The notes below the pieces were generated by a model. It was not told the origin of the DNA. It ran no database searches and saw only the letters and a list, made by a program, of their open reading frames with translations. This document shows positions 1-64,000 of a stretch of DNA of 64,000 nt, in pieces (positions within the stretch are counted from its first letter, which is position 1; every line of letters begins with the position of its first letter). The translations under genes and the position numbers were made by a program. The DNA is from Myxosarcina sp. GA_180221_E-2-1-MAG-40_15. GTDB taxonomy: Bacteria > Cyanobacteriota > Cyanobacteriia > Cyanobacteriales > Xenococcaceae. The stretch lies in contig JAIMKV010000014.1 of NCBI GenBank assembly GCA_020692205.1, forward strand, positions 1 to 64,000, in the 5' to 3' direction.

Positions 1-30
1 GGATAGCTTTTTTCTTCTCTCACCAAAAAT

Positions 31-44
31 TGTCCGAACTATTG
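31..44. repeat. Possible MITE/IS terminal inverted repeat end
   Basis: The 14 bases TGTCCGAACTATTG differ at one position from the right terminal repeat (TGTCCGAACCATTG) of the MITE at 56188-56370 and have the same orientation. If this is an element end, the body lies to the left, outside the window. No second end or target duplication can be checked here, so this rests on the 13/14 match alone. Confidence 0.4.
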
Positions 45-65
45 TAGACTAGATAAGTCAATTTT

Positions 66-1052
66 TTAGATAGAAGGGATATCGATATTAAGCTTGAGTG
101 CGGGGTTATTTTCCCAGCGATCGCCCACGTGAGCGTAAATACTCGTAGTGCGCGGATCGCTATGTCCCAACAAATCTTGTACTTGACGTAAATCTGCTCC
201 CGATCTCAAAGCCAATGTACCAGCTGTATGTCGGAGACTATGAGCCGAAATAGTTCTTCCAGGAGTGTGTTTGAGATTAGCCTGTTTTAAATAGCTATCG
301 ACAACAGATCTAATTCCACGACGAGATATTCTTTGACCCCGTGTATGGTTACCAGTAGCAATAAATAAAGGTCTAGCTGGTTTTAATACTTCCCCAGCTA
401 TTTCTCTTTGATGCAAATAATTAATCAAAAGAGTCGCAATTTCGGGAGTAAGGGGAACAACTCGAATACTTCTTTTGCCTTCTACTCTAATACCTAAGTT
501 TTTGCCTTGTCTAACTAGACTAGAAATGTCGGCACGATGTAACTCAACGGTGCGGGTGCCTTCTAGTGCCATAATTGCCAGCATTGCCTTATCTCTGGCG
601 GATTTGAGCGTACCATTATTAGGTATTGTACTCAGCAGTGTTTCTACTTCTATTTGTTCTAAATAAGTAATTTTTTCCCCTGGGTCAGATTTTTCTCGTG
701 GTGGCTTGACTCCCGCAGCCGGATTGACTGAAATTAAACCTTTCTCTACCGCAGCCTGATAAAAACGTCGCACCACTGCCAGCTTTAAAGCGATCGTAGC
801 TGGCTTATATTGCTTTTGCTTAATCATCCAATGACGGTAGTTTTTGATGTCATCTTTGACAATTGTGACTGGATTTAGCTGACGGCGATCGCACCATTGC
901 AGAAACTGCTGTAGCTGCCTGGTATAAGTCTTTAGCGTATCTACCGAGGCATCCCCCGCGCTCACGTCGATATCTAAAAACTCAGCAAAAACCACCAGTA
1001 AATTATTGGTGGTGATAGTGCTAATTTGTGGCGGATTAGTCGCAGCTAACAT
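66..1052 (-). CDS. Tyrosine recombinase / integrase (XerC/D-like)
   Basis: A 328-residue site-specific recombinase. The N-terminal half (about 20-120) looks like the SAM-like core-binding domain. The C-terminal half carries the catalytic set: Arg in EGTRTVEL, the HSLRH box (HxxR), and [15 protein letters not shown] with the second His/Arg region and the Tyr nucleophile. The length fits Xer/phage-type integrases. It starts with ATG and stands alone on the minus strand. A possible transposon end lies just beyond its 3' end. It could be a chromosomal Xer paralogue or the integrase of an integrated element; no att site was found. The family is certain, the role is not. Confidence 0.9.
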
Positions 1053-1243
1053 CGGTTATTTCAGCCTAATTTGGCACGATCATAGCATAGCAATTTGGTA
1101 TTTTTAGCCAGATAAGCGATCGCAACTATTGAGTTTGAGCCGCTCATCTAAATTTAAATCTAAAGTTAATCATTAATTATTGTTTTCTTAATCTTAATGC
1201 CTTAGTTCTAAAGCTAAGAGCAAGTTTATCGGATTAAAAATAT

Positions 1244-1504
1244 ATGACTCAGGAATCAGACAACGGCAAAAATAATTTTTTGTATCCCAAAGCAAGCTAT
1301 CGTGGTGACCTTTCACCTAGTAATCCTAATAATTTGGTATTTAACGCCAATTTACAAGAATTTGCTCAGAAAGTAGCGTATATTTGCGCTCTGGAAACGA
1401 ATGGCAAAATATCTACCGAAGAAGCCTACAATCAGATTAAGAAATTATGGCATCAGTTAAAGACTACTAAAAAAGTTTTATTGGAGCAAGATGATTCAGA
1501 GTAA
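1244..1504 (+). CDS. Small conserved cyanobacterial protein (DUF7219-like)
   Basis: An 86-residue soluble protein. The stretch from FLYPKASYRGD through NLVFNANLQEFAQKV to the C-terminal helix matches my recollection of a short family restricted to cyanobacteria (DUF7219); function unknown. There is no signal peptide or membrane segment. The C-terminal half is predicted helical, with GKISTEEAYNQIKKLW suggesting a compact helix-loop-helix. It is convergent with the HAD gene, the two stops being only 9 bases apart. Confidence 0.75.
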   Translation: MTQESDNGKNNFLYPKASYRGDLSPSNPNNLVFNANLQEFAQKVAYICALETNGKISTEEAYNQIKKLWHQLKTTKKVLLEQDDSE

Positions 1505-1513
1505 TATTACTCA

Positions 1514-2188
1514 TCAGTAACTATTTCCTGGTAAATCCCAGTCTTGGGGGTGAAATTCTGCCATTGAATTAAGAACTTGATTTGCTGCTTGAAACAATTG
1601 TTGGTCAAATACTAGATCAGGAATAACTACCACGGACATACCTGCTGCGATCGCTGCTTTCATCCCTGCTAAAGAATCTTCAAACACTAAACACTTTTCA
1701 GGAGAAGCATTTAATCTTTTGGCTGCCAGTAAAAATATATCTGGTGCGGGCTTCCCGCTTTCAATTTCTGGATCATCCCCAAGCGTAGTTAGGTCAAACA
1801 TCTGTAACCACTGCTGATGATTAACGGTTTTCAGCTCAAAATGATGACGAGAAGAACTGGAGGCGATCGCCTGAGGAATATGATGATTAGCTAGATGTTG
1901 GATCAGTTCTACTGTTCCTGGTAAAGCCTTGGCTGAGCTATACAAAGGATAGAGTAATTTATTCCGTTCGACTAAATATTCTTCGGCAGTAAAAGGAAGC
2001 TGGAGAAGATCGACGAGAATCTTTGCCGAATCTAAGGTTGGTCTACCAGCGATCGCCATTTTGACATCTTGATTAAATATCTTGCCATAACGCCGAGCAA
2101 TTTCGCTGTTTACTCGTTCGTGGAGAGATTCTGTATCCAACAGCAATCCATCTAGGTCATAGATAACGTGAGTAATCGACTTAAACAT
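1514..2188 (-). CDS. HAD-superfamily hydrolase, subfamily IA
   Basis: A 224-residue phosphatase or phosphomutase-like enzyme. Motif I is YDLDGLLLDTE near the N terminus, with the nucleophilic and acid-base aspartates. Motif II is the serine run in IASSSSRHH (about 115). Motif III/IV is the Lys of ESGKPAPDIFL and the acidic pair in LVFEDSLAGMKAA. The cap is the small helical insert typical of the beta-phosphoglucomutase/GPP group, so substrates are probably small phosphorylated sugars or glycerol phosphate. The exact substrate cannot be assigned. The gene is monocistronic and starts with ATG. Confidence 0.88.
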   Translation of the reverse strand: MFKSITHVIYDLDGLLLDTESLHERVNSEIARRYGKIFNQDVKMAIAGRPTLDSAKILVDLLQLPFTAEEYLVERNKLLYPLYSSAKALPGTVELIQHLANHHIPQAIASSSSRHHFELKTVNHQQWLQMFDLTTLGDDPEIESGKPAPDIFLLAAKRLNASPEKCLVFEDSLAGMKAAIAAGMSVVVIPDLVFDQQLFQAANQVLNSMAEFHPQDWDLPGNSY

Positions 2189-2444
2189 CAGCTTTACCAG
2201 TAACAGTAGATAGAGAATTTGAATATAGCTAAAGATGATTAACAGATGGATAAGAGTTTAATTAACCTACGCTTTTTCCGCTTAGCTTGGCGACATGGAC
2301 AGCAAGAGATTGATTGCTTGCTAGTTAGTGTATCGCGCGATCGCTAAATTAAAATCGGCAAAATACCTAACCATAGCTAGATAGTTCAGCGCTCAAGACT
2401 TTAGTACAATCTTTTAAACTAAATTAATCGCTAAAAGAAATAAC

Positions 2445-3122
2445 TTGAGCATAACTGTTCACCATTTAAACAATTCTCGCTCTCAGCGCATACTTTGGCT
2501 ACTGGAAGAACTCGGTTTAGAATACCAAATCAAGCGTTACCAACGCGATCCAGAAACCATGCTAGCCCCGGCGTCATTGCGAGAGGTTCATCCTTTAGGC
2601 AAATCTCCCGTGATTACCGACGGAGAATTAACTTTGGCCGAATCTGGTGCGATCGTTGAATATTTAGTCGAACGTTATGGCAATGGACGCTTAGCCCCGG
2701 CAACGGGAACTCCAGAGCGATTACGCTACACTTACTGGCTACACTATGCAGAAGGATCGGCAATGCCACCGTTAGTTATGCAGCTGATTTTTAATCAAAT
2801 CGATCAAAAAACACCTTTCTTCTTACGCCCAATCGCTAAAGCCATTACTGGCAATGTCAAACAGACATATATCGAGCCTCAAATTGCCCAAAACCTAGAT
2901 TACATGGAAGCGGAACTAGAAAAAAATACCTGGTTTGTTGGCAATGAATTCACTGCTGCTGATATTCAACTGAGCTTTCCTTTAGAAGCTGCTGCGGCTT
3001 ACTCCAAATTAGAAACAACAGATAATAGTCGTCCGCAACTTAAGGCTTTCTTAGAGCGCATCCACGCGCGATCGGCCTACCAACGAGCCTTAGAACGTGG
3101 CGGTGCTTATAATTTTAGATAG
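2445..3122 (+). CDS. Glutathione S-transferase family protein
   Basis: 225 residues. The N-terminal thioredoxin-fold domain (about 1-80) has NSRSQRILWLLEEL and the glutathione-contacting ESGAIVEYL segment. A helical GST C-terminal domain follows, with the FTAADIQLSFPL N-capping-type motif near 165. The only in-frame start before the conserved beta-strand SITVHHL is TTG, so initiation is non-ATG. The likely role is glutathione-dependent detoxification or thiol chemistry; the substrate is unknown. Confidence 0.9.
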   Translation: MSITVHHLNNSRSQRILWLLEELGLEYQIKRYQRDPETMLAPASLREVHPLGKSPVITDGELTLAESGAIVEYLVERYGNGRLAPATGTPERLRYTYWLHYAEGSAMPPLVMQLIFNQIDQKTPFFLRPIAKAITGNVKQTYIEPQIAQNLDYMEAELEKNTWFVGNEFTAADIQLSFPLEAAAAYSKLETTDNSRPQLKAFLERIHARSAYQRALERGGAYNFR

Positions 3123-3181
3123 AGATGGTTGCTCAGACTTTATTATGTTTATAACTAGACTTTGATTTAAGAGAATTTAAC

Positions 3182-3658
3182 GTGAGCAATCAATCTACAG
3201 GGAGAATGCTACTCTCACATAACTTTAATTTAAGCAACAATGAGCTGACGGCACTAAATAGAGAAAAATTTGCCCAGGTATTTATTGATGGACTTAAAGA
3301 ACAAAACCAGATTAAATGTAGCTACATTAACAATCCTCATTGGGTAGTAGAGATTATCTTCCCGACAGCCGAATTTGCGCCTCAAGAAATTGGTCAGATG
3401 TGTGGTGAAATCTTGATCAAGCACAGAAAAAGCCAACAGCCTGACTCGAAGTTAACTACCGATACCTTAATTTTGGGCGGTAGAAAAACTACCCCTGCAA
3501 CCAGTATGTCGCCAACCTCTTTACAAATAGGAGAATGGGGAGTAGATGTAGTAGAAACACTGCCAGCCCATGTTTTTCTGGAGGAAATAGCCTGGGAAAA
3601 GATGATCGCCGACAAACCCAGCGACGGCATTTTCAAAATTGAATTCTCTCAAGATTAA
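3182..3658 (+). CDS. Conserved cyanobacterial protein beside phycobilisome genes (possibly DUF2656)
   Basis: 158 residues starting from GTG. The N terminus, GRMLLSHNFNLS, resembles from memory the DUF2656 family, which is restricted to cyanobacteria; I cannot verify this. There are no transmembrane segments. It is predicted alpha/beta and has no catalytic motif I recognise. It lies 50 bases before an S-type phycobiliprotein lyase and upstream of the cpe linker operon, so a link with phycobilisome biogenesis is plausible from context only. Confidence 0.6.
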   Translation: MSNQSTGRMLLSHNFNLSNNELTALNREKFAQVFIDGLKEQNQIKCSYINNPHWVVEIIFPTAEFAPQEIGQMCGEILIKHRKSQQPDSKLTTDTLILGGRKTTPATSMSPTSLQIGEWGVDVVETLPAHVFLEEIAWEKMIADKPSDGIFKIEFSQD

Positions 3659-3708
3659 ACAAGACGGCTTTCTCCAATCATTGCATTCTGACTCGTAAAC
3701 CATTGATT

Positions 3709-4266
3709 ATGAACACTTCCATATTTGAACAATTTTTTCAAGACTGTGTTGGTAATTGGCAATCTGATCGCACTTATCATTATTTGACTCACCAAGAAAT
3801 AGAGCGATCGCAAACTACTTTTGAAGTTCAACCTCTAACTAGCCAACAAAAAGCTAAGGTATTAGCTGATAATGCTTACCATGAGCTGGATAACTTAGAA
3901 ACTTTACCTGGGTTTAATTTGGGTTTCTATACTATTTCTGAAAAAGGAGATGAAGTCAGACAAAATCTGAATCTGATGTTTGTGCCTAAGTCAGAACATG
4001 ATTTAATCCTAGAAGGAGACTATTTACGCGATCGCGCCTACGAAGAAGCCAGACCAATTATTTCCCACTTTAGCTTCGACTCTAATACCAGAGAATTGTT
4101 GATGACGACAAACTACACCCGCGTAGTTTCAGTCGACTCAATTACCTTAACCAATCCAACTTTGCGGATTCGGCGAATTTTAAACTATGAAAAACCTCCC
4201 ACAGGAGAACCACTACGAAATGTTCTTTTGGCAGGATTTGGCGTAGAGCAAAAAGTATCAGGTTAA
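3709..4266 (+). CDS. S-type phycobiliprotein lyase (CpcS/CpeS/CpeU family)
   Basis: 185 residues from the ATG at 3709; a TTG two codons upstream is less likely. S-type lyases are lipocalin-like beta-barrels that attach bilins to cysteines of phycobiliproteins. The N-terminal SIFEQFFQDCVGNWQSDRTYHYL and the later strands LLMTTNYTRV and TLRIRRIL match the family's opening helix and barrel strands. It is distinct from the second S-type lyase at 7985. With PE linkers downstream, the substrate may be phycoerythrin or phycocyanin; CpeU versus CpcU versus CpcS-III cannot be settled by eye. Confidence 0.82.
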   Translation: MNTSIFEQFFQDCVGNWQSDRTYHYLTHQEIERSQTTFEVQPLTSQQKAKVLADNAYHELDNLETLPGFNLGFYTISEKGDEVRQNLNLMFVPKSEHDLILEGDYLRDRAYEEARPIISHFSFDSNTRELLMTTNYTRVVSVDSITLTNPTLRIRRILNYEKPPTGEPLRNVLLAGFGVEQKVSG

Positions 4267-4765
4267 TTTTGACCGTTGTAACTTAACAATTGTTCATATA
4301 ATTCTCATTAAGTTTTACAAAAGTTGATAGTAACGGATCAAGCAGCATTGTATAAATAAACTGTAAATGACTGTCTTATTCTTGCTTGAGTAGGGTTCAG
4401 TTTCATTTATTATCGGTGTTACGTCAGATCGATTTATATTTATTTCGTCTAACTTAAGACCAAACTAGATCGAACACTTTAACCAACTGCACTTTTTAAT
4501 TAATCGTGCATCAAGATGAGGGTTGTAACGATTTCTCATAGCAGAAATTAGCCCGAATTAATTAAACTTTGGCTCAGAGGAATTTTTAATCTGTAGTATT
4601 TGTTGGGCAGTAAAATTTCAAAGTACTGAATCTTTTACTGCATGGCATTTGCTCTAATTCTAGAACCCTCCGCCGTGACAAGCGATCGCCATGGGTAAAA
4701 TTTTACTCTGGTTTAATATTGCTTGTCGAGTTTGTGTATTTACCTACAGCTCAGTTTAAAAAAAT

Positions 4766-4845
4766 GTATGGAGTAATGCAGGTTGCCATCTGAAGAGTTT
4801 TCTCCAAGATGATCTTACATATCCGCCTATTTTTACTTCATACAT
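4766..4845 (+). promoter_or_regulatory. Inverted repeat in the cpeC 5' leader (attenuator-like)
   Basis: In the 617-base gap before cpeC, ATGTATGGAGTAA (4766-4778) pairs with TTACTTCATACAT (4833-4845) with a single mismatch. A smaller CATCT/AGATG hairpin lies inside. The 3' arm ends 38 bases before the cpeC start and is followed by an A/T-rich run. In Fremyella diplosiphon, light-dependent attenuation through the cpeC leader has been described (Cgi system), so an analogous role here is an inference. The rest of the gap (4267-4765) showed no gene. I saw no clear RcaC L-box or CcaR G-box. Confidence 0.45.
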
Positions 4846-4883
4846 AAAAAATGAAAATTTTATTTCTCAAGGGAGATTATTAA

Positions 4884-5795
4884 ATGGCTTTTGGCTCATT
4901 TGGTCCAGCATCACAATTAGGTGTTGCCCTATATGAAGATACTCCTCCGATTGAATACGTACGAGGGTGTTCAGCAGAAGAGTTGGAAACAATTATTCGT
5001 GCTGTCTACAAGCAGGTTTTGGGTAATGCTTACATCATGGAAAGTGAGAGAGCAGAAATACCAGAATCTCAGTTTAAACAGGGCAATCTAAGCGTACGTG
5101 AATTCGTCCGTGCCATTGGTAAATCTGACCTATATCGCTCTCGCTTTTTTGATACCTGCCCTCGCTATCGTTATACAGAGCTAAACTTCAAGCATTTCTT
5201 AGGTCGCGCGCCTAACGATTACGATGATATGAAAGCTCATAGTGCGATTTTAGACACAGAGGGGTTTGAAGCTGATATTGATTCCTATTTAGATAGCGAT
5301 GAATATCAAAATGCTTATGGCGACTATTTCGTACCTTATCCTCGCGGCTATAAAAGTCAGCCTGGTCAAACTATGGTGGAATTCACCCATATGTTTGCTT
5401 TAATGCCTGGTGCTGCTGGTAGTGATCTTAAAGGTAGTTTATCAGGAAAAAGCTCTGTATTAAACAAAGACGTTATTTTAGAGAGTCCAATATCGATAGT
5501 TGCTCCTTCTGGGGGATCTGCTGGTGATGGTTGGTCTTTCCAAGAGCCTGCTTTGTCGGCTCGTACTCGTCAAGGTGCTGGTGCTGGTGCCAACGGCAAG
5601 GTATATCGCATCGAAGTAACTGGTTATCAAGCTGCGGGAGTAAGAAATCGGGTTGGCAAATTTCCGGTTAATAGTTTTTCTAAATTCCGTCGCAGTAACA
5701 AAGTATATCTAGTACCTTACGAGCAGCTATCTCAAGAATACCAGCGAATTCATCAGCAAGGTGGAAAAATAGCCAGTATTACCCCCGTTAATTAA
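4884..5795 (+). CDS. cpeC: Phycoerythrin-associated rod linker CpeC
   Basis: 303 residues with a good ribosome binding site (AAGGGAG). The Pfam-type phycobilisome linker domain (about 25-170) contains AVYKQVLGNAYIMESER, FVRAIGKSDLYRSRFF and NFKHFLGRAP. A Gly/Ser/Ala-rich hinge follows, then a C-terminal CpcD domain (about 235-300) ending QQGGKIASITPV. The N-terminal FGPASQLGVALYEDTPPIEY and overall layout match phycoerythrin-associated linkers of the CpeC type rather than core linkers. It attaches PE hexamers in the rod on the cytosolic thylakoid surface. First gene of the cpeCDE(x)STR run. Confidence 0.9.
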   Translation: MAFGSFGPASQLGVALYEDTPPIEYVRGCSAEELETIIRAVYKQVLGNAYIMESERAEIPESQFKQGNLSVREFVRAIGKSDLYRSRFFDTCPRYRYTELNFKHFLGRAPNDYDDMKAHSAILDTEGFEADIDSYLDSDEYQNAYGDYFVPYPRGYKSQPGQTMVEFTHMFALMPGAAGSDLKGSLSGKSSVLNKDVILESPISIVAPSGGSAGDGWSFQEPALSARTRQGAGAGANGKVYRIEVTGYQAAGVRNRVGKFPVNSFSKFRRSNKVYLVPYEQLSQEYQRIHQQGGKIASITPVN

Positions 5796-5902
5796 AACCC
5801 AGGTAATATTAGCCAGATTTGGGGGCAGAAAAGCCAAAGGGTTTTCTGTTCTCAACAGCAATTTTTGATTTATAAATAATCATTGATCAGGAGAAACAAG
5901 AC

Positions 5903-6670
5903 ATGGCCGCTTTATTAGATACACCAGTCGAGGTTCGTTCCAATAGCACTGCTGATGACAAGGCGATCGCTATTCGGACAGTATACAAGCAAGTATTAGG
6001 CAATCCTCACATCATGGAAAGTGAGCGTTTAGTCAGTGCTGAATCTCAATTTTGTAACGGTAGCTTAAGTTTGAGAGAGTTTGTCCGAGCCGTCGCCAAA
6101 TCTAACTTTTATCGCGATCGCTATTTTGAAACCTGTGCGCCCTATCGCTTTGTTGAGCTAAATTTCAAACATCTTTTAGGACGCGCTCCTGCCGATCAGG
6201 CAGAACTGTCAGAGCATATTCGCCTTTGCATTGAAGAAGGTTACGACGCTGAAATTGATTCTTATATCGATAGCGACGAATATTCCGAAAAATTCGGCGA
6301 AAATATTGTTCCTTATTATACGGGAGCAACTAGTCAAGTCGGTCAAAAACAAGTTAACTATAATCGCACTTTAAGTTTATTCCAGGGCGTAGCTGGAGTT
6401 GATAGTGCTAATAAACAATCTCGTTTAGTGAATAGCGTTGCTACCAATAGTGCTACTGCGGCCAAAACTCCTTCTGCCAGTGGACGCATTTCCCCTTATC
6501 AAGACGCTACTACTAAACGGTTTAAAATTGTCGTCAAAGGTGCAAAATTCGACAGCCCTCGCCGAGTAAGCACTAGCGAGTATATTGTCCCAGGCGATCG
6601 CATGAGTCCTCAGATTCAACGAATTCAGCGCACGGGAGCAAAAATTGTCAGTATTACCGAACTGACTTAA
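5903..6670 (+). CDS. cpeD: Phycoerythrin-associated rod linker CpeD
   Basis: 255 residues, preceded by CAGGAGAAA at good spacing. The linker domain (about 15-165) has TVYKQVLGNPHIMESER, FVRAVAKSNFYRDRYF and NFKHLLGRAP. A short linker leads to a C-terminal CpcD domain (about 195-250: KRFKIVVKGAKF ... RTGAKIVSITEL). It is shorter than CpeC because the hinge is shorter. It lies 107 bases after cpeC and is likely co-transcribed. Assigned as CpeD by order and by the N-terminal MAALLDTPVEVRSNS. Confidence 0.87.
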   Translation: MAALLDTPVEVRSNSTADDKAIAIRTVYKQVLGNPHIMESERLVSAESQFCNGSLSLREFVRAVAKSNFYRDRYFETCAPYRFVELNFKHLLGRAPADQAELSEHIRLCIEEGYDAEIDSYIDSDEYSEKFGENIVPYYTGATSQVGQKQVNYNRTLSLFQGVAGVDSANKQSRLVNSVATNSATAAKTPSASGRISPYQDATTKRFKIVVKGAKFDSPRRVSTSEYIVPGDRMSPQIQRIQRTGAKIVSITELT

Positions 6671-6711
6671 CTTCAATCACTCAGATTAAAATAATTCAGG
6701 AGAAATCAATT

Positions 6712-7476
6712 ATGTCACTATGGATGACAGACGTGCAGCCGATTGAGCTGCGAGAACGCAAAGCAGATGAGGATTTTGAGATCATCATTCGTACTGTGTA
6801 TACACAAGTTTTAGGTAATGCTCATTTATTAGAGTGCGATCGCCTAGAAACTGCCGAATCTCTATTTAGAAATGGCGATCTGACTGTACGCGGTTTTGTG
6901 CGGGCGATCGGTCAATCCGAGCTATATCGTTCGCTATTTTTTGAGAACTCTTCCCAATACCGCTTTATCGAAATGAATTGTAAGCATTTTTTGGGACGTG
7001 CGCCTCTAGATCAGGCAGAAATTTCTCAACACGTGCAAATCTACAACAACCTTGGTTACGAAGCTGAGATTGATTCCTATATTGATAGCGAAGAGTACAA
7101 CAATGCTTTTGGGGAAAATATTGTTCCTTGTCCCCGTACCGAAAGCAATCAGCGCACTTTGTTGAATGTAGGCTTTAATCGTACCTACGCACTGTATCGC
7201 GGTTACGCCAGCAGCGATACTACTACTAACAAAGCTAAGCTAATCTCCGATTTGGCAGCTAATAAACCTACTCCTATTGTCTTTCCTAACAAAAGCTCTG
7301 GAGGAACTCCAGGTGTTAACCACAAGCGTTTTCGCATCAAAGCAACCAAAGCCAGCGTTGGTTCTTTAAATCGTTTGAGTAACCAAACTTTCAATGTTGA
7401 TTATGAACAGCTAAACGCCAAAATTAAAAGTCTACATCGTACGGGAGCAAAGATACTCAGTATCACTGAAATCTAA
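6712..7476 (+). CDS. cpeE: Phycoerythrin-associated rod linker CpeE
   Basis: 254 residues with ribosome site CAGGAGAAA. The linker domain has TVYTQVLGNAHLLECDR, FVRAIGQSELYRSLFF and NCKHFLGRAP. The C-terminal CpcD domain ends RTGAKILSITEI. It sits 41 bases after cpeD. As third in the series it corresponds by position to cpeE of the Fremyella cpeCDESTR operon. It carries one extra Cys (EMNCKHF) where its paralogues have Phe. The three linkers are clearly paralogous and presumably stack successive PE discs. Confidence 0.86.
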   Translation: MSLWMTDVQPIELRERKADEDFEIIIRTVYTQVLGNAHLLECDRLETAESLFRNGDLTVRGFVRAIGQSELYRSLFFENSSQYRFIEMNCKHFLGRAPLDQAEISQHVQIYNNLGYEAEIDSYIDSEEYNNAFGENIVPCPRTESNQRTLLNVGFNRTYALYRGYASSDTTTNKAKLISDLAANKPTPIVFPNKSSGGTPGVNHKRFRIKATKASVGSLNRLSNQTFNVDYEQLNAKIKSLHRTGAKILSITEI

Positions 7477-7536
7477 ATCAAATATTTGGGAGGCGAAGTT
7501 AAATTCGCCTTCTGTCTAAAACTCGGAGGATATAAT

Positions 7537-7830
7537 ATGACTGGAATGATTAGCATTGGAGATAACAACATTAGCGGATACGGTAGTCGTACCGTTTCTA
7601 TTGAAGTTACAGGGGTGTGCCGTCAAGAATTAATGCGTACTAGTAACTATACAGTTAAAGTTCCCTACAGTCGGATGTCTCAAACCATTCAAAATATTAA
7701 CCGTATGGGAGGCAAAGTAGCTAACATTTCTTTAAATGGAACTACTTCTGTCGTTGACGCTCCTACTGAAGAGCCTGAAGACACAGCACCTAAGCGTTCT
7801 AATGGCAAGAAGAATCGCAGTCGCAAATAA
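7537..7830 (+). CDS. Small CpcD-domain rod linker with charged C-terminal tail
   Basis: 97 residues from the ATG at 7537, which has a near-ideal CGGAGGA 6 bases upstream; the longer frame beginning at 7486 is rejected. Residues about 15-68 form a CpcD domain: SRTVSIEVTGVC ... YSRMSQTIQNINRMGGKVANISL. Short CpcD proteins cap rods and limit their length. This one has an extra tail that is first acidic (EEPEDTAP) and then strongly basic (KRSNGKKNRSRK), unlike the usual capping linker. It lies between cpeE and the cpeS-like gene, an insertion relative to the Fremyella operon as I remember it. Confidence 0.82.
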   Translation: MTGMISIGDNNISGYGSRTVSIEVTGVCRQELMRTSNYTVKVPYSRMSQTIQNINRMGGKVANISLNGTTSVVDAPTEEPEDTAPKRSNGKKNRSRK

Positions 7831-7984
7831 CTTGAACTAAATAAGCGACTTGCTCAACTTGATGATTACTAGCAGCAAGTAACCTAGCTGCTAGGATTAA
7901 AAAATTCTGACCGCTTGACGCAACTAATTGTTGAGTGGAAACATAACATAAACTTTTTTATAGACATTTTGACCACAAAAATTC

Positions 7985-8521
7985 ATGAATATTGATGAAT
8001 TTGTCGAACGTTCTTTAGGTAAATGGCGCTCGCAGCGCAGCGCACACCATTTAGCTTTTCATCATTTTGAAGAAGTAACTTCTCAGATTGAAATCCTCCC
8101 TTTAGAAAACAATGACGAAAGAGTAATCGCACTTTGTAAAGCCAATCAGGTAGATCCTCATTTGGTTGCTAGCCCTTTTTATATGACTTGGTTAGGAGAA
8201 TCAGATTGGGACGAAGATGAAGTGCTTTCGGGTTCAACGGTGCTGGTTCCCGTACCAGATTTAGAAAACCCCACTTTAGGACGACTATTAAGAGAACAGG
8301 GATATGCCGAGACTGTTCCCGCAGTTGGTCACTATCAGCTAGTAGAAGACGGTTCGTTTATGCTTAATACCAAGTATGAAAGAGCCACAGCCGAAGAAAA
8401 AATCTGGTTTGCTACGCCTAACTTGCGCTTTCGAGTTTCTTTGATTAAAACAGGAGACGGCAAGGGAGTCACTACGGCTTCGTTTTCTTCTGAGATTCGT
8501 TCGCTTAATTTAGATGAATGA
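7985..8521 (+). CDS. cpeS: Phycobiliprotein lyase CpeS (S-type)
   Basis: 178 residues. It begins NIDEFVERSLGKWRSQRSAHHLAFHHFEE, the signature opening of CpcS/CpeS bilin lyases (helix, then Trp/Ser-Gln-Arg and the barrel). It includes the barrel strands GSTVLVPVPD and GSFMLNTKYERA. In PE operons CpeS attaches phycoerythrobilin to the conserved Cys of the PE subunits. Position after cpeCDE and before cpeT supports this symbol. It starts at the only sensible ATG, without a strong Shine-Dalgarno, 154 bases after the small linker. Confidence 0.85.
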   Translation: MNIDEFVERSLGKWRSQRSAHHLAFHHFEEVTSQIEILPLENNDERVIALCKANQVDPHLVASPFYMTWLGESDWDEDEVLSGSTVLVPVPDLENPTLGRLLREQGYAETVPAVGHYQLVEDGSFMLNTKYERATAEEKIWFATPNLRFRVSLIKTGDGKGVTTASFSSEIRSLNLDE

Positions 8522-8785
8522 ATTGATAGTTGAGTGATCTAGTTTTAGTCAAAAGCGATCGCCTGAATTTAAGAGTCTAACAAGTCAACTCTGTAGATAA
8601 CTCTCCCACAGTAATGTACTACATCGCTTTTTTGGTAGTTAAGCATTTACCTAATTGCTCTGGAAAAATTAAGCGATTGATCAAATTAGAGATACTTCTC
8701 GTACTGTATTTACTTTTAAACGAGATGGCACTCTGGCAAACCTGGCAGATTGTTTCCTGGTAAAAAAAATTATCAATTTAAGACA

Positions 8786-9397
8786 ATGTTGGCTAAAGAA
8801 CATTATTCAGCACAAAATAATAACCTTCTTAATGAACTAGCGCAGTTGATGGCAGGGGATTTTTCTAATCGTCAACAGTCTGATGCCGATCCCAAAAACT
8901 ATGCTCATATTCGGATTTTTTTTCGTCCTCTACCTTGGGAATTTTTTTCAGGTATTGGCTTTTATTCAGAACAAGTCTATGACTACGATCTGTGGACTCC
9001 TTACCGCCAGGGAGTGCATCGTCTAATCGATCAAGGCGATCATATTTATATTGAAAATTACAGTCTTAAAGAGGCTGAAAACTATGCAGGTTCTGGTCAT
9101 AATCGCGATATTTTACGAACAATTCCCTCAGATGGTATTGAACGTCGTTACAACTGTTCCATGGTGTTTTGTAAACAAGGCAACGTGTTTTACGGTAGCG
9201 TTGAGCCTGGAAACAAATGCTTAATCCATCGCAAAGGAGTTCAAACCTATTTAGTAAGCAGTGTCGAGCTTACTGAAACCACTTGGATTAGCTGGGATAG
9301 AGGGATGGATGTAGATAATCACCAGCAAATTTGGGGTTCAGCAGTAGGCCCACTAAAATTCTCGAAAAGAGCAAGTTTTGCTGAGGAGTTACCTTAA
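8786..9397 (+). CDS. cpeT: Phycobiliprotein lyase CpeT (T-type)
   Basis: 203 residues from the ATG at 8786; an upstream TTG (8750) would add 12 residues that the family lacks. CpcT/CpeT features are LAQLMAGDFSN, YAHIRIFFRPLPWEFF, YSEQVYDYDLWTPYRQ and the Cys-containing YNCSMVF. CpeT-type proteins bind phycoerythrobilin and act in, or assist, chromophorylation of the beta subunit. Context: cpeS upstream, cpeR downstream. The 264-base gap before it holds no other gene. Confidence 0.88.
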   Translation: MLAKEHYSAQNNNLLNELAQLMAGDFSNRQQSDADPKNYAHIRIFFRPLPWEFFSGIGFYSEQVYDYDLWTPYRQGVHRLIDQGDHIYIENYSLKEAENYAGSGHNRDILRTIPSDGIERRYNCSMVFCKQGNVFYGSVEPGNKCLIHRKGVQTYLVSSVELTETTWISWDRGMDVDNHQQIWGSAVGPLKFSKRASFAEELP

Positions 9398-9507
9398 ATC
9401 GATTGATTCAGCTTTAAGTTGGAAATTAAATCTAAGCAGTTTTGCTAAGTTCAACCTTGATCTGGTTAGCTTGTTGTCATCAATGTAACTTAAATAAATA
9501 AATAAAA

Positions 9508-9849
9508 ATGATCAATACGTCGGAGCTAACAGCTAAAAGTATGTTACCACCAGTGGCTCGCAAAAAAATGCAAGCCTGGATTAGAAGCCGTCATCTGATT
9601 TGTTCAGGTCACTTTTTTATTTTTGAAACGCTAGAATATTCTACAATCGAAAGCTTTGAAGAGTGCGTTAAAGGGTTAGGTGGAACTTTTATTTCTGTTG
9701 AACCAATGCGCAAAGTGTGGATTGGAAATCATCGTCAAGTAATTTTATATCAAGCTAAAGCTAGCTTACATACTCCCCATCATGAATTAAAACAATACTG
9801 GATTAAATACGGTGGCTTTTACACTAGGTTTGATGAACGATCTTGTTGA
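9508..9849 (+). CDS. cpeR: Phycoerythrin operon activator CpeR
   Basis: 113 residues. LPPVARKKMQAWIRSRHLICSGHFFIFETLEYSTIE and the following Cys/Gly segment match CpeR as I recall it, the last gene of cpeCDESTR. In Fremyella CpeR activates cpeBA expression in green light, and the pcyA-pebAB bilin genes. No classical DNA-binding motif is visible, in keeping with what is known of the family. The cpeBA structural genes themselves are not in this window. The start is preceded by an A/T-rich TAAATAAATAAA run and no clear Shine-Dalgarno. Confidence 0.85.
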   Translation: MINTSELTAKSMLPPVARKKMQAWIRSRHLICSGHFFIFETLEYSTIESFEECVKGLGGTFISVEPMRKVWIGNHRQVILYQAKASLHTPHHELKQYWIKYGGFYTRFDERSC

Positions 9850-9971
9850 GATATTGCCGTACAAAATTAGCTTCAATTAAAAGCTAAAAGCTAAGAGCTA
9901 AGAGCTATAAACTGTAACATTCTCTACTATTGCTATAGTTAAATAATTTGCTACAGCCTGAAAAAAAAACA

Positions 9972-10568
9972 TTAAGCACTTTGCCAGTTAATATAAGGCA
10001 ATTTGGTTGCTGTGGCTTTAATACTTTCCTCGTTACTAATCAACTGTCCACAATTGTCCCAAGTTCCCTTAAGAAACATCTGTCTCGAACCTTCATTCAT
10101 CTCAACTGGTATCGACAAGCGATCGCCGTTGACTGACATTGCGGTTAAATCCACAGTTAGATCTACTGTGGGATTTTCCTGAATTAAAGCCTGTAGCTGT
10201 TTAACTTCGTCTGGTGAGGCAATAAAGCAGGGAACACCAATTGCCACGCAGTTACCAAAAAATATCTCGGCAAAACTCTGACCGACAATCGCCTTGATAC
10301 CCCATTTAGATAAGGCTTGAGGGGCGTGTTCGCGAGATGAACCACAGCCAAAGTTATTATTGACTATCAGAATATTAGCACCCTGATATTGAGGTTGATC
10401 GAAAGGATGTTGTCCAGCAGCCTGGGCGCGATCATCTGCAAAAGCGTGTTCTCCTAATCCATCGAAGGTAACGCAACGCAAAAAACGAGCGGGAATAATC
10501 CGATCCGTATCAATATCATCTCCCACAACGGCGATCGCTTTACCTGAAATTGTTTCGACTTTACTCAT
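9972..10568 (-). CDS. leuD: 3-isopropylmalate dehydratase small subunit
   Basis: 198 residues. It is the swivel domain of isopropylmalate isomerase in leucine biosynthesis, converting 2- to 3-isopropylmalate with LeuC. Visible motifs are [14 protein letters not shown] near the N terminus and [15 protein letters not shown] (about 75), the substrate-binding loop. Length is typical. LeuC is not in the window, so the two subunits are encoded apart, as is common in cyanobacteria. Upstream A/T-rich DNA separates it from the membrane protein gene. Confidence 0.95.
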
Positions 10569-10623
10569 ATCTACGACTTTGACAATACGATTCTTAATTT
10601 ACAATAATTTCCGTAATTAAAGT

Positions 10624-11946
10624 TCATTCCTGATTTTTAATTCCTTGATCAATTCTTTGCTGCCAATCGCGATCAATTTTATCGGCATTTTTAATATTTT
10701 GATCCAAAAGATCATCCTCTGTGGTGTAAGTAATATCGCGATCGCCAATTACTTTTTGTTGGGCAAACTGGCTAGCATAGGCAATTTTCTGACGTAAAGA
10801 CTGATCGGGTTGATGCAGCGCGATCGCTCTTTGTTCGCGAGACTGATTACGCTTGATTATCTTTGGGTTGCGCCCTTGAATCCAAAAATAACGGATTAAA
10901 GGGATCGAGAGATATAAAACACCATAGCCCAGTAATAGCCATTGAATTGAAGCAGCAAAGGCAACTATACCGCCCAATTCGGCGGCAATTGTACCGTCTT
11001 GTAATAGAGTCCCCAAAACCAAAGCCAAAATAATATTAAGTCCCCCCAAACCCGCAGCCATAGTAATTTGACCGCTAGTAGCTTGACTAAAAAGCCATGG
11101 TTTTTCTTGGAGGTAGCCCACGGAAGCTACTGGTTTTAGTTGTCTACTGCTTGCCATGACCTGAAGTTCAGGAAAATAGTAGATAATTTCTCCTTGAGGG
11201 GAAACTTCAGGATAGCCGTTAAAGCGACTCAAAACGGGCAGCATATAATCTTCATCGCGATCCATCTCATCTACATAGGGCGCAATCTGTTCTCCTACCA
11301 CTGCCCCTTTATGGCTGCGAATTACCGAACCAATAGTTTGCCAGCGATATTCTTCTAAATCAGCGTTGGGATTACCATCACCAAATAAGAACGAAAAAAC
11401 TGACTCTAAAAAATTCATCTGATAGCTACTGGTTGCCTGTCTTCGGCGCTGACGACGGCGACGATTATAACCAGGATCGAACCATAAAAAGATATCTCCC
11501 AACCAAAAACGCGGTACAAATAAAAATCCGCCCCCGCCATAGCTATTGCCTCGATTACCCCCGCCTTCTCTTTCATCATTGCTAGCATTCATCGCCATTA
11601 AAATAGCGGCGATCGCCATAACCATCAACACAATAGAAGCAATTAAAATAATCCCAAAAGAAATCCGAATTAGATAAAATAAAACTCGCCAGATTTTCTC
11701 CCAAGTTTTTTGCCATCGCAGTTGCCAATATTTGTTCCGCAAAATCGAACGGAAGTTTTTCGGAAACAGATAAACTACGTCCCCAGACTCTGCAACTTGA
11801 AGATGCCCCCCAGCTTCACTTGCTAGGGCTAATAAACTCTGCTGGGCAAAGTTTAGTTCTAGTCCAGCTTGCGCTGCAACATCACCTACGGTAACGCGAT
11901 AATTTAGCTTTTCAACTGACTTAACAATTTTAGGATCGGGGGTCAT
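10624..11946 (-). CDS. Conserved membrane protein shared with plastids (At5g03900-like)
   Basis: 440 residues. An N-terminal region of about 70 residues looks like a winged-helix or domain-swapped segment (TVGDVAAQAGLELNFAQQSLL). One hydrophobic segment lies at about 88-117. A Gly-rich loop and an Arg-rich patch (NRRRRQRRRQ) follow, then a second copy of the soluble motif (TIGSVIRSHKGAVVGEQIAPYV) and further membrane segments at about 290-350. From memory it resembles the chloroplast protein annotated as iron-sulphur cluster biosynthesis family, but no Fe-S ligands are visible and function is unknown. The repeated soluble motif before each membrane part suggests internal duplication. Confidence 0.7.
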   Translation of the reverse strand: MTPDPKIVKSVEKLNYRVTVGDVAAQAGLELNFAQQSLLALASEAGGHLQVAESGDVVYLFPKNFRSILRNKYWQLRWQKTWEKIWRVLFYLIRISFGIILIASIVLMVMAIAAILMAMNASNDEREGGGNRGNSYGGGGFLFVPRFWLGDIFLWFDPGYNRRRRQRRRQATSSYQMNFLESVFSFLFGDGNPNADLEEYRWQTIGSVIRSHKGAVVGEQIAPYVDEMDRDEDYMLPVLSRFNGYPEVSPQGEIIYYFPELQVMASSRQLKPVASVGYLQEKPWLFSQATSGQITMAAGLGGLNIILALVLGTLLQDGTIAAELGGIVAFAASIQWLLLGYGVLYLSIPLIRYFWIQGRNPKIIKRNQSREQRAIALHQPDQSLRQKIAYASQFAQQKVIGDRDITYTTEDDLLDQNIKNADKIDRDWQQRIDQGIKNQE

Positions 11947-12123
11947 TCTCGGTCACAGTGATAAATAATAGTCATACTGACTTATTTCATATTTTATCGT
12001 TTTCCTCTTGATAACAGCATCGATAACAATTTGCGTGAAGTTGAATTTGAGTGCAGCTCAATTTTTGTCTAATTTTTGTTCTAAGATAAATTTTGACGCA
12101 ATTTTACGCTCGGGATTTTTATT

Positions 12124-12705
12124 ATGGTAAAAACTGCTTCTACGATGCTGCCTTTAGGTACTGCCGCACCTGAATTTCAACTTTCTGATGTGGTATCTGG
12201 CGAGACTATTTCTTTAACCACTTTTGCTGATAGTAAAGCTTTGTTGGTGATGTTCATCTGTCAGCACTGCCCTTTTGTCAAGCACGTCCAATCAGAGTTA
12301 GCCAAAATCGGTCAAGACTACAGCCAACAACCTTTAGGAATTGTAGCAATCAGTGCCAATGATGTAGTCAACTATCCCGATGATTCTCCTGAAAAACTCA
12401 AGCAGATGGCAAAGCAGCTCAAGTTCAACTTTCCCGTGTGTTACGATGAAAGTCAAGAGGTGAGCAAATCATATACTGCTGCCTGTACACCCGATTTCTT
12501 TTTGTTTGATGCCGATGGTAAGTTAGCTTATCGTGGTCAATTAGATGATAGTCGCCCCAGTACTGATATTCCTGTGACTGGAAAAGATTTGCGTCAGGCG
12601 ATCGATGCCGTGTTACAAGACCAGTTAATTGACTTTGAACAAAAACCTAGTATTGGCTGCAATATTAAGTGGAAACCAGGAAATGAGCCAGAATACTTCG
12701 GTTAG
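12124..12705 (+). CDS. Thioredoxin-fold redoxin (AhpC/TSA-like)
   Basis: 193 residues. It has a thioredoxin fold with LGTAAPEFQLSDVVSGE at the N terminus and active site CQHCPFVKHVQSEL (about 44-57), a CxxC motif followed by Pro-Phe. It continues with VAISANDVVNYPDDSPE and the cis-Pro region AACTPDFFLFD. This is the redoxin/thioredoxin family protein common in cyanobacteria, probably a thiol peroxidase or reductase in the cytosol. No signal peptide. Substrate unknown. Confidence 0.87.
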   Translation: MVKTASTMLPLGTAAPEFQLSDVVSGETISLTTFADSKALLVMFICQHCPFVKHVQSELAKIGQDYSQQPLGIVAISANDVVNYPDDSPEKLKQMAKQLKFNFPVCYDESQEVSKSYTAACTPDFFLFDADGKLAYRGQLDDSRPSTDIPVTGKDLRQAIDAVLQDQLIDFEQKPSIGCNIKWKPGNEPEYFG

Positions 12706-12794
12706 ATGAAAAATTTGGGCTAATAACTGAACTCAGTCTAAAATGATTTGGCTAATCAGTTGATTGTCATGGCCTAAAGAGTTGCAACTAATTT

Positions 12795-13733
12795 TTAACG
12801 AGTGGCATTTAGTCTTCGATATAGTTCAAAGATACAAATCAACAGCAAAGCCATAGCCAAAGGAAGTAAAAAGCGAATTGAGCGGTAAACTAAAAGCGAA
12901 CCTAAGATATTTGGCGTAAAAATGCTGTCTGGCAATAGAAATATCATAAAAGACTCAAATACGCCAATTCCTCCTGGAATATTGCTCATAATCGAAGCGC
13001 TCATGCTGAGTAAATAGATGCTGAAGAAGCTGAGATATGTTTGATTAGGATAAGCAGGAATCAGGCTGTATAGTATTGCTGCTGCAAATACCCAATCCAG
13101 AGAGAAAATAGCAATTTGCCAGATAGAAGTGGTTGGTTTGGGAAAACAAACAATTCTGCCTTTAATTTTTAAACGTTTTCGGCGCCAACCAAAATAAAGG
13201 TAAGTTCCCACCAAGATTAGCGCCATAATTCCTAGATAACGGAGAATAGATATCTGAATATTTAATGGACTAGGTAACTCTACAGGATTAACCACAAAAG
13301 TAATTCCACTAAGAGTCAGTAATCCTAACCAGAAGGTAAGATTCCCCATGGCAGTTATCTTGGCAATTATTCTGGTGGGTACACCCCACAAGGAATAAAA
13401 ACGATAACGAATTCCACCACCAATCAGTAAAGTAAAACCTGTGGTGTTACTAACAGCATAAGTAACAAAAGTAGTAAAAATAATTCGTTTGCTGTCTAAA
13501 TAATGATTGAGATGGCGAAAGGCAATCAAATCGTGGCTACTAATGACCAGGTAGCCTAAGAAGGTAAACCCAAAAGCGGAAGCAAGCTGACGACCACCGA
13601 TCAAAGATAGACTATGTACCAGATCATTTAGATTGTAGCGAGCTAATTCTCGGTGCAGTAGATGAAGTGAAAAAACCAGCAGCAGAAATCCCACTGTAGG
13701 ATATAGCCAGCGAAGCGAGCGAGCGCGATTCAT
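12795..13733 (-). CDS. UPF0104/YbhN (LPG synthase TM-domain) membrane protein
   Basis: 312 residues with about eight hydrophobic segments. The family hallmark SNIPGGIGVFESFMI occurs near 255-268, with FTTFVTYAVSNTTGFTLLIGGGIRYRFY nearer the N terminus. These proteins resemble the flippase domain of lysylphosphatidylglycerol synthase (MprF) without the synthase domain. It directly follows the glycerophosphodiesterase gene (8 bases apart), so the two probably form an operon linked to lipid handling. The actual substrate is unknown. Confidence 0.85.
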   Translation of the reverse strand: MNRARSLRWLYPTVGFLLLVFSLHLLHRELARYNLNDLVHSLSLIGGRQLASAFGFTFLGYLVISSHDLIAFRHLNHYLDSKRIIFTTFVTYAVSNTTGFTLLIGGGIRYRFYSLWGVPTRIIAKITAMGNLTFWLGLLTLSGITFVVNPVELPSPLNIQISILRYLGIMALILVGTYLYFGWRRKRLKIKGRIVCFPKPTTSIWQIAIFSLDWVFAAAILYSLIPAYPNQTYLSFFSIYLLSMSASIMSNIPGGIGVFESFMIFLLPDSIFTPNILGSLLVYRSIRFLLPLAMALLLICIFELYRRLNATR

Positions 13734-13741
13734 TAATAGTT

Positions 13742-14422
13742 TTAATTAAGAATAATTCTTTCAGGGTAATTAGTAAATATAGCATCCACTCCCCATGCTT
13801 TCAGGCGTTCAATGTCATCAGGCCGATCAACTGTATATACCCATACCAGTAAATTTTGCTGATGCACTGAGTTAATTAGTTCTGAAGTGACAAAATCCAG
13901 ATTAAAAATAACCATATCTACCTGGAGTTTTTGGGCTGTGGCTAGATATTCCCAAGGTAATCCATAAATTAACATTCCCGTTTTAATCCGAGGGCAAATT
14001 GCTTTAACCTGATGTAACTCATAATGATTAAACGAAGAAACGACAAAATCTTCCTCAACCCATCCTTGTTTAAGATATCTTTGAATCAACTCAACAACTA
14101 ACTTAGTGGTGTTGCTGCCCTTTAATTCAAGATTAACTATGGCTTGACGGTTTACGGTTTCAATAACTTCTAATAGGGTAGGAATCTGTTCCCCTTTGCC
14201 AGCGTCAAGCGATCGCAAATAAGCAAAGCTTCGTTCTTCAATATAGCCAGTACCATTAGTAGTTCGAGACAAATCGCGATCGTGAATTACCACTAAATTA
14301 TCTTCGACGTTATAAACATCAATTTCTATGGCATCAACACCCAAAGCTAATGCCTTTCTAATGGACAATAAAGTGTTTTCTGGCTCATGTCCCATTGCCC
14401 CTCGATGTCCAATACACAGCAT
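13742..14422 (-). CDS. Glycerophosphodiester phosphodiesterase
   Basis: 226 residues, the usual length of the bacterial cytosolic (UgpQ-type) GDPD family. Catalytic and metal residues are visible in GHRGAMGHEPENTLLS (His, Arg, Glu), AIEIDVYNVEDNLVVIHD (Glu/Asp and the second His) and NLELKG. It hydrolyses glycerophosphodiesters to glycerol-3-phosphate and an alcohol. There is no signal peptide, so it is cytosolic. First gene of a two-gene minus-strand unit with the UPF0104 gene. Confidence 0.92.
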   Translation of the reverse strand: MLCIGHRGAMGHEPENTLLSIRKALALGVDAIEIDVYNVEDNLVVIHDRDLSRTTNGTGYIEERSFAYLRSLDAGKGEQIPTLLEVIETVNRQAIVNLELKGSNTTKLVVELIQRYLKQGWVEEDFVVSSFNHYELHQVKAICPRIKTGMLIYGLPWEYLATAQKLQVDMVIFNLDFVTSELINSVHQQNLLVWVYTVDRPDDIERLKAWGVDAIFTNYPERIILN

Positions 14423-14535
14423 AATTAAGACATTGGAAATTTTTGAGCAAAAGTTGCTAATAATATTATTATTCGTAGCTATTAGCTTTTAATTCAATCA
14501 ACCGTTTCGCAAAATAAACTATAAAAGCCGAATAA

Positions 14536-16467
14536 ATGAGCATTCTAACTCTACAGAATATCAAAAAAGATTTTGGGATCAAAGAAATACTTCGTGATGC
14601 TAGCTTTAGCATTGAGCCAAATGACAAGGTAGGGTTAATTGGGGTCAATGGCTCTGGTAAGTCTACCCTGCTTAAGATGATTGCAGGAATTGAACCTACA
14701 GATGGTGGTCAACGTTTGGTCAAGAGTGGAGCTAGAATTATCTATTTGCCTCAACAGCCAGAGATAGATGAAAGCTTAACTGTAATCGACCAGGTGTTTG
14801 CTGATAGTGGTGAGCAAATGAAGTTGGTGCGAGAGTATGAAGACTTATCCCACAAAATAGCTCACGCCAAGGGAGATAATTTAGATGCTCTAATGTCTCG
14901 CTTGGCAACGGTGACAGAGCAAATGGAGTCAGTCGGAGCCTGGGACTTGGAAACCAAGGCCAAGATTATTCTCAGTAAATTGGGGATTGAAGACTTGGAT
15001 GCCATGATCAAAGACCTTTCTGGCGGATATCGCAAGCGAATTGCTTTGGCGGCTGCCTTGCTCAATGAACCAGATTTATTAATGATGGATGAGCCGACTA
15101 ACCATTTAGATGCAGAGTCGGTAGAGTGGTTACAGGAATATCTGGCTCGTTTTCAGGGGGCTATCTTACTAATTACTCACGATCGCTATTTCTTAGATAA
15201 TGTTACTAATCGGATCTTGGAAATCGACCGCGCCGACCTCTATACTTACGCTGGTAACTACGCTTATTATTTAGAGAAAAAAGCTCTACAGGAAGACTCT
15301 GCTGCCAGTAGCCAACGCAAACATCAAGGAATACTCAGACGAGAGCTAGAATGGCTTAAAAAAGGCCCTAAAGCCCGTAGCACCAAGCAAAAAGCGCGCA
15401 TTGATCGCGTTGGTGATCTGCGGGACAAAGAGTTCAAACAGACGCAAGGCAAAGTAGATATTGATACTCCAGGTAGGCGGATCGGCAAAAAGGTAATTGA
15501 ACTGGAAAACATTGCCAAATCTTATGGCGGACGCACTCTGTTCAAAAACTTCAGCTATGAATTCACCCCCCGCGATCGCCTGGGCATCATTGGCGGCAAT
15601 GGTGCGGGTAAATCAACGCTAGTCAATATTATCACTGGGCGCATCGAACCAGATGAGGGGAAAGTAAATATCGGCAAGACAATTCATCTTGGTTATTTCG
15701 ACCAGCATTCAGATAATATTTTAGCTGCCCTAGATGAAAATCAACGAGTCATTGAATATATCAAAGAAGTGGCGGAAGTTGTCACCACTGCTGATGGCAA
15801 CAAAATTACTGCTTCTCAAATGTTAGAGAAATTTCTCTTTCCCCCTGAACAGCAGTATGCGCCGATCCATAAGCTTTCTGGAGGTGAAAAACGCCGTCTG
15901 TTTCTGTTGCAGGTATTAATGGATGCTCCTAACGTGCTGATTTTAGATGAGCCGACTAACGATTTGGACGTACAGACTTTGGCAATTTTAGAAGACTATT
16001 TAGAGAATTTTAACGGCTGCGTTATCGTAGTTTCTCACGATCGCTATTTTCTAGATCGCACGGTTGAGTTTATTTTAGCGATCGAGCCTGAAGGGAATGT
16101 ACGTCTATATCCTGGTAACTATTCAGTTTATCTAGAACATAAAAAGAAAGCCGAAAAATCGGCCAAAATTGAACAAATTCAGCAACAATCCCCAGAAATA
16201 AAGTCTAAAAGTACCAGTGTCAATAAATCTAATGATAAAACCAATAAACCCTTGTCTAATTTTGAACAACGAGAATATGAAAAGCTAGAACGCAAAATCG
16301 CTCAAATGGAAAGCGACAAGGAGAAATTAGAACATGATTTGGCAATTAACTGTAGTGACTTCAATCTGGTGCAAGAACTTTCCCAGAAATTAGCCAGGTT
16401 AAACCAAGAGATTGATACTAATACCGAACGTTGGCTGGAATTAGCCGAAAGAGAAATGTCAATTTAA
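14536..16467 (+). CDS. ABC-F family ATPase (Uup-like)
   Basis: 643 residues with two ABC ATPase domains and no membrane segments. Domain 1 has Walker A GVNGSGKSTLL, signature LSGGYRKR and Walker B LLMMDEPTNHLD. The inter-domain linker (about 240-300) is charged. Domain 2 has GGNGAGKSTLV, LSGGEKRRL and VLILDEPTNDLD. A C-terminal helical coiled-coil (about 575-640) is typical of the Uup group. ABC-F proteins act on ribosomes or, for Uup, on nucleic-acid structures and ribosome assembly. The exact paralogue cannot be fixed. Confidence 0.92.
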   Translation: MSILTLQNIKKDFGIKEILRDASFSIEPNDKVGLIGVNGSGKSTLLKMIAGIEPTDGGQRLVKSGARIIYLPQQPEIDESLTVIDQVFADSGEQMKLVREYEDLSHKIAHAKGDNLDALMSRLATVTEQMESVGAWDLETKAKIILSKLGIEDLDAMIKDLSGGYRKRIALAAALLNEPDLLMMDEPTNHLDAESVEWLQEYLARFQGAILLITHDRYFLDNVTNRILEIDRADLYTYAGNYAYYLEKKALQEDSAASSQRKHQGILRRELEWLKKGPKARSTKQKARIDRVGDLRDKEFKQTQGKVDIDTPGRRIGKKVIELENIAKSYGGRTLFKNFSYEFTPRDRLGIIGGNGAGKSTLVNIITGRIEPDEGKVNIGKTIHLGYFDQHSDNILAALDENQRVIEYIKEVAEVVTTADGNKITASQMLEKFLFPPEQQYAPIHKLSGGEKRRLFLLQVLMDAPNVLILDEPTNDLDVQTLAILEDYLENFNGCVIVVSHDRYFLDRTVEFILAIEPEGNVRLYPGNYSVYLEHKKKAEKSAKIEQIQQQSPEIKSKSTSVNKSNDKTNKPLSNFEQREYEKLERKIAQMESDKEKLEHDLAINCSDFNLVQELSQKLARLNQEIDTNTERWLELAEREMSI

Positions 16468-16542
16468 TCCAGATAAAAAAAAGGCTTTGACATTGCCAAA
16501 ACCCGATTCAAATTTAATTTAAAGATATGTTGTTCTGGAAAC

Positions 16543-17901
16543 TTATGATGCCAGCTTGAGAATTTGAGCCGTAATTACCATGCTTTCTTCATACAACATC
16601 TCTCTACCCCAGCGCTGAAGTTGCTGACCAAGTAAATCTTCACTTTTTTGATCGAACAGAGGGGTTACTTGTTCAATATAACAAGACTGCGCTCCGCCAC
16701 CAGCTTCCATGCGCATACAGCCTGTGGTGCTGGAACAAAGAACGGTGCAGCAGTCGGCATTTAGATTAGTTGAGGTCAAACGCAAGCTAACTAAATCCCC
16801 CGGGATTTCGCCCCAGTCGGCGGTAGGAATCCCCGCTAATTCAGCTTCAATACTGCGTTGTTTTTCATCGGTAAACTTGACTCGACGAATATCATAATCG
16901 CCTCCTTCAAGCTGGTATTCTACGGGAGTCCATTTAAGACGGCTAGCTAACCAACCTAGAAACATTAAAGCCTGGGATTGATTGCCCTGTTCATAATCAA
17001 TTGTGACCCGATCTACTTCAAAAATTGCCGATCGCCTTTGGGGGGGATCAAAAGCAGCCGCGGCTAGTTCTTGCCAAGGTGCAAGTCGACGCCAGTTGAT
17101 ATCGGCTAAAGCAGTATCTTGTTTGAGTAATTCAGCTAAAGATTTGAGATCGCTTTCGGGTTCAATAAAGCTGCTGGAGTCAAAAATGACTGTATCGCTA
17201 GAAGATACTAAACGTTGAAACAAAGGAAAATCGATGGTTGGTGTGGCTTTCCACCAGACAAACTTGGGCAGATCGGCAATGGCCAATTCTGCAATGATGC
17301 CGCCAATTCGATCTAATGCTTCAGCAGTACCGCTTAACGTAATATATTCACAGCAAATCAGAGTATTTTGGCTCTGTTTATTGATCGGGCAATAGGCTGA
17401 TACCTGGGCGGTAACTCCTGTATCTTCGCCTAAAATCGGGCAAAGGGTAATGATCCGACAGGGATTGGAAGAGGCGATCGCATCTGCTGTTGCTCCCTCC
17501 GAATCTGGGCTGTAACTAATTGCTGCCGTTTTGTTTTCTGGGGTTAGCTTGTCTTTTTCCTTAGCCTGGACAAACTCTGTCTGTAATCTATTTAGTAAGG
17601 CTTGATTAGATTTGCCTGTCACTTCGAGATCATAAGCTTTTTGAGCTGCTTTGATGGCGGCTCTAATTCTCGGTCCAGCAATACCGTCAATTGGCCCAGT
17701 ATAAAATCCCAAAGAAGCAAGTAACTGCTGGGTGTCATCTGGTTCGTAGACAATTAGGCTAAAGGTTGCTGCCCTGGTAACGGCTGTAGCGTCTTCGTCT
17801 GAACCTTGTGTTTGCCACAGCGATCGCAATTCGGCTTCAATTTCGTCAATTGATACGTCTTTGGGTGCTTGTAGCGATACTATTGGTGAAACCATAATCA
17901 T
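16543..17901 (-). CDS. opcA: Glucose-6-phosphate dehydrogenase assembly protein OpcA
   Basis: 452 residues from the distal ATG; an ATG at 17895 would shorten it by two. OpcA is needed for activity of cyanobacterial G6PDH and mediates its redox control. An embedded segment (about 58-105: LLASLGFYTGPIDGIAGPRIRAAIKAAQ) resembles a peptidoglycan-binding-1 fold; I recall similar inserts in other cyanobacterial OpcA proteins. The remainder (about 145-450) is the OpcA domain, with LPKFVWWKATP and a Cys-rich region (NADCCTVLCSSTTGC) that could be redox sensitive. Last gene of fbp-tal-zwf-opcA. Confidence 0.93.
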   Translation of the reverse strand: MIMVSPIVSLQAPKDVSIDEIEAELRSLWQTQGSDEDATAVTRAATFSLIVYEPDDTQQLLASLGFYTGPIDGIAGPRIRAAIKAAQKAYDLEVTGKSNQALLNRLQTEFVQAKEKDKLTPENKTAAISYSPDSEGATADAIASSNPCRIITLCPILGEDTGVTAQVSAYCPINKQSQNTLICCEYITLSGTAEALDRIGGIIAELAIADLPKFVWWKATPTIDFPLFQRLVSSSDTVIFDSSSFIEPESDLKSLAELLKQDTALADINWRRLAPWQELAAAAFDPPQRRSAIFEVDRVTIDYEQGNQSQALMFLGWLASRLKWTPVEYQLEGGDYDIRRVKFTDEKQRSIEAELAGIPTADWGEIPGDLVSLRLTSTNLNADCCTVLCSSTTGCMRMEAGGGAQSCYIEQVTPLFDQKSEDLLGQQLQRWGREMLYEESMVITAQILKLAS

Positions 17902-18018
17902 TTATCATTGAGCATTTAATATTTAAGATCTAGCAGATCTCAGGATTGAAAATTGTTCATTTTTCTAGAAACAGCAACCAGTAATCAACCGCTCACTAAT
18001 TCCTGATTTTTCATCTCT

Positions 18019-19548
18019 TTAAAGTCTGCGCCAGCGACGGCGATCGCGATTTACCATTATTTCGGCTTCTGTTGGTTGCCAAGTTCCCGCTTCATACTGC
18101 GGCATTAGACTAGGATCACTGGGGGATTCCCAGGCATTGATTAAAGGCATGACAATATTCCACGCTGCCTCTACTTCATCAGCACGAGTAAATAAGGTTT
18201 GATCGCCTAACATACAGTCGAGTAATAGACGATGATAAGCATCCGCAGTAGCCATACCAAAAGATGAACCATAGCTAAAGTCCATATTAACGGTTCTAGT
18301 TCTCAGATCTGGCCCTGGTGTTTTGGCTTCAAATTTGAGCGATATACCCTCATTCGGCTGAATCCGCATCGTTAACACGTTAGGACTAGTTTGTTGTGCT
18401 GCCGACTGGAAAATCAATAACGGAACTTCGCGGAAGTGAATTGAAATTTCACTAACTTTCTTGGGCATCCGCTTGCCAGTACGGAGATAAAACGGTACTC
18501 CTTTCCAGCGCCAATTATCGATTTCTAGCTTTAACGCGACAAAAGTTGGGGTAGTAGATTCAGGATTTACCCCCTCTTCTTGACGATAACCTTTAACAGG
18601 CTGCCCTTTCATCCAACCTTCAGAATATTGCGCTCTTACTGCCGACTGTTCCAGGTTATTGGAGTCGGCGATATGGGTAGCTTGAAGTACCTTGGTTTTT
18701 TCGTTGCGAATACTATCAGCATCTAAGGCATTAGGAGGCTCCATGGCAGTAATGGCAAATAGCTGCATGAGGTGATTTTGCAACATATCCCTCAATGCGC
18801 CTGAGGTTTCATAATATCCAGCTCGTTCTTCAACCCCAACGGTTTCGGCTACGGTAATCTGAACATGATCGACAAACTGCCGATTCCATAACGGTTCAAA
18901 AATAGCATTACCAAAACGAAACACCAAAATATTTTGGACGGTTTCTTTGCCTAGGTAATGATCGATGCGATATACCTGTTCTTCCCGACAAACTTTTTGG
19001 ACGGCGCGGTTAAGCGACTTGGCTGAACTTAAATCTTTGCCAAAAGGTTTTTCAATGACCACGCGATTTTTCACCGAATCATCAAGCATTCCCGCAGCAC
19101 CAAGCTGTTTCAAGGCTGGTTTGAAGAAATTGGGCGATACAGCCAGGTAAAAAATCCGATTTCCTCTAGTTCCTCTTTTGCCGTCTAATTCAGCGAGAAA
19201 ACTGTTTAATTTCTCATAGCTTTCAGCTTCGTCCATATTACCCGAACAATAGAAAATGCCTTGGGCAAATTCATTCCACAGTTCTTCGTTGCCCACTCCA
19301 CTAGTAAATTCGTCCATCCCCTCTTTAAGATGTTGCCGAAAATACTCATGACTCCAATCTCTTCTAGCAACTCCCACAATGGTCATTTCTGGGGGAAGAC
19401 GACGCTCTCTTTTAATTTGGTAGATAGCAGGAATTAGCTTTCTTTGGGTTAGATCTCCTGATGCCCCAAAAATAACAATAATAGCAGGATCGGCGGTGCG
19501 TTCCTGCTGTAGACCTATGCGTAAGGGATTTTCTAATATTGCAACCAT
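18019..19548 (-). CDS. zwf: Glucose-6-phosphate 1-dehydrogenase
   Basis: 509 residues. It oxidises glucose-6-phosphate to 6-phosphogluconolactone with NADP and is the entry to the oxidative pentose phosphate pathway. It has the Rossmann motif [13 protein letters not shown] near the N terminus and the catalytic RIDHYLGKE (about 195-203). It is flanked by opcA downstream (117 bases) and tal upstream (132 bases). In cyanobacteria it is active mainly in the dark and is controlled by thioredoxin through OpcA. Full length. Confidence 0.97.
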
Positions 19549-19602
19549 AATTTTAATTATTGGCTTTCATTTAAAAGTTACTGATTTTGATATATATCTT
19601 GA

Positions 19603-19640
19603 AAAAGCTAAAAGCTAATGGCTAATAGCTTTTAGCTTTT
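19603..19640. repeat. 15-bp perfect inverted repeat between tal and zwf
   Basis: AAAAGCTAAAAGCTA (19603-19617) and TAGCTTTTAGCTTTT (19626-19640) pair perfectly around an 8-base loop. The arms are built of the heptamer AAAGCTA, which also occurs as short arrays at about 9880-9905, 22490, 48530 and 60120. It may act as an internal processing or attenuating hairpin in the operon transcript. There is no U-run of the kind that makes a clear terminator. Confidence 0.6.
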
Positions 19641-19680
19641 AGCTACGAATCCTTCATCTTTATATCCCCGATGTTTTTAA

Positions 19681-20826
19681 TTAGACTGCTGCTAGCTGCT
19701 TGACTTTAGTTTCCAAAGATGACATCAACGATTCAAAGGGTTTGATAAATTTATCAATACCTTCTTGGAGTAGTTCATCCATCACAGCATCAAGATCGAT
19801 ATCCACAGCATCATCTTTTAAACCATCAATGATTTGATGTGCTGCATCTAAATCAGTTTCGATCCGATTAGCGGGATCGCAATGGTCTAGACAAGCATCA
19901 ATAGTATCGGGAGGCAAAGTATTTACCGTGTCTACGCCTACCAGCTCATCAACGTACATTACGTCGCTGTATTCGGGGTTCTTGGTGCTGGTGCTTGCCC
20001 ACAAAAGCCTTTGGACTTTCGCCCCTTTAGCTGCCAAAGCGGACCAGCGATCGCCACTAAAGATTTCTTTATATTTCTGGTAGGCTATTTTGGCATTGGC
20101 GATCGCTACCTTGCCTTTAATTGCCTCTAGTTTGGCTTTAGCTTCTTCATCAGCAGTCTCTAGCTTACGATCAACACGCTCGTCAATCATGACATCAATG
20201 CGACTGAGGAAAAAACTGGCGACAGAAGCGATTTTACTAATATCTTCCCCAGCTGCGGCTCTTTTTTCTAGACCTCTGATGTAAGCTTCGGCAGTATCAA
20301 TATAGCTTTGCACTGAAAACAGCAAAGTTACGTTAATGCTCATCCCCTCTGAGATTGCCTGTTCTACTGCGGGTAAACCTTCTGGTGTCCCAGGAATCTT
20401 GATCATCAGATTGGGGCGATTAATCGCTTGATAGTAGCGACGAGCTTCTGTAACAGTATCATCGGTCTTTTTGGCTAAATCTGGGGGAACTTCGATGCTG
20501 ACGTAGCCATCTAAGCCATCGCTTTCTTCGTAAACGGGCATAAAGATATCACAGGCGTTGCGAATATCACTAAAGATTAGATCTTCGTATATATCTACAA
20601 CTGATTTATTCGCTTTGATCCCAGCTTCAATTGCTTCGTCGTAGATTTGGTTACCGGCGATCGCTTTTTCAAAGATCGCAGGGTTGGAAGTTATTCCTCT
20701 AATACCTTTGTCGGCGATTAATTGTTTTAATTCTCCCGATTTAATAATGTCACGGCTTAAGTTATCCATCCAGATACTTTGACCGTACTGATTTTCTATG
20801 GCTAAAATTGGGTTTGATGTAGACAT
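19681..20826 (-). CDS. tal: Transaldolase
   Basis: 381 residues. It transfers dihydroxyacetone units between sedoheptulose-7-phosphate and glyceraldehyde-3-phosphate in the pentose phosphate pathway. N-terminal IWMDNLSRDIIKSGELKQL and GITSNPAIFEKAI are transaldolase signatures. The Schiff-base lysine lies in NLMIKIPGTPEGL (about 143). RLLWASTSTKNPEYSD follows near 275. The length fits the longer bacterial Tal subfamily. Second gene of the operon, 40 bases after fbp. Confidence 0.95.
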   Translation of the reverse strand: MSTSNPILAIENQYGQSIWMDNLSRDIIKSGELKQLIADKGIRGITSNPAIFEKAIAGNQIYDEAIEAGIKANKSVVDIYEDLIFSDIRNACDIFMPVYEESDGLDGYVSIEVPPDLAKKTDDTVTEARRYYQAINRPNLMIKIPGTPEGLPAVEQAISEGMSINVTLLFSVQSYIDTAEAYIRGLEKRAAAGEDISKIASVASFFLSRIDVMIDERVDRKLETADEEAKAKLEAIKGKVAIANAKIAYQKYKEIFSGDRWSALAAKGAKVQRLLWASTSTKNPEYSDVMYVDELVGVDTVNTLPPDTIDACLDHCDPANRIETDLDAAHQIIDGLKDDAVDIDLDAVMDELLQEGIDKFIKPFESLMSSLETKVKQLAAV

Positions 20827-20866
20827 AATTTTTGCTCTTTATAACACTACAAAATTGATTGGGCAT

Positions 20867-21928
20867 TCAAACTAAAGCTTTTGATTCTGAATCACGACGC
20901 GCTTGATCTTGGATAAAAGACTCAACTAGCTTTACATCCTCTGTGCTGCCAATGACTAAAGGAGTCCTTTGATGTATTTCTCTTGGTACTACACTTAAAA
21001 GTCTCTCTGTACCAGTGCTAGCACTTCCCCCCGCTTGTTCAGCCAAAAAAGCTAAAGGTGCAGATTCATACAGTAGCCTTAATTTTCCTTCGGGATTCTT
21101 ATCGGTTCCAGGATAGAGAAACACGCCACCCTGTAATAAGATACGGTGAAAATCTCCAACTAATGCCCCGCTATAGCGAGAAGTATAGCCATCGTGACGA
21201 TGAACATAGCGGATGTATTCTCGAATTGATTCGTCCCACTGCCAGTAGTTCCCTTCATTGACGCTGTACACAGGACCATGTTTAGGAATGCTGATGTTTT
21301 CTTCGGCTAGGATAAATTCGCCTAAGCTAGGGTCGAGGATAAACGAGTGAACTCCTTTTCCTATGGTATAAACTAGTACCGTAGAAGGGCCGTAGAGAAC
21401 ATAACCTGCGCCAATTTGGCGATCGCCATCCTGTAATAAATCCTGAGCTTTGCCGTCGAGATCGTCGCCTTCCTGCTGACGCAGCGAAAAGATCGAACCA
21501 ACATTGAGATTGATATCGACATTAGAAGAACCATCTATCGGATCATATAAAAGCGTATAGCGTCCTATCGGGCAATTTTCGGGTATATAATATGGTTTTT
21601 CCATCTCCTCTGATGCCAAGCGACAAACCAAGCCGCTTTGTTTTAAAACGGAGATAAAGACATCATTGGCATAAATGTCCATTTTCTTAACTGATTCGCC
21701 CTGAACATTGGTTTCTCCCGTAAAACCTAAGACTCCAGCCATTAAGCCTGCCCGACTTAAATGACGACTCACGAGTTTTGCTGCCAAAGCAATCCGATTC
21801 ATGATCGCGCTAACGTCTTGTGCCTGGGTATTAAAGTCAGGGAATTGTTGCAACACGTGCCGTGACAGAGTTTGGCAATCTCTATCTAGGCTATATTCTG
21901 GAATGGCAGCTTGGTCAAATTTTTCCAT
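20867..21928 (-). CDS. fbp: Fructose-1,6-bisphosphatase class I
   Basis: 353 residues from the ATG at 21928. A frame extending to 22063 adds 45 residues with no family counterpart and is rejected. The metal-binding and catalytic motif [22 protein letters not shown] is at about 130. [14 protein letters not shown] and the C-terminal lid [22 protein letters not shown] are also visible. It converts fructose-1,6-bisphosphate to fructose-6-phosphate. As first gene of fbp-tal-zwf-opcA it links gluconeogenesis to the oxidative pentose phosphate branch. Confidence 0.95.
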
Positions 21929-22229
21929 TGGATTATTAATCTTTTTAAGCCTGTATCTTTTGCTTACCTCTGACCAATAGTCACAATATATTTGAGGACA
22001 AAAGGTTAATCGATTGATTGATTGATCTATCGCTATAGCGGTCTTTAAGCAAGTCTCAATCACGCTTGAGAAAAACTATAGAGTATGATTTAAATTTACT
22101 AGACCCTATATTATTCATCTTAGGAAGAGATTTTTAGGCCTTGTCAGAAGCTTAAGACGAGCTTTAGGTTATCGAGTTTTTTGCTGCTTAGGATACAGAT
22201 TGCTTAAGCTTCAAGGTGTTAATGGTCAA

Positions 22230-22439
22230 CTAATCAATATTAATTGATTGAGGACGATCGCGATTAGTCGAAGTGCTGGAGTTGCTATTGACCGAACTGT
22301 AGCCCTGTTTTTCTAACCATTGAGATAAAGGTTCTTCGTTTAAATTGAGATGCAAAACACCACTAGCAAAACCACTAACAAAAGCAACTGGCTGTTGAAT
22401 AAATTTTTGGAAGGCAGGGGTTAATTCGCTTAAAAACAT
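22230..22439 (-). CDS. Small conserved cyanobacterial protein
   Basis: 69 residues. The first 50 residues (MFLSELTPAFQKFIQQPVAF ... LSQWLEKQGYSS) look conserved in cyanobacteria by recollection: a hydrophobic central segment (VAFVSGFASGVLHL) and an amphipathic helix. The tail is Ser/Thr/Asn-rich and probably disordered. It stands alone between fbp and the divergent aspartase gene. No function assigned. The modest hydrophobic stretch could be a weak membrane association. Confidence 0.6.
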   Translation of the reverse strand: MFLSELTPAFQKFIQQPVAFVSGFASGVLHLNLNEEPLSQWLEKQGYSSVNSNSSTSTNRDRPQSINID

Positions 22440-22602
22440 AACTGGAACAATTATTAAGGTTATTGTTAAAAATTTTAGCGCGTCTCCCCTAGGAAAGCTA
22501 AAAGCTAGCCAATCTAAGCCCAGCTAATTTAGATGAGACGCAATTATAGTATCTTGAGTTTTGGCGCCGAAATATCTAATAACTAGCTGCAAAAAACCGA
22601 AA

Positions 22603-24000
22603 ATGAGCAACAACTATCGTACTGAAAAAGACTCGATGGGATCAAAAGAGATCCCAGCTGATGTTTATTATGGAATCCAGACGCTAAGAGCAACAGAAAA
22701 CTTTGGTATCAGTGGGATCAAGCCTCTGGCAACTTATGTTGATGCCTGTGTGTTAATCAAAAAAGCTACAGCGATCGCCAACGGTGAGTTAGGCTGTATC
22801 GACCAGAAAATTAGTCAGGCAATCGTTAAAGCTGCGGATGAAATTCTCAATGGTAAATTACGCGAACAGTTTGTAGTTGATGTTTATCAAGCAGGGGCTG
22901 GCACCTCCCATCATATGAACGTTAATGAAGTATTGGCAAATCGAGCTTTAGAAATTTTGGGTGATGAGAAAGGCAACTACAGCCGCGTCAGTCCGAACGA
23001 TCATGTTAACTATGGTCAATCCACCAATGATGTAATTCCTACTGCGATTCGAGTTGGAGCATTACTAGCCTTGGATCGCACTCTCAATCCAGCTTTATCA
23101 AACGCGATCGCCACTTTGGCACAAAAAGCCCATGAGTTTCAAAATATTGTTAAATCTGGTCGTACCCATATGCAAGATGCTGTTCCTGTCCGTCTAGGAG
23201 AGGGATTCAAAGCTTGGTCACAAATTTTGCGCGATCATCAACAAAGAATTAAGACTGCTGCTAGAGACTTGTACAACTTAGGTTTGGGAGGTAGTGCCAC
23301 AGGAACGGGATTAAATACTCATCCGCAATATCGTCATCGGGCGGCTGAATTGTTAGCCGAGTTTATTAGCAAGCCTCTACAACCAGCACCGCATTTAATG
23401 GCAGCAATGCAGAGTATGAGTCCTTTTGTTAACGTTTCAGGTAGCTTGCGCAATTTAGCGCAGGATTTAGTCAAAATTTCCCATGATTTGCGTCTCATGG
23501 ATTCTGGACCACAAACAGGATTTAAAGAAATCCAGCTGCCCGCAGTTCAACCAGGGTCATCAATTATGCCAGGGAAATATAACCCCGTAATGGCAGAGAT
23601 GACTTCAATGGTTTGCTTTCAGGTGATGGGATACGATACGGCGATCGCCTTTGCTGCCCAAGCAGGACAATTAGAGTTAAACGTCATGATGCCTTTGATT
23701 GCCTATGATTTGATTCATAGCATTGAAATACTTGGCAATACGATTGAAAGCCTCACTCAGCGTTGTTTGACGGGGATTACGGCTCGTCGCGATCGCTGTC
23801 TGGCATATGCCGAATCTAGTTTGGCTTTGGTAACCGCTCTAAATACTCATATTGGCTATCTCAAAGCGGCAGAAGTAGCCAAAAAGTCCCTGGAAACAGG
23901 TAAATCGATTCGGGCGATCGTTTTAGAAGAAGATTTAATGAGCGAAGCGCAATTAGCAGAAGTTCTCAACCTAGAAAAAATGAGTCAGCTACCTGACTAG
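22603..24000 (+). CDS. aspA: Aspartate ammonia-lyase (aspartase)
   Basis: 465 residues from the ATG at 22603; a TTG at 22561 would add 14 unlikely residues. A member of the fumarase/aspartase superfamily. It has the signature loop PGSSIMPGKYNPVMAEM (about 315), the GRTHMQDAVPVRLG substrate region and GQSTNDVIPTAIR. The N-terminal EIPADVYYGIQTLRATENF fits aspartases better than class II fumarases. It would convert aspartate to fumarate plus ammonia. Aspartase versus fumarase is the only real doubt. Confidence 0.87.
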   Translation: MSNNYRTEKDSMGSKEIPADVYYGIQTLRATENFGISGIKPLATYVDACVLIKKATAIANGELGCIDQKISQAIVKAADEILNGKLREQFVVDVYQAGAGTSHHMNVNEVLANRALEILGDEKGNYSRVSPNDHVNYGQSTNDVIPTAIRVGALLALDRTLNPALSNAIATLAQKAHEFQNIVKSGRTHMQDAVPVRLGEGFKAWSQILRDHQQRIKTAARDLYNLGLGGSATGTGLNTHPQYRHRAAELLAEFISKPLQPAPHLMAAMQSMSPFVNVSGSLRNLAQDLVKISHDLRLMDSGPQTGFKEIQLPAVQPGSSIMPGKYNPVMAEMTSMVCFQVMGYDTAIAFAAQAGQLELNVMMPLIAYDLIHSIEILGNTIESLTQRCLTGITARRDRCLAYAESSLALVTALNTHIGYLKAAEVAKKSLETGKSIRAIVLEEDLMSEAQLAEVLNLEKMSQLPD

Positions 24001-24131
24001 CTTCTTGATACACAACTTACGGCCGTTTTCAGTTGAATAGACTACGTTCTGAACTTTTTAGCTTTTCGCTCACAATGATTTCACAATGATTAGCGTAATG
24101 TCTTAGATACAATAAGCCAACAAATAAAACC

Positions 24132-24362
24132 ATGCCACAAATAATGTCACCAATAACTATATGGGTAAATGAACAAATCGATCCAGGTGGTCTGATTCAT
24201 GCCTGCATCGCCTGCCTGGATGAAGATGCAGCTAACGCCTGTCATCAAAATTGGCAAAATAGCCTCTCCCAACAGCAAAAGCAAACTGGTTGGGTAGCTA
24301 GTTTGCGCACGGTAAATTCTTGGGATGAAGTTCCTGTCAATGCCCTCAAGCTAAGTTTTTAA
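24132..24362 (+). CDS. Small conserved hypothetical protein
   Basis: 76 residues, not recognised. It has two nearby Cys (HACIACLDEDAANACHQNW gives three Cys and two His within about 20 residues), which could bind a metal or form disulphides, but no known zinc motif fits. No membrane segment. It sits 95 bases before the NTRC gene and reads in the same direction, so co-transcription is possible. Confidence 0.55.
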   Translation: MPQIMSPITIWVNEQIDPGGLIHACIACLDEDAANACHQNWQNSLSQQQKQTGWVASLRTVNSWDEVPVNALKLSF

Positions 24363-24457
24363 AACTCCTAGGCAAAATTTTGCTTGCCGTGGTTAAAAAT
24401 AGACAGTTATAATGACAAAAACGGAGTCGTTATGAGTTTATTTAAATCAGGTTGATT

Positions 24458-25840
24458 ATGGTTAAGCAAAACGTAGAAAATTTAGTAATTATTGGTTCTG
24501 GCCCAGCAGGATATACGGCTGCGATCTATGCAGCCAGAGCCAACCTAAAGCCAGTGATGTTTGAAGGCTTGCAGGCTGGAGGCGTACCAGGAGGACAATT
24601 GATGACTACTACCGAAGTAGAAAATTTTCCTGGCTTTCCCGACGGAATTACGGGGCCGCAGCTAATGGAGAGAATGCGATCGCAAGCTATGCGTTGGGGA
24701 ACAGAATGCCACACCGAAGACGTAATCAAAGTAGATTTTGCCCAGCGTCCTTTTACCATTATCTCTACAGATCGAGAAGTTAAGGCAAATAGCGTCATTA
24801 TTGCTACAGGAGCGACTGCTAAACGTTTAGGTTTACCTAGTGAGAAACAATATTGGAATAGTGGTATTTCTGCCTGTGCGATTTGCGATGGAGCAAGTCC
24901 TATTTTTAACGGTAAAGAACTAATTGTCATTGGTGGAGGCGATTCTGCCGCAGAAGAAGCAGTTTATTTGACTAAATATGGTAGTAGAGTTCACCTTTTG
25001 GTGCGTCGTGGGGAATTACGCGCTAGTAAAGCGATGCAAAACCGAGTTTTAAACAACTCGAAAATAACGCTTCACTGGCATACAGAAGCAGTAGATGTCT
25101 ATGGCGAAAATAATCGAATGACGGGGATCAAAGTTCGCAATAATCAGACGGGACAAGTATCAGAGATTCGCGCTAATGGTTTGTTTTATGCCATCGGACA
25201 TCAACCCAATACAGGCTTGTTCCAAAACCAGATCGCTTTAGACGAGATAGGTTACATCCTTGTAACTCCAGGTACAGTAGCAACCTCTGTTGAGGGAGTA
25301 TATGCAGCAGGAGACGTACAAGACCACGAATATCGCCAAGCAGTTTCAGCAGCAGGAACAGGCTGTATGGCAGCACTAGCAGCAGAAAAATGGCTCTCGG
25401 AACGTAATTTGATTATTGAACCTGACCAAGTTCAGGTAAACAAACTCGAAGCTACTGAAGTTGCTGCAACTAAACAGGTAGCTACCCAGGCAGACTTTGA
25501 TCTTAGTGCGACTAGTCATGTAGGTGGTTATGCTTTAAGAAAGCTATTTCATGAAAGCGATCGCCTGATTATCGTAAAATATGTTTCTCCTACCTGTGGT
25601 CCTTGTAAAATTCTCTCGCCAATTTTAGATAAGGTAGTTCAAGAATATGAGGGACAAATTCATTTTGTGGCAATAGATCTAGTTGCCGATCCAGAAGTTG
25701 CCCAAATGGGTCAAGTTTCAGGAACTCCTACAGTACAGTTTTTCTGCAATCGAGAATTACTTGAAGAAGTCAAAGGAGTCAAACAAAAGAGTGAATACCG
25801 TCAGCTAATCGAACAGTACCTTCCTGCCAAAGTGAAATGA
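24458..25840 (+). CDS. NADPH-thioredoxin reductase C (TrxR-Trx fusion)
   Basis: 460 residues from the ATG at 24458. Residues 1 to about 315 are a flavoprotein thioredoxin reductase: FAD motif [15 protein letters not shown], active site CAICDGA, NADPH-binding [10 protein letters not shown]. Residues about 345-460 are a thioredoxin domain with active site CGPC ([10 protein letters not shown]). This fusion, NTRC, is characteristic of cyanobacteria and chloroplasts. It uses NADPH to reduce 2-Cys peroxiredoxins and other targets, giving redox control in the dark when ferredoxin is scarce. The link between the domains (about 320-345) is charged and variable. Confidence 0.96.
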
Positions 25841-25921
25841 GTAAAACCAGCTAATTATCAGATTTAATCTGTATAGTCTACCCAACCCAAAAGCGGAGTA
25901 ACTGTTCAACCAAACCTGAGA

Positions 25922-26620
25922 TTACTCTTTACCAACATCAGATGACTCAACTTCTTTTTGGGAAAATCCCCAGCTAAAAAACCCCGCTACTACAGCAACG
26001 GTAACCCATTCAGGGATGAGGTAATCTGGCAGCCAAACTTTGAGCAATAGACGTAATCCCACGAAGCCTACGGTAATAAATCCAGCATCTTCTAGGTAAG
26101 TATATTCTTGAAGCCAACGAATAAATAACCCCGCCAGAAAGCGTAAAATAACTATGCCAATCGTACCGCCAGCAATAATCAACCAGGTATCTTCAGTAAT
26201 CGCGATCGCCGAGGTGACGCTATCGAGGGAAAAAGCTAAATCGGTAATGGCGATCGTGGGAATTACCTGCCAAACAGATTTGAAGCCTAGACTTCGATGT
26301 TCTTCGTCCTCATTATCAGCAAAGAAAAAATAATTAACAACTAGCCATAATAAGTATAATGCTCCCAATAGTTCAAATTGCCAATATTTGATTACCCAGG
26401 TGGCAGCAAAAATTAAGGCAATTCTCAGTATATATGCGCCAATAAGTCCTATATTAAGAGCCTGACGCTGTGATTTAGGATCTTCTAAGCTTTTCGCAAT
26501 TGCCGCTAAAGCGATCGCATTATCTGCTGATAAAACAGCCTCTAATACCACTAAAACTAGCAGTATGAGATATACTTCGACCCCAGCGTCGGTAAAATAA
26601 TCAACAATGTTTTGCAGCAT
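25922..26620 (-). CDS. TerC/YkoY-family membrane protein
   Basis: 232 residues with about seven hydrophobic segments. TerC hallmarks are LSADNAIALAAIAKSL (about 30) and the repeat-related TDLAFSLDSVTSAIAI (about 125), each carrying membrane-embedded acidic residues suggesting metal-ion transport. Relatives are tied to manganese efflux or to membrane protein insertion in plastids. TerC is often grouped with tellurite-resistance genes, but this gene is 27 kb from the TerD cluster and has no visible link to it. Confidence 0.9.
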   Translation of the reverse strand: MLQNIVDYFTDAGVEVYLILLVLVVLEAVLSADNAIALAAIAKSLEDPKSQRQALNIGLIGAYILRIALIFAATWVIKYWQFELLGALYLLWLVVNYFFFADNEDEEHRSLGFKSVWQVIPTIAITDLAFSLDSVTSAIAITEDTWLIIAGGTIGIVILRFLAGLFIRWLQEYTYLEDAGFITVGFVGLRLLLKVWLPDYLIPEWVTVAVVAGFFSWGFSQKEVESSDVGKE

Positions 26621-26869
26621 TCAATATCTATATTTCTTTAAATTCAAATGAAAAATCTTGAACCAGTATCAATCGGGATCAACTGCCAGCTATAAATCAT
26701 GGTTGGCAGATCGGGTAATTTTCCTTCAATTCCAGTCAGTTTTTAAATAAGTTTCCTTATTAATTATGTTGCATCTTGTTACAAAATGTTTCTTCTGGGG
26801 TCGATTATGACGCAAATTAGGGGTGGAATGTTTTATTATCCGAATCAAAACTTAAGGAGAAAAATTACT

Positions 26870-26965
26870 ATGACTCTATCAGATACTCAAGTGTTTATCG
26901 CTCTTGTAATTGCTTTAATTCCTGGAATTATGGCGATTCGCTTATCTACAGAGCTATATAAATAA
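26870..26965 (+). CDS. psaM: Photosystem I reaction centre subunit XII (PsaM)
   Basis: A 31-residue single-span protein, below most gene-calling limits. The sequence opens [18 protein letters not shown] and ends RLSTELYK, as in known PsaM. A strong ribosome site (AAGGAGA, 26854-26860) sits 9 bases upstream. PsaM is a thylakoid membrane helix at the monomer interface of the PSI trimer. The 249-base upstream gap, shared with the divergent terC-like gene, is the likely promoter region. Confidence 0.95.
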
Positions 26966-27082
26966 TCAATGCCGCCAAGATTATTTTAAATATCTAAAAA
27001 TATAGATAAGGATTTTAGATTGGCGATTGTTATTCAAAGTTGTTAATCTGGAGTCCTTATTTAGTTAGGTGCAATTCAAACT

Positions 27083-27475
27083 ATGAATTCTAGCAGCCAA
27101 ACGCCTCAACCAGTCCGTCGCAATGCTCGTAAACGCCACAATCCCTATCGAGGCATAACTGCGGAAATTACGCTCAAGTTGATCTTGAGTTGGGCAATTG
27201 CCATGGGTGCGATCGCTTCTTTGTTTAAACTTTTGCCCTATCATCTAACTCAGCAGGCAAAGTTAAAAGAGTTACGAATTCAGGTACAGGAAACTGATGC
27301 CAGAGTTAACAAATTAAAAGAACAACTCAATCACAATTTCGATCCGCAACAAACTAAAAGTCTTATGGAGCAATATAGCTCTTTGACTTCTCCCAATCAA
27401 AGTCGGATCTATTGGCTACGAGAAGATAGTCCCGCCAAGCGAGATCAGCCTAACGACAAGGCTCCGCAACCATGA
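27083..27475 (+). CDS. Single-span membrane protein with coiled coil (FtsB-like layout)
   Basis: 130 residues. A basic N terminus (RRNARKRHNPYRG) precedes one membrane helix (about 33-52), then a coiled coil (about 57-88: KLKELRIQVQETDARVNKLKEQL) and a disordered Pro/Asp-rich tail. The topology, cytoplasmic basic tail then helix then extracytoplasmic coiled coil, resembles FtsB/DivIC/FtsL, but this is similarity of layout only. The family is probably a conserved cyanobacterial hypothetical. Lies 117 bases after psaM. Confidence 0.65.
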   Translation: MNSSSQTPQPVRRNARKRHNPYRGITAEITLKLILSWAIAMGAIASLFKLLPYHLTQQAKLKELRIQVQETDARVNKLKEQLNHNFDPQQTKSLMEQYSSLTSPNQSRIYWLREDSPAKRDQPNDKAPQP

Positions 27476-27513
27476 GCGACAGTCAAACAAGTAAATTACT
27501 GCAATCTGTATTT

Positions 27514-28230
27514 CTACAGGCGTAAAGGGCAAAGTAATTGCTCTAACCAAGCTTGAGTTTTTTGCCTTAAATTGCTTAGATGTGGTCGCTCTGCCAAAAT
27601 TGCTAAAGCTGTTTGATAATCGGCAACAGCGCAGTTCCAATCTCCTTGTAAATAATTAGTTCTACCGCGCTCTGCATAAATTCGTTCTTGAAGTGAATCC
27701 CCGATGATCAGCGTAATATCAAAGTTTTCTAATGCCAGATTATACATTCCCAATTCGCGGAAGGCAATTCCCTGATTAATCCAAGCGCGAAGATTAGCCG
27801 GATTTAAATCTAGGGCAAAATCGTAATCGGCGATCGCTTCGGCTAATTCACCTTGAGCAGCATAACAGTTGGCTCGATTATTATAAGCACTATCGAGATG
27901 AGGATCGATTGCTAATGCCTGGGTTAAATCACCAAGAGCCTCAATAATTTGATTATTGCGAAAGTACATCAACCCTCGATTATTATAATCGGCGGCATTA
28001 TTTGGGCATAAAGCAATTAACCAATCCAAAAGGGCGATCGCCACTGGATAATTGCCTTCAGATGCTTTGGTTTTGACGCAGGTTCTCAGTTTTTTTAGCT
28101 GTTGCTCTGTGCTTAATGAGTTACACAAGAAAGACGGTTCTGGCAATGCTGCTTCCAATTGATTAGGGGAGGATAATATTTGTAGTTGTAGTTCCAATTG
28201 AGAAATATACTGCTCACAATCTGTTTTCAT
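27514..28230 (-). CDS. Tetratricopeptide-repeat protein
   Basis: 238 residues. At least three clear TPR units lie between about 60 and 215: PNNAADYNNRGLMYFRNNQIIEAL, PHLDSAYNNRANCYAAQGELAEAI and PANLRAWINQGIAFRELGMYNLAL. A fourth, degenerate one covers the region to about 215. The N-terminal 55 residues are helical with two Cys. No signal peptide. TPR arrays mediate protein contacts; the partner is unknown. It is convergent with the gene at 27083, the stops 38 bases apart. Confidence 0.85.
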   Translation of the reverse strand: MKTDCEQYISQLELQLQILSSPNQLEAALPEPSFLCNSLSTEQQLKKLRTCVKTKASEGNYPVAIALLDWLIALCPNNAADYNNRGLMYFRNNQIIEALGDLTQALAIDPHLDSAYNNRANCYAAQGELAEAIADYDFALDLNPANLRAWINQGIAFRELGMYNLALENFDITLIIGDSLQERIYAERGRTNYLQGDWNCAVADYQTALAILAERPHLSNLRQKTQAWLEQLLCPLRL

Positions 28231-28632
28231 AGCGTCAATTAAATTTCTAGTGCTACTTTAGCAACGGTTCGTGCTATCTCCGTTGTTTTATCTCGTAGCA
28301 ATGACGATCGTTTGCCCCAAGGCTGAGAGAACCTAAATGTGTCACCCATCTAACTTTCTGGTGGGGTTGCCAATTTTTAGAGATCAAGTTTTTAATTATT
28401 TATAAAGCATAATGACTAAAAAACAGTTAATCGTCTTCCACAGAATTACGTAAATTAATGTTGAGCATTAGGTAAATTAATTTTTCTTTTTGTATCAAAC
28501 TCGATCTGAAATATTTGTTTTCATCACAATTTACCTGAACATTGGTAAATTAGTCCTATTTTTAACTTACATTCTCTAAATATCAGCTCTTAGAACTAGC
28601 CCATAATAACTTTAAATTAAGCTTTACAAAGT
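28231..28632. other. Intergenic region between divergent genes
   Basis: 402 bases, A/T-rich, separating the TPR gene from the divergent 28633 gene, so it should hold both promoters. The motif AGGTAAATTAA (about 28470) recurs inverted as AATTTACCT (about 28528) and again partly at 28545 (GGTAAATTAG), a weak operator-like arrangement. No open frame, tRNA or strong hairpin was seen. Confidence 0.4.
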
Positions 28633-29100
28633 ATGACTAATACATTATTTGCTCAGGCGCCAGATCTAGCGGCTGAAGATTATTGCGTCTTGGGTTTGGC
28701 AACCTGTTTTGTGCGGAATGAAGGCGAAATTGAGCAGTTAAAAGTTTTAGAACCAATTCCCTCTGCTGCTTTAGAGGCATTGATTAAAGGAATTCCTACC
28801 TCATATCAATTAGCTTTGTCTAAAACCTTGGGAGAAATTTTTCTAGAAGGCACTGTACAAATACCTAGTGATTTGCCAACCGACGAACCAATTAATTTGT
28901 GCGATCGCTTTGCCGAAAGAGTAGCAGCAGCAACCCGCACCTATAAAAGCCGTCCTGAAGCTAAAGAACATATCCCGTTGGGTACAACTAGAGAGGACTT
29001 TAATTATTCTCTAGAAAGAAAAAGAGTTTTAAATAATTCTCGGGCAGTAAGTACCGAAGATAACGTAAAACAACATTCTCATACCCACAAGGTTTTATAG
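28633..29100 (+). CDS. Conserved hypothetical cyanobacterial protein
   Basis: 155 residues, not recognised. The first 110 residues look globular alpha/beta (YCVLGLATCFVRNEGEIEQLKVLEPIPSA, YQLALSKTLGEIFLEG). The last 45 are charged, low in structure and end His-rich (VKQHSHTHKVL). No signal or membrane segment. It sits alone on the plus strand and is convergent with the lipoprotein gene. The His-rich end might bind metal, which is only a suggestion. Confidence 0.6.
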   Translation: MTNTLFAQAPDLAAEDYCVLGLATCFVRNEGEIEQLKVLEPIPSAALEALIKGIPTSYQLALSKTLGEIFLEGTVQIPSDLPTDEPINLCDRFAERVAAATRTYKSRPEAKEHIPLGTTREDFNYSLERKRVLNNSRAVSTEDNVKQHSHTHKVL

Positions 29101-29135
29101 CGTTGTAGCGCGCTAATTCTCAAAAAGCGATCGCC

Positions 29136-29801
29136 CTAAAGAAATCTTTGTCCACAACCGATCAAGGTTTCACCATCCAAAACTACGCTCACTTGAGACT
29201 CAAACTTTTCCCCGCTCATTGTATCGGTACAAGTTTCCTGTTGAATAATGATGCGTAGTTGATGGGCTTCTGTCTCAGCTTCATATATCTTGACTCCATT
29301 CGATTGTGGTGCTGGGGCAGGAGTTGCAACCTGATTATTGCCATAATCAGTCAGCATTTTGATATAGTGACCGTCAACAATTTCTAACAGCCATCCTGGT
29401 TCATTACCAGTAGCGCGAAAATCTACTGGTCTTTTTCCCTGCTCGATTCGTGGCTCTCGTTGAGGATTGCGCTGGCAATTATAGGTTTTTGCTTCAATCT
29501 CCAGCAGGGCAGTATTACCTTTATTCCAAAATACAATATCGGAGTTTTGGTATTTGGCACCAGAAGCTGCTCGTACTTGATCTAAAGTAACCGTGCGATC
29601 GCTTAAATACAGCCTTATTTGGTCTGTGTTGCCGTGTGTACTAAACTCATAGTTATCACATTCATATACTTGAGTTTGAGCAACTTCTACTCTTGAAGAC
29701 CTATTTTTTTGGTTAGATTGATCGCTGGTTTGAGTTGAGAATGCGCTGCAACCTAAAAGTGAAGCTATCATTATTGAGACAATTTTTAAGTTAATCAGCA
29801 T
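29136..29801 (-). CDS. Lipoprotein with MliC and COG3650-like domains
   Basis: 221 residues. The signal peptide ends in the lipobox LLGC (Cys about 18), so this is probably a lipid-anchored periplasmic protein. Residues about 45-110 (YECDNYEFSTHGNTDQ ... AKTYNCQ) look like the MliC family, membrane-bound inhibitors of C-type lysozyme. Residues about 127-220 (FRATGNEPGWLLEI ... VLDGETLIGCGQRF) match the COG3650 type of uncharacterised periplasmic domain. Two domains in one lipoprotein suggest envelope protection. Inhibitor activity is an inference. Confidence 0.75.
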   Translation of the reverse strand: MLINLKIVSIMIASLLGCSAFSTQTSDQSNQKNRSSRVEVAQTQVYECDNYEFSTHGNTDQIRLYLSDRTVTLDQVRAASGAKYQNSDIVFWNKGNTALLEIEAKTYNCQRNPQREPRIEQGKRPVDFRATGNEPGWLLEIVDGHYIKMLTDYGNNQVATPAPAPQSNGVKIYEAETEAHQLRIIIQQETCTDTMSGEKFESQVSVVLDGETLIGCGQRFL

Positions 29802-29846
29802 GGCAAGGGAAGTTAAAATCTGAATCTTATTTTAAAATGGTGTTCG

Positions 29847-31196
29847 ATGAAATACCATATAGAAACGATCATTGAATCAGCGATGGTAAAGACTTCAAAG
29901 CAATCAGTAAAAAAGCTAACCGAAGCGCAACAACAGGCTCTAGCTAAACTAAAATCATTTTTACGTGGCAACGGTAGCTTTTTTCGCTTAAGCGGATATG
30001 CTGGGACAGGAAAGAGCTTTTTGATTTGCCATCTAATTGAGTGGTTAGACTCATTAGACTTTGAATTTGTCGTTGCAGCACCTACTAATAAAGCGGCTAA
30101 GAGTCTGATGCAGGTTGCGATGTCTATCGGTATTAATCTAGAGGTTAAAACTGTAGCGCAACTGTTGGGTCAACAGCCAGAAATTAATGAGGAAACTGGT
30201 TTAGAAGAGTTTACCTCCGCTGGTGACGCTGAATTTGATGATTACGATGTGATGATTATCGATGAGTTTTCGATGATTAATCGCAGTAATTTTGAAGAAA
30301 TAGTCAGTGCGATCGCTTCAACTATTGATACTAAGGTAATTTTTGTCGGCGATGAGGCGCAACTACCACCAGTAAAAGAACAACAGCCGATAGTTGCCAT
30401 TTCCGAACACATTGACGACACGGCAACTCTAAACGAAGTTATCCGATACGAGGGAGAAATTGCCGTAGTTGCGGAAAAGATCCGCAGTAATGAGCAATAT
30501 AGCCGTATAGTATATCCTTTCCAAAGTAGTGGCGATCAAACTATTATTTGTCAACCCAGAAAGCAATGGCTAGAGACAGTAACTCAGTATTTTAAATCTG
30601 ATCAATATAAGACCAATGCTGACTATGCCAGGTTGTTAGTCTGGCGCAATAAAACCGCTGCATCTGCTAATAGATTTGTGCGATCGCGTTTGTGGGGACA
30701 AGACGCACCCATCTTCGTACCTGGAGATCGGTTGATCGCTAGAAAACCCTTGTTTCGCGTTCGTCCTGGACAAAAAGGCAAAAACAGGTGGGGGGTTTTA
30801 ATCAACAACTCAGAAGAGTGTTCTGTGATCGATCTGCCAACAATTAAACAACTATCCTATGATCGAGTTGCATATCAATATCGCTCTATTCCAGTTATGA
30901 CTGATGCAGGGTTTGAGGTAAATCTGTCTGTTTTAACCGACCAAGGTGAACAACTAAAAAATGAGCAAATTAAATCTTATGTCGAAAAGAAACAATGGAA
31001 TAAGTATTTCGACTTAACCAGAACCTTCGATGATGTGACCTACGCCTATAGTTTAACCGTACACAAAGCCCAGGGTTCTAGTATCGATTACGTCTTTTTA
31101 GATACAGAAGATATGCATGGTTGTCCCGACTTACAAAAGATGCTTTACACTGCTTTAACCCGCGCTAAAACCAGAGTTTTTATTCCTTTGAATTAA
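29847..31196 (+). CDS. RecD/Dda-like superfamily 1 helicase
   Basis: 449 residues; an internal ATG at 29883 is an equally good start. Helicase motifs in order: I GYAGTGKSFLI, a Q/motif-Ia region AAPTNKAAKSL, II IIDEFSM, III FVGDEAQLPPV, and the C-terminal UvrD_C_2 signature LTVHKAQGSSIDYVFLD followed by YTALTRAK. A 5'-3' DNA helicase of the AAA_30/RecD type, similar in size to phage T4 Dda rather than to full RecD. Stand-alone, with no RecBC neighbours. Probably replication or repair; such genes also travel with phages. Confidence 0.88.
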   Translation: MKYHIETIIESAMVKTSKQSVKKLTEAQQQALAKLKSFLRGNGSFFRLSGYAGTGKSFLICHLIEWLDSLDFEFVVAAPTNKAAKSLMQVAMSIGINLEVKTVAQLLGQQPEINEETGLEEFTSAGDAEFDDYDVMIIDEFSMINRSNFEEIVSAIASTIDTKVIFVGDEAQLPPVKEQQPIVAISEHIDDTATLNEVIRYEGEIAVVAEKIRSNEQYSRIVYPFQSSGDQTIICQPRKQWLETVTQYFKSDQYKTNADYARLLVWRNKTAASANRFVRSRLWGQDAPIFVPGDRLIARKPLFRVRPGQKGKNRWGVLINNSEECSVIDLPTIKQLSYDRVAYQYRSIPVMTDAGFEVNLSVLTDQGEQLKNEQIKSYVEKKQWNKYFDLTRTFDDVTYAYSLTVHKAQGSSIDYVFLDTEDMHGCPDLQKMLYTALTRAKTRVFIPLN

Positions 31197-31585
31197 TCTT
31201 TTATCGATTATTTTATTGAGCAATCCCTTAAAATACTAAAATAAGTGCCAACTTTTCCGTAAATGGTATAAGGGTTAATAACTTTTTAATTCTTATTGTT
31301 TGATTATTGCCAAATTGCGACGCAAAATTTATTAACTTCTTGATTAATTCCCCTAGAGTTCAGGGAACTATATAAATACAGCTAATATCTTACAGTGTTT
31401 TTCGGTTGAGTAGAACACACAGGTGGAAGAGATCCTGGCGTATCAAGCCAAGTCTTCCTTCCACTTCGTCAAACTCTAAAAACTAGTTAATTAGAAGCGT
31501 AGTCTATTAAATTTAAACCCGCTGTAATTGATATTTCCACCACAAGGATATGTCTTATTGCTGATAATTTATATCTTTATTTCTT
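31197..31585. other. Intergenic region with a strong hairpin
   Basis: 389 bases between the helicase and the J-domain gene. The core is an imperfect hairpin at 31423-31464: GTGGAAG and CTTCCAC arms continue inward to TGGC/GCCA around the loop GTATCAA. An A/T-rich TATAAAT at about 31370 could be a -10 box, so the hairpin may belong to a small RNA or to the 5' leader of the J-domain gene. No open frame worth reporting. Confidence 0.4.
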
Positions 31586-32578
31586 ATGTCATTCGCGATT
31601 AAACACGGACTTTTTAGGCTCAATATAATAGATCATCATGCAGTTCTCGGCGTATCACTTGATGCTGAACCTAAGCAAATTCGCTTACGATATTTGAAAA
31701 TTGCCCAAAAGCTTCATCCAGATAAATGTCGTTCGGATACAGCCACAATAAAACCAGCAGGACAAATATTATCGAAGCTGGTGAATCCTGCATATGAGCA
31801 ACTATCGCGAAAAAACACTTTTGCCGAACACCAGTTAATTTTGACTCAGATCGGCAAACGCTTGGCTGGAGTTGAAAATAGAGAAAAAATTTCCGTAAAA
31901 AGTCCCCTAGCTCAAGAGTTATTAACCGCAGGAGATAGTGTGGAATTAATCTATCCTAAACTGTTAAAAAAACTGGCTGACGAACAATACAAATCGTTAG
32001 CACAAGTAGTTAAAGAAATTGAAGCGATCAGCGAGCTGAATTTAGTTTATTTGATGCTTAAAAGCGATCGCCTCATCAATCGTAATAACACACCTGCTGT
32101 AAACAAAGCGATCGCCAAAAAAACCATCGTAGCTCAGCCCCAACCTAAGATAACACAAGCATCTCCTGCTTCTGACACTACAGCTAAAGTAGAAGAACCA
32201 ACCAAAGAATCAAGAATTGCTATGTTTATCAATCGCGCTCAACAATATATCTCTAAAGGGGAATTTGACCGCGCGATCCAAGAATTAAGAGATGCTCTAA
32301 GAATCGACCCAAATCATGCTACTACTCATGCAGTAATAGGGAGAGCTTATCTGCATCAAAAACAATTGAAGATGGCAAATATTCATATTGATAAAGCCTG
32401 GAAAGTAGAACCTCATAACCAGATCGTCATGGAAAGCAAGAAAGCGTATGACAAACTAGCCCAAATAGCTAACAAATCTAAAACATCTAATCCTGGTTCT
32501 GGAGCAAATGCTGATCAAAATCATAAACCAGCCAATAGTGGCTTCTTTAATGGATTTTTTGGAACGAAAAAAAAGTGA
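31586..32578 (+). CDS. J-domain and TPR protein
   Basis: 330 residues. An N-terminal J domain (about 15-75) includes AVLGVSLDAEPKQIRLRYLKIAQKLHPDK with the essential HPD tripeptide. A middle helical region follows, then two TPR units (about 210-290: ARIAMFINRAQQYISKGEFD-like and ATTHAVIGRAYLHQKQLKMA). The tail is Ser/Asn-rich and ends in GFFGTKKK. J domains stimulate DnaK ATPase, so this is probably a DnaK co-chaperone whose TPRs bind a client or complex. It has no Gly/Phe or Cys-rich DnaJ domains, so it is not a classical DnaJ. Confidence 0.85.
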   Translation: MSFAIKHGLFRLNIIDHHAVLGVSLDAEPKQIRLRYLKIAQKLHPDKCRSDTATIKPAGQILSKLVNPAYEQLSRKNTFAEHQLILTQIGKRLAGVENREKISVKSPLAQELLTAGDSVELIYPKLLKKLADEQYKSLAQVVKEIEAISELNLVYLMLKSDRLINRNNTPAVNKAIAKKTIVAQPQPKITQASPASDTTAKVEEPTKESRIAMFINRAQQYISKGEFDRAIQELRDALRIDPNHATTHAVIGRAYLHQKQLKMANIHIDKAWKVEPHNQIVMESKKAYDKLAQIANKSKTSNPGSGANADQNHKPANSGFFNGFFGTKKK

Positions 32579-32843
32579 CCGCAGACTCCGCCTTTAATAA
32601 GGAGCAGCGCGTTCACAAGGGAAGAACATTGAGGCGTAGCGATCGCAAGTCGTTTAGACTCGGTTGCCTCGCCTCTTTATCGTCCGTGCTGTGTCGCCAC
32701 CCGTGTCCTCCTTTATCAGCCCCGGCCGCATTCCGCGGTAAGATGACACAGGTAGAGATTACTATCAATATTTGAGTTAAGGATTGCTGGCTATTATTCA
32801 GTCTATCCCGTTGACTTTTCACAGCGAACGCATCTTACTAGAA
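32579..32843. other. GC-rich non-coding interspersed-repeat-like segment
   Basis: Between the J-domain gene and hisZ, about 32580-32750 is visibly richer in G+C than its surroundings, with CCGCAGACTCC, AGGCGTAGCGATCGC and CCCCGGCCGCATTCCGCGG-like tracts. Similar tracts are common as degenerate interspersed repeats in cyanobacterial intergenic DNA. Open frames across it are short and without family resemblance, so none is called. Confidence 0.4.
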
Positions 32844-34058
32844 ATGATTTATCAACCCCCTGCTGGAGCTAGAGATTTACTGCCTTTAGAAGTAGAACAA
32901 AAGCGTTGGATTAATGATCGCTTGCAACATAGATTTCAAACTTGGGGCTATCAGCGAATTGTCACTTCTACTTTGGAATGGCTTGATACCTTAACCGCAG
33001 GTGGTGCAATTGAACCCTCTAAAGTTATTCAACTACGTAATAACGGCGAAAACTCTTTAGGTTTACGTCCTGAACTTACTGCCTCAATCGCCCGCGCCGC
33101 AGTGACGCGGATGGCAGGAAATACTGACCCTCAACGTCTTTGCTATCGCGCCAATGTGTTTCGCAACGCGCCCCAAAGCCATCATGGTCGTCAACTAGAA
33201 TTTTATCAGGCGGGAGTTGAATTACTCTTTGCTGGCGGTGTTTTGGCAGATGCCGAAATTATTTTACTCTTAGCAGATTGTTTAGCTGATTTGGGCATAC
33301 CAGATTGGTCAATTTTGCTAGGAGAAGCAGGCTTAACGCGATCGCTTTTGGCAGTATTTCCTGAATCAATTCGTACCTCAGTACGTAACTGTATTGCCAA
33401 CCTTGACCGTATTACCCTGGAAAGTTTAGAGTTAAACGCGGCTTTAAAAGCCCAAGCTTTGATGTTATTTGACCTGAGAGGGAAACCCGAAACTGTTTTG
33501 AGTAAAATATCTGCTCTTGATTTAGATGATCATGCTCAGACAATAGTTAATAACCTTAAGTCACTAATTGAATTACTCAACAGCAGTGCCAAACAACCTT
33601 TACCATTAACTCTAGATTTGAGCTTGTTACAAACTTTTGATTACTATACGGGTATTGTTTTTGAAGCGGTTAGTTTTCAAGATAATCAGTCCTATATTTT
33701 AGCTAAAGGAGGACGCTATGATCGGTTGCTAGGGCTATACGATCCTCAGGGGCAAACATCCCCAGGTATTGGTTTTTCGCTCTCAATCGAAGATCTACAC
33801 TCTTGCTTGCTGGCTACCGATAAACTACCTCAACAAGCTCCTAGCAGCGATTGCCTGGTCATTCCTACAACTAAAGATGTAAGTGCAGCAGCTCTTAAAT
33901 ACGCTCGTCAGTTAAGAAAGGATAGTTCTATCAGAGTTGAATTAGATTTAGGTAACCGTTCTGAGACAGCAATTAAGCAATATGCTCAAACCTGTCGTAT
34001 CAAACAATTAATCTGGATTGAAGCGGATGGTACACCCAGAGTTGAAAAACTTGATTAA
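32844..34058 (+). CDS. hisZ: ATP phosphoribosyltransferase regulatory subunit
   Basis: 404 residues from the ATG at 32844, chosen because IYQPPAGARDLLPLEVEQK is the family's N-terminal signature; a TTG at 32784 would add 20 residues. HisZ is a histidyl-tRNA-synthetase paralogue lacking aminoacylation that activates the short HisG in histidine biosynthesis. It keeps the class II motif arginine region (LRPELTASIARAA, CYRANVFRNAPQ) and the TFDYYTGIVFEA and AKGGRYDRLL motifs. There is no anticodon-binding domain of normal size. HisG is not in the window. Confidence 0.93.
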   Translation: MIYQPPAGARDLLPLEVEQKRWINDRLQHRFQTWGYQRIVTSTLEWLDTLTAGGAIEPSKVIQLRNNGENSLGLRPELTASIARAAVTRMAGNTDPQRLCYRANVFRNAPQSHHGRQLEFYQAGVELLFAGGVLADAEIILLLADCLADLGIPDWSILLGEAGLTRSLLAVFPESIRTSVRNCIANLDRITLESLELNAALKAQALMLFDLRGKPETVLSKISALDLDDHAQTIVNNLKSLIELLNSSAKQPLPLTLDLSLLQTFDYYTGIVFEAVSFQDNQSYILAKGGRYDRLLGLYDPQGQTSPGIGFSLSIEDLHSCLLATDKLPQQAPSSDCLVIPTTKDVSAAALKYARQLRKDSSIRVELDLGNRSETAIKQYAQTCRIKQLIWIEADGTPRVEKLD

Positions 34059-34133
34059 AATTGAGCAAAAAACCAGGAAATGGATAAATTGAAAGAGCGA
34101 ATGATTATTCAGTGGAGCGATAAAGCGCGTGAG

Positions 34134-34160
34134 CCACGCTGCGGTTTCCGCAGCTTGTGG
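34134..34160. repeat. REP-like palindrome
   Basis: A near-perfect hairpin: GCTGCGG (34138-34144), TTT loop, CCGCAGC (34148-34154), extended by CCAC and GTGG with a small asymmetric bulge. It lies in the 261-base gap between hisZ and the beta-lactamase gene. GC content is high against A/T-rich surroundings. The hairpin plus the following GTGGAATCCC resembles the ends of IS200/IS605-type elements, but no transposase is present. Confidence 0.6.
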
Positions 34161-34319
34161 AATCCCGTAAGACGATAACTGTAACTAAAAAATGCGCAAA
34201 CTTTTACCAAAATTCTCGCTGAAAGTTATCTTTAATGTCGAAAGAAGACCTCCTTTTTAGTGGTGGGAGTGTTCAACAATTTGATAGTCTGGATTTCTAA
34301 AGCGTTGCAGAATTAATGT

Positions 34320-35189
34320 ATGAATCGAATATTCCGTCAGATAGTTATAGTCTCAACTATTTTGGGATGCGTTGTCTTGATTATCTTTCAATCAGCACAA
34401 TTAGCCTTGACTATGCCTAAGGAACAACTGTTGACTACCGAAACTGTTAATATAGCTCAGCAAATTGATTTTCGACCCCACTTTCAAGAGCTAGAAGTAA
34501 AAGGATCTATTTTGATTCAAGATCTAAACGAAAATCGAACTTACCAGTACAATCCACAACGTAATGCTACTGCTTTTTTACCTGCATCTACATTTAAAAT
34601 TCCTAACTCTTTAATCTCATTAGAAACAGGTGTAATTGATAATGAGCTTGCTATTTTGACCTGGGATGGAGTTACTAGAGAACTTCCAGAATGGAATCGG
34701 GATTTAAATATGAAGGAAGCGTTTAAGTTTTCAGCCGTCTGGTTTTATCAAGTCTTGGCTCGCCGAGTAGGACACGATAGAATGCAAGAAAAGGTAAATC
34801 AAATAGGTTATGGTAACAGCAATATTGGTAGTCCAGAAGATATCGATAAATTTTGGTTAGAAGGAGAATTACGCATTACACCCCAAAAGCAAATTCAGTT
34901 TCTCCGTCGTCTTTACAATAATGACTTACCTTTTTCCGAGCGATCGCTTACTCTTGTTAAAGATATTATGATTGTAGAAACAACTCCAAAATATACACTT
35001 AGGGTTAAAACTGGCTTAGTAGGTTTTCCACCCATGGAGAATACACGAATTGGTTGGTACGTAGGTTATTTAGAACAAAATAACAATGTTTACTTTTTTG
35101 CTACCAATATCAATATTCGCAGCGAGGATGATATTGACAAGCGAGAAGAATTAACACGTCGTTGCTTGAAGGATTTACAACTGCTTTAG
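34320..35189 (+). CDS. Class D (OXA-type) beta-lactamase homologue
   Basis: 289 residues with an N-terminal hydrophobic signal/anchor (about 7-30). All class D serine beta-lactamase motifs are present: PASTFKIPNSL (Ser nucleophile and carbamylatable Lys, about 92-95), FSAVW (SxV), GYGNSNIG (YGN), FWLEGELRI, and RVKTGLVG (KTG). Predicted periplasmic. It would hydrolyse penicillin-type antibiotics, or could be a related penicillin-recognising regulator or transpeptidase-like protein. Not part of an obvious operon. Ordinary codon use suggests long residence rather than recent acquisition, which is only an impression. Confidence 0.9.
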   Translation: MNRIFRQIVIVSTILGCVVLIIFQSAQLALTMPKEQLLTTETVNIAQQIDFRPHFQELEVKGSILIQDLNENRTYQYNPQRNATAFLPASTFKIPNSLISLETGVIDNELAILTWDGVTRELPEWNRDLNMKEAFKFSAVWFYQVLARRVGHDRMQEKVNQIGYGNSNIGSPEDIDKFWLEGELRITPQKQIQFLRRLYNNDLPFSERSLTLVKDIMIVETTPKYTLRVKTGLVGFPPMENTRIGWYVGYLEQNNNVYFFATNINIRSEDDIDKREELTRRCLKDLQLL

Positions 35190-35281
35190 AATTTAAGGCG
35201 TTGCTGATCAAAATAGTCCCTTAACTTGTCACGAATGAAGTCGGATATGATTATTAATAGGGTAAATTAGCAGGATGCAGA

Positions 35282-36769
35282 ATGGCGATGGTTTTAAGTA
35301 AGCTTTTTCCAGCCAAGAAAGATAGGTGGCGGCCAATAGTTAAGCAGCTAGAAGCTATAGTTGGTCAGGATGGGGTAGTTAAGCGCAAAGAAGAACTATT
35401 GACTTATGAATGCGATGGTTTGGCTAGCTATCGTCAACGCCCCGCCTTAGTAGTCTTACCCCGCACGACAGAAGAAGTAGCTGCTACGGTAAAAATTTGC
35501 CACGATAATGATCTGCCGTGGGTTGCCAGAGGTGCAGGTACAGGCCTATCTGGAGGAGCATTACCCAACAAAGATGGCGTATTAATTGTCACCGCCAGAA
35601 TGAATCGAATTTTACACCAAGATCTTGATAATCACTATATTACCGTCCAGCCAGGGGTGATTAACAATTGGGTGACTCAAGCAGTCAGTGGTGCAGGCTT
35701 CTACTATGCTCCAGATCCTTCTAGCCAAATTATTTGTTCCATTGGGGGGAATGTAGCAGAAAACTCTGGAGGAGTTCACTGTCTGAAATATGGTGTGACT
35801 ACCAATCATGTTTTAGGCTTGAAAATAGTTGCCACCGACGGCTCGATTGTTGATGTAGGTGGCATAATTCCTGAGATGCCTGGATACGATTTAACGGGGC
35901 TATTTGTAGGTTCAGAAGGAACGTTGGGTATCGCTACCGAGATTACCCTCCGCATTCTCAAACGTCCCGAATCAGTATGTGTCGTCTTGGCAAATTTCCC
36001 TACCGTTGAAGATTCTGGGGCTGCCGTCGCCGATATTATCAGCGCGGGAATTATCCCGGCGGGGATGGAAATTATGGACAATTTGAGTATTAATGCGGTG
36101 GAAGATATTGTCGCTACTGGTTGCTATGCTCGTGATGCCGCAGCGGTACTGTTGGTAGAATTAGATGGCTTAAAGGTAGAGGTCAAAGCATATAAACAAA
36201 GAGTTGAAGCGATTTGTCGTCAGAACAATGCTGCTAGTATAACTACTGCCAATGATCTAGATACCCGCGCCAAGCTTTGGCAGGGAAGAAAAGCTGCCTT
36301 TGCTGCTGCTGGACACATTAGCCCTGACTATTTTGTTCAGGATGGAGTAATTCCTCGTACTAAGCTGGCAGAAGTATTGAAAGAAATAAATGCTTTGAGT
36401 GATCGCTATGGCTATAAAATTGCTAACGTCTTTCATGCTGGAGATGGCAATCTTCACCCACTAATTCTTTATGATAATTCTCTACCAGGAGCATTTGAGA
36501 CGGTTGAAGAAATTGGCGGTGAGATACTTAAGCTTTGTGTTGATGCGGGGGGAAGTTTATCTGGAGAACATGGTATTGGTGCCGATAAAAATTGCTATAT
36601 GCCCTATATGTTTAACGCAATTGATTTAGAAACTATGCAGTATGTTCGCGCTGCCTTAAACCCAAAAGGACTCGCCAATCCAGACAAGATTTTTCCTACT
36701 CCTAGTAGTTGTGGTGAAGCAGCCAACGCCAAGAAGATGCAGCAGTTTGAAAATCTTGAGCTTTATTAA
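35282..36769 (+). CDS. glcD: FAD-linked oxidase, GlcD type (glycolate/D-lactate dehydrogenase)
   Basis: 495 residues. The FAD-binding PCMH domain (about 40-225) has RGAGTGLSGGALP and SIGGNVAENSGGVHCLKYG. The C-terminal oxidase domain has NVFHAGDGNLHPLILYD (metal-site His) and ends GLANPDKIFPTP. In cyanobacteria such enzymes oxidise photorespiratory glycolate to glyoxylate without H2O2, and may also use D-lactate. GlcE/GlcF are not adjacent. Start at the first of two nearby ATGs. Confidence 0.9.
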   Translation: MAMVLSKLFPAKKDRWRPIVKQLEAIVGQDGVVKRKEELLTYECDGLASYRQRPALVVLPRTTEEVAATVKICHDNDLPWVARGAGTGLSGGALPNKDGVLIVTARMNRILHQDLDNHYITVQPGVINNWVTQAVSGAGFYYAPDPSSQIICSIGGNVAENSGGVHCLKYGVTTNHVLGLKIVATDGSIVDVGGIIPEMPGYDLTGLFVGSEGTLGIATEITLRILKRPESVCVVLANFPTVEDSGAAVADIISAGIIPAGMEIMDNLSINAVEDIVATGCYARDAAAVLLVELDGLKVEVKAYKQRVEAICRQNNAASITTANDLDTRAKLWQGRKAAFAAAGHISPDYFVQDGVIPRTKLAEVLKEINALSDRYGYKIANVFHAGDGNLHPLILYDNSLPGAFETVEEIGGEILKLCVDAGGSLSGEHGIGADKNCYMPYMFNAIDLETMQYVRAALNPKGLANPDKIFPTPSSCGEAANAKKMQQFENLELY

Positions 36770-36937
36770 AGCTGGCTTAGCTGGCGCGATACTTAGACAG
36801 AAAAGAACGAGCCAACCTGGAACATACTACAAAATTGCTGGACAAGGAAGTCTATAGTTGGAAAATTGCTCTTGTAGTTAAATTTATTAAATTTATTGCT
36901 ATATTTGGCGTTGTAATTAAACAGTATATTTTTCACC

Positions 36938-37918
36938 ATGACTATTCTGGTAACAGGAGGAGCAGGATACATTGGCTCCCATTCCGTCTTGACATTGCAA
37001 CAGGCTGGTTACGAAGTAATTGTACTAGATAACCTGGTATATGGTCATCAAGACATAGTAGAAGTGTTGGGAGCTAAATTAATTGTGGGAGATACCTGCG
37101 ATCGCACTTTGCTGCAACAACTATTTACGGATTATCAAATAGATGCCGTGATGCACTTTGCCGCCTATGCTTATGTCGGGGAATCAGTTACCAAACCAGC
37201 AAAATATTATCACAACAATGTTATTGGGACTTTTACCCTGCTAGAGGCCATGCGCGAAGCAAATGTTAATAATTTTGTCTTCTCTTCAACCTGCGCTACC
37301 TATGGCGTACCTGACTCTGTACCAATTAAAGAAGAACAGTCTCAAAATCCGATCAATCCTTATGGTATGACTAAGTTAATGGTAGAAAAAATTCTGCAAG
37401 ATTTTAGTCACGCCTATGATTTTCGTTCCGTATGTCTGCGCTATTTTAATGCTGCTGGGGCCGATCCTCAGGGTAGGTTGGGAGAAGATCATCATCCGGA
37501 AACTCACCTGATACCGTTAGTCTTACAAACTGCTTTGGGTCATCGCGAATCAGTTGCTATTTTTGGCACTGATTATGACACCCCAGATGGAAGTTGTGTC
37601 CGGGACTATATTCATGTTCTCGATCTGGCTCAGGCTCATATTCTCGCCTTAGAATATCTTTTAGCTGGCGGCAAAACCGATGTTTTCAATCTAGGCAATG
37701 GCAATGGCTTTTCGGTTAAGCAGGTAATTGAAACAGCTCGTCAAATTACTGGCAAAGAAATCCCCGCCACAATAAGCGATCGCCGAGCAGGAGATCCTCC
37801 TGCGTTAGTTGGCAGTGGCGAAAAAGCTCGGCACATTTTGGGATGGCAGCCTCAATACTCTGATTTAACAGATATTATTACTCATGCCTGGCGATGGCAT
37901 CAAAAACGTCACGGATGA
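36938..37918 (+). CDS. galE: UDP-glucose 4-epimerase
   Basis: 326 residues. Extended SDR with NAD motif GGAGYIGSH at the start, SSTCATYG, and the catalytic YGMTK (Tyr-x-x-x-Lys, about 144-148). RYFNAAGADPQGRLGEDH and YIHVLDLAQAH are GalE-specific. It interconverts UDP-glucose and UDP-galactose for polysaccharide synthesis. It is followed after 61 bases by a second epimerase and faces the GT/flippase genes, consistent with one surface-polysaccharide locus. Confidence 0.95.
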   Translation: MTILVTGGAGYIGSHSVLTLQQAGYEVIVLDNLVYGHQDIVEVLGAKLIVGDTCDRTLLQQLFTDYQIDAVMHFAAYAYVGESVTKPAKYYHNNVIGTFTLLEAMREANVNNFVFSSTCATYGVPDSVPIKEEQSQNPINPYGMTKLMVEKILQDFSHAYDFRSVCLRYFNAAGADPQGRLGEDHHPETHLIPLVLQTALGHRESVAIFGTDYDTPDGSCVRDYIHVLDLAQAHILALEYLLAGGKTDVFNLGNGNGFSVKQVIETARQITGKEIPATISDRRAGDPPALVGSGEKARHILGWQPQYSDLTDIITHAWRWHQKRHG

Positions 37919-37979
37919 GTAATTTAACTAATGACCTAAGTTAGATCACCATCAAATATTAAATCTAAAGCTAATTGTC

Positions 37980-38936
37980 ATGAGTACTCATATTGTTACC
38001 GGCGTTGCGGGATTTATTGGCTCACATCTAGCAGAAACTCTCTTGAAACAAGGTATTGGAGTAATTGGTATCGATCAGTTTAATGATTACTACAATCCTC
38101 AGCTCAAGCAAAAAAACCTAGTTAAGCTCAAAGAATTTGACAACTTTAGCTTAATTAAAGCTGATATCAAAGACTTAGATTGGCAGCAGCTTTTACAGTC
38201 AATTGATGTAGTGTATCATCAAGCAGCACAAGCAGGAGTTAGAGCTAGTTGGGGAACAGGATTTTCTAACTATACTGACAGAAACATTAATGCCACCCAG
38301 GTAATTTTAGAAGCAGCTAAACAAGTTAAATCACTAAAGAGAATTGTCTATGCTTCTAGCTCTTCAATCTATGGCAATGCAGCGACTATGCCTACCCCAG
38401 AAACTTTATGCCCTCAACCTGTCTCACCCTATGGCATCACTAAATTAGCTGGAGAGCGTTTATGCTGGCTATATCAGCAGAATTTTGCGGTACCAACCAC
38501 AGCATTACGCTACTTTACGGTTTATGGGCCACGTCATCGCCCTGACATGGCGTTTCACAAGTTTTTTAAAGCAGCAATAGATGATGATCCTATCTCGATT
38601 TACGGTGATGGACAGCAGACTCGCGACTATACTTTTGTTAGCGACGTAGTAGCAGCTAATTTAGCTGCGGGAAAAATACCAGAAGCTATTGGCGAGGTAT
38701 TTAATATTGGTGGCGGTAGCCGAGTCACTTTAATTGAGTTGTTAAACCTGATGGAACAGGTTATGGGACGACCAATACGCAAAAATTATGTTGAGCAAGC
38801 TAAAGGGGATGCACGCCACACCAGCGCCGATATTACTAAAGCCAGGCAGATTTTAGGTTATTCTCCCCAAGTTTCTCTAGCAGAAGGTTTGACGCAAGAA
38901 TGGGAATGGATTCAAACTATTTATGCTTCAGACTGA
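37980..38936 (+). CDS. NAD-dependent epimerase, UDP-glucuronate 4-epimerase type
   Basis: 318 residues. Extended SDR with GVAGFIGSH, ASSSSIYG and catalytic YGITK. DQFNDYYNPQLKQKNL after the first strand is typical of UDP-glucuronate 4-epimerases and related enzymes, as is RYFTVYGPRHRPDMAFHKF. Likely product UDP-galacturonate or a similar precursor for capsular or exopolysaccharide. Substrate not proven. It is convergent with the first GT4 gene, the stops 14 bases apart. Confidence 0.87.
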   Translation: MSTHIVTGVAGFIGSHLAETLLKQGIGVIGIDQFNDYYNPQLKQKNLVKLKEFDNFSLIKADIKDLDWQQLLQSIDVVYHQAAQAGVRASWGTGFSNYTDRNINATQVILEAAKQVKSLKRIVYASSSSIYGNAATMPTPETLCPQPVSPYGITKLAGERLCWLYQQNFAVPTTALRYFTVYGPRHRPDMAFHKFFKAAIDDDPISIYGDGQQTRDYTFVSDVVAANLAAGKIPEAIGEVFNIGGGSRVTLIELLNLMEQVMGRPIRKNYVEQAKGDARHTSADITKARQILGYSPQVSLAEGLTQEWEWIQTIYASD

Positions 38937-38950
38937 AAATGTGGGCGAGG

Positions 38951-40141
38951 CTACTCAAAACGAGCTAGAGAAGTCTTATAAAGGCTTTCGTATTTTTTGA
39001 CAAAAGAATTTGAGCCATCTAAATTGAAGTTGGTTTTGATCTGTTTTCTTGCTTTGATGCCTAAATCATGACGTTTATCTTGCCCCAGAACAATTAATTT
39101 ACGCCATGCCTCAGCTAATGCTTGAGAATCCTTGGGTGGAACGACAATACCAGTATCAGCCACGATCGCCCTAGAATCGCCTATGTCAGTAGCAACACAC
39201 GGAATTTGACAAGACATTGCTTCTCCGAGAACATTAGGAAAAGATTCACCATAAGCAGAGCTAGTGGTAAAAATATCCAGTGATGTCATCAAATCAGGGA
39301 TATCCTGACGTTCTCCCAGTAAATGAATTTGTTCGGTAAGACCTAGCCTGTTAATCTGGTTCGATAACGCTGGGTTTTGATGATCTACATTAGGACCAAC
39401 CAAGACAAAATGCACCTTGGGATAATTGCTAACTAACTTTGCTGCTGCGGCAATGAAGTTAGCATGATCTTTCATCGGATGATAGCGCGCCACAGAACCA
39501 ATTAAAATACTATCTTCTGGTAAATTCAAAGATTGACGTAAATTAAAATCAGGGTTAGAAACAGGCTGATACTTAGAAAGATCAAAATTATCGCTAATGG
39601 CGATCGCATTATGTGAACTATAGCCCAAATTTAGATGCTGTTGCTGACCTTTAGCAGCCGAAAAAACCACTGTTTCTACCTGAGCAGAAAGTAGTGCAGT
39701 TAGCTTAATTACCGCTGCCAGAGTTAGTTTTTCCGCCCTTAAAGAATCTACTGAATGATGAATACTCCAAAAGACGGGAACTTTACGGGAATAAAAGAGA
39801 TTAGCGCTCTGTGCCAGCAGATTAGCGTGATACATCCAACCTTGAATCAAATCTGGTTGAATCTGCTTCAATAATTTAGTCAATTTGGCTAATGCCAACG
39901 GATTGGGTATTCCAGGCTGCATACCAAGATTGGCTACAAAAATATTCAAGGCTTGGATGCGTGCTGCAAATACGCCACCGCCAATCAAGGAAACTACTGT
40001 TGGGTCAAACCTTTCACGATTTATTCGCGATAAAAATTTATAGAGCATCATTTCTGCTCCACCAGTTCCCAAACCAGTAGTCAAGAACAGCACCTTGATC
40101 TTATTGCTGGCAGGACTTGTTTGCTCGACGGCTAATTCCAT
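38951..40141 (-). CDS. GT4-family glycosyltransferase
   Basis: 396 residues, GT-B fold. The N-terminal domain has TGLGTGGAEMMLYKFL. The C-terminal nucleotide-sugar domain has GSVARYHPMKDHANFI and the E-x7-E motif in GESFPNVLGEAMSCQIPCVATDIGD. A retaining glycosyltransferase, probably building a surface polysaccharide repeat unit on the cytoplasmic face. Last of a minus-strand series of three GT4 genes after a flippase. Donor and acceptor unknown. Confidence 0.9.
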   Translation of the reverse strand: MELAVEQTSPASNKIKVLFLTTGLGTGGAEMMLYKFLSRINRERFDPTVVSLIGGGVFAARIQALNIFVANLGMQPGIPNPLALAKLTKLLKQIQPDLIQGWMYHANLLAQSANLFYSRKVPVFWSIHHSVDSLRAEKLTLAAVIKLTALLSAQVETVVFSAAKGQQQHLNLGYSSHNAIAISDNFDLSKYQPVSNPDFNLRQSLNLPEDSILIGSVARYHPMKDHANFIAAAAKLVSNYPKVHFVLVGPNVDHQNPALSNQINRLGLTEQIHLLGERQDIPDLMTSLDIFTTSSAYGESFPNVLGEAMSCQIPCVATDIGDSRAIVADTGIVVPPKDSQALAEAWRKLIVLGQDKRHDLGIKARKQIKTNFNLDGSNSFVKKYESLYKTSLARFE

Positions 40142-40307
40142 GAAACTTAGTTACCAAAATTATTAATTAATCTAGTTGAACCTTGGATGATTATGATGCC
40201 AGAAGGCTTAACTTAGATATTTTAATACGTGTATTTTTCATCACTACTCAAATTAAATAGTCTGCGATTATAAACCCGCTTGACCTAGACAAAAAACACT
40301 TTGAGTT

Positions 40308-41447
40308 TTATCCTTCTAACAGCTTCAAAAATACCGCTTTGCTGTTGAGTGCTAATTGGTTAATAGAAAAATGCTCAACAATTCTTTGACGGGTATTTAA
40401 ATCATAGTTATAGTCACGTTCTTTTGTTTCAATGAACTGGCTAATAGCTCGGGCTAACGCTTCAGGATTTTGTCGTGGCACCACGAGGCGGGAATCATCC
40501 ACAATCAAAGCAGAATCGCCAACGTCAGTGACAAGACAAGGAGTACCAGATGCCATTGCTTCGCCGATAACGTTCCCAAAACCCTCGCCGTTAGTAGAAG
40601 AAGAAACCAGCAAGTCTAGAGCATTGCACACTGAGGGGATATCAGAACTAGTACCCATCCAGCGCACCTTTTCTGTCAAGTTTAATTCTTTAGTCAAACT
40701 GTACATTGCTTCTTGGTACTCTACTTCGCCAGTGCCAAAACAGAAACAAGCGATATTTTGCTCCTGTTCAACTAAAATTGCTGCTGCCTGTAAAAAATTA
40801 GGATAATCTTTGAGGGGATGAATTCTGCCAATAATCCCTACAGCAAGAGTTTCTGGCTCTAGTTTCCATTCTTTTCTGAACTTGTTTCTGGCTTCTGGAT
40901 TTGGCTGGAAACGATCAATATCAATGCCGTTAGGAACAACTATGGTTTTTGCTGCGGGAAACCCCCGGCTGAGGCAGTATTTTTTGCCCGCATGGGAATT
41001 GGAGATGATCAGATCGGCAAACCGACTTAAAAAAGCTTCGATTACAGATAGAGGAGCGTCTAACCAGTCACCATCTCTGGCGTTACTGTCGTTGGAGTTG
41101 CGAATTCCCCAGACTATCTTGGTCTTTGGTAAAAAAGGCTTGAAAACGATGGTAAATAAATTAGGTACAACTAGATATCCATGCAAAATGTCTGGCTCTA
41201 TATGGCGTAGATAGCTAATCAAACGTCCACAAAAACCAATTAAATTCCAACGACCATGCTTGGTAATGCAGTTTGAAATTACCTGAGCATCTTGCAAATC
41301 TTTTTTTAGAGGACTATCGGGATAATAATATAAAACGTATACTTCAAAAACTTCTTTGTCAATTGCTTTAGCTAAAGCTAATAATTGCCTTTGCGCTCCA
41401 CCGTAAGTTAGATCGCTAACCAAAAAAACTAGCTTTTTTTTCATCAT
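40308..41447 (-). CDS. GT4-family glycosyltransferase
   Basis: 379 residues; a second Met follows immediately. GT-B fold with SDLTYGGAQRQLLALAKA near the N terminus. GIIGRIHPLKDYPNFL and EGFGNVIGEAMASGTPCLVTDVGD (E-x7-E) are in the donor-binding half. It is paralogous to the gene at 38951, sharing the same motif layout. Middle gene of the GT series; gaps of about 160 bases on both sides mean the series may not be one tight operon. Confidence 0.9.
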   Translation of the reverse strand: MMKKKLVFLVSDLTYGGAQRQLLALAKAIDKEVFEVYVLYYYPDSPLKKDLQDAQVISNCITKHGRWNLIGFCGRLISYLRHIEPDILHGYLVVPNLFTIVFKPFLPKTKIVWGIRNSNDSNARDGDWLDAPLSVIEAFLSRFADLIISNSHAGKKYCLSRGFPAAKTIVVPNGIDIDRFQPNPEARNKFRKEWKLEPETLAVGIIGRIHPLKDYPNFLQAAAILVEQEQNIACFCFGTGEVEYQEAMYSLTKELNLTEKVRWMGTSSDIPSVCNALDLLVSSSTNGEGFGNVIGEAMASGTPCLVTDVGDSALIVDDSRLVVPRQNPEALARAISQFIETKERDYNYDLNTRQRIVEHFSINQLALNSKAVFLKLLEG

Positions 41448-41603
41448 TTAAATTTATAGGTAATAGTTAATTTGATTATTTTTAATTGTTAAATGAAATC
41501 ACTTAAATTATCTGAGTTATTGATTTTGAGTTACGCGATCGCGTTTATTATCTAATCTGTTGCATACGATTAATCTGCATTTAAAGTAAGTAGTAAGTTA
41601 CCG

Positions 41604-42716
41604 TCAATTTTTTTCTCTCGCTAATTTATGGATTAGAGTTTCCCATTCGGTCATGATCGCGTCTATTGAAAATCTTTCAGCTACCTCTGGAGCTTTGGCA
41701 GCAAGCTGTTGCCGTTTTGATTCATCAGACATCAGACTATCCATTGCTGCGGTAAATGCTGACGCGTCTTGATTAGGGACTAAGATACCATCGATGCCAT
41801 CACGAATCATTTCACCTGGGCCACTAGGGCAATCGGTAGCGACAACCGGTAAACCGCAGGCTAAAGCTTCTCCGTGTGCCATACCAAAACCTTCGTTACG
41901 AGAAGCCATGACAAATAGCTTGGCTTGTTTTAAAACTGCGAAAGGATTGCGAAGCGCTCCAGTAAAAATAACCCTGTCTGACAAGCCTAAATTGTCTCTC
42001 ATTTGTTCTAACTTTTGCTGTAACTCTCCTTTGCCTAAAATGAGCAGCTGCCAGTCAGGATGTTTGGCAGCGACTTGCCCAAAAGCTGGTAACAATAGAT
42101 CAAATCCTTTTTGTTGGGTTAATCGCCCCATACTGACCAGCCAATTTTTGTTAAAGTCAGCCTCAGCGGGCAGTTGGTCAATTTGCCCATTGTCTTTAAC
42201 AACTATGGGATTATAAATTACTGCTCTTTTACTTTCTGGAAGTAATTTAAAGCCGCGATCAACTCCTTGACTCACGCTGACCACTACAGAACAATAAGGA
42301 TAGGTCAAGCGACGCAAAGTTTCCCATAATGTCCCATAGGAGAAAACTTGAAGATCGTTATGTTCGGTAACGATTAGGGGATATTTTGTACCTATTAGGG
42401 AAAGTATGGTTGTAATATTGGTGATGCGCAGAAAAGAAATTACCACATTAGGGGTAGAAGACTCAATGGCTTTTCGCAGCACAGCAATCCGCTTGATGTT
42501 ATTTCTGACAGCTTCGACTATCCCAGAAGAATTACCCATTATTCCCAAAGCCAGACGAGAACATCCTGCTGGTAACTGATAAAAATCTGTGGTCTTATCT
42601 GACAAAGTAATAACCGTAACATTATATCCTCGGTCAATAAATCCTTGAGCTAGCAGGACTAAAACTCTTTCTGCTCCTCCACAACTAAGAGTTGAAATTA
42701 CTAAAGTTAGTTTCAT
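41604..42716 (-). CDS. GT4-family glycosyltransferase
   Basis: 370 residues, GT-B fold with STLSCGGAERVLVLLAQGF at the N terminus. VSMGRLTQQKGFDLLLPAF and the donor motif NEGFGMAHGEALACGLPVVATDCPSGP follow. The GP-rich loop after the E-x7-E motif is typical of GT4 enzymes acting on N-acetylgalactosamine or similar, but specificity cannot be assigned. The start lies only 8 bases after the stop of the flippase gene, so the two are co-transcribed. Confidence 0.9.
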   Translation of the reverse strand: MKLTLVISTLSCGGAERVLVLLAQGFIDRGYNVTVITLSDKTTDFYQLPAGCSRLALGIMGNSSGIVEAVRNNIKRIAVLRKAIESSTPNVVISFLRITNITTILSLIGTKYPLIVTEHNDLQVFSYGTLWETLRRLTYPYCSVVVSVSQGVDRGFKLLPESKRAVIYNPIVVKDNGQIDQLPAEADFNKNWLVSMGRLTQQKGFDLLLPAFGQVAAKHPDWQLLILGKGELQQKLEQMRDNLGLSDRVIFTGALRNPFAVLKQAKLFVMASRNEGFGMAHGEALACGLPVVATDCPSGPGEMIRDGIDGILVPNQDASAFTAAMDSLMSDESKRQQLAAKAPEVAERFSIDAIMTEWETLIHKLAREKN

Positions 42717-42724
42717 TTGATCAA

Positions 42725-44101
42725 TCAGGTATTTTCTGATGAGATTTTTTGTAAATGTTTTTTGGTTAGTATATACAAAAAAACAAACGAGATTAAATAT
42801 ACACAGCTAGTCGACAATGCTATACCTTTAACCCCTATCCATTGCACAAAAGCGTAATTAGCACCTATATTTACTAGTAAATTAATGCTCGATCCCCAAG
42901 CTAAAAAATGATTTATTTCCAATGAATTGATCAATCTAACTACCAAAATAGCTGAGATATAAAATGGAATTTGTAGGGCGTAAAAAATTTGAATTTGGGA
43001 AACTATTTGAGTATCTGCGGCATCAAATGAACCTCTTTGAAATAATACTTGGACAATTAACTTAGAAGCTAAAATTATGATAATTGTCAAAGGAACTGTG
43101 GTGATAAATATTAGTCTTAAATAATAGTTGAAAGTATGCTCGATTTTGCTCCAGTTTTTCTGAGCAATAGTTTTAGCAAAATAGGGAACAACGGCTGTAC
43201 TCAAAGCTAAAGTAGCTAGAGTCAAAGGTAGAGCGATGACTCGATTGGCATAACCTAATGAAGCTACACTTCCAGAATCCAGCATTGCTGCCATGGAGTG
43301 ATCTACTATATTAGTGCTACACATCAAAAAGGCACCAGTTGCTACGGGAACATATTGACTGACCACCTGATTTGAATTGGCTTCATGTCCTAAGCATTGA
43401 GGCAATAGATTAATTTTCTGTCGATGTAAGCCAATGCCCAAAATAATTATCTCCAAGATAGAGCCACAAATCAAACCTCCAGCCAAGGCATACATGCCTA
43501 AACTAGGCAAACTCAGCAGCAAAATCACGGTAACTAGGGGAGTAATGGCAGGAGAAAAAGCAGCTAAAGCGAATCTTTCTCCTGCATTAAGCACCCCACC
43601 CCAGATATTGATTACCCCAGCCAGTAAAATTAGCGGCGAAAGTGACCACAGCAAGCGCGTGGTTAGTTGCAATTTTGCGGCGGTAAATCCTGATGCTAAA
43701 AATGGTAAATAAAGAGGAGCAGCGATCGCTGTGGCGATCGCCGTTACGACTAATAAACCCAATGCCCAAACTATGACTTCAGAGAAAAGTTGCTGAGCTG
43801 CTTTATTGCCCTGCTGTTCTCGTAGTTTAATGTATACGGGAATTAAAGCTGATTTGAACGAAACTGCCACCACGTTGATCACAAACGAAGGTACTACCAG
43901 CGCTATTAAAAAAGCATCCAGCTCATCTCCTGTCCCAAACCGCCAAGCAACTACCAATTCTTTGCCTACAGCAGCAAATTTGACTAACCCAGTCAATAGA
44001 CCAACAATCATTGCTGCTGCAAAAATTTGGCGATTAATTGATCTTTTAGCTAATTTATGCCATAAATTGCGATATTTTTTGGCTTTTTCTCTTATTTTCA
44101 T
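42725..44101 (-). CDS. MurJ/MviN-type polysaccharide lipid flippase
   Basis: 458 residues from the ATG at 44101; a longer frame to 44209 reads into a decayed EAL-domain fragment and is rejected. About 12-14 membrane segments. MVGLLTGLVKFAAVGKELVVAWRFGTGDELDAFLIALVVP-like text at the N terminus is the MATE/MOP-superfamily MurJ signature. It is probably a lipid-linked oligosaccharide flippase for the neighbouring glycosyltransferases rather than the essential MurJ. First gene of the minus-strand unit; its ATG overlaps the stop of the remnant frame (TAATG). Confidence 0.88.
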   Translation of the reverse strand: MKIREKAKKYRNLWHKLAKRSINRQIFAAAMIVGLLTGLVKFAAVGKELVVAWRFGTGDELDAFLIALVVPSFVINVVAVSFKSALIPVYIKLREQQGNKAAQQLFSEVIVWALGLLVVTAIATAIAAPLYLPFLASGFTAAKLQLTTRLLWSLSPLILLAGVINIWGGVLNAGERFALAAFSPAITPLVTVILLLSLPSLGMYALAGGLICGSILEIIILGIGLHRQKINLLPQCLGHEANSNQVVSQYVPVATGAFLMCSTNIVDHSMAAMLDSGSVASLGYANRVIALPLTLATLALSTAVVPYFAKTIAQKNWSKIEHTFNYYLRLIFITTVPLTIIIILASKLIVQVLFQRGSFDAADTQIVSQIQIFYALQIPFYISAILVVRLINSLEINHFLAWGSSINLLVNIGANYAFVQWIGVKGIALSTSCVYLISFVFLYILTKKHLQKISSENT

Positions 44102-44366
44102 TATTGCTTTAACTGAGGTATGATCGCGATCGCCTGCCGCGGATTTTCGCCAATTAAATATTCGGATATTTCCCAAGTAATTAGTTCTAGAGCAAGAGGA
44201 TGATGCCAACGTAATAAAACTTCAAGCTCGCTAATTTCACGAAGTCAGAGTCAGCCCCGTCGTTTCACGGCGGGGTCTCTCTGACGGGTTGGTAGTAAAG
44301 ACTTAACTCTTCTTGGGCGATCACTTGCTTCAGTCCTTGCTCTAGTTCGATTGAGGTTAGCTGATT
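44101..44366 (-). pseudogene. EAL-domain (c-di-GMP phosphodiesterase) remnant
   Basis: Read on the minus strand, 44366 to 44286 gives NQLTSIELEQGLKQVIAQEE then LSLYYQP, the canonical opening of an EAL domain. Directly after YYQP comes a 42-base palindrome. In a shifted frame the continuation is EISELEVLLRWHHP, matching the next conserved EAL block (G-I-x-G-F-E-A-L-L-R-W-H-H-P). The remainder drifts and ends at 44101. No EAL catalytic core follows. The fragment is a decayed gene piece interrupted by the palindrome. Confidence 0.65.
44244..44285. repeat. 42-bp palindromic element within the EAL remnant
   Basis: Perfect outer arms GTCAGAG and CTCTGAC enclose an inner hairpin, CCCCGTCG / CGGCGGGG (one mismatch) around TTTCA. 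It sits exactly between two conserved EAL blocks, replacing about eight residues. The CCCCGTCG-TTTCA-CGGCGGGG core recalls the hairpins at ends of IS200/IS605 elements, so this may be a REP/MITE-like non-autonomous derivative. The neighbouring 44367-44539 shows nothing else of note. Confidence 0.75.
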
Positions 44367-44539
44367 ACAAAATTTTATCGCTCAGCTGTAAACTCTTAAA
44401 AATTAGCGCAGCCCATTCTGGTTAAGTTTCCCAGAAGATTACCAACCTAAACAAGAAGCGCGAAACAAGCCTAAACTTAGAACTGGGGTGAATCTGCAAA
44501 AAATTAACAATTGTTTAACTATATTTTGTCTTTCACCCT

Positions 44540-46189
44540 TCACTTGAGTTTTCCTGAGCGGAGGATACTAAGAATTAACCACAGACCTAAAAGACTGGCT
44601 ACGGCGAATAAAACATTGCTAAGAACCGAAACTTGAGTCGTGGCAGAACCAGTTGAGATAATTGCTGCACCCATAATTAAAGAGCCAACTAAAACGCTAA
44701 AAGAAAGGCGATTAGCTGAGTCTTCAATGCTAATCGCTAAGCGATCAAGGCGAGGAATATTAACATTCCATTTGAGGGTTTCTGAGGTAATGCGATCTAA
44801 CAGCAGTTCTACTAGACGAGGCGATCGCAATGAAAGGCTTTTGAAGTCCAAACCAATGCGTAGTAGTGTTTCTGTTGGTCTTTCTCCTAGCAGTTGGCGC
44901 CGAAATACATCTGCCATTAAAGGTCTAATCTGGTCTAAAAGATTGACTTGGGGATAAAAACTCCTGGCAACACCTTCCAAATTAGCTAGAGTTTTGGCAT
45001 ATAGTCCCATGTTACTGGGTAGCCTGATTTTATTATTACGGGATACCTGCAAAACTTCATAGATCACCTCACTAAAGTTGATTTGTGAAATACTGCGATT
45101 ATAGTATTTGCGTAGCATACTATCGTAGTCGTTGGTTAAGCGATTTAGATCGACCTGTTGACCACCTTCGGCTAATTCCAAGGTCAACTGACTACAGCGA
45201 CGACCATCAAGATCGACAATCGCCAGCAGCATTTCGGTTAAAATCTGTTGAGTGCGGGGGTCTAAGCGTCCAACCATGCCACAATCCAAGAGAGCAATGC
45301 GACCATCCTGAAGATAAAAAATATTGCCTGGATGAGGATCGGCATGGAAAAAACCATCTATATAAACCTGTTGAAAGAAAGCTCTAAATAAAATAGTAGT
45401 CAGTTCGAGACGCTGGGTAGCTTCGGCTTGACCTAGTCTGGTTTTGGGGATTTTCGCTTCTAGTATTGGCACACCTTCGAGCCATTCCATCGTTAACAAT
45501 TTGGTGGTAGTTAAGTGGTTATATACCTGGGGAATCACCAATTGTTGAGAATCAAACCACTTGCTTCCAGTTAGATTATGACGTAGCTGTTCAGTATATT
45601 CAGCTTCAGTAGTAAAGTCTAATTCTGCCGTAATCGCACTACTAAATTCTTCTGCCAATCCCACCATGTCGAAGTTTTTGCCAAATTCAGTTAGAGATAC
45701 TAACTCTGCCAGGCTTTTGATTAAAGCAATATCTTGAGCAATGACCACATCGATTCCTGGACGCTGCACTTTCAAAGCCACCTTTTGCCCACTGGTTAAT
45801 ATGGCACTATATACCTGCCCAATAGAACCTGCGGCGATCGCATTACGATCAAGATCGCTAAAAATAGCTTCGAGCGGCTGAGATAGCTCACTCCTAATTA
45901 AAACTTCTACCTGCGCCCAGGGAACAGGAGGTACGTTAGCCTGGAGGTCGGTCAAAGTTTCTACATAGCGACCAGGTAAAAGATCGGGGCGAGTCGAAAG
46001 TAGCTGACCCAACTTGACATACACCGGACCAAGCTCAATCAAGATGTTGCGCAAGACTTCAGGAGAAGGCAAGCGTGGTTCGTCAGATTTGTTACCAGTT
46101 AACAGCCCCCGCGCATAATCCCAGCCGTTACGAAATACTACTTCAGCAATTTCTCTCTGGCGAGAGGTGTTTTTGGTTAGAGCAAACAT
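44540..46189 (-). CDS. ABC1/UbiB-family atypical kinase
   Basis: 549 residues. ABC1K hallmarks: the KxGQ motif in YVKLGQLLSTRPDLLP (about 55), IGQVYSAILTSGQKVALKVQRPG with the invariant Lys, FHADPHPGNIFYLQDGRIALLDCGMVGRL (catalytic loop and DFG-like DCG), and C-terminal membrane-anchoring helices (about 495-545). These proteins regulate prenylquinone and tocopherol metabolism in cyanobacteria and plastids. Specific target unknown. Confidence 0.93.
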   Translation of the reverse strand: MFALTKNTSRQREIAEVVFRNGWDYARGLLTGNKSDEPRLPSPEVLRNILIELGPVYVKLGQLLSTRPDLLPGRYVETLTDLQANVPPVPWAQVEVLIRSELSQPLEAIFSDLDRNAIAAGSIGQVYSAILTSGQKVALKVQRPGIDVVIAQDIALIKSLAELVSLTEFGKNFDMVGLAEEFSSAITAELDFTTEAEYTEQLRHNLTGSKWFDSQQLVIPQVYNHLTTTKLLTMEWLEGVPILEAKIPKTRLGQAEATQRLELTTILFRAFFQQVYIDGFFHADPHPGNIFYLQDGRIALLDCGMVGRLDPRTQQILTEMLLAIVDLDGRRCSQLTLELAEGGQQVDLNRLTNDYDSMLRKYYNRSISQINFSEVIYEVLQVSRNNKIRLPSNMGLYAKTLANLEGVARSFYPQVNLLDQIRPLMADVFRRQLLGERPTETLLRIGLDFKSLSLRSPRLVELLLDRITSETLKWNVNIPRLDRLAISIEDSANRLSFSVLVGSLIMGAAIISTGSATTQVSVLSNVLFAVASLLGLWLILSILRSGKLK

Positions 46190-46222
46190 TTAGGTATAAA
46201 AATAGATAGTCTATTTCCTTAG

Positions 46223-47170
46223 TTATAACGCAGCAAAACGATCGCTTGCCTCAATTAGAGCATCTTTGATTCCTGGTTCGGATACCGAATGCCCCGCATC
46301 GGCGATGACGATAAATTCAGCTTCCTGCCAAGCCTGGTGTAGTTCCCAAGCGGTAATCATCGGACACACCACATCATATCGCCCCTGAACAATTACTGCT
46401 GGCAAATGGCGAATGCGATCAAGATTTTCTAGCAGTTGATTTTCGCGCTCAAAAAATCCCTGATTGACAAAATAGTGGCATTCAATACGGGCAAAAGCTT
46501 CGGCAAATTCTGCCAAACCAAAACGTTGTTGGCTAGCTACAGAAGGAATTAGCTTACTGGTACTGGCTTCCCAAATAGACCAAGCGCAGGCTGCTTCTAG
46601 ACGAATCTGACGGTTTTCACTGGTTAATCTTTGATAAAAAGCCGTGAGTAAATCGTCTCTTTCTGCCAGCGGAATTGGCTTGAGATATTCTTGCCAAGCA
46701 TCGGGATAAATATAATTTGCCCCTTCTTGATAAAACCAGCGAATTTCTGAGGGACGCAACATAAAAATTCCTCGTAAAATTAGACCTTTGCAGCTATCAG
46801 GATGGGTTTGACTATAGGCTAAAGCCAGAGTGCTGCCCCAGCTACCGCCAAATACTACCCACTTGGCGATCTCAAGATGTTGTCGTAGCTTTTCAATGTC
46901 ACTAACTAAATCCCAGGTAGTGTTTTCTTGCAATTCAGCGTAGGGAGTACTTTGTCCACAACCCCGTTGATCGAAAATTACGATGCGCCACTGCTGAGGG
47001 TCAAAATATTGTCGGTACAGGGGAGAAATTCCCCCACCTGGTCCACCATGAAGAAACACTACTGGTTTGCCCTGAGGGTTACCAGATTCTTCGTAATGGA
47101 TAGTGTGTAGTTTTGAGACTTTCAGCTTGCCTTGATGATATGGTTCAATTGGCGGATACAAATCTCTCAT
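46223..47170 (-). CDS. pip: Prolyl iminopeptidase
   Basis: 315 residues, alpha/beta-hydrolase of the S33 family. Oxyanion motif HGGPGGGISP (about 40), nucleophile elbow GGSWGSTLAL (Ser about 110), catalytic Asp in QGRYDVVCP and His in ADAGHSVSEP. IYPDAWQEYLKPI is the family's cap-domain motif. It removes N-terminal proline from peptides in the cytosol. Length and motif spacing are typical. Confidence 0.93.
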   Translation of the reverse strand: MRDLYPPIEPYHQGKLKVSKLHTIHYEESGNPQGKPVVFLHGGPGGGISPLYRQYFDPQQWRIVIFDQRGCGQSTPYAELQENTTWDLVSDIEKLRQHLEIAKWVVFGGSWGSTLALAYSQTHPDSCKGLILRGIFMLRPSEIRWFYQEGANYIYPDAWQEYLKPIPLAERDDLLTAFYQRLTSENRQIRLEAACAWSIWEASTSKLIPSVASQQRFGLAEFAEAFARIECHYFVNQGFFERENQLLENLDRIRHLPAVIVQGRYDVVCPMITAWELHQAWQEAEFIVIADAGHSVSEPGIKDALIEASDRFAAL

Positions 47171-47694
47171 TGATTATTTTGATGCTTGTTGATAGTTAAC
47201 TGAAGAAAATATAGGCGATACAATTAATATTTTCAATTAAATAATTTTTAAACTGAGTATATATTGACTATCTTGGTTGAAGATTCTGGCTACGCTTATA
47301 ATTGCCATGTTTTCCCTGAGATGTCACGGTTTACTTTTGACAAGATGAAAGCGCGAAATAACATCAATCAAAATTGAAAATATTATTATTAGGATTAGCT
47401 TTGAGTAAATTATGCTCAATGAAAAATAATTTCATTGAGCATAATTAGTGCTAAAAATTAGCAATATATACATAAAAGCTATGTTCGGGTAGGATTGATC
47501 AAATGGCATTTTTGCTAAATGGTTTTTTTGGATCTAAACAATATGATCAATAGATTAAGTTAAGATTAATTTAAGTTAAACTTCAAAATAATTTAGTTGT
47601 TTTGTCGAGAAACTTTAAATTAATTAGATTAAGATTTCGCAATTAGTGGTTTTAGTGTATAAGTAATGATACGGATCATTAAAAGTATTTATTT
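47171..47694. other. Intergenic region before sphR
   Basis: 524 bases between the divergent pip and sphR genes, A/T-rich. It contains a long perfect palindrome (47408-47446, listed separately) and, at 47555-47563 and 47571-47579, the nonamer TTAAGTTAA twice with a related TTAAGATTAA between. Tandem TTAA-containing repeats resemble cyanobacterial PHO boxes, so SphR autoregulation is possible. Evidence is weak. No open frame was recognised. Confidence 0.4.
47408..47446. repeat. 17-bp perfect inverted repeat upstream of sphR
   Basis: AATTATGCTCAATGAAA and TTTCATTGAGCATAATT pair perfectly around the loop AATAA. It lies 249 bases before sphR and 238 bases from pip. There is no U-tract after either arm, so terminator function is uncertain; an operator or a stable leader hairpin are alternatives. 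The symmetry is too long to expect by chance. Confidence 0.8.
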
Positions 47695-48447
47695 ATGCTT
47701 TCCTTACAAAATCCCCAATCTTCTAACAAATCCAAGCTAGCTCACACTAATCGCATCTTGTTAATTGAAGATGAGGACTTGATTAGAGATATGGTTACTG
47801 TGGCCCTAGAAGAAGAAGGCTACGAGGTTTATACTGCCAATAATGGCAGATCTGCCCTAAATATGCTGCAAAGCCATGATTTTAGCCGAGCCAAATTAAT
47901 TCCTGACCTCATTATTTTGGACTTAATGTTACCAGAGGTAAATGGATTAGATATTTGTCGCTTATTACGCTATCAAGGAGACATTACGCCTATTTTGGTA
48001 GTTAGTGCGAAAAGCAGCGAAACTGACCGAGTATTGGGTCTTGAAGTAGGAGCAGATGACTATTTGAGCAAACCCTTCAGCATGAGAGAGTTGATTGCTC
48101 GCTGTCGCGCTTTGTTACGCCGTCAAAGATATACCAGTTCGTCTCCTAGCTCGGTACAGAAATACCGCGATATCAGTCTTTTTCCTCAAGAATGCCGCGT
48201 CACAGTTCGAGGAATTGAGGTGAACTTGTCTCCCAAAGAATTTAAGTTACTTGAATTATTTATGGGCTATCCCCGCCGAGTTTGGTCGAGGGAACAGCTG
48301 ATTGAGCAGGTATGGGGAGCAGACTTTTTAGGAGATACTAAAACCGTTGATGTTCATATTCGGTGGTTACGGGAAAAGTTAGAGCAAGAACCAAGCCAGC
48401 CTGAATATTTAATTACCGTCAGAGGCTTTGGCTATCGCTTCGGATAA
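47695..48447 (+). CDS. sphR: Phosphate-responsive response regulator SphR (PhoB-like)
   Basis: 250 residues. The receiver domain (about 20-135) has acidic pocket ED, phospho-acceptor Asp about 76 in LIILDLMLP, and Lys in YLSKPFSMREL. The OmpR/PhoB winged-helix DNA-binding domain (about 155-250) has VNLSPKEFKLLELF and VDVHIRWLREKLE...VRGFGYRFG. An unusual 19-residue Ser/Asn/Gln N-terminal extension precedes the receiver. It is identified as SphR because the next gene is clearly SphS. It is expected to activate Pho-regulon genes on phosphate limitation. Confidence 0.85.
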   Translation: MLSLQNPQSSNKSKLAHTNRILLIEDEDLIRDMVTVALEEEGYEVYTANNGRSALNMLQSHDFSRAKLIPDLIILDLMLPEVNGLDICRLLRYQGDITPILVVSAKSSETDRVLGLEVGADDYLSKPFSMRELIARCRALLRRQRYTSSSPSSVQKYRDISLFPQECRVTVRGIEVNLSPKEFKLLELFMGYPRRVWSREQLIEQVWGADFLGDTKTVDVHIRWLREKLEQEPSQPEYLITVRGFGYRFG

Positions 48448-48587
48448 ACTTAGTTGAGGAAAACATCGAGGCTTAATCAGAGTCAGATGCCTAATCTAAA
48501 TTATCAAGGTAGTCAACAGGCTTTTACTCAAGCTAAGAGCTAATTGCTTTTGCTAAAGTTAGCTCAGTATTAGTTAGCGACTGCCCT

Positions 48588-49913
48588 ATGTCAGCTTTAG
48601 ATTTTGTCTTGGGATTAGCAGTTGGTCTTGGCATCTATGCTGGACAACAATATCGATTTAAACAACAGTTAAAGACAACACTCCATTCGTATACTAAAGA
48701 TGGAGATGGTGAAATATCTCTACCATTACACTCGTTGATACGTCGAGAGTTAAGCGAGCTTGACCGTCAGCGCAAAAGGCTAGAACGAGACAAACAAGCT
48801 TGGCAAGATTTAATTGAGCTAGCACCAATCGGTTACTTACAGGTAGACGCTGAAAATCAGCTTTTGGGCTGTAATAAAAGTGCAAAGGAACTACTGCGAA
48901 TCGATCCTCGGCGATCGCTACGGGTTCGTTTATTATTAGAGTTGGTACGTTCTTACGACCTAGATCTTTTAATTGAGGAAACTCGCAGATCTCAAAGTTC
49001 TCAGACTAAAGACTGGATCTTTTATTTTACTCGCTATGTTTCGCCTCAAGACCCTGAATTGAACCCCAATGTAAATCAAGGGTCAGAAAAAATCGTTGAG
49101 TCGATCGCTCTTAAAGGTTATGGATTTCCCTTATCCAATCAGCAGGTAGGGGTTTTTGTGGAAAATCGTCAGCCGTTAGTCGAGTTATCGCAATCACGAG
49201 AGCGCACTTTTTCGGATCTAACTCACGAACTGCGTACCCCTCTCACTTCCATATCTTTAGTGGCAGAGACTCTACTACGACGCTTAGAAAATCCCGAACG
49301 TCGTTGGGTAGAACAAATGCTTCAAGAAGTTAACCGCCTGATCGAACTAGTACAAGAATGGTTAGATCTAACTCAGTTAAAGGCTGCTCCCGATCGCGCT
49401 TTAAAATATGAAACGATCAAACTGTATGATTTAATTCAATCAGTTTGGCAAATTTTAGAACCAATCGCCAAAAGAAAAGAGGTTACTCTATCTTTCACTG
49501 GCGATCGCGCCTTGACGATTTCTGCGGATCGTTCTCGTTTAATTCAGGTTTTTCTCAACCTTTTAGATAATGCGATCAAGCATAATCCACCGCACAAAGA
49601 AATTTTAGTTCAGATCTTACCTCTTACTTCTGCTGAATCCGCTACGATAGATAAAGTTAAGATAGATGTGATTGATTCTGGTATGGGATTCAATGCCAGG
49701 GATCTACCCTATATTTTTGAAAGACTTTACCGAGGAGACAAATCCCGCGCGCGAGAACAAGCAAGCGAATCTTCTGCTGATGGTAGTGGTTTGGGTTTAG
49801 CTATTGTTGAGCAAATTGTTCAGGCTCATCAAGGCGCGATCGCCGCTAAAAATCATCCTCAATTTGGTGGTGCATGGCTCGAAATAATTTTACCCATAAA
49901 CCAAATTGAATAG
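48588..49913 (+). CDS. sphS: Phosphate sensor histidine kinase SphS (PhoR-like)
   Basis: 441 residues. The N-terminal hydrophobic helix DFVLGLAVGLGIYAG is known to be needed for SphS function. A PAS region follows (about 75-190: LAPIGYLQVDAENQLLGCNKSAKELL). The HisKA box FSDLTHELRTPLTSISLVAETLL has phospho-His about 213. The HATPase domain has N box LLDNAIKHNPPH and G boxes DSGMGF and GSGLGLAIVEQI. Gene order sphR-sphS with a 140-base gap. The N-terminal region and LLLELVRSYDLD strongly match SphS. Confidence 0.9.
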   Translation: MSALDFVLGLAVGLGIYAGQQYRFKQQLKTTLHSYTKDGDGEISLPLHSLIRRELSELDRQRKRLERDKQAWQDLIELAPIGYLQVDAENQLLGCNKSAKELLRIDPRRSLRVRLLLELVRSYDLDLLIEETRRSQSSQTKDWIFYFTRYVSPQDPELNPNVNQGSEKIVESIALKGYGFPLSNQQVGVFVENRQPLVELSQSRERTFSDLTHELRTPLTSISLVAETLLRRLENPERRWVEQMLQEVNRLIELVQEWLDLTQLKAAPDRALKYETIKLYDLIQSVWQILEPIAKRKEVTLSFTGDRALTISADRSRLIQVFLNLLDNAIKHNPPHKEILVQILPLTSAESATIDKVKIDVIDSGMGFNARDLPYIFERLYRGDKSRAREQASESSADGSGLGLAIVEQIVQAHQGAIAAKNHPQFGGAWLEIILPINQIE

Positions 49914-49975
49914 TAACCGCGGAAGGCAGAGAACGCTTACCCTGAGTTGATGGTTTAAATTAGCAAAAATTCAGC

Positions 49976-50644
49976 ATGACAAAAACCTATTTAGTTACGG
50001 GAACAAACAGAGGTATTGGTTTAGAATATTGCCGTCAGCTTCAGGCACAGGGAAATCAGATTATTGCCGTTTGTCGATCGCCTTCAGCAGAATTAGAAAG
50101 CTTAGGTGTACAAATTGAAGCCGATGTTGATCTTACCTCCGAATCAGCAGTTCAAAATTTAGTTAATCGCTTAGACGGTAAAAAAATTGATGTTTTAATT
50201 AATAATGCGGGAATTTTGGAGCGAGTCAGCTTAGAAAATCTCGATTTTGAGAGTATTCGGCGGCAGTTTGAGGTCAATGCGATCGCGCCATTAAGATTTA
50301 CTATTGCATTACTGCCTAACTTAGCCTCTGGCTCAAAAGTGGTTTTAATGACCAGTCGTATGGGTTCAATTGCCGATAATACTTCTGGTGGTTCTTACGG
50401 CTATCGGATGTCTAAAGTAGCTTTGTCAATGGCAGGAAAGTCTCTAGCTCACGATCTTAAGTCTCAAGGAATTGCGGTGGCGATTTTGCATCCTGGCTTA
50501 GTCCAAACTCGCATGACTGACTTGAGTGAGTCGGGGATTACTACCGAAACTTCAGTTGCAGGTTTGTTGTCTCGGATTGAGGAATTAAATTTAGCTAATA
50601 CGGGAACGTTTTGGCACGCTAACGGGGAAGTTTTACCTTGGTAG
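49976..50644 (+). CDS. Short-chain dehydrogenase/reductase (SDR)
   Basis: 222 residues. Classical SDR with cofactor motif TGTNRGIGLEYC, NNAGIL (NNAG), Ser in LMTSRMGS and the catalytic YRMSK (about 145-149). The family usually has a Gly-rich TGxxxGIG start, here TGTNRGIG. Substrate unknown. Monocistronic, starting 62 bases after sphS; co-transcription with sphRS is possible but not required. Confidence 0.88.
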   Translation: MTKTYLVTGTNRGIGLEYCRQLQAQGNQIIAVCRSPSAELESLGVQIEADVDLTSESAVQNLVNRLDGKKIDVLINNAGILERVSLENLDFESIRRQFEVNAIAPLRFTIALLPNLASGSKVVLMTSRMGSIADNTSGGSYGYRMSKVALSMAGKSLAHDLKSQGIAVAILHPGLVQTRMTDLSESGITTETSVAGLLSRIEELNLANTGTFWHANGEVLPW

Positions 50645-50786
50645 GAGTGGAGTAGTCAACAGTAATCGGTTGATCCATTACCAACTAGCAAAAAGTACCC
50701 GAACCTTTTGTCAAAATTAGTAGATTCAGTAAAATAAGCTAAATTACTTTTAGTCGATAAAATATTCAAGAATTAAGATTTCGTCT

Positions 50787-50954
50787 GTTACCTAAGACCG
50801 TTTTGGTGAAGGGTTGCGCCTTCCCTCGGTAACAACTAAGTGGAGGAAGCGATAAAAACTCCACACCGAACTAACTTAATTTTGTTTTGCCTGTCTGAAA
50901 ACCTGCCAGTTCGCTCTCCTTCGGCTTTCAGCAATGGGTCACAACGGTACAACC
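50787..50954 (+). ncRNA. Candidate structured RNA (multi-hairpin)
   Basis: GTTACC (50787-50792) pairs with GGTAAC (50828-50833), enclosing GAAGG/CCTTC (50808-50812, 50819-50823). GTGGAG (50840-50845) pairs with CTCCAC (50859-50864). CTGAAA and GCC (50895-50907) pair with GGC and TTTCAG (50923-50931). Four consecutive helices plus long-range GGGTTG/CAACCC suggest a folded RNA or a transposon-derived guide-RNA remnant. The strand is uncertain. No family is recognised. Confidence 0.35.
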
Positions 50955-51193
50955 CCCAGCCAGTACAATATTTGGTTTGATTACACTTAATATATTATGG
51001 AAAATTTCCAGGAGCAGCTTCTGTCGCAAGTTGTATTGTTTGGCTAAACTTTTTATGGAGATTAGCGACTAAAGAAATAGATAATTTGAACTAGATCAAA
51101 CCCTAAATCAATCATCCAAGAGCTGAAACAAAAGTAAATAGCGATCGCTATTAAATAATTAAACAAAATAAGAAAGTGAATTAACTAACTTCT

Positions 51194-51341
51194 GTAGGGG
51201 CGATTCGCCCTAAAGGACTAGCAGCGGCTTTTGAGAGGGAATCTTCCCACTCAAACTCGACAGTTCCTTCAACGCGAGTTCCCCGCGCAACGGACTGTCT
51301 CGCAAAACGCGCCTTAGCTGCGCGTCGCGAATCACCCCTAC
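51194..51341. repeat. 148-bp inverted-repeat-bounded element (MITE/REP-like)
   Basis: GTAGGGGCGATTCGC (51194-51208) and GCGAATCACCCCTAC (51327-51341) are inverted copies with one mismatch. The interior is G+C-rich, with further short symmetries (GCGCGTCGCG, CGCGCC). The GTAGGGGCGATTC motif is familiar from interspersed cyanobacterial repeats. It carries no coding capacity. It lies just beyond the 3' end of the minus-strand lipoprotein gene. Confidence 0.6.
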
Positions 51342-51366
51342 GACTTCTGACTTGTCAACCCTTAGC

Positions 51367-52221
51367 TTACCTTCTTCGCCTCACGCCACCAATACGGCTT
51401 GGTCTTCTTACACCACTGCTACCAAAACTACTAGGACGTTTAAACTGTTTAGAATTTTTACCCGAAGAACGTAGAGTGCTAGAACCTACACCAGATCCTG
51501 TAGCACGACTATTGTTTTTCAGAGTTCTGCGAGCCTTGTTGTCGACTGGATTGCTGATGTTACCAGTTGTTCTTAGGGTACGTCGGTTTTTGACTGCTGC
51601 GGGAGGCGCATTATAACGTTCTTGATAACGATTAACCGCCTGAGAATAGCTACCACCATAACCGCCATAACCAGTCATAATTCCTCCTGGCTGATATACA
51701 GGAGGGACATAGTATTGAGGTCTAAATAACATACTACCAATAGCTTGACCTGCCAACGCTCCTGCAAAAGGAGTCCAGAAGTTTGATTCCCTTCTCACTA
51801 CTACAGTTTGCGGTTGACCAGTTTGCGGATCATTTATCGTTTCGGTAACATTGTGAACATATTCGATCTTAAAATCTTCAGTTAAATACATCACAGGTTG
51901 ACCATTTTCTACCTGAAGATAGGTCTTTTTGCCATTAGCTGCTGCTGCTTCGTCGATCCTAGCCATTTGTAGCTGTGCGGTTTGCAGTATTGGAGGAGTC
52001 CCAGGGGGAGTGTTTAATAGCATTAAACTGTACTCACCACTAACGTCATCATAAGTAGCTTGCTGCACGGGATATGTACCATCATTAATTGAGGTAGGTG
52101 CGGCAGGAACATTAACATTTTTGTTAAAAGATGGTGGTATTGACGTTGAAGAACCAGAACAACCAACGGTAGTCCAGCATAACGACAATGACATCACGAG
52201 AATTATAATTTTGCGCAACAT
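51367..52221 (-). CDS. Basic repeat-rich lipoprotein
   Basis: 284 residues from the ATG at 52221; a TTG at 52227 is the alternative. A signal peptide ends in the lipobox TVGC (Cys about 21). A folded middle domain (about 45-165) includes GTYPVQQATYDDVSGEYSLM and WTPFAGALAGQAIGSML, the latter a Gly-zipper-like helix. A Tyr/Gly/Pro-rich segment (GYGGYGGSYSQ) follows, then a long Arg/Ser/Asn-rich basic tail ending RRPSRIGGVRRRR. Predicted membrane-anchored extracytoplasmic protein with a tail that could bind nucleic acid or acidic polymers. Family function not known to me. Confidence 0.7.
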   Translation of the reverse strand: MLRKIIILVMSLSLCWTTVGCSGSSTSIPPSFNKNVNVPAAPTSINDGTYPVQQATYDDVSGEYSLMLLNTPPGTPPILQTAQLQMARIDEAAAANGKKTYLQVENGQPVMYLTEDFKIEYVHNVTETINDPQTGQPQTVVVRRESNFWTPFAGALAGQAIGSMLFRPQYYVPPVYQPGGIMTGYGGYGGSYSQAVNRYQERYNAPPAAVKNRRTLRTTGNISNPVDNKARRTLKNNSRATGSGVGSSTLRSSGKNSKQFKRPSSFGSSGVRRPSRIGGVRRRR

Positions 52222-53048
52222 AACCAAGATTTATTTTGTCTATTGGTGATAATTTTGATTGTAAAACTTTCTGGATCTACTAACTTTACGGAAATTACTA
52301 AACACCTAGGGTTGAATAACAGCATTACTTAAGAATAAGTCACGATTTTAAGCGATTGCGATCGCGCTAATTATATATTTAACCAAAAGTAAGTATATTA
52401 TCTAAACTTAGTAACCTTAATAAATTGGGAAGCAGTAATTTTTGGTTCTCCACCTAAATTGTCAACTTGATAAGATCTCAATTCTTTCTGAGTTGAACCA
52501 TCTAGCCAAATATAAGTTTTTGTCCGATAAAACTAATTGAATTTTGGGTTCTTGAGGTTGTGCGTAAGTTTTCTACTGTTACTCTTTGAAATCGACTAAA
52601 GAAATTAGGGTTAAATTGATCTGCTAATTGCGAATTGTACAATAATTCAGCTTCAGCAAAACTTTTAATATCTCTTTTTACTTTTAAAGCTGACATAATA
52701 TATGAGTTTACTAAATACAAAACTCTATTATCAGTATTTATTAGCTAGTTGAAAAGGACATAAATCACAGTCAATAAAAATTGTGATCGCTTTTATAATA
52801 GTCCAACGCTCAATATAATTTTCTAAAAAAATTAGATATTTATATTCATTTTTGGCTTTCACATCGTAACAAAAATAGCGCTTCAAATAACGCACAAAAT
52901 ACATTTTTGCTTTTTTATAAGTCAAAAAAATATATTATATATAGTTATATTTTCTTACTCTGAAGCATAATTATTCAATTGTCAAAGATATAACTTCAAT
53001 ATGTAATCACTATTCAAATATGTCTGAAGTCACAACTTCACAGTATGA
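52222..53048. other. A/T-rich remnant-bearing region
   Basis: 827 bases leading into the Ter-type cluster. It contains the frameshifted gene remnant at 52398-52720. An additional minus-strand frame at 52731-52925 (64 codons, aromatic-rich) has no family resemblance and no ribosome site, and is not called. The DNA at 52926-53048 is very A/T-rich. The region looks like a graveyard of partial genes at the border of an accessory block. Confidence 0.45.
52398..52720 (-). pseudogene. Frameshifted C-terminal gene remnant
   Basis: Minus-strand reading from 52720 gives a helical start (SALKVKRDIKSFAEAELL) and then NPNFFSRFQRVTVENLRTTS and NSISFIGQK. A one-base loss in an A-run near 52512 ends the frame early. 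In the +1 frame the text continues sensibly as TYIWLDGSTQKELRSYQVDN to KITASQFIKVTKFR and a stop. The restored chain resembles NTF2/IMS-like domains seen at C termini of cyanobacterial kinases and membrane proteins, but this is tentative. It is probably non-functional. Confidence 0.6.
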
Positions 53049-53390
53049 TTCACAGGTGAACATACTGGAGACAACTTAACAGGAGACGGTGATGGTGATG
53101 ATGAAGTCATTAAAATTAATCTGCAAAAAGTACCTAGCAACGTGCATAAAATTGTAGTGGTAGTAACTATCCACGAAGCAGAGCAACGTAGTCAAAATTT
53201 TGGTCTCCGCATTGTAAATGCCCAAACTAATCAAGAAGCTGCTCGATACGACCTTACTGAAGACTGTTCAGTTGAAACTGCAATGATTATGGCAGAACTT
53301 TATCGTAAAGATGGTGAATGGCGTCTTAATGCCGTTGGTGCAGGATATCAAGGTGGTTTGCAGGCATTATTAGATCGTTATCAAGGTTAA
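53049..53390 (+). pseudogene. 5'-truncated terD-family gene
   Basis: From the stop at 53046 the frame reads FTGEHTGDNLTGDGDGDDEV then INLQKVPSNVHKIVVVVTIHEAEQR, which is the second half of a TerD domain including the acidic Ca-binding GDGDDE loop. The first half (with the DLD motif) is missing. Compared with the family it also lacks about six residues after QNFG. A GTG at 53142 could start an 82-residue product, but it would lack most of the fold. It abuts the intact terD at 53405. Confidence 0.75.
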
Positions 53391-53404
53391 GGAGTAATTT
53401 GAAG

Positions 53405-54007
53405 ATGACTATTACATTACAAAAAGGGCAACGTATTTCCTTATCTAAAGAAGCTCCTGGTTTGACTCAAATTACCTGTGGTTTAGGTTGGGATGTAGCC
53501 GAAAAACCTGGTGGCGGATTCTTTGGTGCTTTCGGTGGCGGTCAAGATTTTGACTTAGACGCATCGGTTTTATGTCTTGATAGCAATAAAAGAATTAGCG
53601 ATATTAAAGACATTGTTTACTTTGGTAATCTTAAGCATCAATCAGGGTCAATTATTCATCAGGGAGACAATTTAACTGGTGCAGGAGATGGAGATGATGA
53701 AGTAATTGTAGTTGACCTACCAAAAATTCCTGCTCGTATTACTCGATTGGTTTTTGTAGTCAATATTTATGACTGCGTTCAACGAAAGCAAGATTTTAGT
53801 CAAATAGAAAATGCTTTTGTGCGTTTAGTTAATCGAGCCAATAATAAAGAGTTAGCCCGTTACGAATTATCTGGTAACAGTTATGCAGGAATGACAGGAA
53901 TGACTTTAGCTGAGATTTATCGCCACGATGATGAATGGAAAATGGCAGCCATTGGTAATGGTTTTAAAGTCGAAGGTTTAAAAGACATAGTTGCTACTTA
54001 TTCTTAA
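53405..54007 (+). CDS. terD: TerD-family calcium-binding stress protein
   Basis: 200 residues from the ATG at 53405, with GGAG about 10 bases upstream; an in-frame TTG at 53399 is the alternative. Full TerD domain: TITLQKGQRISLSKEAPGLTQ, GGGQDFDLDASVLCLD, GDNLTGAGDGDDEVIVVDLPKIP and ENAFVRLVNRANNKELARYEL. The DFDLD and GDGDD acidic loops bind calcium in characterised relatives. The family acts in tellurite, phage and chemical-stress resistance and is predicted to assemble on membranes. Cytoplasmic. First intact gene of the cluster. Confidence 0.93.
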   Translation: MTITLQKGQRISLSKEAPGLTQITCGLGWDVAEKPGGGFFGAFGGGQDFDLDASVLCLDSNKRISDIKDIVYFGNLKHQSGSIIHQGDNLTGAGDGDDEVIVVDLPKIPARITRLVFVVNIYDCVQRKQDFSQIENAFVRLVNRANNKELARYELSGNSYAGMTGMTLAEIYRHDDEWKMAAIGNGFKVEGLKDIVATYS

Positions 54008-54176
54008 AGCAAGCAAATATTAGCTTCACTAGTTCAATAATTGTAAGTATAGGGAGTGACGGAAGTACGGAGGGCAACTTATTTACTTGTTATCTCTTAC
54101 TTTCTATCTCCCATTTACTTATTACTTTTTTTTATCTTATTATCTTTACTTATTTAAAAATACCAAGAGATAAATT

Positions 54177-54782
54177 ATGCCAATTACTTTAGACAAAAAA
54201 GGCGATTCCCATAAAATCAACCTGAGTAAAAACAATGCTGGTCAACAGTTAACTGTCAAGGTTAATCTTAACTGGAGTCAAATGCCTCAGCAAAATACAG
54301 GTTTTTTCTCCAAGCTGATGGGCAATAATACTCCCGATCTCGATCTTGGCTGTATGTATGAAACAGTTGATGGTCAAAAAGGTGTGATTCAGCCTTTGGG
54401 CGGTAACTTTGGATCGAAAAATCTACCTCCCTATATCTTTTTAGATAAAGACGATCGCACTGGTGCAGCCCAAGATGGGGAAAATATGACCATTTATCGC
54501 CCAGCAATGATCAAACGGGTAATGTTCTTTGCTCTAATTTATCAAGGTGCAAAAGACTTTCAATCCGTTGATGGTCGAATGACTTTTCAAATCAGTAATG
54601 GAGAACAAGTTCACATTAGGCTGAATAATCCCGATCGCAATTGCCCTTTATGCGCTGCTGCAATGATTAGCAATATTGGTTCAGAGGTCAAGATTATCAA
54701 AGAGGAAAGATATTTCCAGGGACATCAACCTGCCGATAAATACTATAAATTCGGCTTTCAATGGCAAGCAGGGTCTAAATAA
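54177..54782 (+). CDS. TerA-like tellurium-resistance family protein
   Basis: 201 residues. KINLSKNNAGQQLTVKVNLNW resembles the TerD-fold opening. DLDLGCMYETVDGQKGVIQPLGGNFG and DRTGAAQDGENMTIY are typical of the C-terminal module of TerA and related stress proteins. The DLDLG motif supports cation binding. ATG at 54177 with weak AGAGATAAATT upstream. It follows terD by 169 bases and probably works with it. The distinction between TerA, TerF and a stand-alone TerD variant is not settled. Confidence 0.8.
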   Translation: MPITLDKKGDSHKINLSKNNAGQQLTVKVNLNWSQMPQQNTGFFSKLMGNNTPDLDLGCMYETVDGQKGVIQPLGGNFGSKNLPPYIFLDKDDRTGAAQDGENMTIYRPAMIKRVMFFALIYQGAKDFQSVDGRMTFQISNGEQVHIRLNNPDRNCPLCAAAMISNIGSEVKIIKEERYFQGHQPADKYYKFGFQWQAGSK

Positions 54783-54849
54783 ATATGTCGCTATACGAGC
54801 GTCTAGATTTTACTAGATCCAATCGTCGTCAACTCAAATCTGTACCAGA

Positions 54850-55212
54850 GTAGATAAAGTTCGTTTATGTATTGAGGAGGATGCTAGCAGAAATTCGTTT
54901 GTGGTAGCTTTGCGTAATGCGAATATTGATAGATTAACCACTTTTGAAGCTGAAAATCTTGGTCTTATAGATTCAGAGCAATTAATCTGGTCAACTAGTC
55001 AAAATCGTGCAATTTACACTTTCAATGTTAAAGATTACTGTCAACTGCACAAAATGTATATAACAGAAGGAAAACAACACTCTGGTATCATTGCCGTGCC
55101 AAGGCAGAGTTATTCCGTAGGAGAACAGTTGAAAGGTTTGCAGAAATTAATTTCATCTATATCTTCGGAAGAAATCAGAAATCAATTAGTATTCCTTGGA
55201 TCATATATTTAA
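54850..55212 (+). pseudogene. Degraded DUF5615 (PIN-like toxin) gene
   Basis: Translation from 54859 gives VRLCIEEDASRNSFVVALRN, the usual N-terminal strand of DUF5615 PIN-like proteins with its acidic residues. It continues ID-RLTTFEAENLGLIDSEQLIW to YTFNVKDYCQLHKMYI and GIIAVPR. No ATG, GTG or TTG precedes that strand before an upstream stop; the first start in frame is the GTG at 54901, which would lose the acidic motif. A DUF433 antitoxin partner is absent. Either initiation is unusual or the gene is dead. Confidence 0.65.
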
Positions 55213-55300
55213 GTTTTAGTTTTCAGGTTTGGCGATCGCTTTCAAACCATACGATCGCTCGCTACTCATCGATTATTTAATTGTAAACTAATATTTTGAA

Positions 55301-56484
55301 TTAAAGTTGCTGATGATCTTCAATTAGCCAATTATTATATTTACTATTCCAAGTTAAATATATTTTAGATTTTCTCTCTTTATAAATAGTTCCTGTCTTC
55401 ATAAAATAGTTTAACTCAATATATACAACTGCTTGATTATTATTTTGGTTTAAAACTTTAATTTGCTGAATTTCTGTAGTTTGAACACTATTCCACCAAG
55501 CTAAATAGCTGTTAAAACTTTGAGGTTTAGCTCGACGTTTTGGGGTAAACTGTTGCCAAGTTAAGTTGTAATTACGATTATTAATATTTAAATAATACTG
55601 TTTAATAAACTCTGTAGGTGATATTTTTGTATTAACTTCTGCGTATAAAGTATTTTTAATTAAATCATCAGCTTTTTTCTTTGCTAGGATAGCTTCTTGT
55701 CTGGCTTTTTCAGCTTCATTTCTAGCTTCTTGTTTTTCTTGTTCTGCCTTTGCTATTTCTTGTCTGTTTTTTTGAATTTCTTCTTGAGCTTTAGCTGCTT
55801 CTTGTTTAATTAAGTTTTGTAGTCTGACTTGTTCTGCTTTACGAACGGAATTTAAACTAAGAATAAAGGCAATACCAACTAAAGTTGTTACTACCAATCC
55901 TAAAATAATAAAGAGTTGAATTTTAATCCAAGGTATCTGAAATTTATTTTGACGCTCGAATGTTGAATCAGTACTAAGAGATCGAGATGAAATAGCAGAT
56001 GTTAATTCTTCTGCTTCCTTTGCTGTTTCAATCTGTTGATTACACTCAGGTTTAGATCCTTGAATTTTAACCGCTTCATCGTTATAAGATCTGAATGCTA
56101 ATTTAAGAGATTCGAGTTCTTGGTTTTCCTTTTCCTGCTGTTCTATTTGGCTTTTTGTGCGCTTGAGTTTTTTTATTTGTTTCTGTACAATGGTTCGGAC
56201 AAAATTTGAATAATTTCAAAGACTGAAAGCCTAGAGAATTCGCATTTATCATCAGCAAACTTAATTTAATCAAAGTTAGCTTTATAGCTAACTTGAGAAA
56301 AAAGCCAAATTTTGATAACTATTGTCCTGTAAGGCTTACAAGTTCGTTAATAAAACTGTCCGAACCATTGCTGTAATTCTATTTTATATTCATTACGTTC
56401 AATAGAATCAGTAATGGTAATATTTATTTCTTTTAGTTTAATCTCTAATAATTCAATTTTATTTTCTATTTTAGCAATTGACAT
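55301..56484 (-). pseudogene. Coiled-coil membrane protein with NTF2-like end, split by a MITE
   Basis: The ancestral gene starts at the ATG at 56484 (MSIAKIENKIELLEIKLKEI), runs 38 codons to 56371, is interrupted by the element at 56188-56370, and resumes KQIKKLKRTKSQIEQQEKEN. Removing the element and one 5-bp duplication restores one uninterrupted frame of about 331 residues: coiled coil, a membrane helix (about 125-150), a second long coiled coil (EAAKAQEEIQKNRQEIAKAE), and a C-terminal NTF2-like domain (SPTEFIKQYYLNINNRNY ... NNWLIED). In its present state, the frame downstream of the element has only non-ATG starts. Confidence 0.75.
56188..56370. mobile_element. 183-bp MITE with 14-bp terminal repeats and 5-bp target duplication
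   Basis: Terminal repeats CAATGGTTCGGACA (56188-56201) and TGTCCGAACCATTG (56357-56370) are perfectly inverted. CTGTA flanks both sides (56183-56187 and 56371-56375). There is no coding capacity; the interior is A/T-rich with a small hairpin (AGTTAGCTTTATAGCTAACTT). The parent transposase is not in the window. The duplication and the clean restoration of the host reading frame show insertion rather than chance symmetry. Confidence 0.92.
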
Positions 56485-56598
56485 AATCTTTAAGTCTATT
56501 AAAAAATTATACTTAAAACTCTATTATTGCCTTTAGATGAAAATTATGAGAATCTATAAATAATATTTCAAAAAGATCGCGATCGCTTTACAAATTCC

Positions 56599-57993
56599 TT
56601 AATCGTTTTGGATGGCATAACATAAGCGTCCAATAGTTAAAGTAGATTCATTCATGGAATTAAGAGTAATATTCTTTAAGCTATTCATAAAGCCATATAA
56701 ATTACTGGTTTTTGCTCCATCATTTCCACTGCTAAGATTCCACTCACTCCACCAATCAGGCTTTTGTAAATCTTTAGCAGTCACGTCAACTTTAAAATAG
56801 TAAACGTTAGATTCAGTAAGATTCTTCGGGTTGATAGTAGTAATAAAATTAAGTTGATTATCATTTATCTGCCAATTTTTAAAATCCAAGGCTTTGGCAG
56901 CAGCAGGTGCTTGTTTAAACTGTTGTTTATTAAATTTGTCAAATGCAGTGACATCGATGGCAACTTTTAAATCGTTAGGATCTGCTGATAAAGTATGATT
57001 AATTTGTTTGAGAGGAAGTTGATATTCTACTTCTAAAGCATCAACATTTTTATTCTTAATTTCTAACAATTCTATTGGTTGATTATTTTTTTCTACAGAC
57101 ACATCACCATTGTGTAATAAGTTTGGTGCTGCTAAATCTGATGATAGGTTAACTGGTGAACTGAGATAAGACACATCTGCAAGTAAATTATGTGGAGAAA
57201 AGATAACAAACTTAGTGCGATCGCTTAAATTTCCTTGTTCTTTGGCTAACTTATCAAAGTAATTAGCAATATCCTGATAGTGACCCAGAAATAATATATA
57301 AAAAGGTCGATACTGCTTGCTAGTTTTTTCTTCGGTGTTGTAGTTAAACTTTTTATCAGCATCACTTGCAGAATAAACGGTGCCATTAAATTCGCTTTTT
57401 ACTGCCCAAATACCTACAGCGTAATTTTCATCTTTACTATTAAAATAATTTTCTTTAATTTTATTGGCAATTAAATTAACATCACCATCATTTTGTTCTA
57501 GATCTGTAACTATCACAGTTAAGCGATCGCTATTTTTGGGTTTAGTAATTAGAGAACTTAAATCGCTAGAAACAGCAGGAAAAGCTGGATTTTTACCATC
57601 ATAAAATTCTGATTTATGTGCTTTGAGAAATTCGGAACGAGTTAGTCCTTTTGCTTGATGTTGATAATCTCCAGAACGATAATATTTGACCGTTGCTTGA
57701 GAAGGTCTACTACTTAAACTCAGAGTACTATCTAATAATTTTAATGCCTGAATATAAGAACTATTTTCTCGATTTATATAGCCCAACATTGAGCCAGAAC
57801 CATCAATATGAAAATCAACAGCTAGAGGATTAGTTAGTTCAGTCTGTTGCTTATTTTGCTCTAACTCACAATGTAAATTAGCATGATCTCCATTTGCTGC
57901 CGTTCCTTCTGGCTCTCCTTTGGCAACCGAAACACAGCCAGACAACATAGCTACAATAGCCAAATAACTAAAATTTCTTGAAAATAAAAACAT
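56599..57993 (-). CDS. von Willebrand factor A-domain lipoprotein
   Basis: 464 residues. The signal peptide has lipobox LSGC (Cys 20). A vWA domain begins at about 57 with MIDAS motif DGSGSM (64-69) and continues through LTVIVTDLEQNDGDVNLI, giving the second metal-site Asp. The C-terminal half (about 290-460) is beta-rich, Ig-like in character (VEYQLPLKQINHTLSA ... YYFKVDVTAKDLQKPDWW). It is predicted to be an extracytoplasmic, metal-dependent protein-binding module. It is divergent from the membrane protein gene at 58127, sharing a 133-base promoter gap. Confidence 0.82.
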   Translation of the reverse strand: MFLFSRNFSYLAIVAMLSGCVSVAKGEPEGTAANGDHANLHCELEQNKQQTELTNPLAVDFHIDGSGSMLGYINRENSSYIQALKLLDSTLSLSSRPSQATVKYYRSGDYQHQAKGLTRSEFLKAHKSEFYDGKNPAFPAVSSDLSSLITKPKNSDRLTVIVTDLEQNDGDVNLIANKIKENYFNSKDENYAVGIWAVKSEFNGTVYSASDADKKFNYNTEEKTSKQYRPFYILFLGHYQDIANYFDKLAKEQGNLSDRTKFVIFSPHNLLADVSYLSSPVNLSSDLAAPNLLHNGDVSVEKNNQPIELLEIKNKNVDALEVEYQLPLKQINHTLSADPNDLKVAIDVTAFDKFNKQQFKQAPAAAKALDFKNWQINDNQLNFITTINPKNLTESNVYYFKVDVTAKDLQKPDWWSEWNLSSGNDGAKTSNLYGFMNSLKNITLNSMNESTLTIGRLCYAIQND

Positions 57994-58126
57994 ATTCGTA
58001 GTTTAATTTTTTTTTCTAGTTTGGCTAAATTTCAGGGTAAATACCCATAAATATGACATTTTCAATCAAAACTTTATAGGTTACATTGTAATTAACTAAT
58101 ATTTATTATGACAATACAAAAAATAT

Positions 58127-58597
58127 ATGAAATCAGGAGAAATAACTAGACTGATAATTTGTGTAATTATTGGTGCGTTAATAATTTTTCTCGGACAGCC
58201 AAAAATTTATGATTTAAGAATAGTTAGAATTACTGATATTCCTGACCTTAAAGAATGGATAGGTAGTTACTATATGAACCAAGCTACTATTGTTTTTGCA
58301 ATATCTTTAATTTCTGTAATTATTTGGTCTATTTCTGCTATTCGTTCCAAAGCTAATGGCAGTGAATTAAAAACCTGGCAGGGTATTTGGTATGGACTTT
58401 TGTTTGTCAACGTTTTAACTATTTTTATTGCTATTTATCTAAATAAGGTTAGCGATGATGCCCTACTTTCATCAATATTTTTCTTACTATTTGATGTGAT
58501 TTGGATTTTCTGGCTAGGAACTGCTTTGAGTTCCCCTAATTTGTTTATGTATTTGCCCCCAGGTTCAGGAACAATACGCAGAGTATTTGGAGATTAA
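58127..58597 (+). CDS. Small four-helix membrane protein
   Basis: 156 residues with four hydrophobic stretches: about 9-24, 55-72, 86-104 and 115-132. A soluble loop lies between the first two (LRIVRITDIPDLKEWIGSYY). The C terminus is Pro/Gly-rich (YLPPGSGTIRRVFGD). No family recognised. It ends 3 bases before the tubulin-like gene, so translation is probably coupled. It may anchor the tubulin-like or actin-like proteins at the membrane. Confidence 0.75.
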   Translation: MKSGEITRLIICVIIGALIIFLGQPKIYDLRIVRITDIPDLKEWIGSYYMNQATIVFAISLISVIIWSISAIRSKANGSELKTWQGIWYGLLFVNVLTIFIAIYLNKVSDDALLSSIFFLLFDVIWIFWLGTALSSPNLFMYLPPGSGTIRRVFGD

Positions 58598-58600
58598 ATA

Positions 58601-60088
58601 ATGACTATTTATCTAATTGGTATTGGTGGCAGTGGGGCAAAATGTGTAGAATCGGTAGTGCATTTAGCATCAGTCGGTTTATTTCCGCAAGAGCCAATCA
58701 AAGTATTATTTGTCGATGCAGATGAAAGTAATGGCAATGTGGAAAGAGCGAGAAATAGTTTAAATATTCAAACAGAATGTCAGCGAATCTTGTCGGCAAT
58801 TGATAAACAACAATGTCCTTGGATGCAGACATCGATTAAATCTTTTGATTTGTGGTCGCCATTTGCCAAAAATAGTTTAAATAAAGAATTAAGTGCGTTT
58901 TTTAACTACAACAATATTAAGCAAAGCGAGCCAGCCTTGGCTAATCTATTTGATGTTCTCTATACGGATAAAGAAAAACAAGAAAATTTAGATGTAGGTT
59001 TTCGTGGTAGACCTGCTATTGGTGCTGCGGTAATGAGTCAGGTGGACTTAAATCGCCTAGATGAAGAACCTTGGGGGACTTTTATCGAACAAATTAGAGC
59101 AGATGTCAACGAAGGTAAGCAACCTAAAGTAATGTTATGTGGATCGATCTTTGGCGGTACGGGGGCATCGGGACTACCTACTATTGCTCGCTTGATTGCT
59201 AACAAATTAAACGAAATTAATATTAGGGAACGAGTCAAGATTGGTTCTGTTTTTATTCTGCCTTATTTTGGCTTTACTGCTCCTGCGGGAGAAAGTGAAA
59301 ACGGCATTTATGCTCAGTCGGATAAGTTTTTACTCAATACAGAAGCAGCACTGCGCTACTATGTCACTCAAGCCCAAGGCATTTTTGATACCGTCTATTT
59401 ATTAGGCAACGAGAATTTAGCCAGAGTAAATTTCAGCATTGGTAAAAATACCCAGTGCAATCAACCGCATTTTATTGAATTATATGCTGGTTTAGCTGCT
59501 AAACATTTCTTAACCGAAAGCCATCCTCAAGAAGAAACAATTGTCTTGTTATCCCGTTCACGTTCTCAATATATCAATTGGGATGACATTCCTGATGGTC
59601 ACAACGTGCAAAAGATTTTAGGTAGTACTACTAGATTTGCCTATACTTGGCTGGCAGCAATTGCTCCAGAATTAACCAATGCCAAACAAGAAGGATTTAA
59701 AAGTTATATCAGATTTGCTCCTTGGTTGAGTAGATTCTATGATGCCGATCCTAAGAAACCGCTTCAGTTTGATAGTAATCAACAGCAAAATGCGATCGCA
59801 ATTATTAACAATTGGTGTAAAGACTATTTACGCTGGTTACAAGAAATTCATCAATGTGAAAGCGATCGAGTTGAATTATTTAAACACAGCATTTTTGCCC
59901 AAGTCGAGCAGCTTCAAGGAACTAAATTACAAGATTTGATCCTGGGAGATAATCGCGATGCCAAAACCAGACAACGCAACGATGACCCTACCAGAATTAA
60001 AAATAGTCTGAATACAAAAAACGTACAAGGTAACAATAACGGCACAGTGGGATTGGCTCAAGCTGTATATCAAGCTTGTCAGCTTTAA
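58601..60088 (+). CDS. Tubulin/FtsZ-like GTPase (Tubulin_2-type)
   Basis: 495 residues. The N-terminal GIGGSGAKCVESVVHL (about 6-21) is a nucleotide-binding Rossmann opening. The tubulin/FtsZ T4 signature GGTGASG is at about 185-191 (SIFGGTGASGLPTIARLI). VFILPYFGFTAPAGESENGI follows. It belongs to the bacterial tubulin-like group (Pfam Tubulin_2) and is too divergent to be FtsZ. These proteins are usually encoded with vWA and actin-like partners, as here. Polymerisation is an inference. No membrane segments. The C terminus (about 455-495) is Asn/Arg-rich. Confidence 0.85.
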   Translation: MTIYLIGIGGSGAKCVESVVHLASVGLFPQEPIKVLFVDADESNGNVERARNSLNIQTECQRILSAIDKQQCPWMQTSIKSFDLWSPFAKNSLNKELSAFFNYNNIKQSEPALANLFDVLYTDKEKQENLDVGFRGRPAIGAAVMSQVDLNRLDEEPWGTFIEQIRADVNEGKQPKVMLCGSIFGGTGASGLPTIARLIANKLNEINIRERVKIGSVFILPYFGFTAPAGESENGIYAQSDKFLLNTEAALRYYVTQAQGIFDTVYLLGNENLARVNFSIGKNTQCNQPHFIELYAGLAAKHFLTESHPQEETIVLLSRSRSQYINWDDIPDGHNVQKILGSTTRFAYTWLAAIAPELTNAKQEGFKSYIRFAPWLSRFYDADPKKPLQFDSNQQQNAIAIINNWCKDYLRWLQEIHQCESDRVELFKHSIFAQVEQLQGTKLQDLILGDNRDAKTRQRNDDPTRIKNSLNTKNVQGNNNGTVGLAQAVYQACQL

Positions 60089-60268
60089 ACCGATCAACAT
60101 CTAGTTTACTGGTTTTGAATAAGCTTTTAGCTTCTTACTCAATAGCCTTATCCGAAGGTGTACCCTTTAGGGCAACGAGGTGAAACCCCGCAAAGGCTTT
60201 TCGCGATTTTAGCTTTTAAAAATGTGCAAACTAAATGTGGATTAGTCTAACCCCCAAAATTATTTGTA

Positions 60269-60315
60269 GACTTTTGACTTTTGACTTTTGACTTTTGACT
60301 TTTGACTTTTGACTT
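60269..60315. repeat. Short tandem heptamer array GACTTTT
   Basis: Six full copies and a partial seventh of GACTTTT run without error from 60269 to 60315. The last repeat ends 7 bases before the ATG of the actin-like gene, so the array occupies the place of its ribosome binding site. Heptamer arrays of this kind are known as STRRs in cyanobacteria. Copy-number change by slippage could alter expression of the downstream gene. Confidence 0.9.
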
Positions 60316-60322
60316 AAAAACT

Positions 60323-63300
60323 ATGGCTAATTTAATATTACCGAAACTAAAAACGGGTACAGATGTTAGACCTCCAGAAAGGGAGGGAATTTGGACAAGC
60401 TTAGAATCAAAATCGGCGTTTCAGAATGTAGCTACCAGTCTAGATTATCAAGCTTCGGGAGAAACTAAAAGCGTAAGTTCCGTCCCGACTATGTGGGCGC
60501 GTCCTCTATCGATAGAGATGGCGTTACACAATAAAAACTATCCGATTCGTCGGGAAATGATCGCTCAGTGGCAGGGAATGTTAGCTGCCGTAGCTTTAGC
60601 CGAAGTAAGACGATTTCCTTTGACCGCTCAACTAGTCGATTTGAGCAAATTGCGCCAACAGCAGCCTTTTAGTAGAGCTTTATACCAATTGTTACCCAAT
60701 CCCGTTAATGTTCTGTATAGTCTCGACGGTAATAATCCTTGGCAGGAAGTTTATGTTTTCTTGTGGAATAATCAACCCGTAGGAATGACTTCACCTAGCA
60801 CTATAGTTGCCAACTCTGAAGAAGGAAATTGGTCTGGTTTACCTTGGTGGAATGAGAAAACAAAATGTTTAGGATCTCCCCTGACTGGTAATCATCTCAA
60901 CGAGAATGAAAAAGCCTTGTTATGGCGGTGGTTAGAAACTTTAAGTACTCATCTCCATAATCAAAATTATCAAGGCAAGCCAAGAGCGATCGATGAAATT
61001 AGTGGTTTAATTAACGAATTTCGCAATAGTTTGGGTTCTTATCCCGAACAAGCTGTCAGCCTAAGCGATAATCCGCAGTTTTTTGGCGTATCACTCAATC
61101 GTGGTGTCCTCAATGGGATTAACAAGCCAGCTAAAGCCGAGGCGCAACCATCTAATGTGCGGTTGATTGGTAGTCAAGGTTTAAATCAAGTACAAGACTT
61201 ACTGATCCTCGATCCGCAGATAGCCGAAGCTTGGGGAAAATCACCCCAAAATATTTGGATACATCAAGACCAAACTTTGGCATCACTGCGACTAGAAGAT
61301 TTAAAGTCAGGTAAAGTCATTTGGCAGAATGTACGCTGGATCGAATCTAAGGATTTATTTTTACCAGAATTAACCTTTATCGATATCGAAGATGCCTTAC
61401 CTGGTGGTTATTTACCTCCAGAAACTCAACCTTTAATTTTTAACAAAAGAAGAATTACCCCCTTACTTCCTCTAAATCCGATCCTGCTGGAATATTTCAC
61501 TCCTGAAGATCTGATCCGTCATCTCAATATAACTCCCCTCAATAGTAGCGACGGGACGTTTATTAGAATTGAGCTAAACTTACCTCTTTCGGGCAATAAT
61601 AATCAACCGCAAAATTATCGCATTTACCGAGATTATCTCTTAAAAGAAGAAAATGCCCTAAGTGATGGCTTGCCTATCTTAGAAGTGTGGCCACATTTCC
61701 AAGCTGAAGGTTGGCAAGAATACTATGGTTTCTATTACGATGCAGGTTTAGGAAAAGATACTTTTCAAGTCAGTTTCCCTCAAGCAAAAGAACCTCATGT
61801 CTTTCAGCAGGGTAGAGGTAATTATCAACTAACCAGGCTGGATAAATATCCTTCCCATATCTTGTGTCAAAGTCAGAATCGTCAACCTTTTGGTTTAATC
61901 TTACTGAAAACACCACCCAGAATAGACTTAACTGGTGAGTGGCGTGTGGGAGTAGACTTTGGGACTTCTTTTACCAATATTTATGTCAACCGCAGAGGTA
62001 CAGTCGAACCTCTATCTCTAGAAACCCTGCATCACAAAGTAACCGAAGCTGATATCGAAACTCGTACTCCTGTACTATTTGAATATTTTATTCCCGAAAA
62101 CTTTATCCCTTTAGAAAAACCTCTACCTCTTTCTAGTGTCTTAACTACCAGAGGTAAAACTAATTGTGCTAAAGGTAAAGAACGAGCTTTATTTGATGGA
62201 CGGATTTATATTCCCGATAATAGCGATCGCTTTAGATCCAGTAATGATTGGATGGAAACAGATTTAAAATGGGATAATTTTGTCCCTAATCGTCTGTTTT
62301 TAGAACATCTAGTTTTACATATTTCTGCTTTAGCTATTAGCAAAGGCATCAAAGAAATTCAATGGGCTTTGTCTTATCCTTCTGCTTTTTCCAAAGGCGA
62401 CCTTCGTAGATATGCTAGAACCTGGCAAGAAATAACAGACAAATTAAATGAGTCTACAGGAATCAAACACTTATGTCCTGAACAAGACAATTTAAACTAT
62501 TTTCGTACTGAAAGTTTAGCTGTAGCTCAATATTTTGCTAGTCAAGAAAAATATGATTTGGTTCGTAGTACCTGTATCGATATAGGTGGGGGTACATCAG
62601 ATATTTCTATCTGGGAAAACAATCAGCTAGTGCATCAGTGTTCAGTTAGATTAGCTGGTCGTCAGTTATTCTCGCAATTTATTGAATTGAAGCCTAATAT
62701 TTTAACTAAGAATACTAATTCTGTTGATGATAGTTTTTACGATTCAAAAGATACTGGTACCAAGTTCTATTTAAAAATAGACCTTTTATTAAGATCTGGA
62801 GGAGAAGAACTAATTAAACAAAGAATCCGAAGCATTGATAAAGATCAAGAACTTCAAGATTTGATTCGTCTAATCGCTCTCGGTACAGCAGGGCTATATT
62901 ACTATGTGGGCATTCTCTTAAAAGTGCTGCACGCCGAAGGAAAGTATAGCGCAGAAGAAATTACACCTACCTATGTTGGTGGTAATGGTTCTCGGTTACT
63001 GAATTGGCTCGATAATACTGGAACGTTTGACCGTAATTCTGAAATTAACGAGCTATTTAGTTATATGTTAAGTACGGGTTCTGGTTTTGAAGACACTAAA
63101 GAATTAACCCGCCTCAGCCAAAAACCGAAAGATGAAGTAGCTTGTGGTTTGGTTCTCAGTGAGACTGAACTTGAAGGATTAACAAAAAAACAGAAAGATC
63201 CATTAATTACAGGAGAAGTATGTGAGATTAACGGAGAGCAAATTGAATACGATAGTCGTCTGGAGTGGGGAGATACGATTAAAGACTTTAAAATTCCCGA

Positions 63301-63577
63301 ACTCGGTCAATTATTTACCTTTTTGGATGAGTTTAATTTAGGTATTCAAGAATTAGAATTAGAAGATCTCAAACCAATGCCTCAACATCAAAGGGGAAAA
63401 GGTTTAGAAGCAAAATATAAAGAACAACTCTATCGCAATACCAGAAGAGAATTAGATGCGATGTTGCTCAAAGAATTCAAGAAAGGTAATGCTGAAGATA
63501 TTCGCCCCGATGCACCATTTATTTTGAGTTTAAAAGCTCTTTTACAAGTCTTGGCTAAAGAGTGGGCTGGTAAATAA
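60323..63577 (+). CDS. Large protein with C-terminal actin/Hsp70-type ATPase
   Basis: 1,084 residues from the ATG at 60323; a TTG at 60302 inside the heptamer array is rejected. Residues about 1-535 are of unknown function, soluble, Trp/Pro-rich, with no motif I know. The ATPase part has phosphate-1 GVDFGTSFTNIYVN (about 541), phosphate-2 CIDIGGGTSDISI (about 751) and the adenosine loop TYVGGNGSRLL (about 883), the order of actin/Hsp70 folds. The Hsp70 substrate-binding domain is absent. It follows the tubulin-like gene and has a zinc-ribbon gene after it. Probably an ATP-driven scaffold or switch in this module. Confidence 0.85.
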   Translation: MANLILPKLKTGTDVRPPEREGIWTSLESKSAFQNVATSLDYQASGETKSVSSVPTMWARPLSIEMALHNKNYPIRREMIAQWQGMLAAVALAEVRRFPLTAQLVDLSKLRQQQPFSRALYQLLPNPVNVLYSLDGNNPWQEVYVFLWNNQPVGMTSPSTIVANSEEGNWSGLPWWNEKTKCLGSPLTGNHLNENEKALLWRWLETLSTHLHNQNYQGKPRAIDEISGLINEFRNSLGSYPEQAVSLSDNPQFFGVSLNRGVLNGINKPAKAEAQPSNVRLIGSQGLNQVQDLLILDPQIAEAWGKSPQNIWIHQDQTLASLRLEDLKSGKVIWQNVRWIESKDLFLPELTFIDIEDALPGGYLPPETQPLIFNKRRITPLLPLNPILLEYFTPEDLIRHLNITPLNSSDGTFIRIELNLPLSGNNNQPQNYRIYRDYLLKEENALSDGLPILEVWPHFQAEGWQEYYGFYYDAGLGKDTFQVSFPQAKEPHVFQQGRGNYQLTRLDKYPSHILCQSQNRQPFGLILLKTPPRIDLTGEWRVGVDFGTSFTNIYVNRRGTVEPLSLETLHHKVTEADIETRTPVLFEYFIPENFIPLEKPLPLSSVLTTRGKTNCAKGKERALFDGRIYIPDNSDRFRSSNDWMETDLKWDNFVPNRLFLEHLVLHISALAISKGIKEIQWALSYPSAFSKGDLRRYARTWQEITDKLNESTGIKHLCPEQDNLNYFRTESLAVAQYFASQEKYDLVRSTCIDIGGGTSDISIWENNQLVHQCSVRLAGRQLFSQFIELKPNILTKNTNSVDDSFYDSKDTGTKFYLKIDLLLRSGGEELIKQRIRSIDKDQELQDLIRLIALGTAGLYYYVGILLKVLHAEGKYSAEEITPTYVGGNGSRLLNWLDNTGTFDRNSEINELFSYMLSTGSGFEDTKELTRLSQKPKDEVACGLVLSETELEGLTKKQKDPLITGEVCEINGEQIEYDSRLEWGDTIKDFKIPELGQLFTFLDEFNLGIQELELEDLKPMPQHQRGKGLEAKYKEQLYRNTRRELDAMLLKEFKKGNAEDIRPDAPFILSLKALLQVLAKEWAGK

Positions 63578-63701
63578 TTAGCCTCTAAATATTTAGTCTA
63601 TCTCTCGAACGATCATGAAGTGAGAGGCAAAAAAAATTAAGCAAATCACTTAATTAATTTAATTATTTCAAAATTGCAAACATCTATTATTAATAGCGAT
63701 T

Positions 63702-64000
63702 ATGTTGAAATGTCCAGTATGTCAATGTTCTTATAAAGAAGAAGTAAATATTTGCAAAGAATGCAATTTATCTGAAGAAAATATTATTCATATTAACGAA
63801 ATTAGCCCAGACAACCCAATCTTACAGATCTGTATTCCAACTCTTGTTAAAAAATTAAATGAATATAAAAAAACCTACTATCAGAATCAGCTAATATCAA
63901 ATATTAAAAAATTAGATACAAAAGTACGAATAATTGAAACTGAACAAAAGGAAGATCGACAAAAAGTTAAAGATCTGGAAAAAATAGTTATTGAACTTAA
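63702..64000 (+). CDS. Zinc-ribbon coiled-coil protein (partial, runs off window)
   Basis: At least 99 codons, open to the right edge. It begins MLKCPVCQCSYKEEVNICKE, giving CPVC and CKEC pairs of a small zinc ribbon. From about residue 50 it becomes a charged coiled coil (NIKKLDTKVRIIETEQKED), similar in character to the MITE-split gene at 55301. There is no clear Shine-Dalgarno. It is probably a further member of the tubulin/actin-like cluster, adding a protein- or nucleic-acid-binding adaptor. Confidence 0.7.
   Translation, partial: MLKCPVCQCSYKEEVNICKECNLSEENIIHINEISPDNPILQICIPTLVKKLNEYKKTYYQNQLISNIKKLDTKVRIIETEQKEDRQKVKDLEKIVIEL

Follow-up and report, generated by a model that had tools for sequence, protein, structure and literature searches.

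Splitting of a gene by a MITE is a known, ordinary process, and a close precedent comes from Microcystis aeruginosa PCC 7806 and its delta-mcyB mutant, in which a 187-nt MITE is present in 33 and 31 copies (PMC11448079). The Microcystis element and the one described here are alike: each is a short hairpin with many identical, mostly intergenic copies, each has an insertion sequence with matching ends as its likely mover, and each has split a gene (sbp in Microcystis). They differ in their ends and target sites: the Microcystis MITE has ISL3-type ends and 8-bp duplications, whereas ours has IS2621-like ends and mostly 5–6-bp duplications. They differ too in the source of the empty site, which in Microcystis is the wild type and here is congeners only (PMC11448079).

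Two further systems are relevant. IS2621 of Deinococcus radiodurans is an active insertion sequence of 1,322 bp; a 1322-bp element that we found in a related genome (G018) resembles it in length and in ends that start CAATGGTTCG, and IS2621 differs in having 19-bp perfect ends, CAATGGTTCGTGCAGTTTT (PMC11219805). FtsZl1/vWA clusters combine tubulin-like and vWA-type genes amid lineage-specific membrane proteins (Makarova and Koonin 2010, PMC2875224), and the cluster beside our split gene is alike. The split gene belongs to a family with a shared N-terminal module and differing C-termini, a feature absent from the account of FtsZl1/vWA clusters drawn on here (PMC2875224).

We analysed a 64-kb stretch of DNA, called the window throughout. 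Judging by gene content and relatives, its source is probably a cyanobacterium. We hold with high confidence that the best overall explanation is a recent burst of a non-autonomous MITE with an IS2621-like mobiliser, one copy of which split an accessory gene and left a young pseudogene. The MITE would have been moved in trans by an IS2621-like transposase with the same 14-bp ends; it has recently spread to 13 genome sites. One copy landed in an accessory gene beside a vWA/tubulin-like/ATPase cluster, duplicating CTGTA; the 188 added bases shift the frame and bring in stops, so that the membrane protein is most likely no longer made. Adjoining cluster genes retain full frames. Mobilisation in trans is put conditionally because the strain's draft assembly shows three transposase pieces and no intact gene. 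The locus is a tidy example of a recent MITE burst, for which there are sister copies, an insertion sequence related over its full length to the likely mobiliser, and empty sites for comparison.

The element and its target site

An earlier note, made from the sequence alone, had described a CTGTA-flanked 183-bp element with perfect 14-bp ends, and the sequence confirms it (Table 1). The terminal inverted repeats that bound the element read CAATGGTTCGGACA. Its longest closed ORF is 10 aa, so it holds no transposase gene. We call it a MITE: it is short, lacks a transposase, has terminal inverted repeats and target duplications, is present in multiple copies and shares its ends with an autonomous insertion sequence.

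Table 1. Positions of the features discussed, numbered from the first letter of the window.
Feature	Position	Strand	Comment
End of parent-type insertion sequence CAATAGTTCGGACA	31..44	-	Broken contig start
Rest of split gene	55301..56187	-	End of coiled-coil module, linker, membrane segment, second coiled coil, 111-aa C-terminal domain
Target-site duplication CTGTA, left copy	56183..56187	.	
MITE, 183 bp	56188..56370	-	Strand sign taken from the split gene; the element codes on neither strand
Terminal inverted repeat CAATGGTTCGGACA	56188..56201	+	
N-terminal fragment of split gene	56347..56484	-	ATG at 56484; 38 gene residues plus 7 from the element, then stop; 45 aa
Terminal inverted repeat CAATGGTTCGGACA	56357..56370	-	
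Target-site duplication CTGTA, right copy	56371..56375	.	
Lipoprotein-like protein with DGSGS (DxSxS, vWA-type) motif, 464 aa	56599..57993	-	Intact; vWA by inspection, no Pfam match
Small membrane protein, 156 aa	58127..58597	+	Intact
Tubulin-like protein, 495 aa	58601..60088	+	Intact; Pfam Tubulin_2, 29.2 bits (cut-off 27)
Large actin/Hsp70-like ATPase, 1091 aa	60302..63577	+	Intact; MreB and FtsA matches below cut-off

With up to two mismatches allowed, the window has four matches to the repeat motif, where 0.30 would be expected. Two occurrences are the MITE ends, one (31–44) is an insertion-sequence end at the contig start, and the fourth, at 43386 with two mismatches, has no known meaning. 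When pairs of window positions are drawn at random, 5 bp match with a frequency of 0.0014; given this figure, and because all 13 genomic copies of the element have duplications of at least 5 bp, the flanking duplications are not due to chance.

A whole-length hairpin, the usual fold for MITEs (PMC10969869), is predicted for the element, with a z of −6.4 on one strand and −7.1 on the other; single-sequence folding of two relatives gave z of −4.6 and −2.9. Covariation among six diverged relatives lends no support to a selected RNA structure, one of 27 pairs having changed on both sides. A promoter scan returned 8 sites against 3.8 expected and is left out of the argument.

The split gene

Removal of the element and one CTGTA yields a single minus-strand frame of 331 aa, from the ATG at 56484 to a stop at 55301–55303, bearing out the earlier proposal of an interrupted coiled-coil gene. 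With the element present, several stops lie in the gene's frame. The insertion falls in codon 37–38, within a 68-residue coiled-coil module, and a membrane segment is predicted at residues 128–146 of the joined frame. The longest whole-protein match covers residues 1–240 and is 36% identical to a 327-aa gene of the congener G009. Partial similarity to the last 111 residues is seen in proteins of three other genomes (G015, G014 and G026; 34–44% identity), and one of these proteins also has an ARC6-like IMS domain.

We conclude that the split gene is most likely a young pseudogene. The strongest rival is that translation from a weak or atypical start still yields its C-terminal part, including the membrane segment and C-terminal domain, and that this part functions although the N-terminal coiled coil is missing. 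The frame from the edge of the element to 55301 is indeed open and otherwise undamaged, the non-standard codons ATT and ATA lie near the junction, and a MITE-split Microcystis gene retained transcription on both sides (PMC11448079). However, the C-terminal fragment contains no ATG, GTG or TTG before 55897, a position midway through the membrane segment, and its product would be without the N-terminal module that the gene family shares. The N-terminal fragment is just 45 aa. A working shortened protein, one of the two outcomes between which the earlier note had left the choice, is therefore unlikely.

Several other genes lie on this side of the window. A DUF5615 frame (54901–55212) adjoins the split gene, and the region 53399–54782 holds a TerD gene (PF02342, 248 bits) and a further gene (54177–54782) with no Pfam match. 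Nothing in the 19.9-kb stretches of the congeners G002 and G009 matches the TerD genes.

The module family and the empty site

The module profile, searched against 388 genomes of the order at E ≤ 0.001, matched in four: clearly in the strain's own genome, G002 and G009, and by a weak partial hit (23.5 bits) in G251. This search did not find the module in G018, and a search of the family found none in G023. The strain has one module gene, the split one, G002 has two and G009 has five, including one interrupted by two stops. In all three clear genomes the module is found beside the same vWA gene, and the two congeners have several copies in tandem downstream of it (L130:8343–10344 in G002, L131:6719–11287 in G009); the nearest lies 114 bp from the vWA gene in the window, 112 bp in G002 and 159 bp in G009. 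The G009 array also includes an unrelated gene that runs in the opposite direction.

Neither the G002 nor the G009 genome contains a copy of the element, and the nearest homologues there, beside the vWA gene, lack the 183 bases. Moreover, seven module sequences (the window's, two from G002 and four from G009) align without a gap across the junction; one of the seven has an 8-residue gap further along, away from it. The comparison with relatives that the earlier note had called for thus fell in its favour on both points that it had staked: the 183 bases are not common to the homologous loci, and the reading frames do align across the junction. None of the relatives found carries the whole gene, C-terminus included; the empty-site comparison is one of N-terminal module and position, in congeners.

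The split gene is accessory and genus-restricted, and not a core member of the cluster. As judged from sequence, the N-terminal module is the part common to the family, and the congeners show the family shuffling its C-terminal domains. One G002 gene ends in an ARC6-like IMS domain and one G009 gene in YARHG; the other C-termini match no Pfam family at cut-off. By eye, a 235-aa G002 gene and a 237-aa G009 gene are alike at their C-termini. Gene order and domain make-up suggest a tentative and rather doubtful reading, in which this young, genus-restricted family would comprise interchangeable adaptors that dock different C-terminal domains onto the vWA/tubulin-like machinery. With the only copy found in it cut by the MITE, the strain would serve as a natural knockout for an uncharacterised accessory gene of the vWA/tubulin-like cluster.

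The neighbouring cluster

As in FtsZl1/vWA clusters, the tubulin-like gene adjoins a vWA-type gene. The four neighbours of the split gene are 85% (vWA), 96% (membrane), 96% (tubulin-like) and 89% (ATPase) identical to their G002 counterparts. In the same order, dN/dS is 0.16, 0.08, 0.06 and 0.12 to G002, and 0.20, 0.08, 0.05 and 0.09 to G009.

These values bear on a second rival, also raised by the earlier note, in which the insertion is one sign of a whole vWA/tubulin-like cluster decaying in this strain. One gene adjoining the cluster is indeed broken. Moreover, the vWA protein is present in only six of 27 genomes of the family (close and full-length in the strain, G002 and G009; more remote in G018 and G023; a weak hit in G016), so that gain or loss of the cluster occurs from time to time. 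However, all four neighbours have full frames under low dN/dS (0.06–0.16 and 0.05–0.20 to the two congeners), values that mostly reflect the time before the insertion. A cluster can also be found without such an accessory gene: when the contigs of named relatives were scanned with the alignment of tubulin-like proteins, a single locus came up, in Calothrix sp. NIES-4105, where the tubulin-like protein is 54% identical, a glycogen-branching-type gene adjoins the vWA gene and no module gene was seen beside it among ORFs of at least 110 aa. The vWA protein itself found nothing in the named relatives' contigs. Because the vWA, tubulin-like and ATPase frames are intact, loss of the cluster is not indicated, and we regard its decay as somewhat less probable even than a working C-terminal part. 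The alternative posed by the earlier note, a cluster being lost or a shortened protein that works, therefore finds support on neither side: the gene is accessory and the cluster frames are full and 85–96% identical to those of G002.

Sister copies and the age of the burst

A recent burst that left a young pseudogene, the explanation we prefer, accords with the strain's other copies of the element. The search for sister copies proposed by the earlier note (E ≤ 0.001; draft genome of 4.87 Mb in 131 contigs) returned 13: 11 are identical, including the window copy as reference, and two have one change each, a total of 2 changes in 2379 bp. All have duplications, of 5 bp in six copies, 6 bp in six and 8 bp in one. 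That the element is a MITE, and recently inserted, is thus upheld. That it can be dated by its target duplication is not: perfect ends and a perfect duplication say "recent" and give no date. Near-identity of the copies is a better clock, although gene conversion could also keep copies alike. Synonymous divergence between the window and G002 is 0.26–0.53, and the copies differ by about 0.1%, which is far below it; the burst is therefore much younger than the split from G002.

An assembly artefact, in which a short-read assembler misjoined a repeat at this site, is wildly improbable: the draft does break at repeats of such kind, but matching duplications of at least 5 bp lie on both sides of all 13 copies, the halves of the gene form one frame and the homologous module is continuous.

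Judged by the frames across each site, three of the 13 copies lie well inside long open frames: that in the window gene, one (L003) that splits an RTX-repeat/DUF5648 gene and one (L008) that splits an EamA transporter gene (both assigned by Pfam). Another two are at the 5′ margin of long frames, one 13 bp ahead of the ATG of a VanZ gene (L002), the other before a hexapeptide transferase gene (L007). At the remaining eight sites the frames across are at most 61 codons; one of these eight, the copy on contig C13 (L009), has flanks of only 18 and 10 bases on the contig's side.

Two side observations concern these sites. Correctly oriented copies at L003:1578, L008:1578 and L007:1598 supply a TTG-start open frame that runs into the downstream gene, and the window copy has no such frame. 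The copy on contig C13 (L133:19–201), with an 8-bp duplication, is embedded in the 3′ end of a parent-type insertion sequence. Searching plasmid records for the MITE at the sensitivity of blastn found nothing.

A parent-type insertion sequence

Ten related genomes were searched for the end motif CAATRGTTCGGACA, and one pair was found 1322 bp apart, in G018 (L085:1501–2822). The insertion sequence so delimited has the same 14-bp ends as the MITE, the first 14–19 bp of which are identical to its ends, and is flanked by a 5-bp duplication, CTTCA. It encodes a 414-aa DDE-type transposase that matches Pfam DDE_5 at 51.8 bits (cut-off 27) and DDE_Tnp_1 at 42.9 bits (cut-off 23). Its best NCBIfam match is the IS701 model, at 90.5 bits against a cut-off of 170; IS4 models also score below their cut-offs.

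The transposase also carries the mark of the IS4 family (PMC2266710), a complete Y-2-R-3-E-6-K motif, at residues 308–322 (assigned by pattern only). Published duplications are 4 bp for IS701 and 7–13 bp for the IS4 subgroups (PMC2266710). The G018 element (5 bp) and the MITE copies (5–8 bp) depart both from the 4 bp expected of IS701 and from the roughly 10 bp expected of the YREK type of IS4.

Among plasmid records, 59 match the G018 transposase. A Leptolyngbya boryana element is 1298 bp long with a 6-bp duplication, and its transposase is 54% identical to that of G018. An element of Deinococcus radiodurans MP1 (L153) is 1322 bp long with 19-bp perfect ends, an apparent 7-bp duplication and a transposase about 38% identical over 92% of the query. 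From its length, 19-bp ends and plasmid, the MP1 element would be a copy of IS2621. Since it agrees with the published IS2621, we call the parent IS2621-like; length (about 1.3 kb), CAATRG-type ends and a related transposase all fit. The IS2621-like group (the elements of G018, L152 and L153) has 5–7-bp duplications, with a complete YREK motif in the G018 transposase. A YREK motif together with half-turn target duplications is a combination absent from the 2008 table of IS4 groups, as drawn on here (PMC2266710).

Traces of such a parent are frequent in the strain's own genome. Window positions 1–44 are one of its broken ends, and an outward-pointing end motif lies within 74 bp of the contig end at 12 contig starts and 8 contig ends, at least 20 in all, a tally that omits four further motif-bearing contigs of unchecked length. 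Seven exact matches to 26 bases of the right end are present, and both the left and right inner ends of the G018 element recur. The own draft assembly yielded three pieces of the parent transposase gene and no intact copy; intact copies probably fell into assembly gaps. The search for a parent suggested by the earlier note thus succeeded in part, with a full-length 1322-bp relative in G018 and, at home, only ends and three transposase pieces. We also considered the nine Pfam DDE_Tnp_1 matches in the own genome and rejected them as candidates, none having matching ends in the flanks examined, where a search allowing three mismatches found three isolated matches only. Among the papers listed by a literature text search for the end sequence, all were unrelated as judged by title, and neither 14-base end appears in any of them.

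More distant relatives of the MITE itself are found elsewhere. Matches occur in 11 of the 60 genomes searched, the strain's own included. Five are near full length at 73–78% identity (two in G023 and one each in G012, G018 and G022), and the others are partial. Among six diverged MITE-like elements, four have target duplications of 5–6 bp, and none was found for the other two (L067 and L058). A shorter, 122-bp MITE-like element in G009 (L076; contig C2, 42691–42812) has the same ends and a 6-bp duplication.
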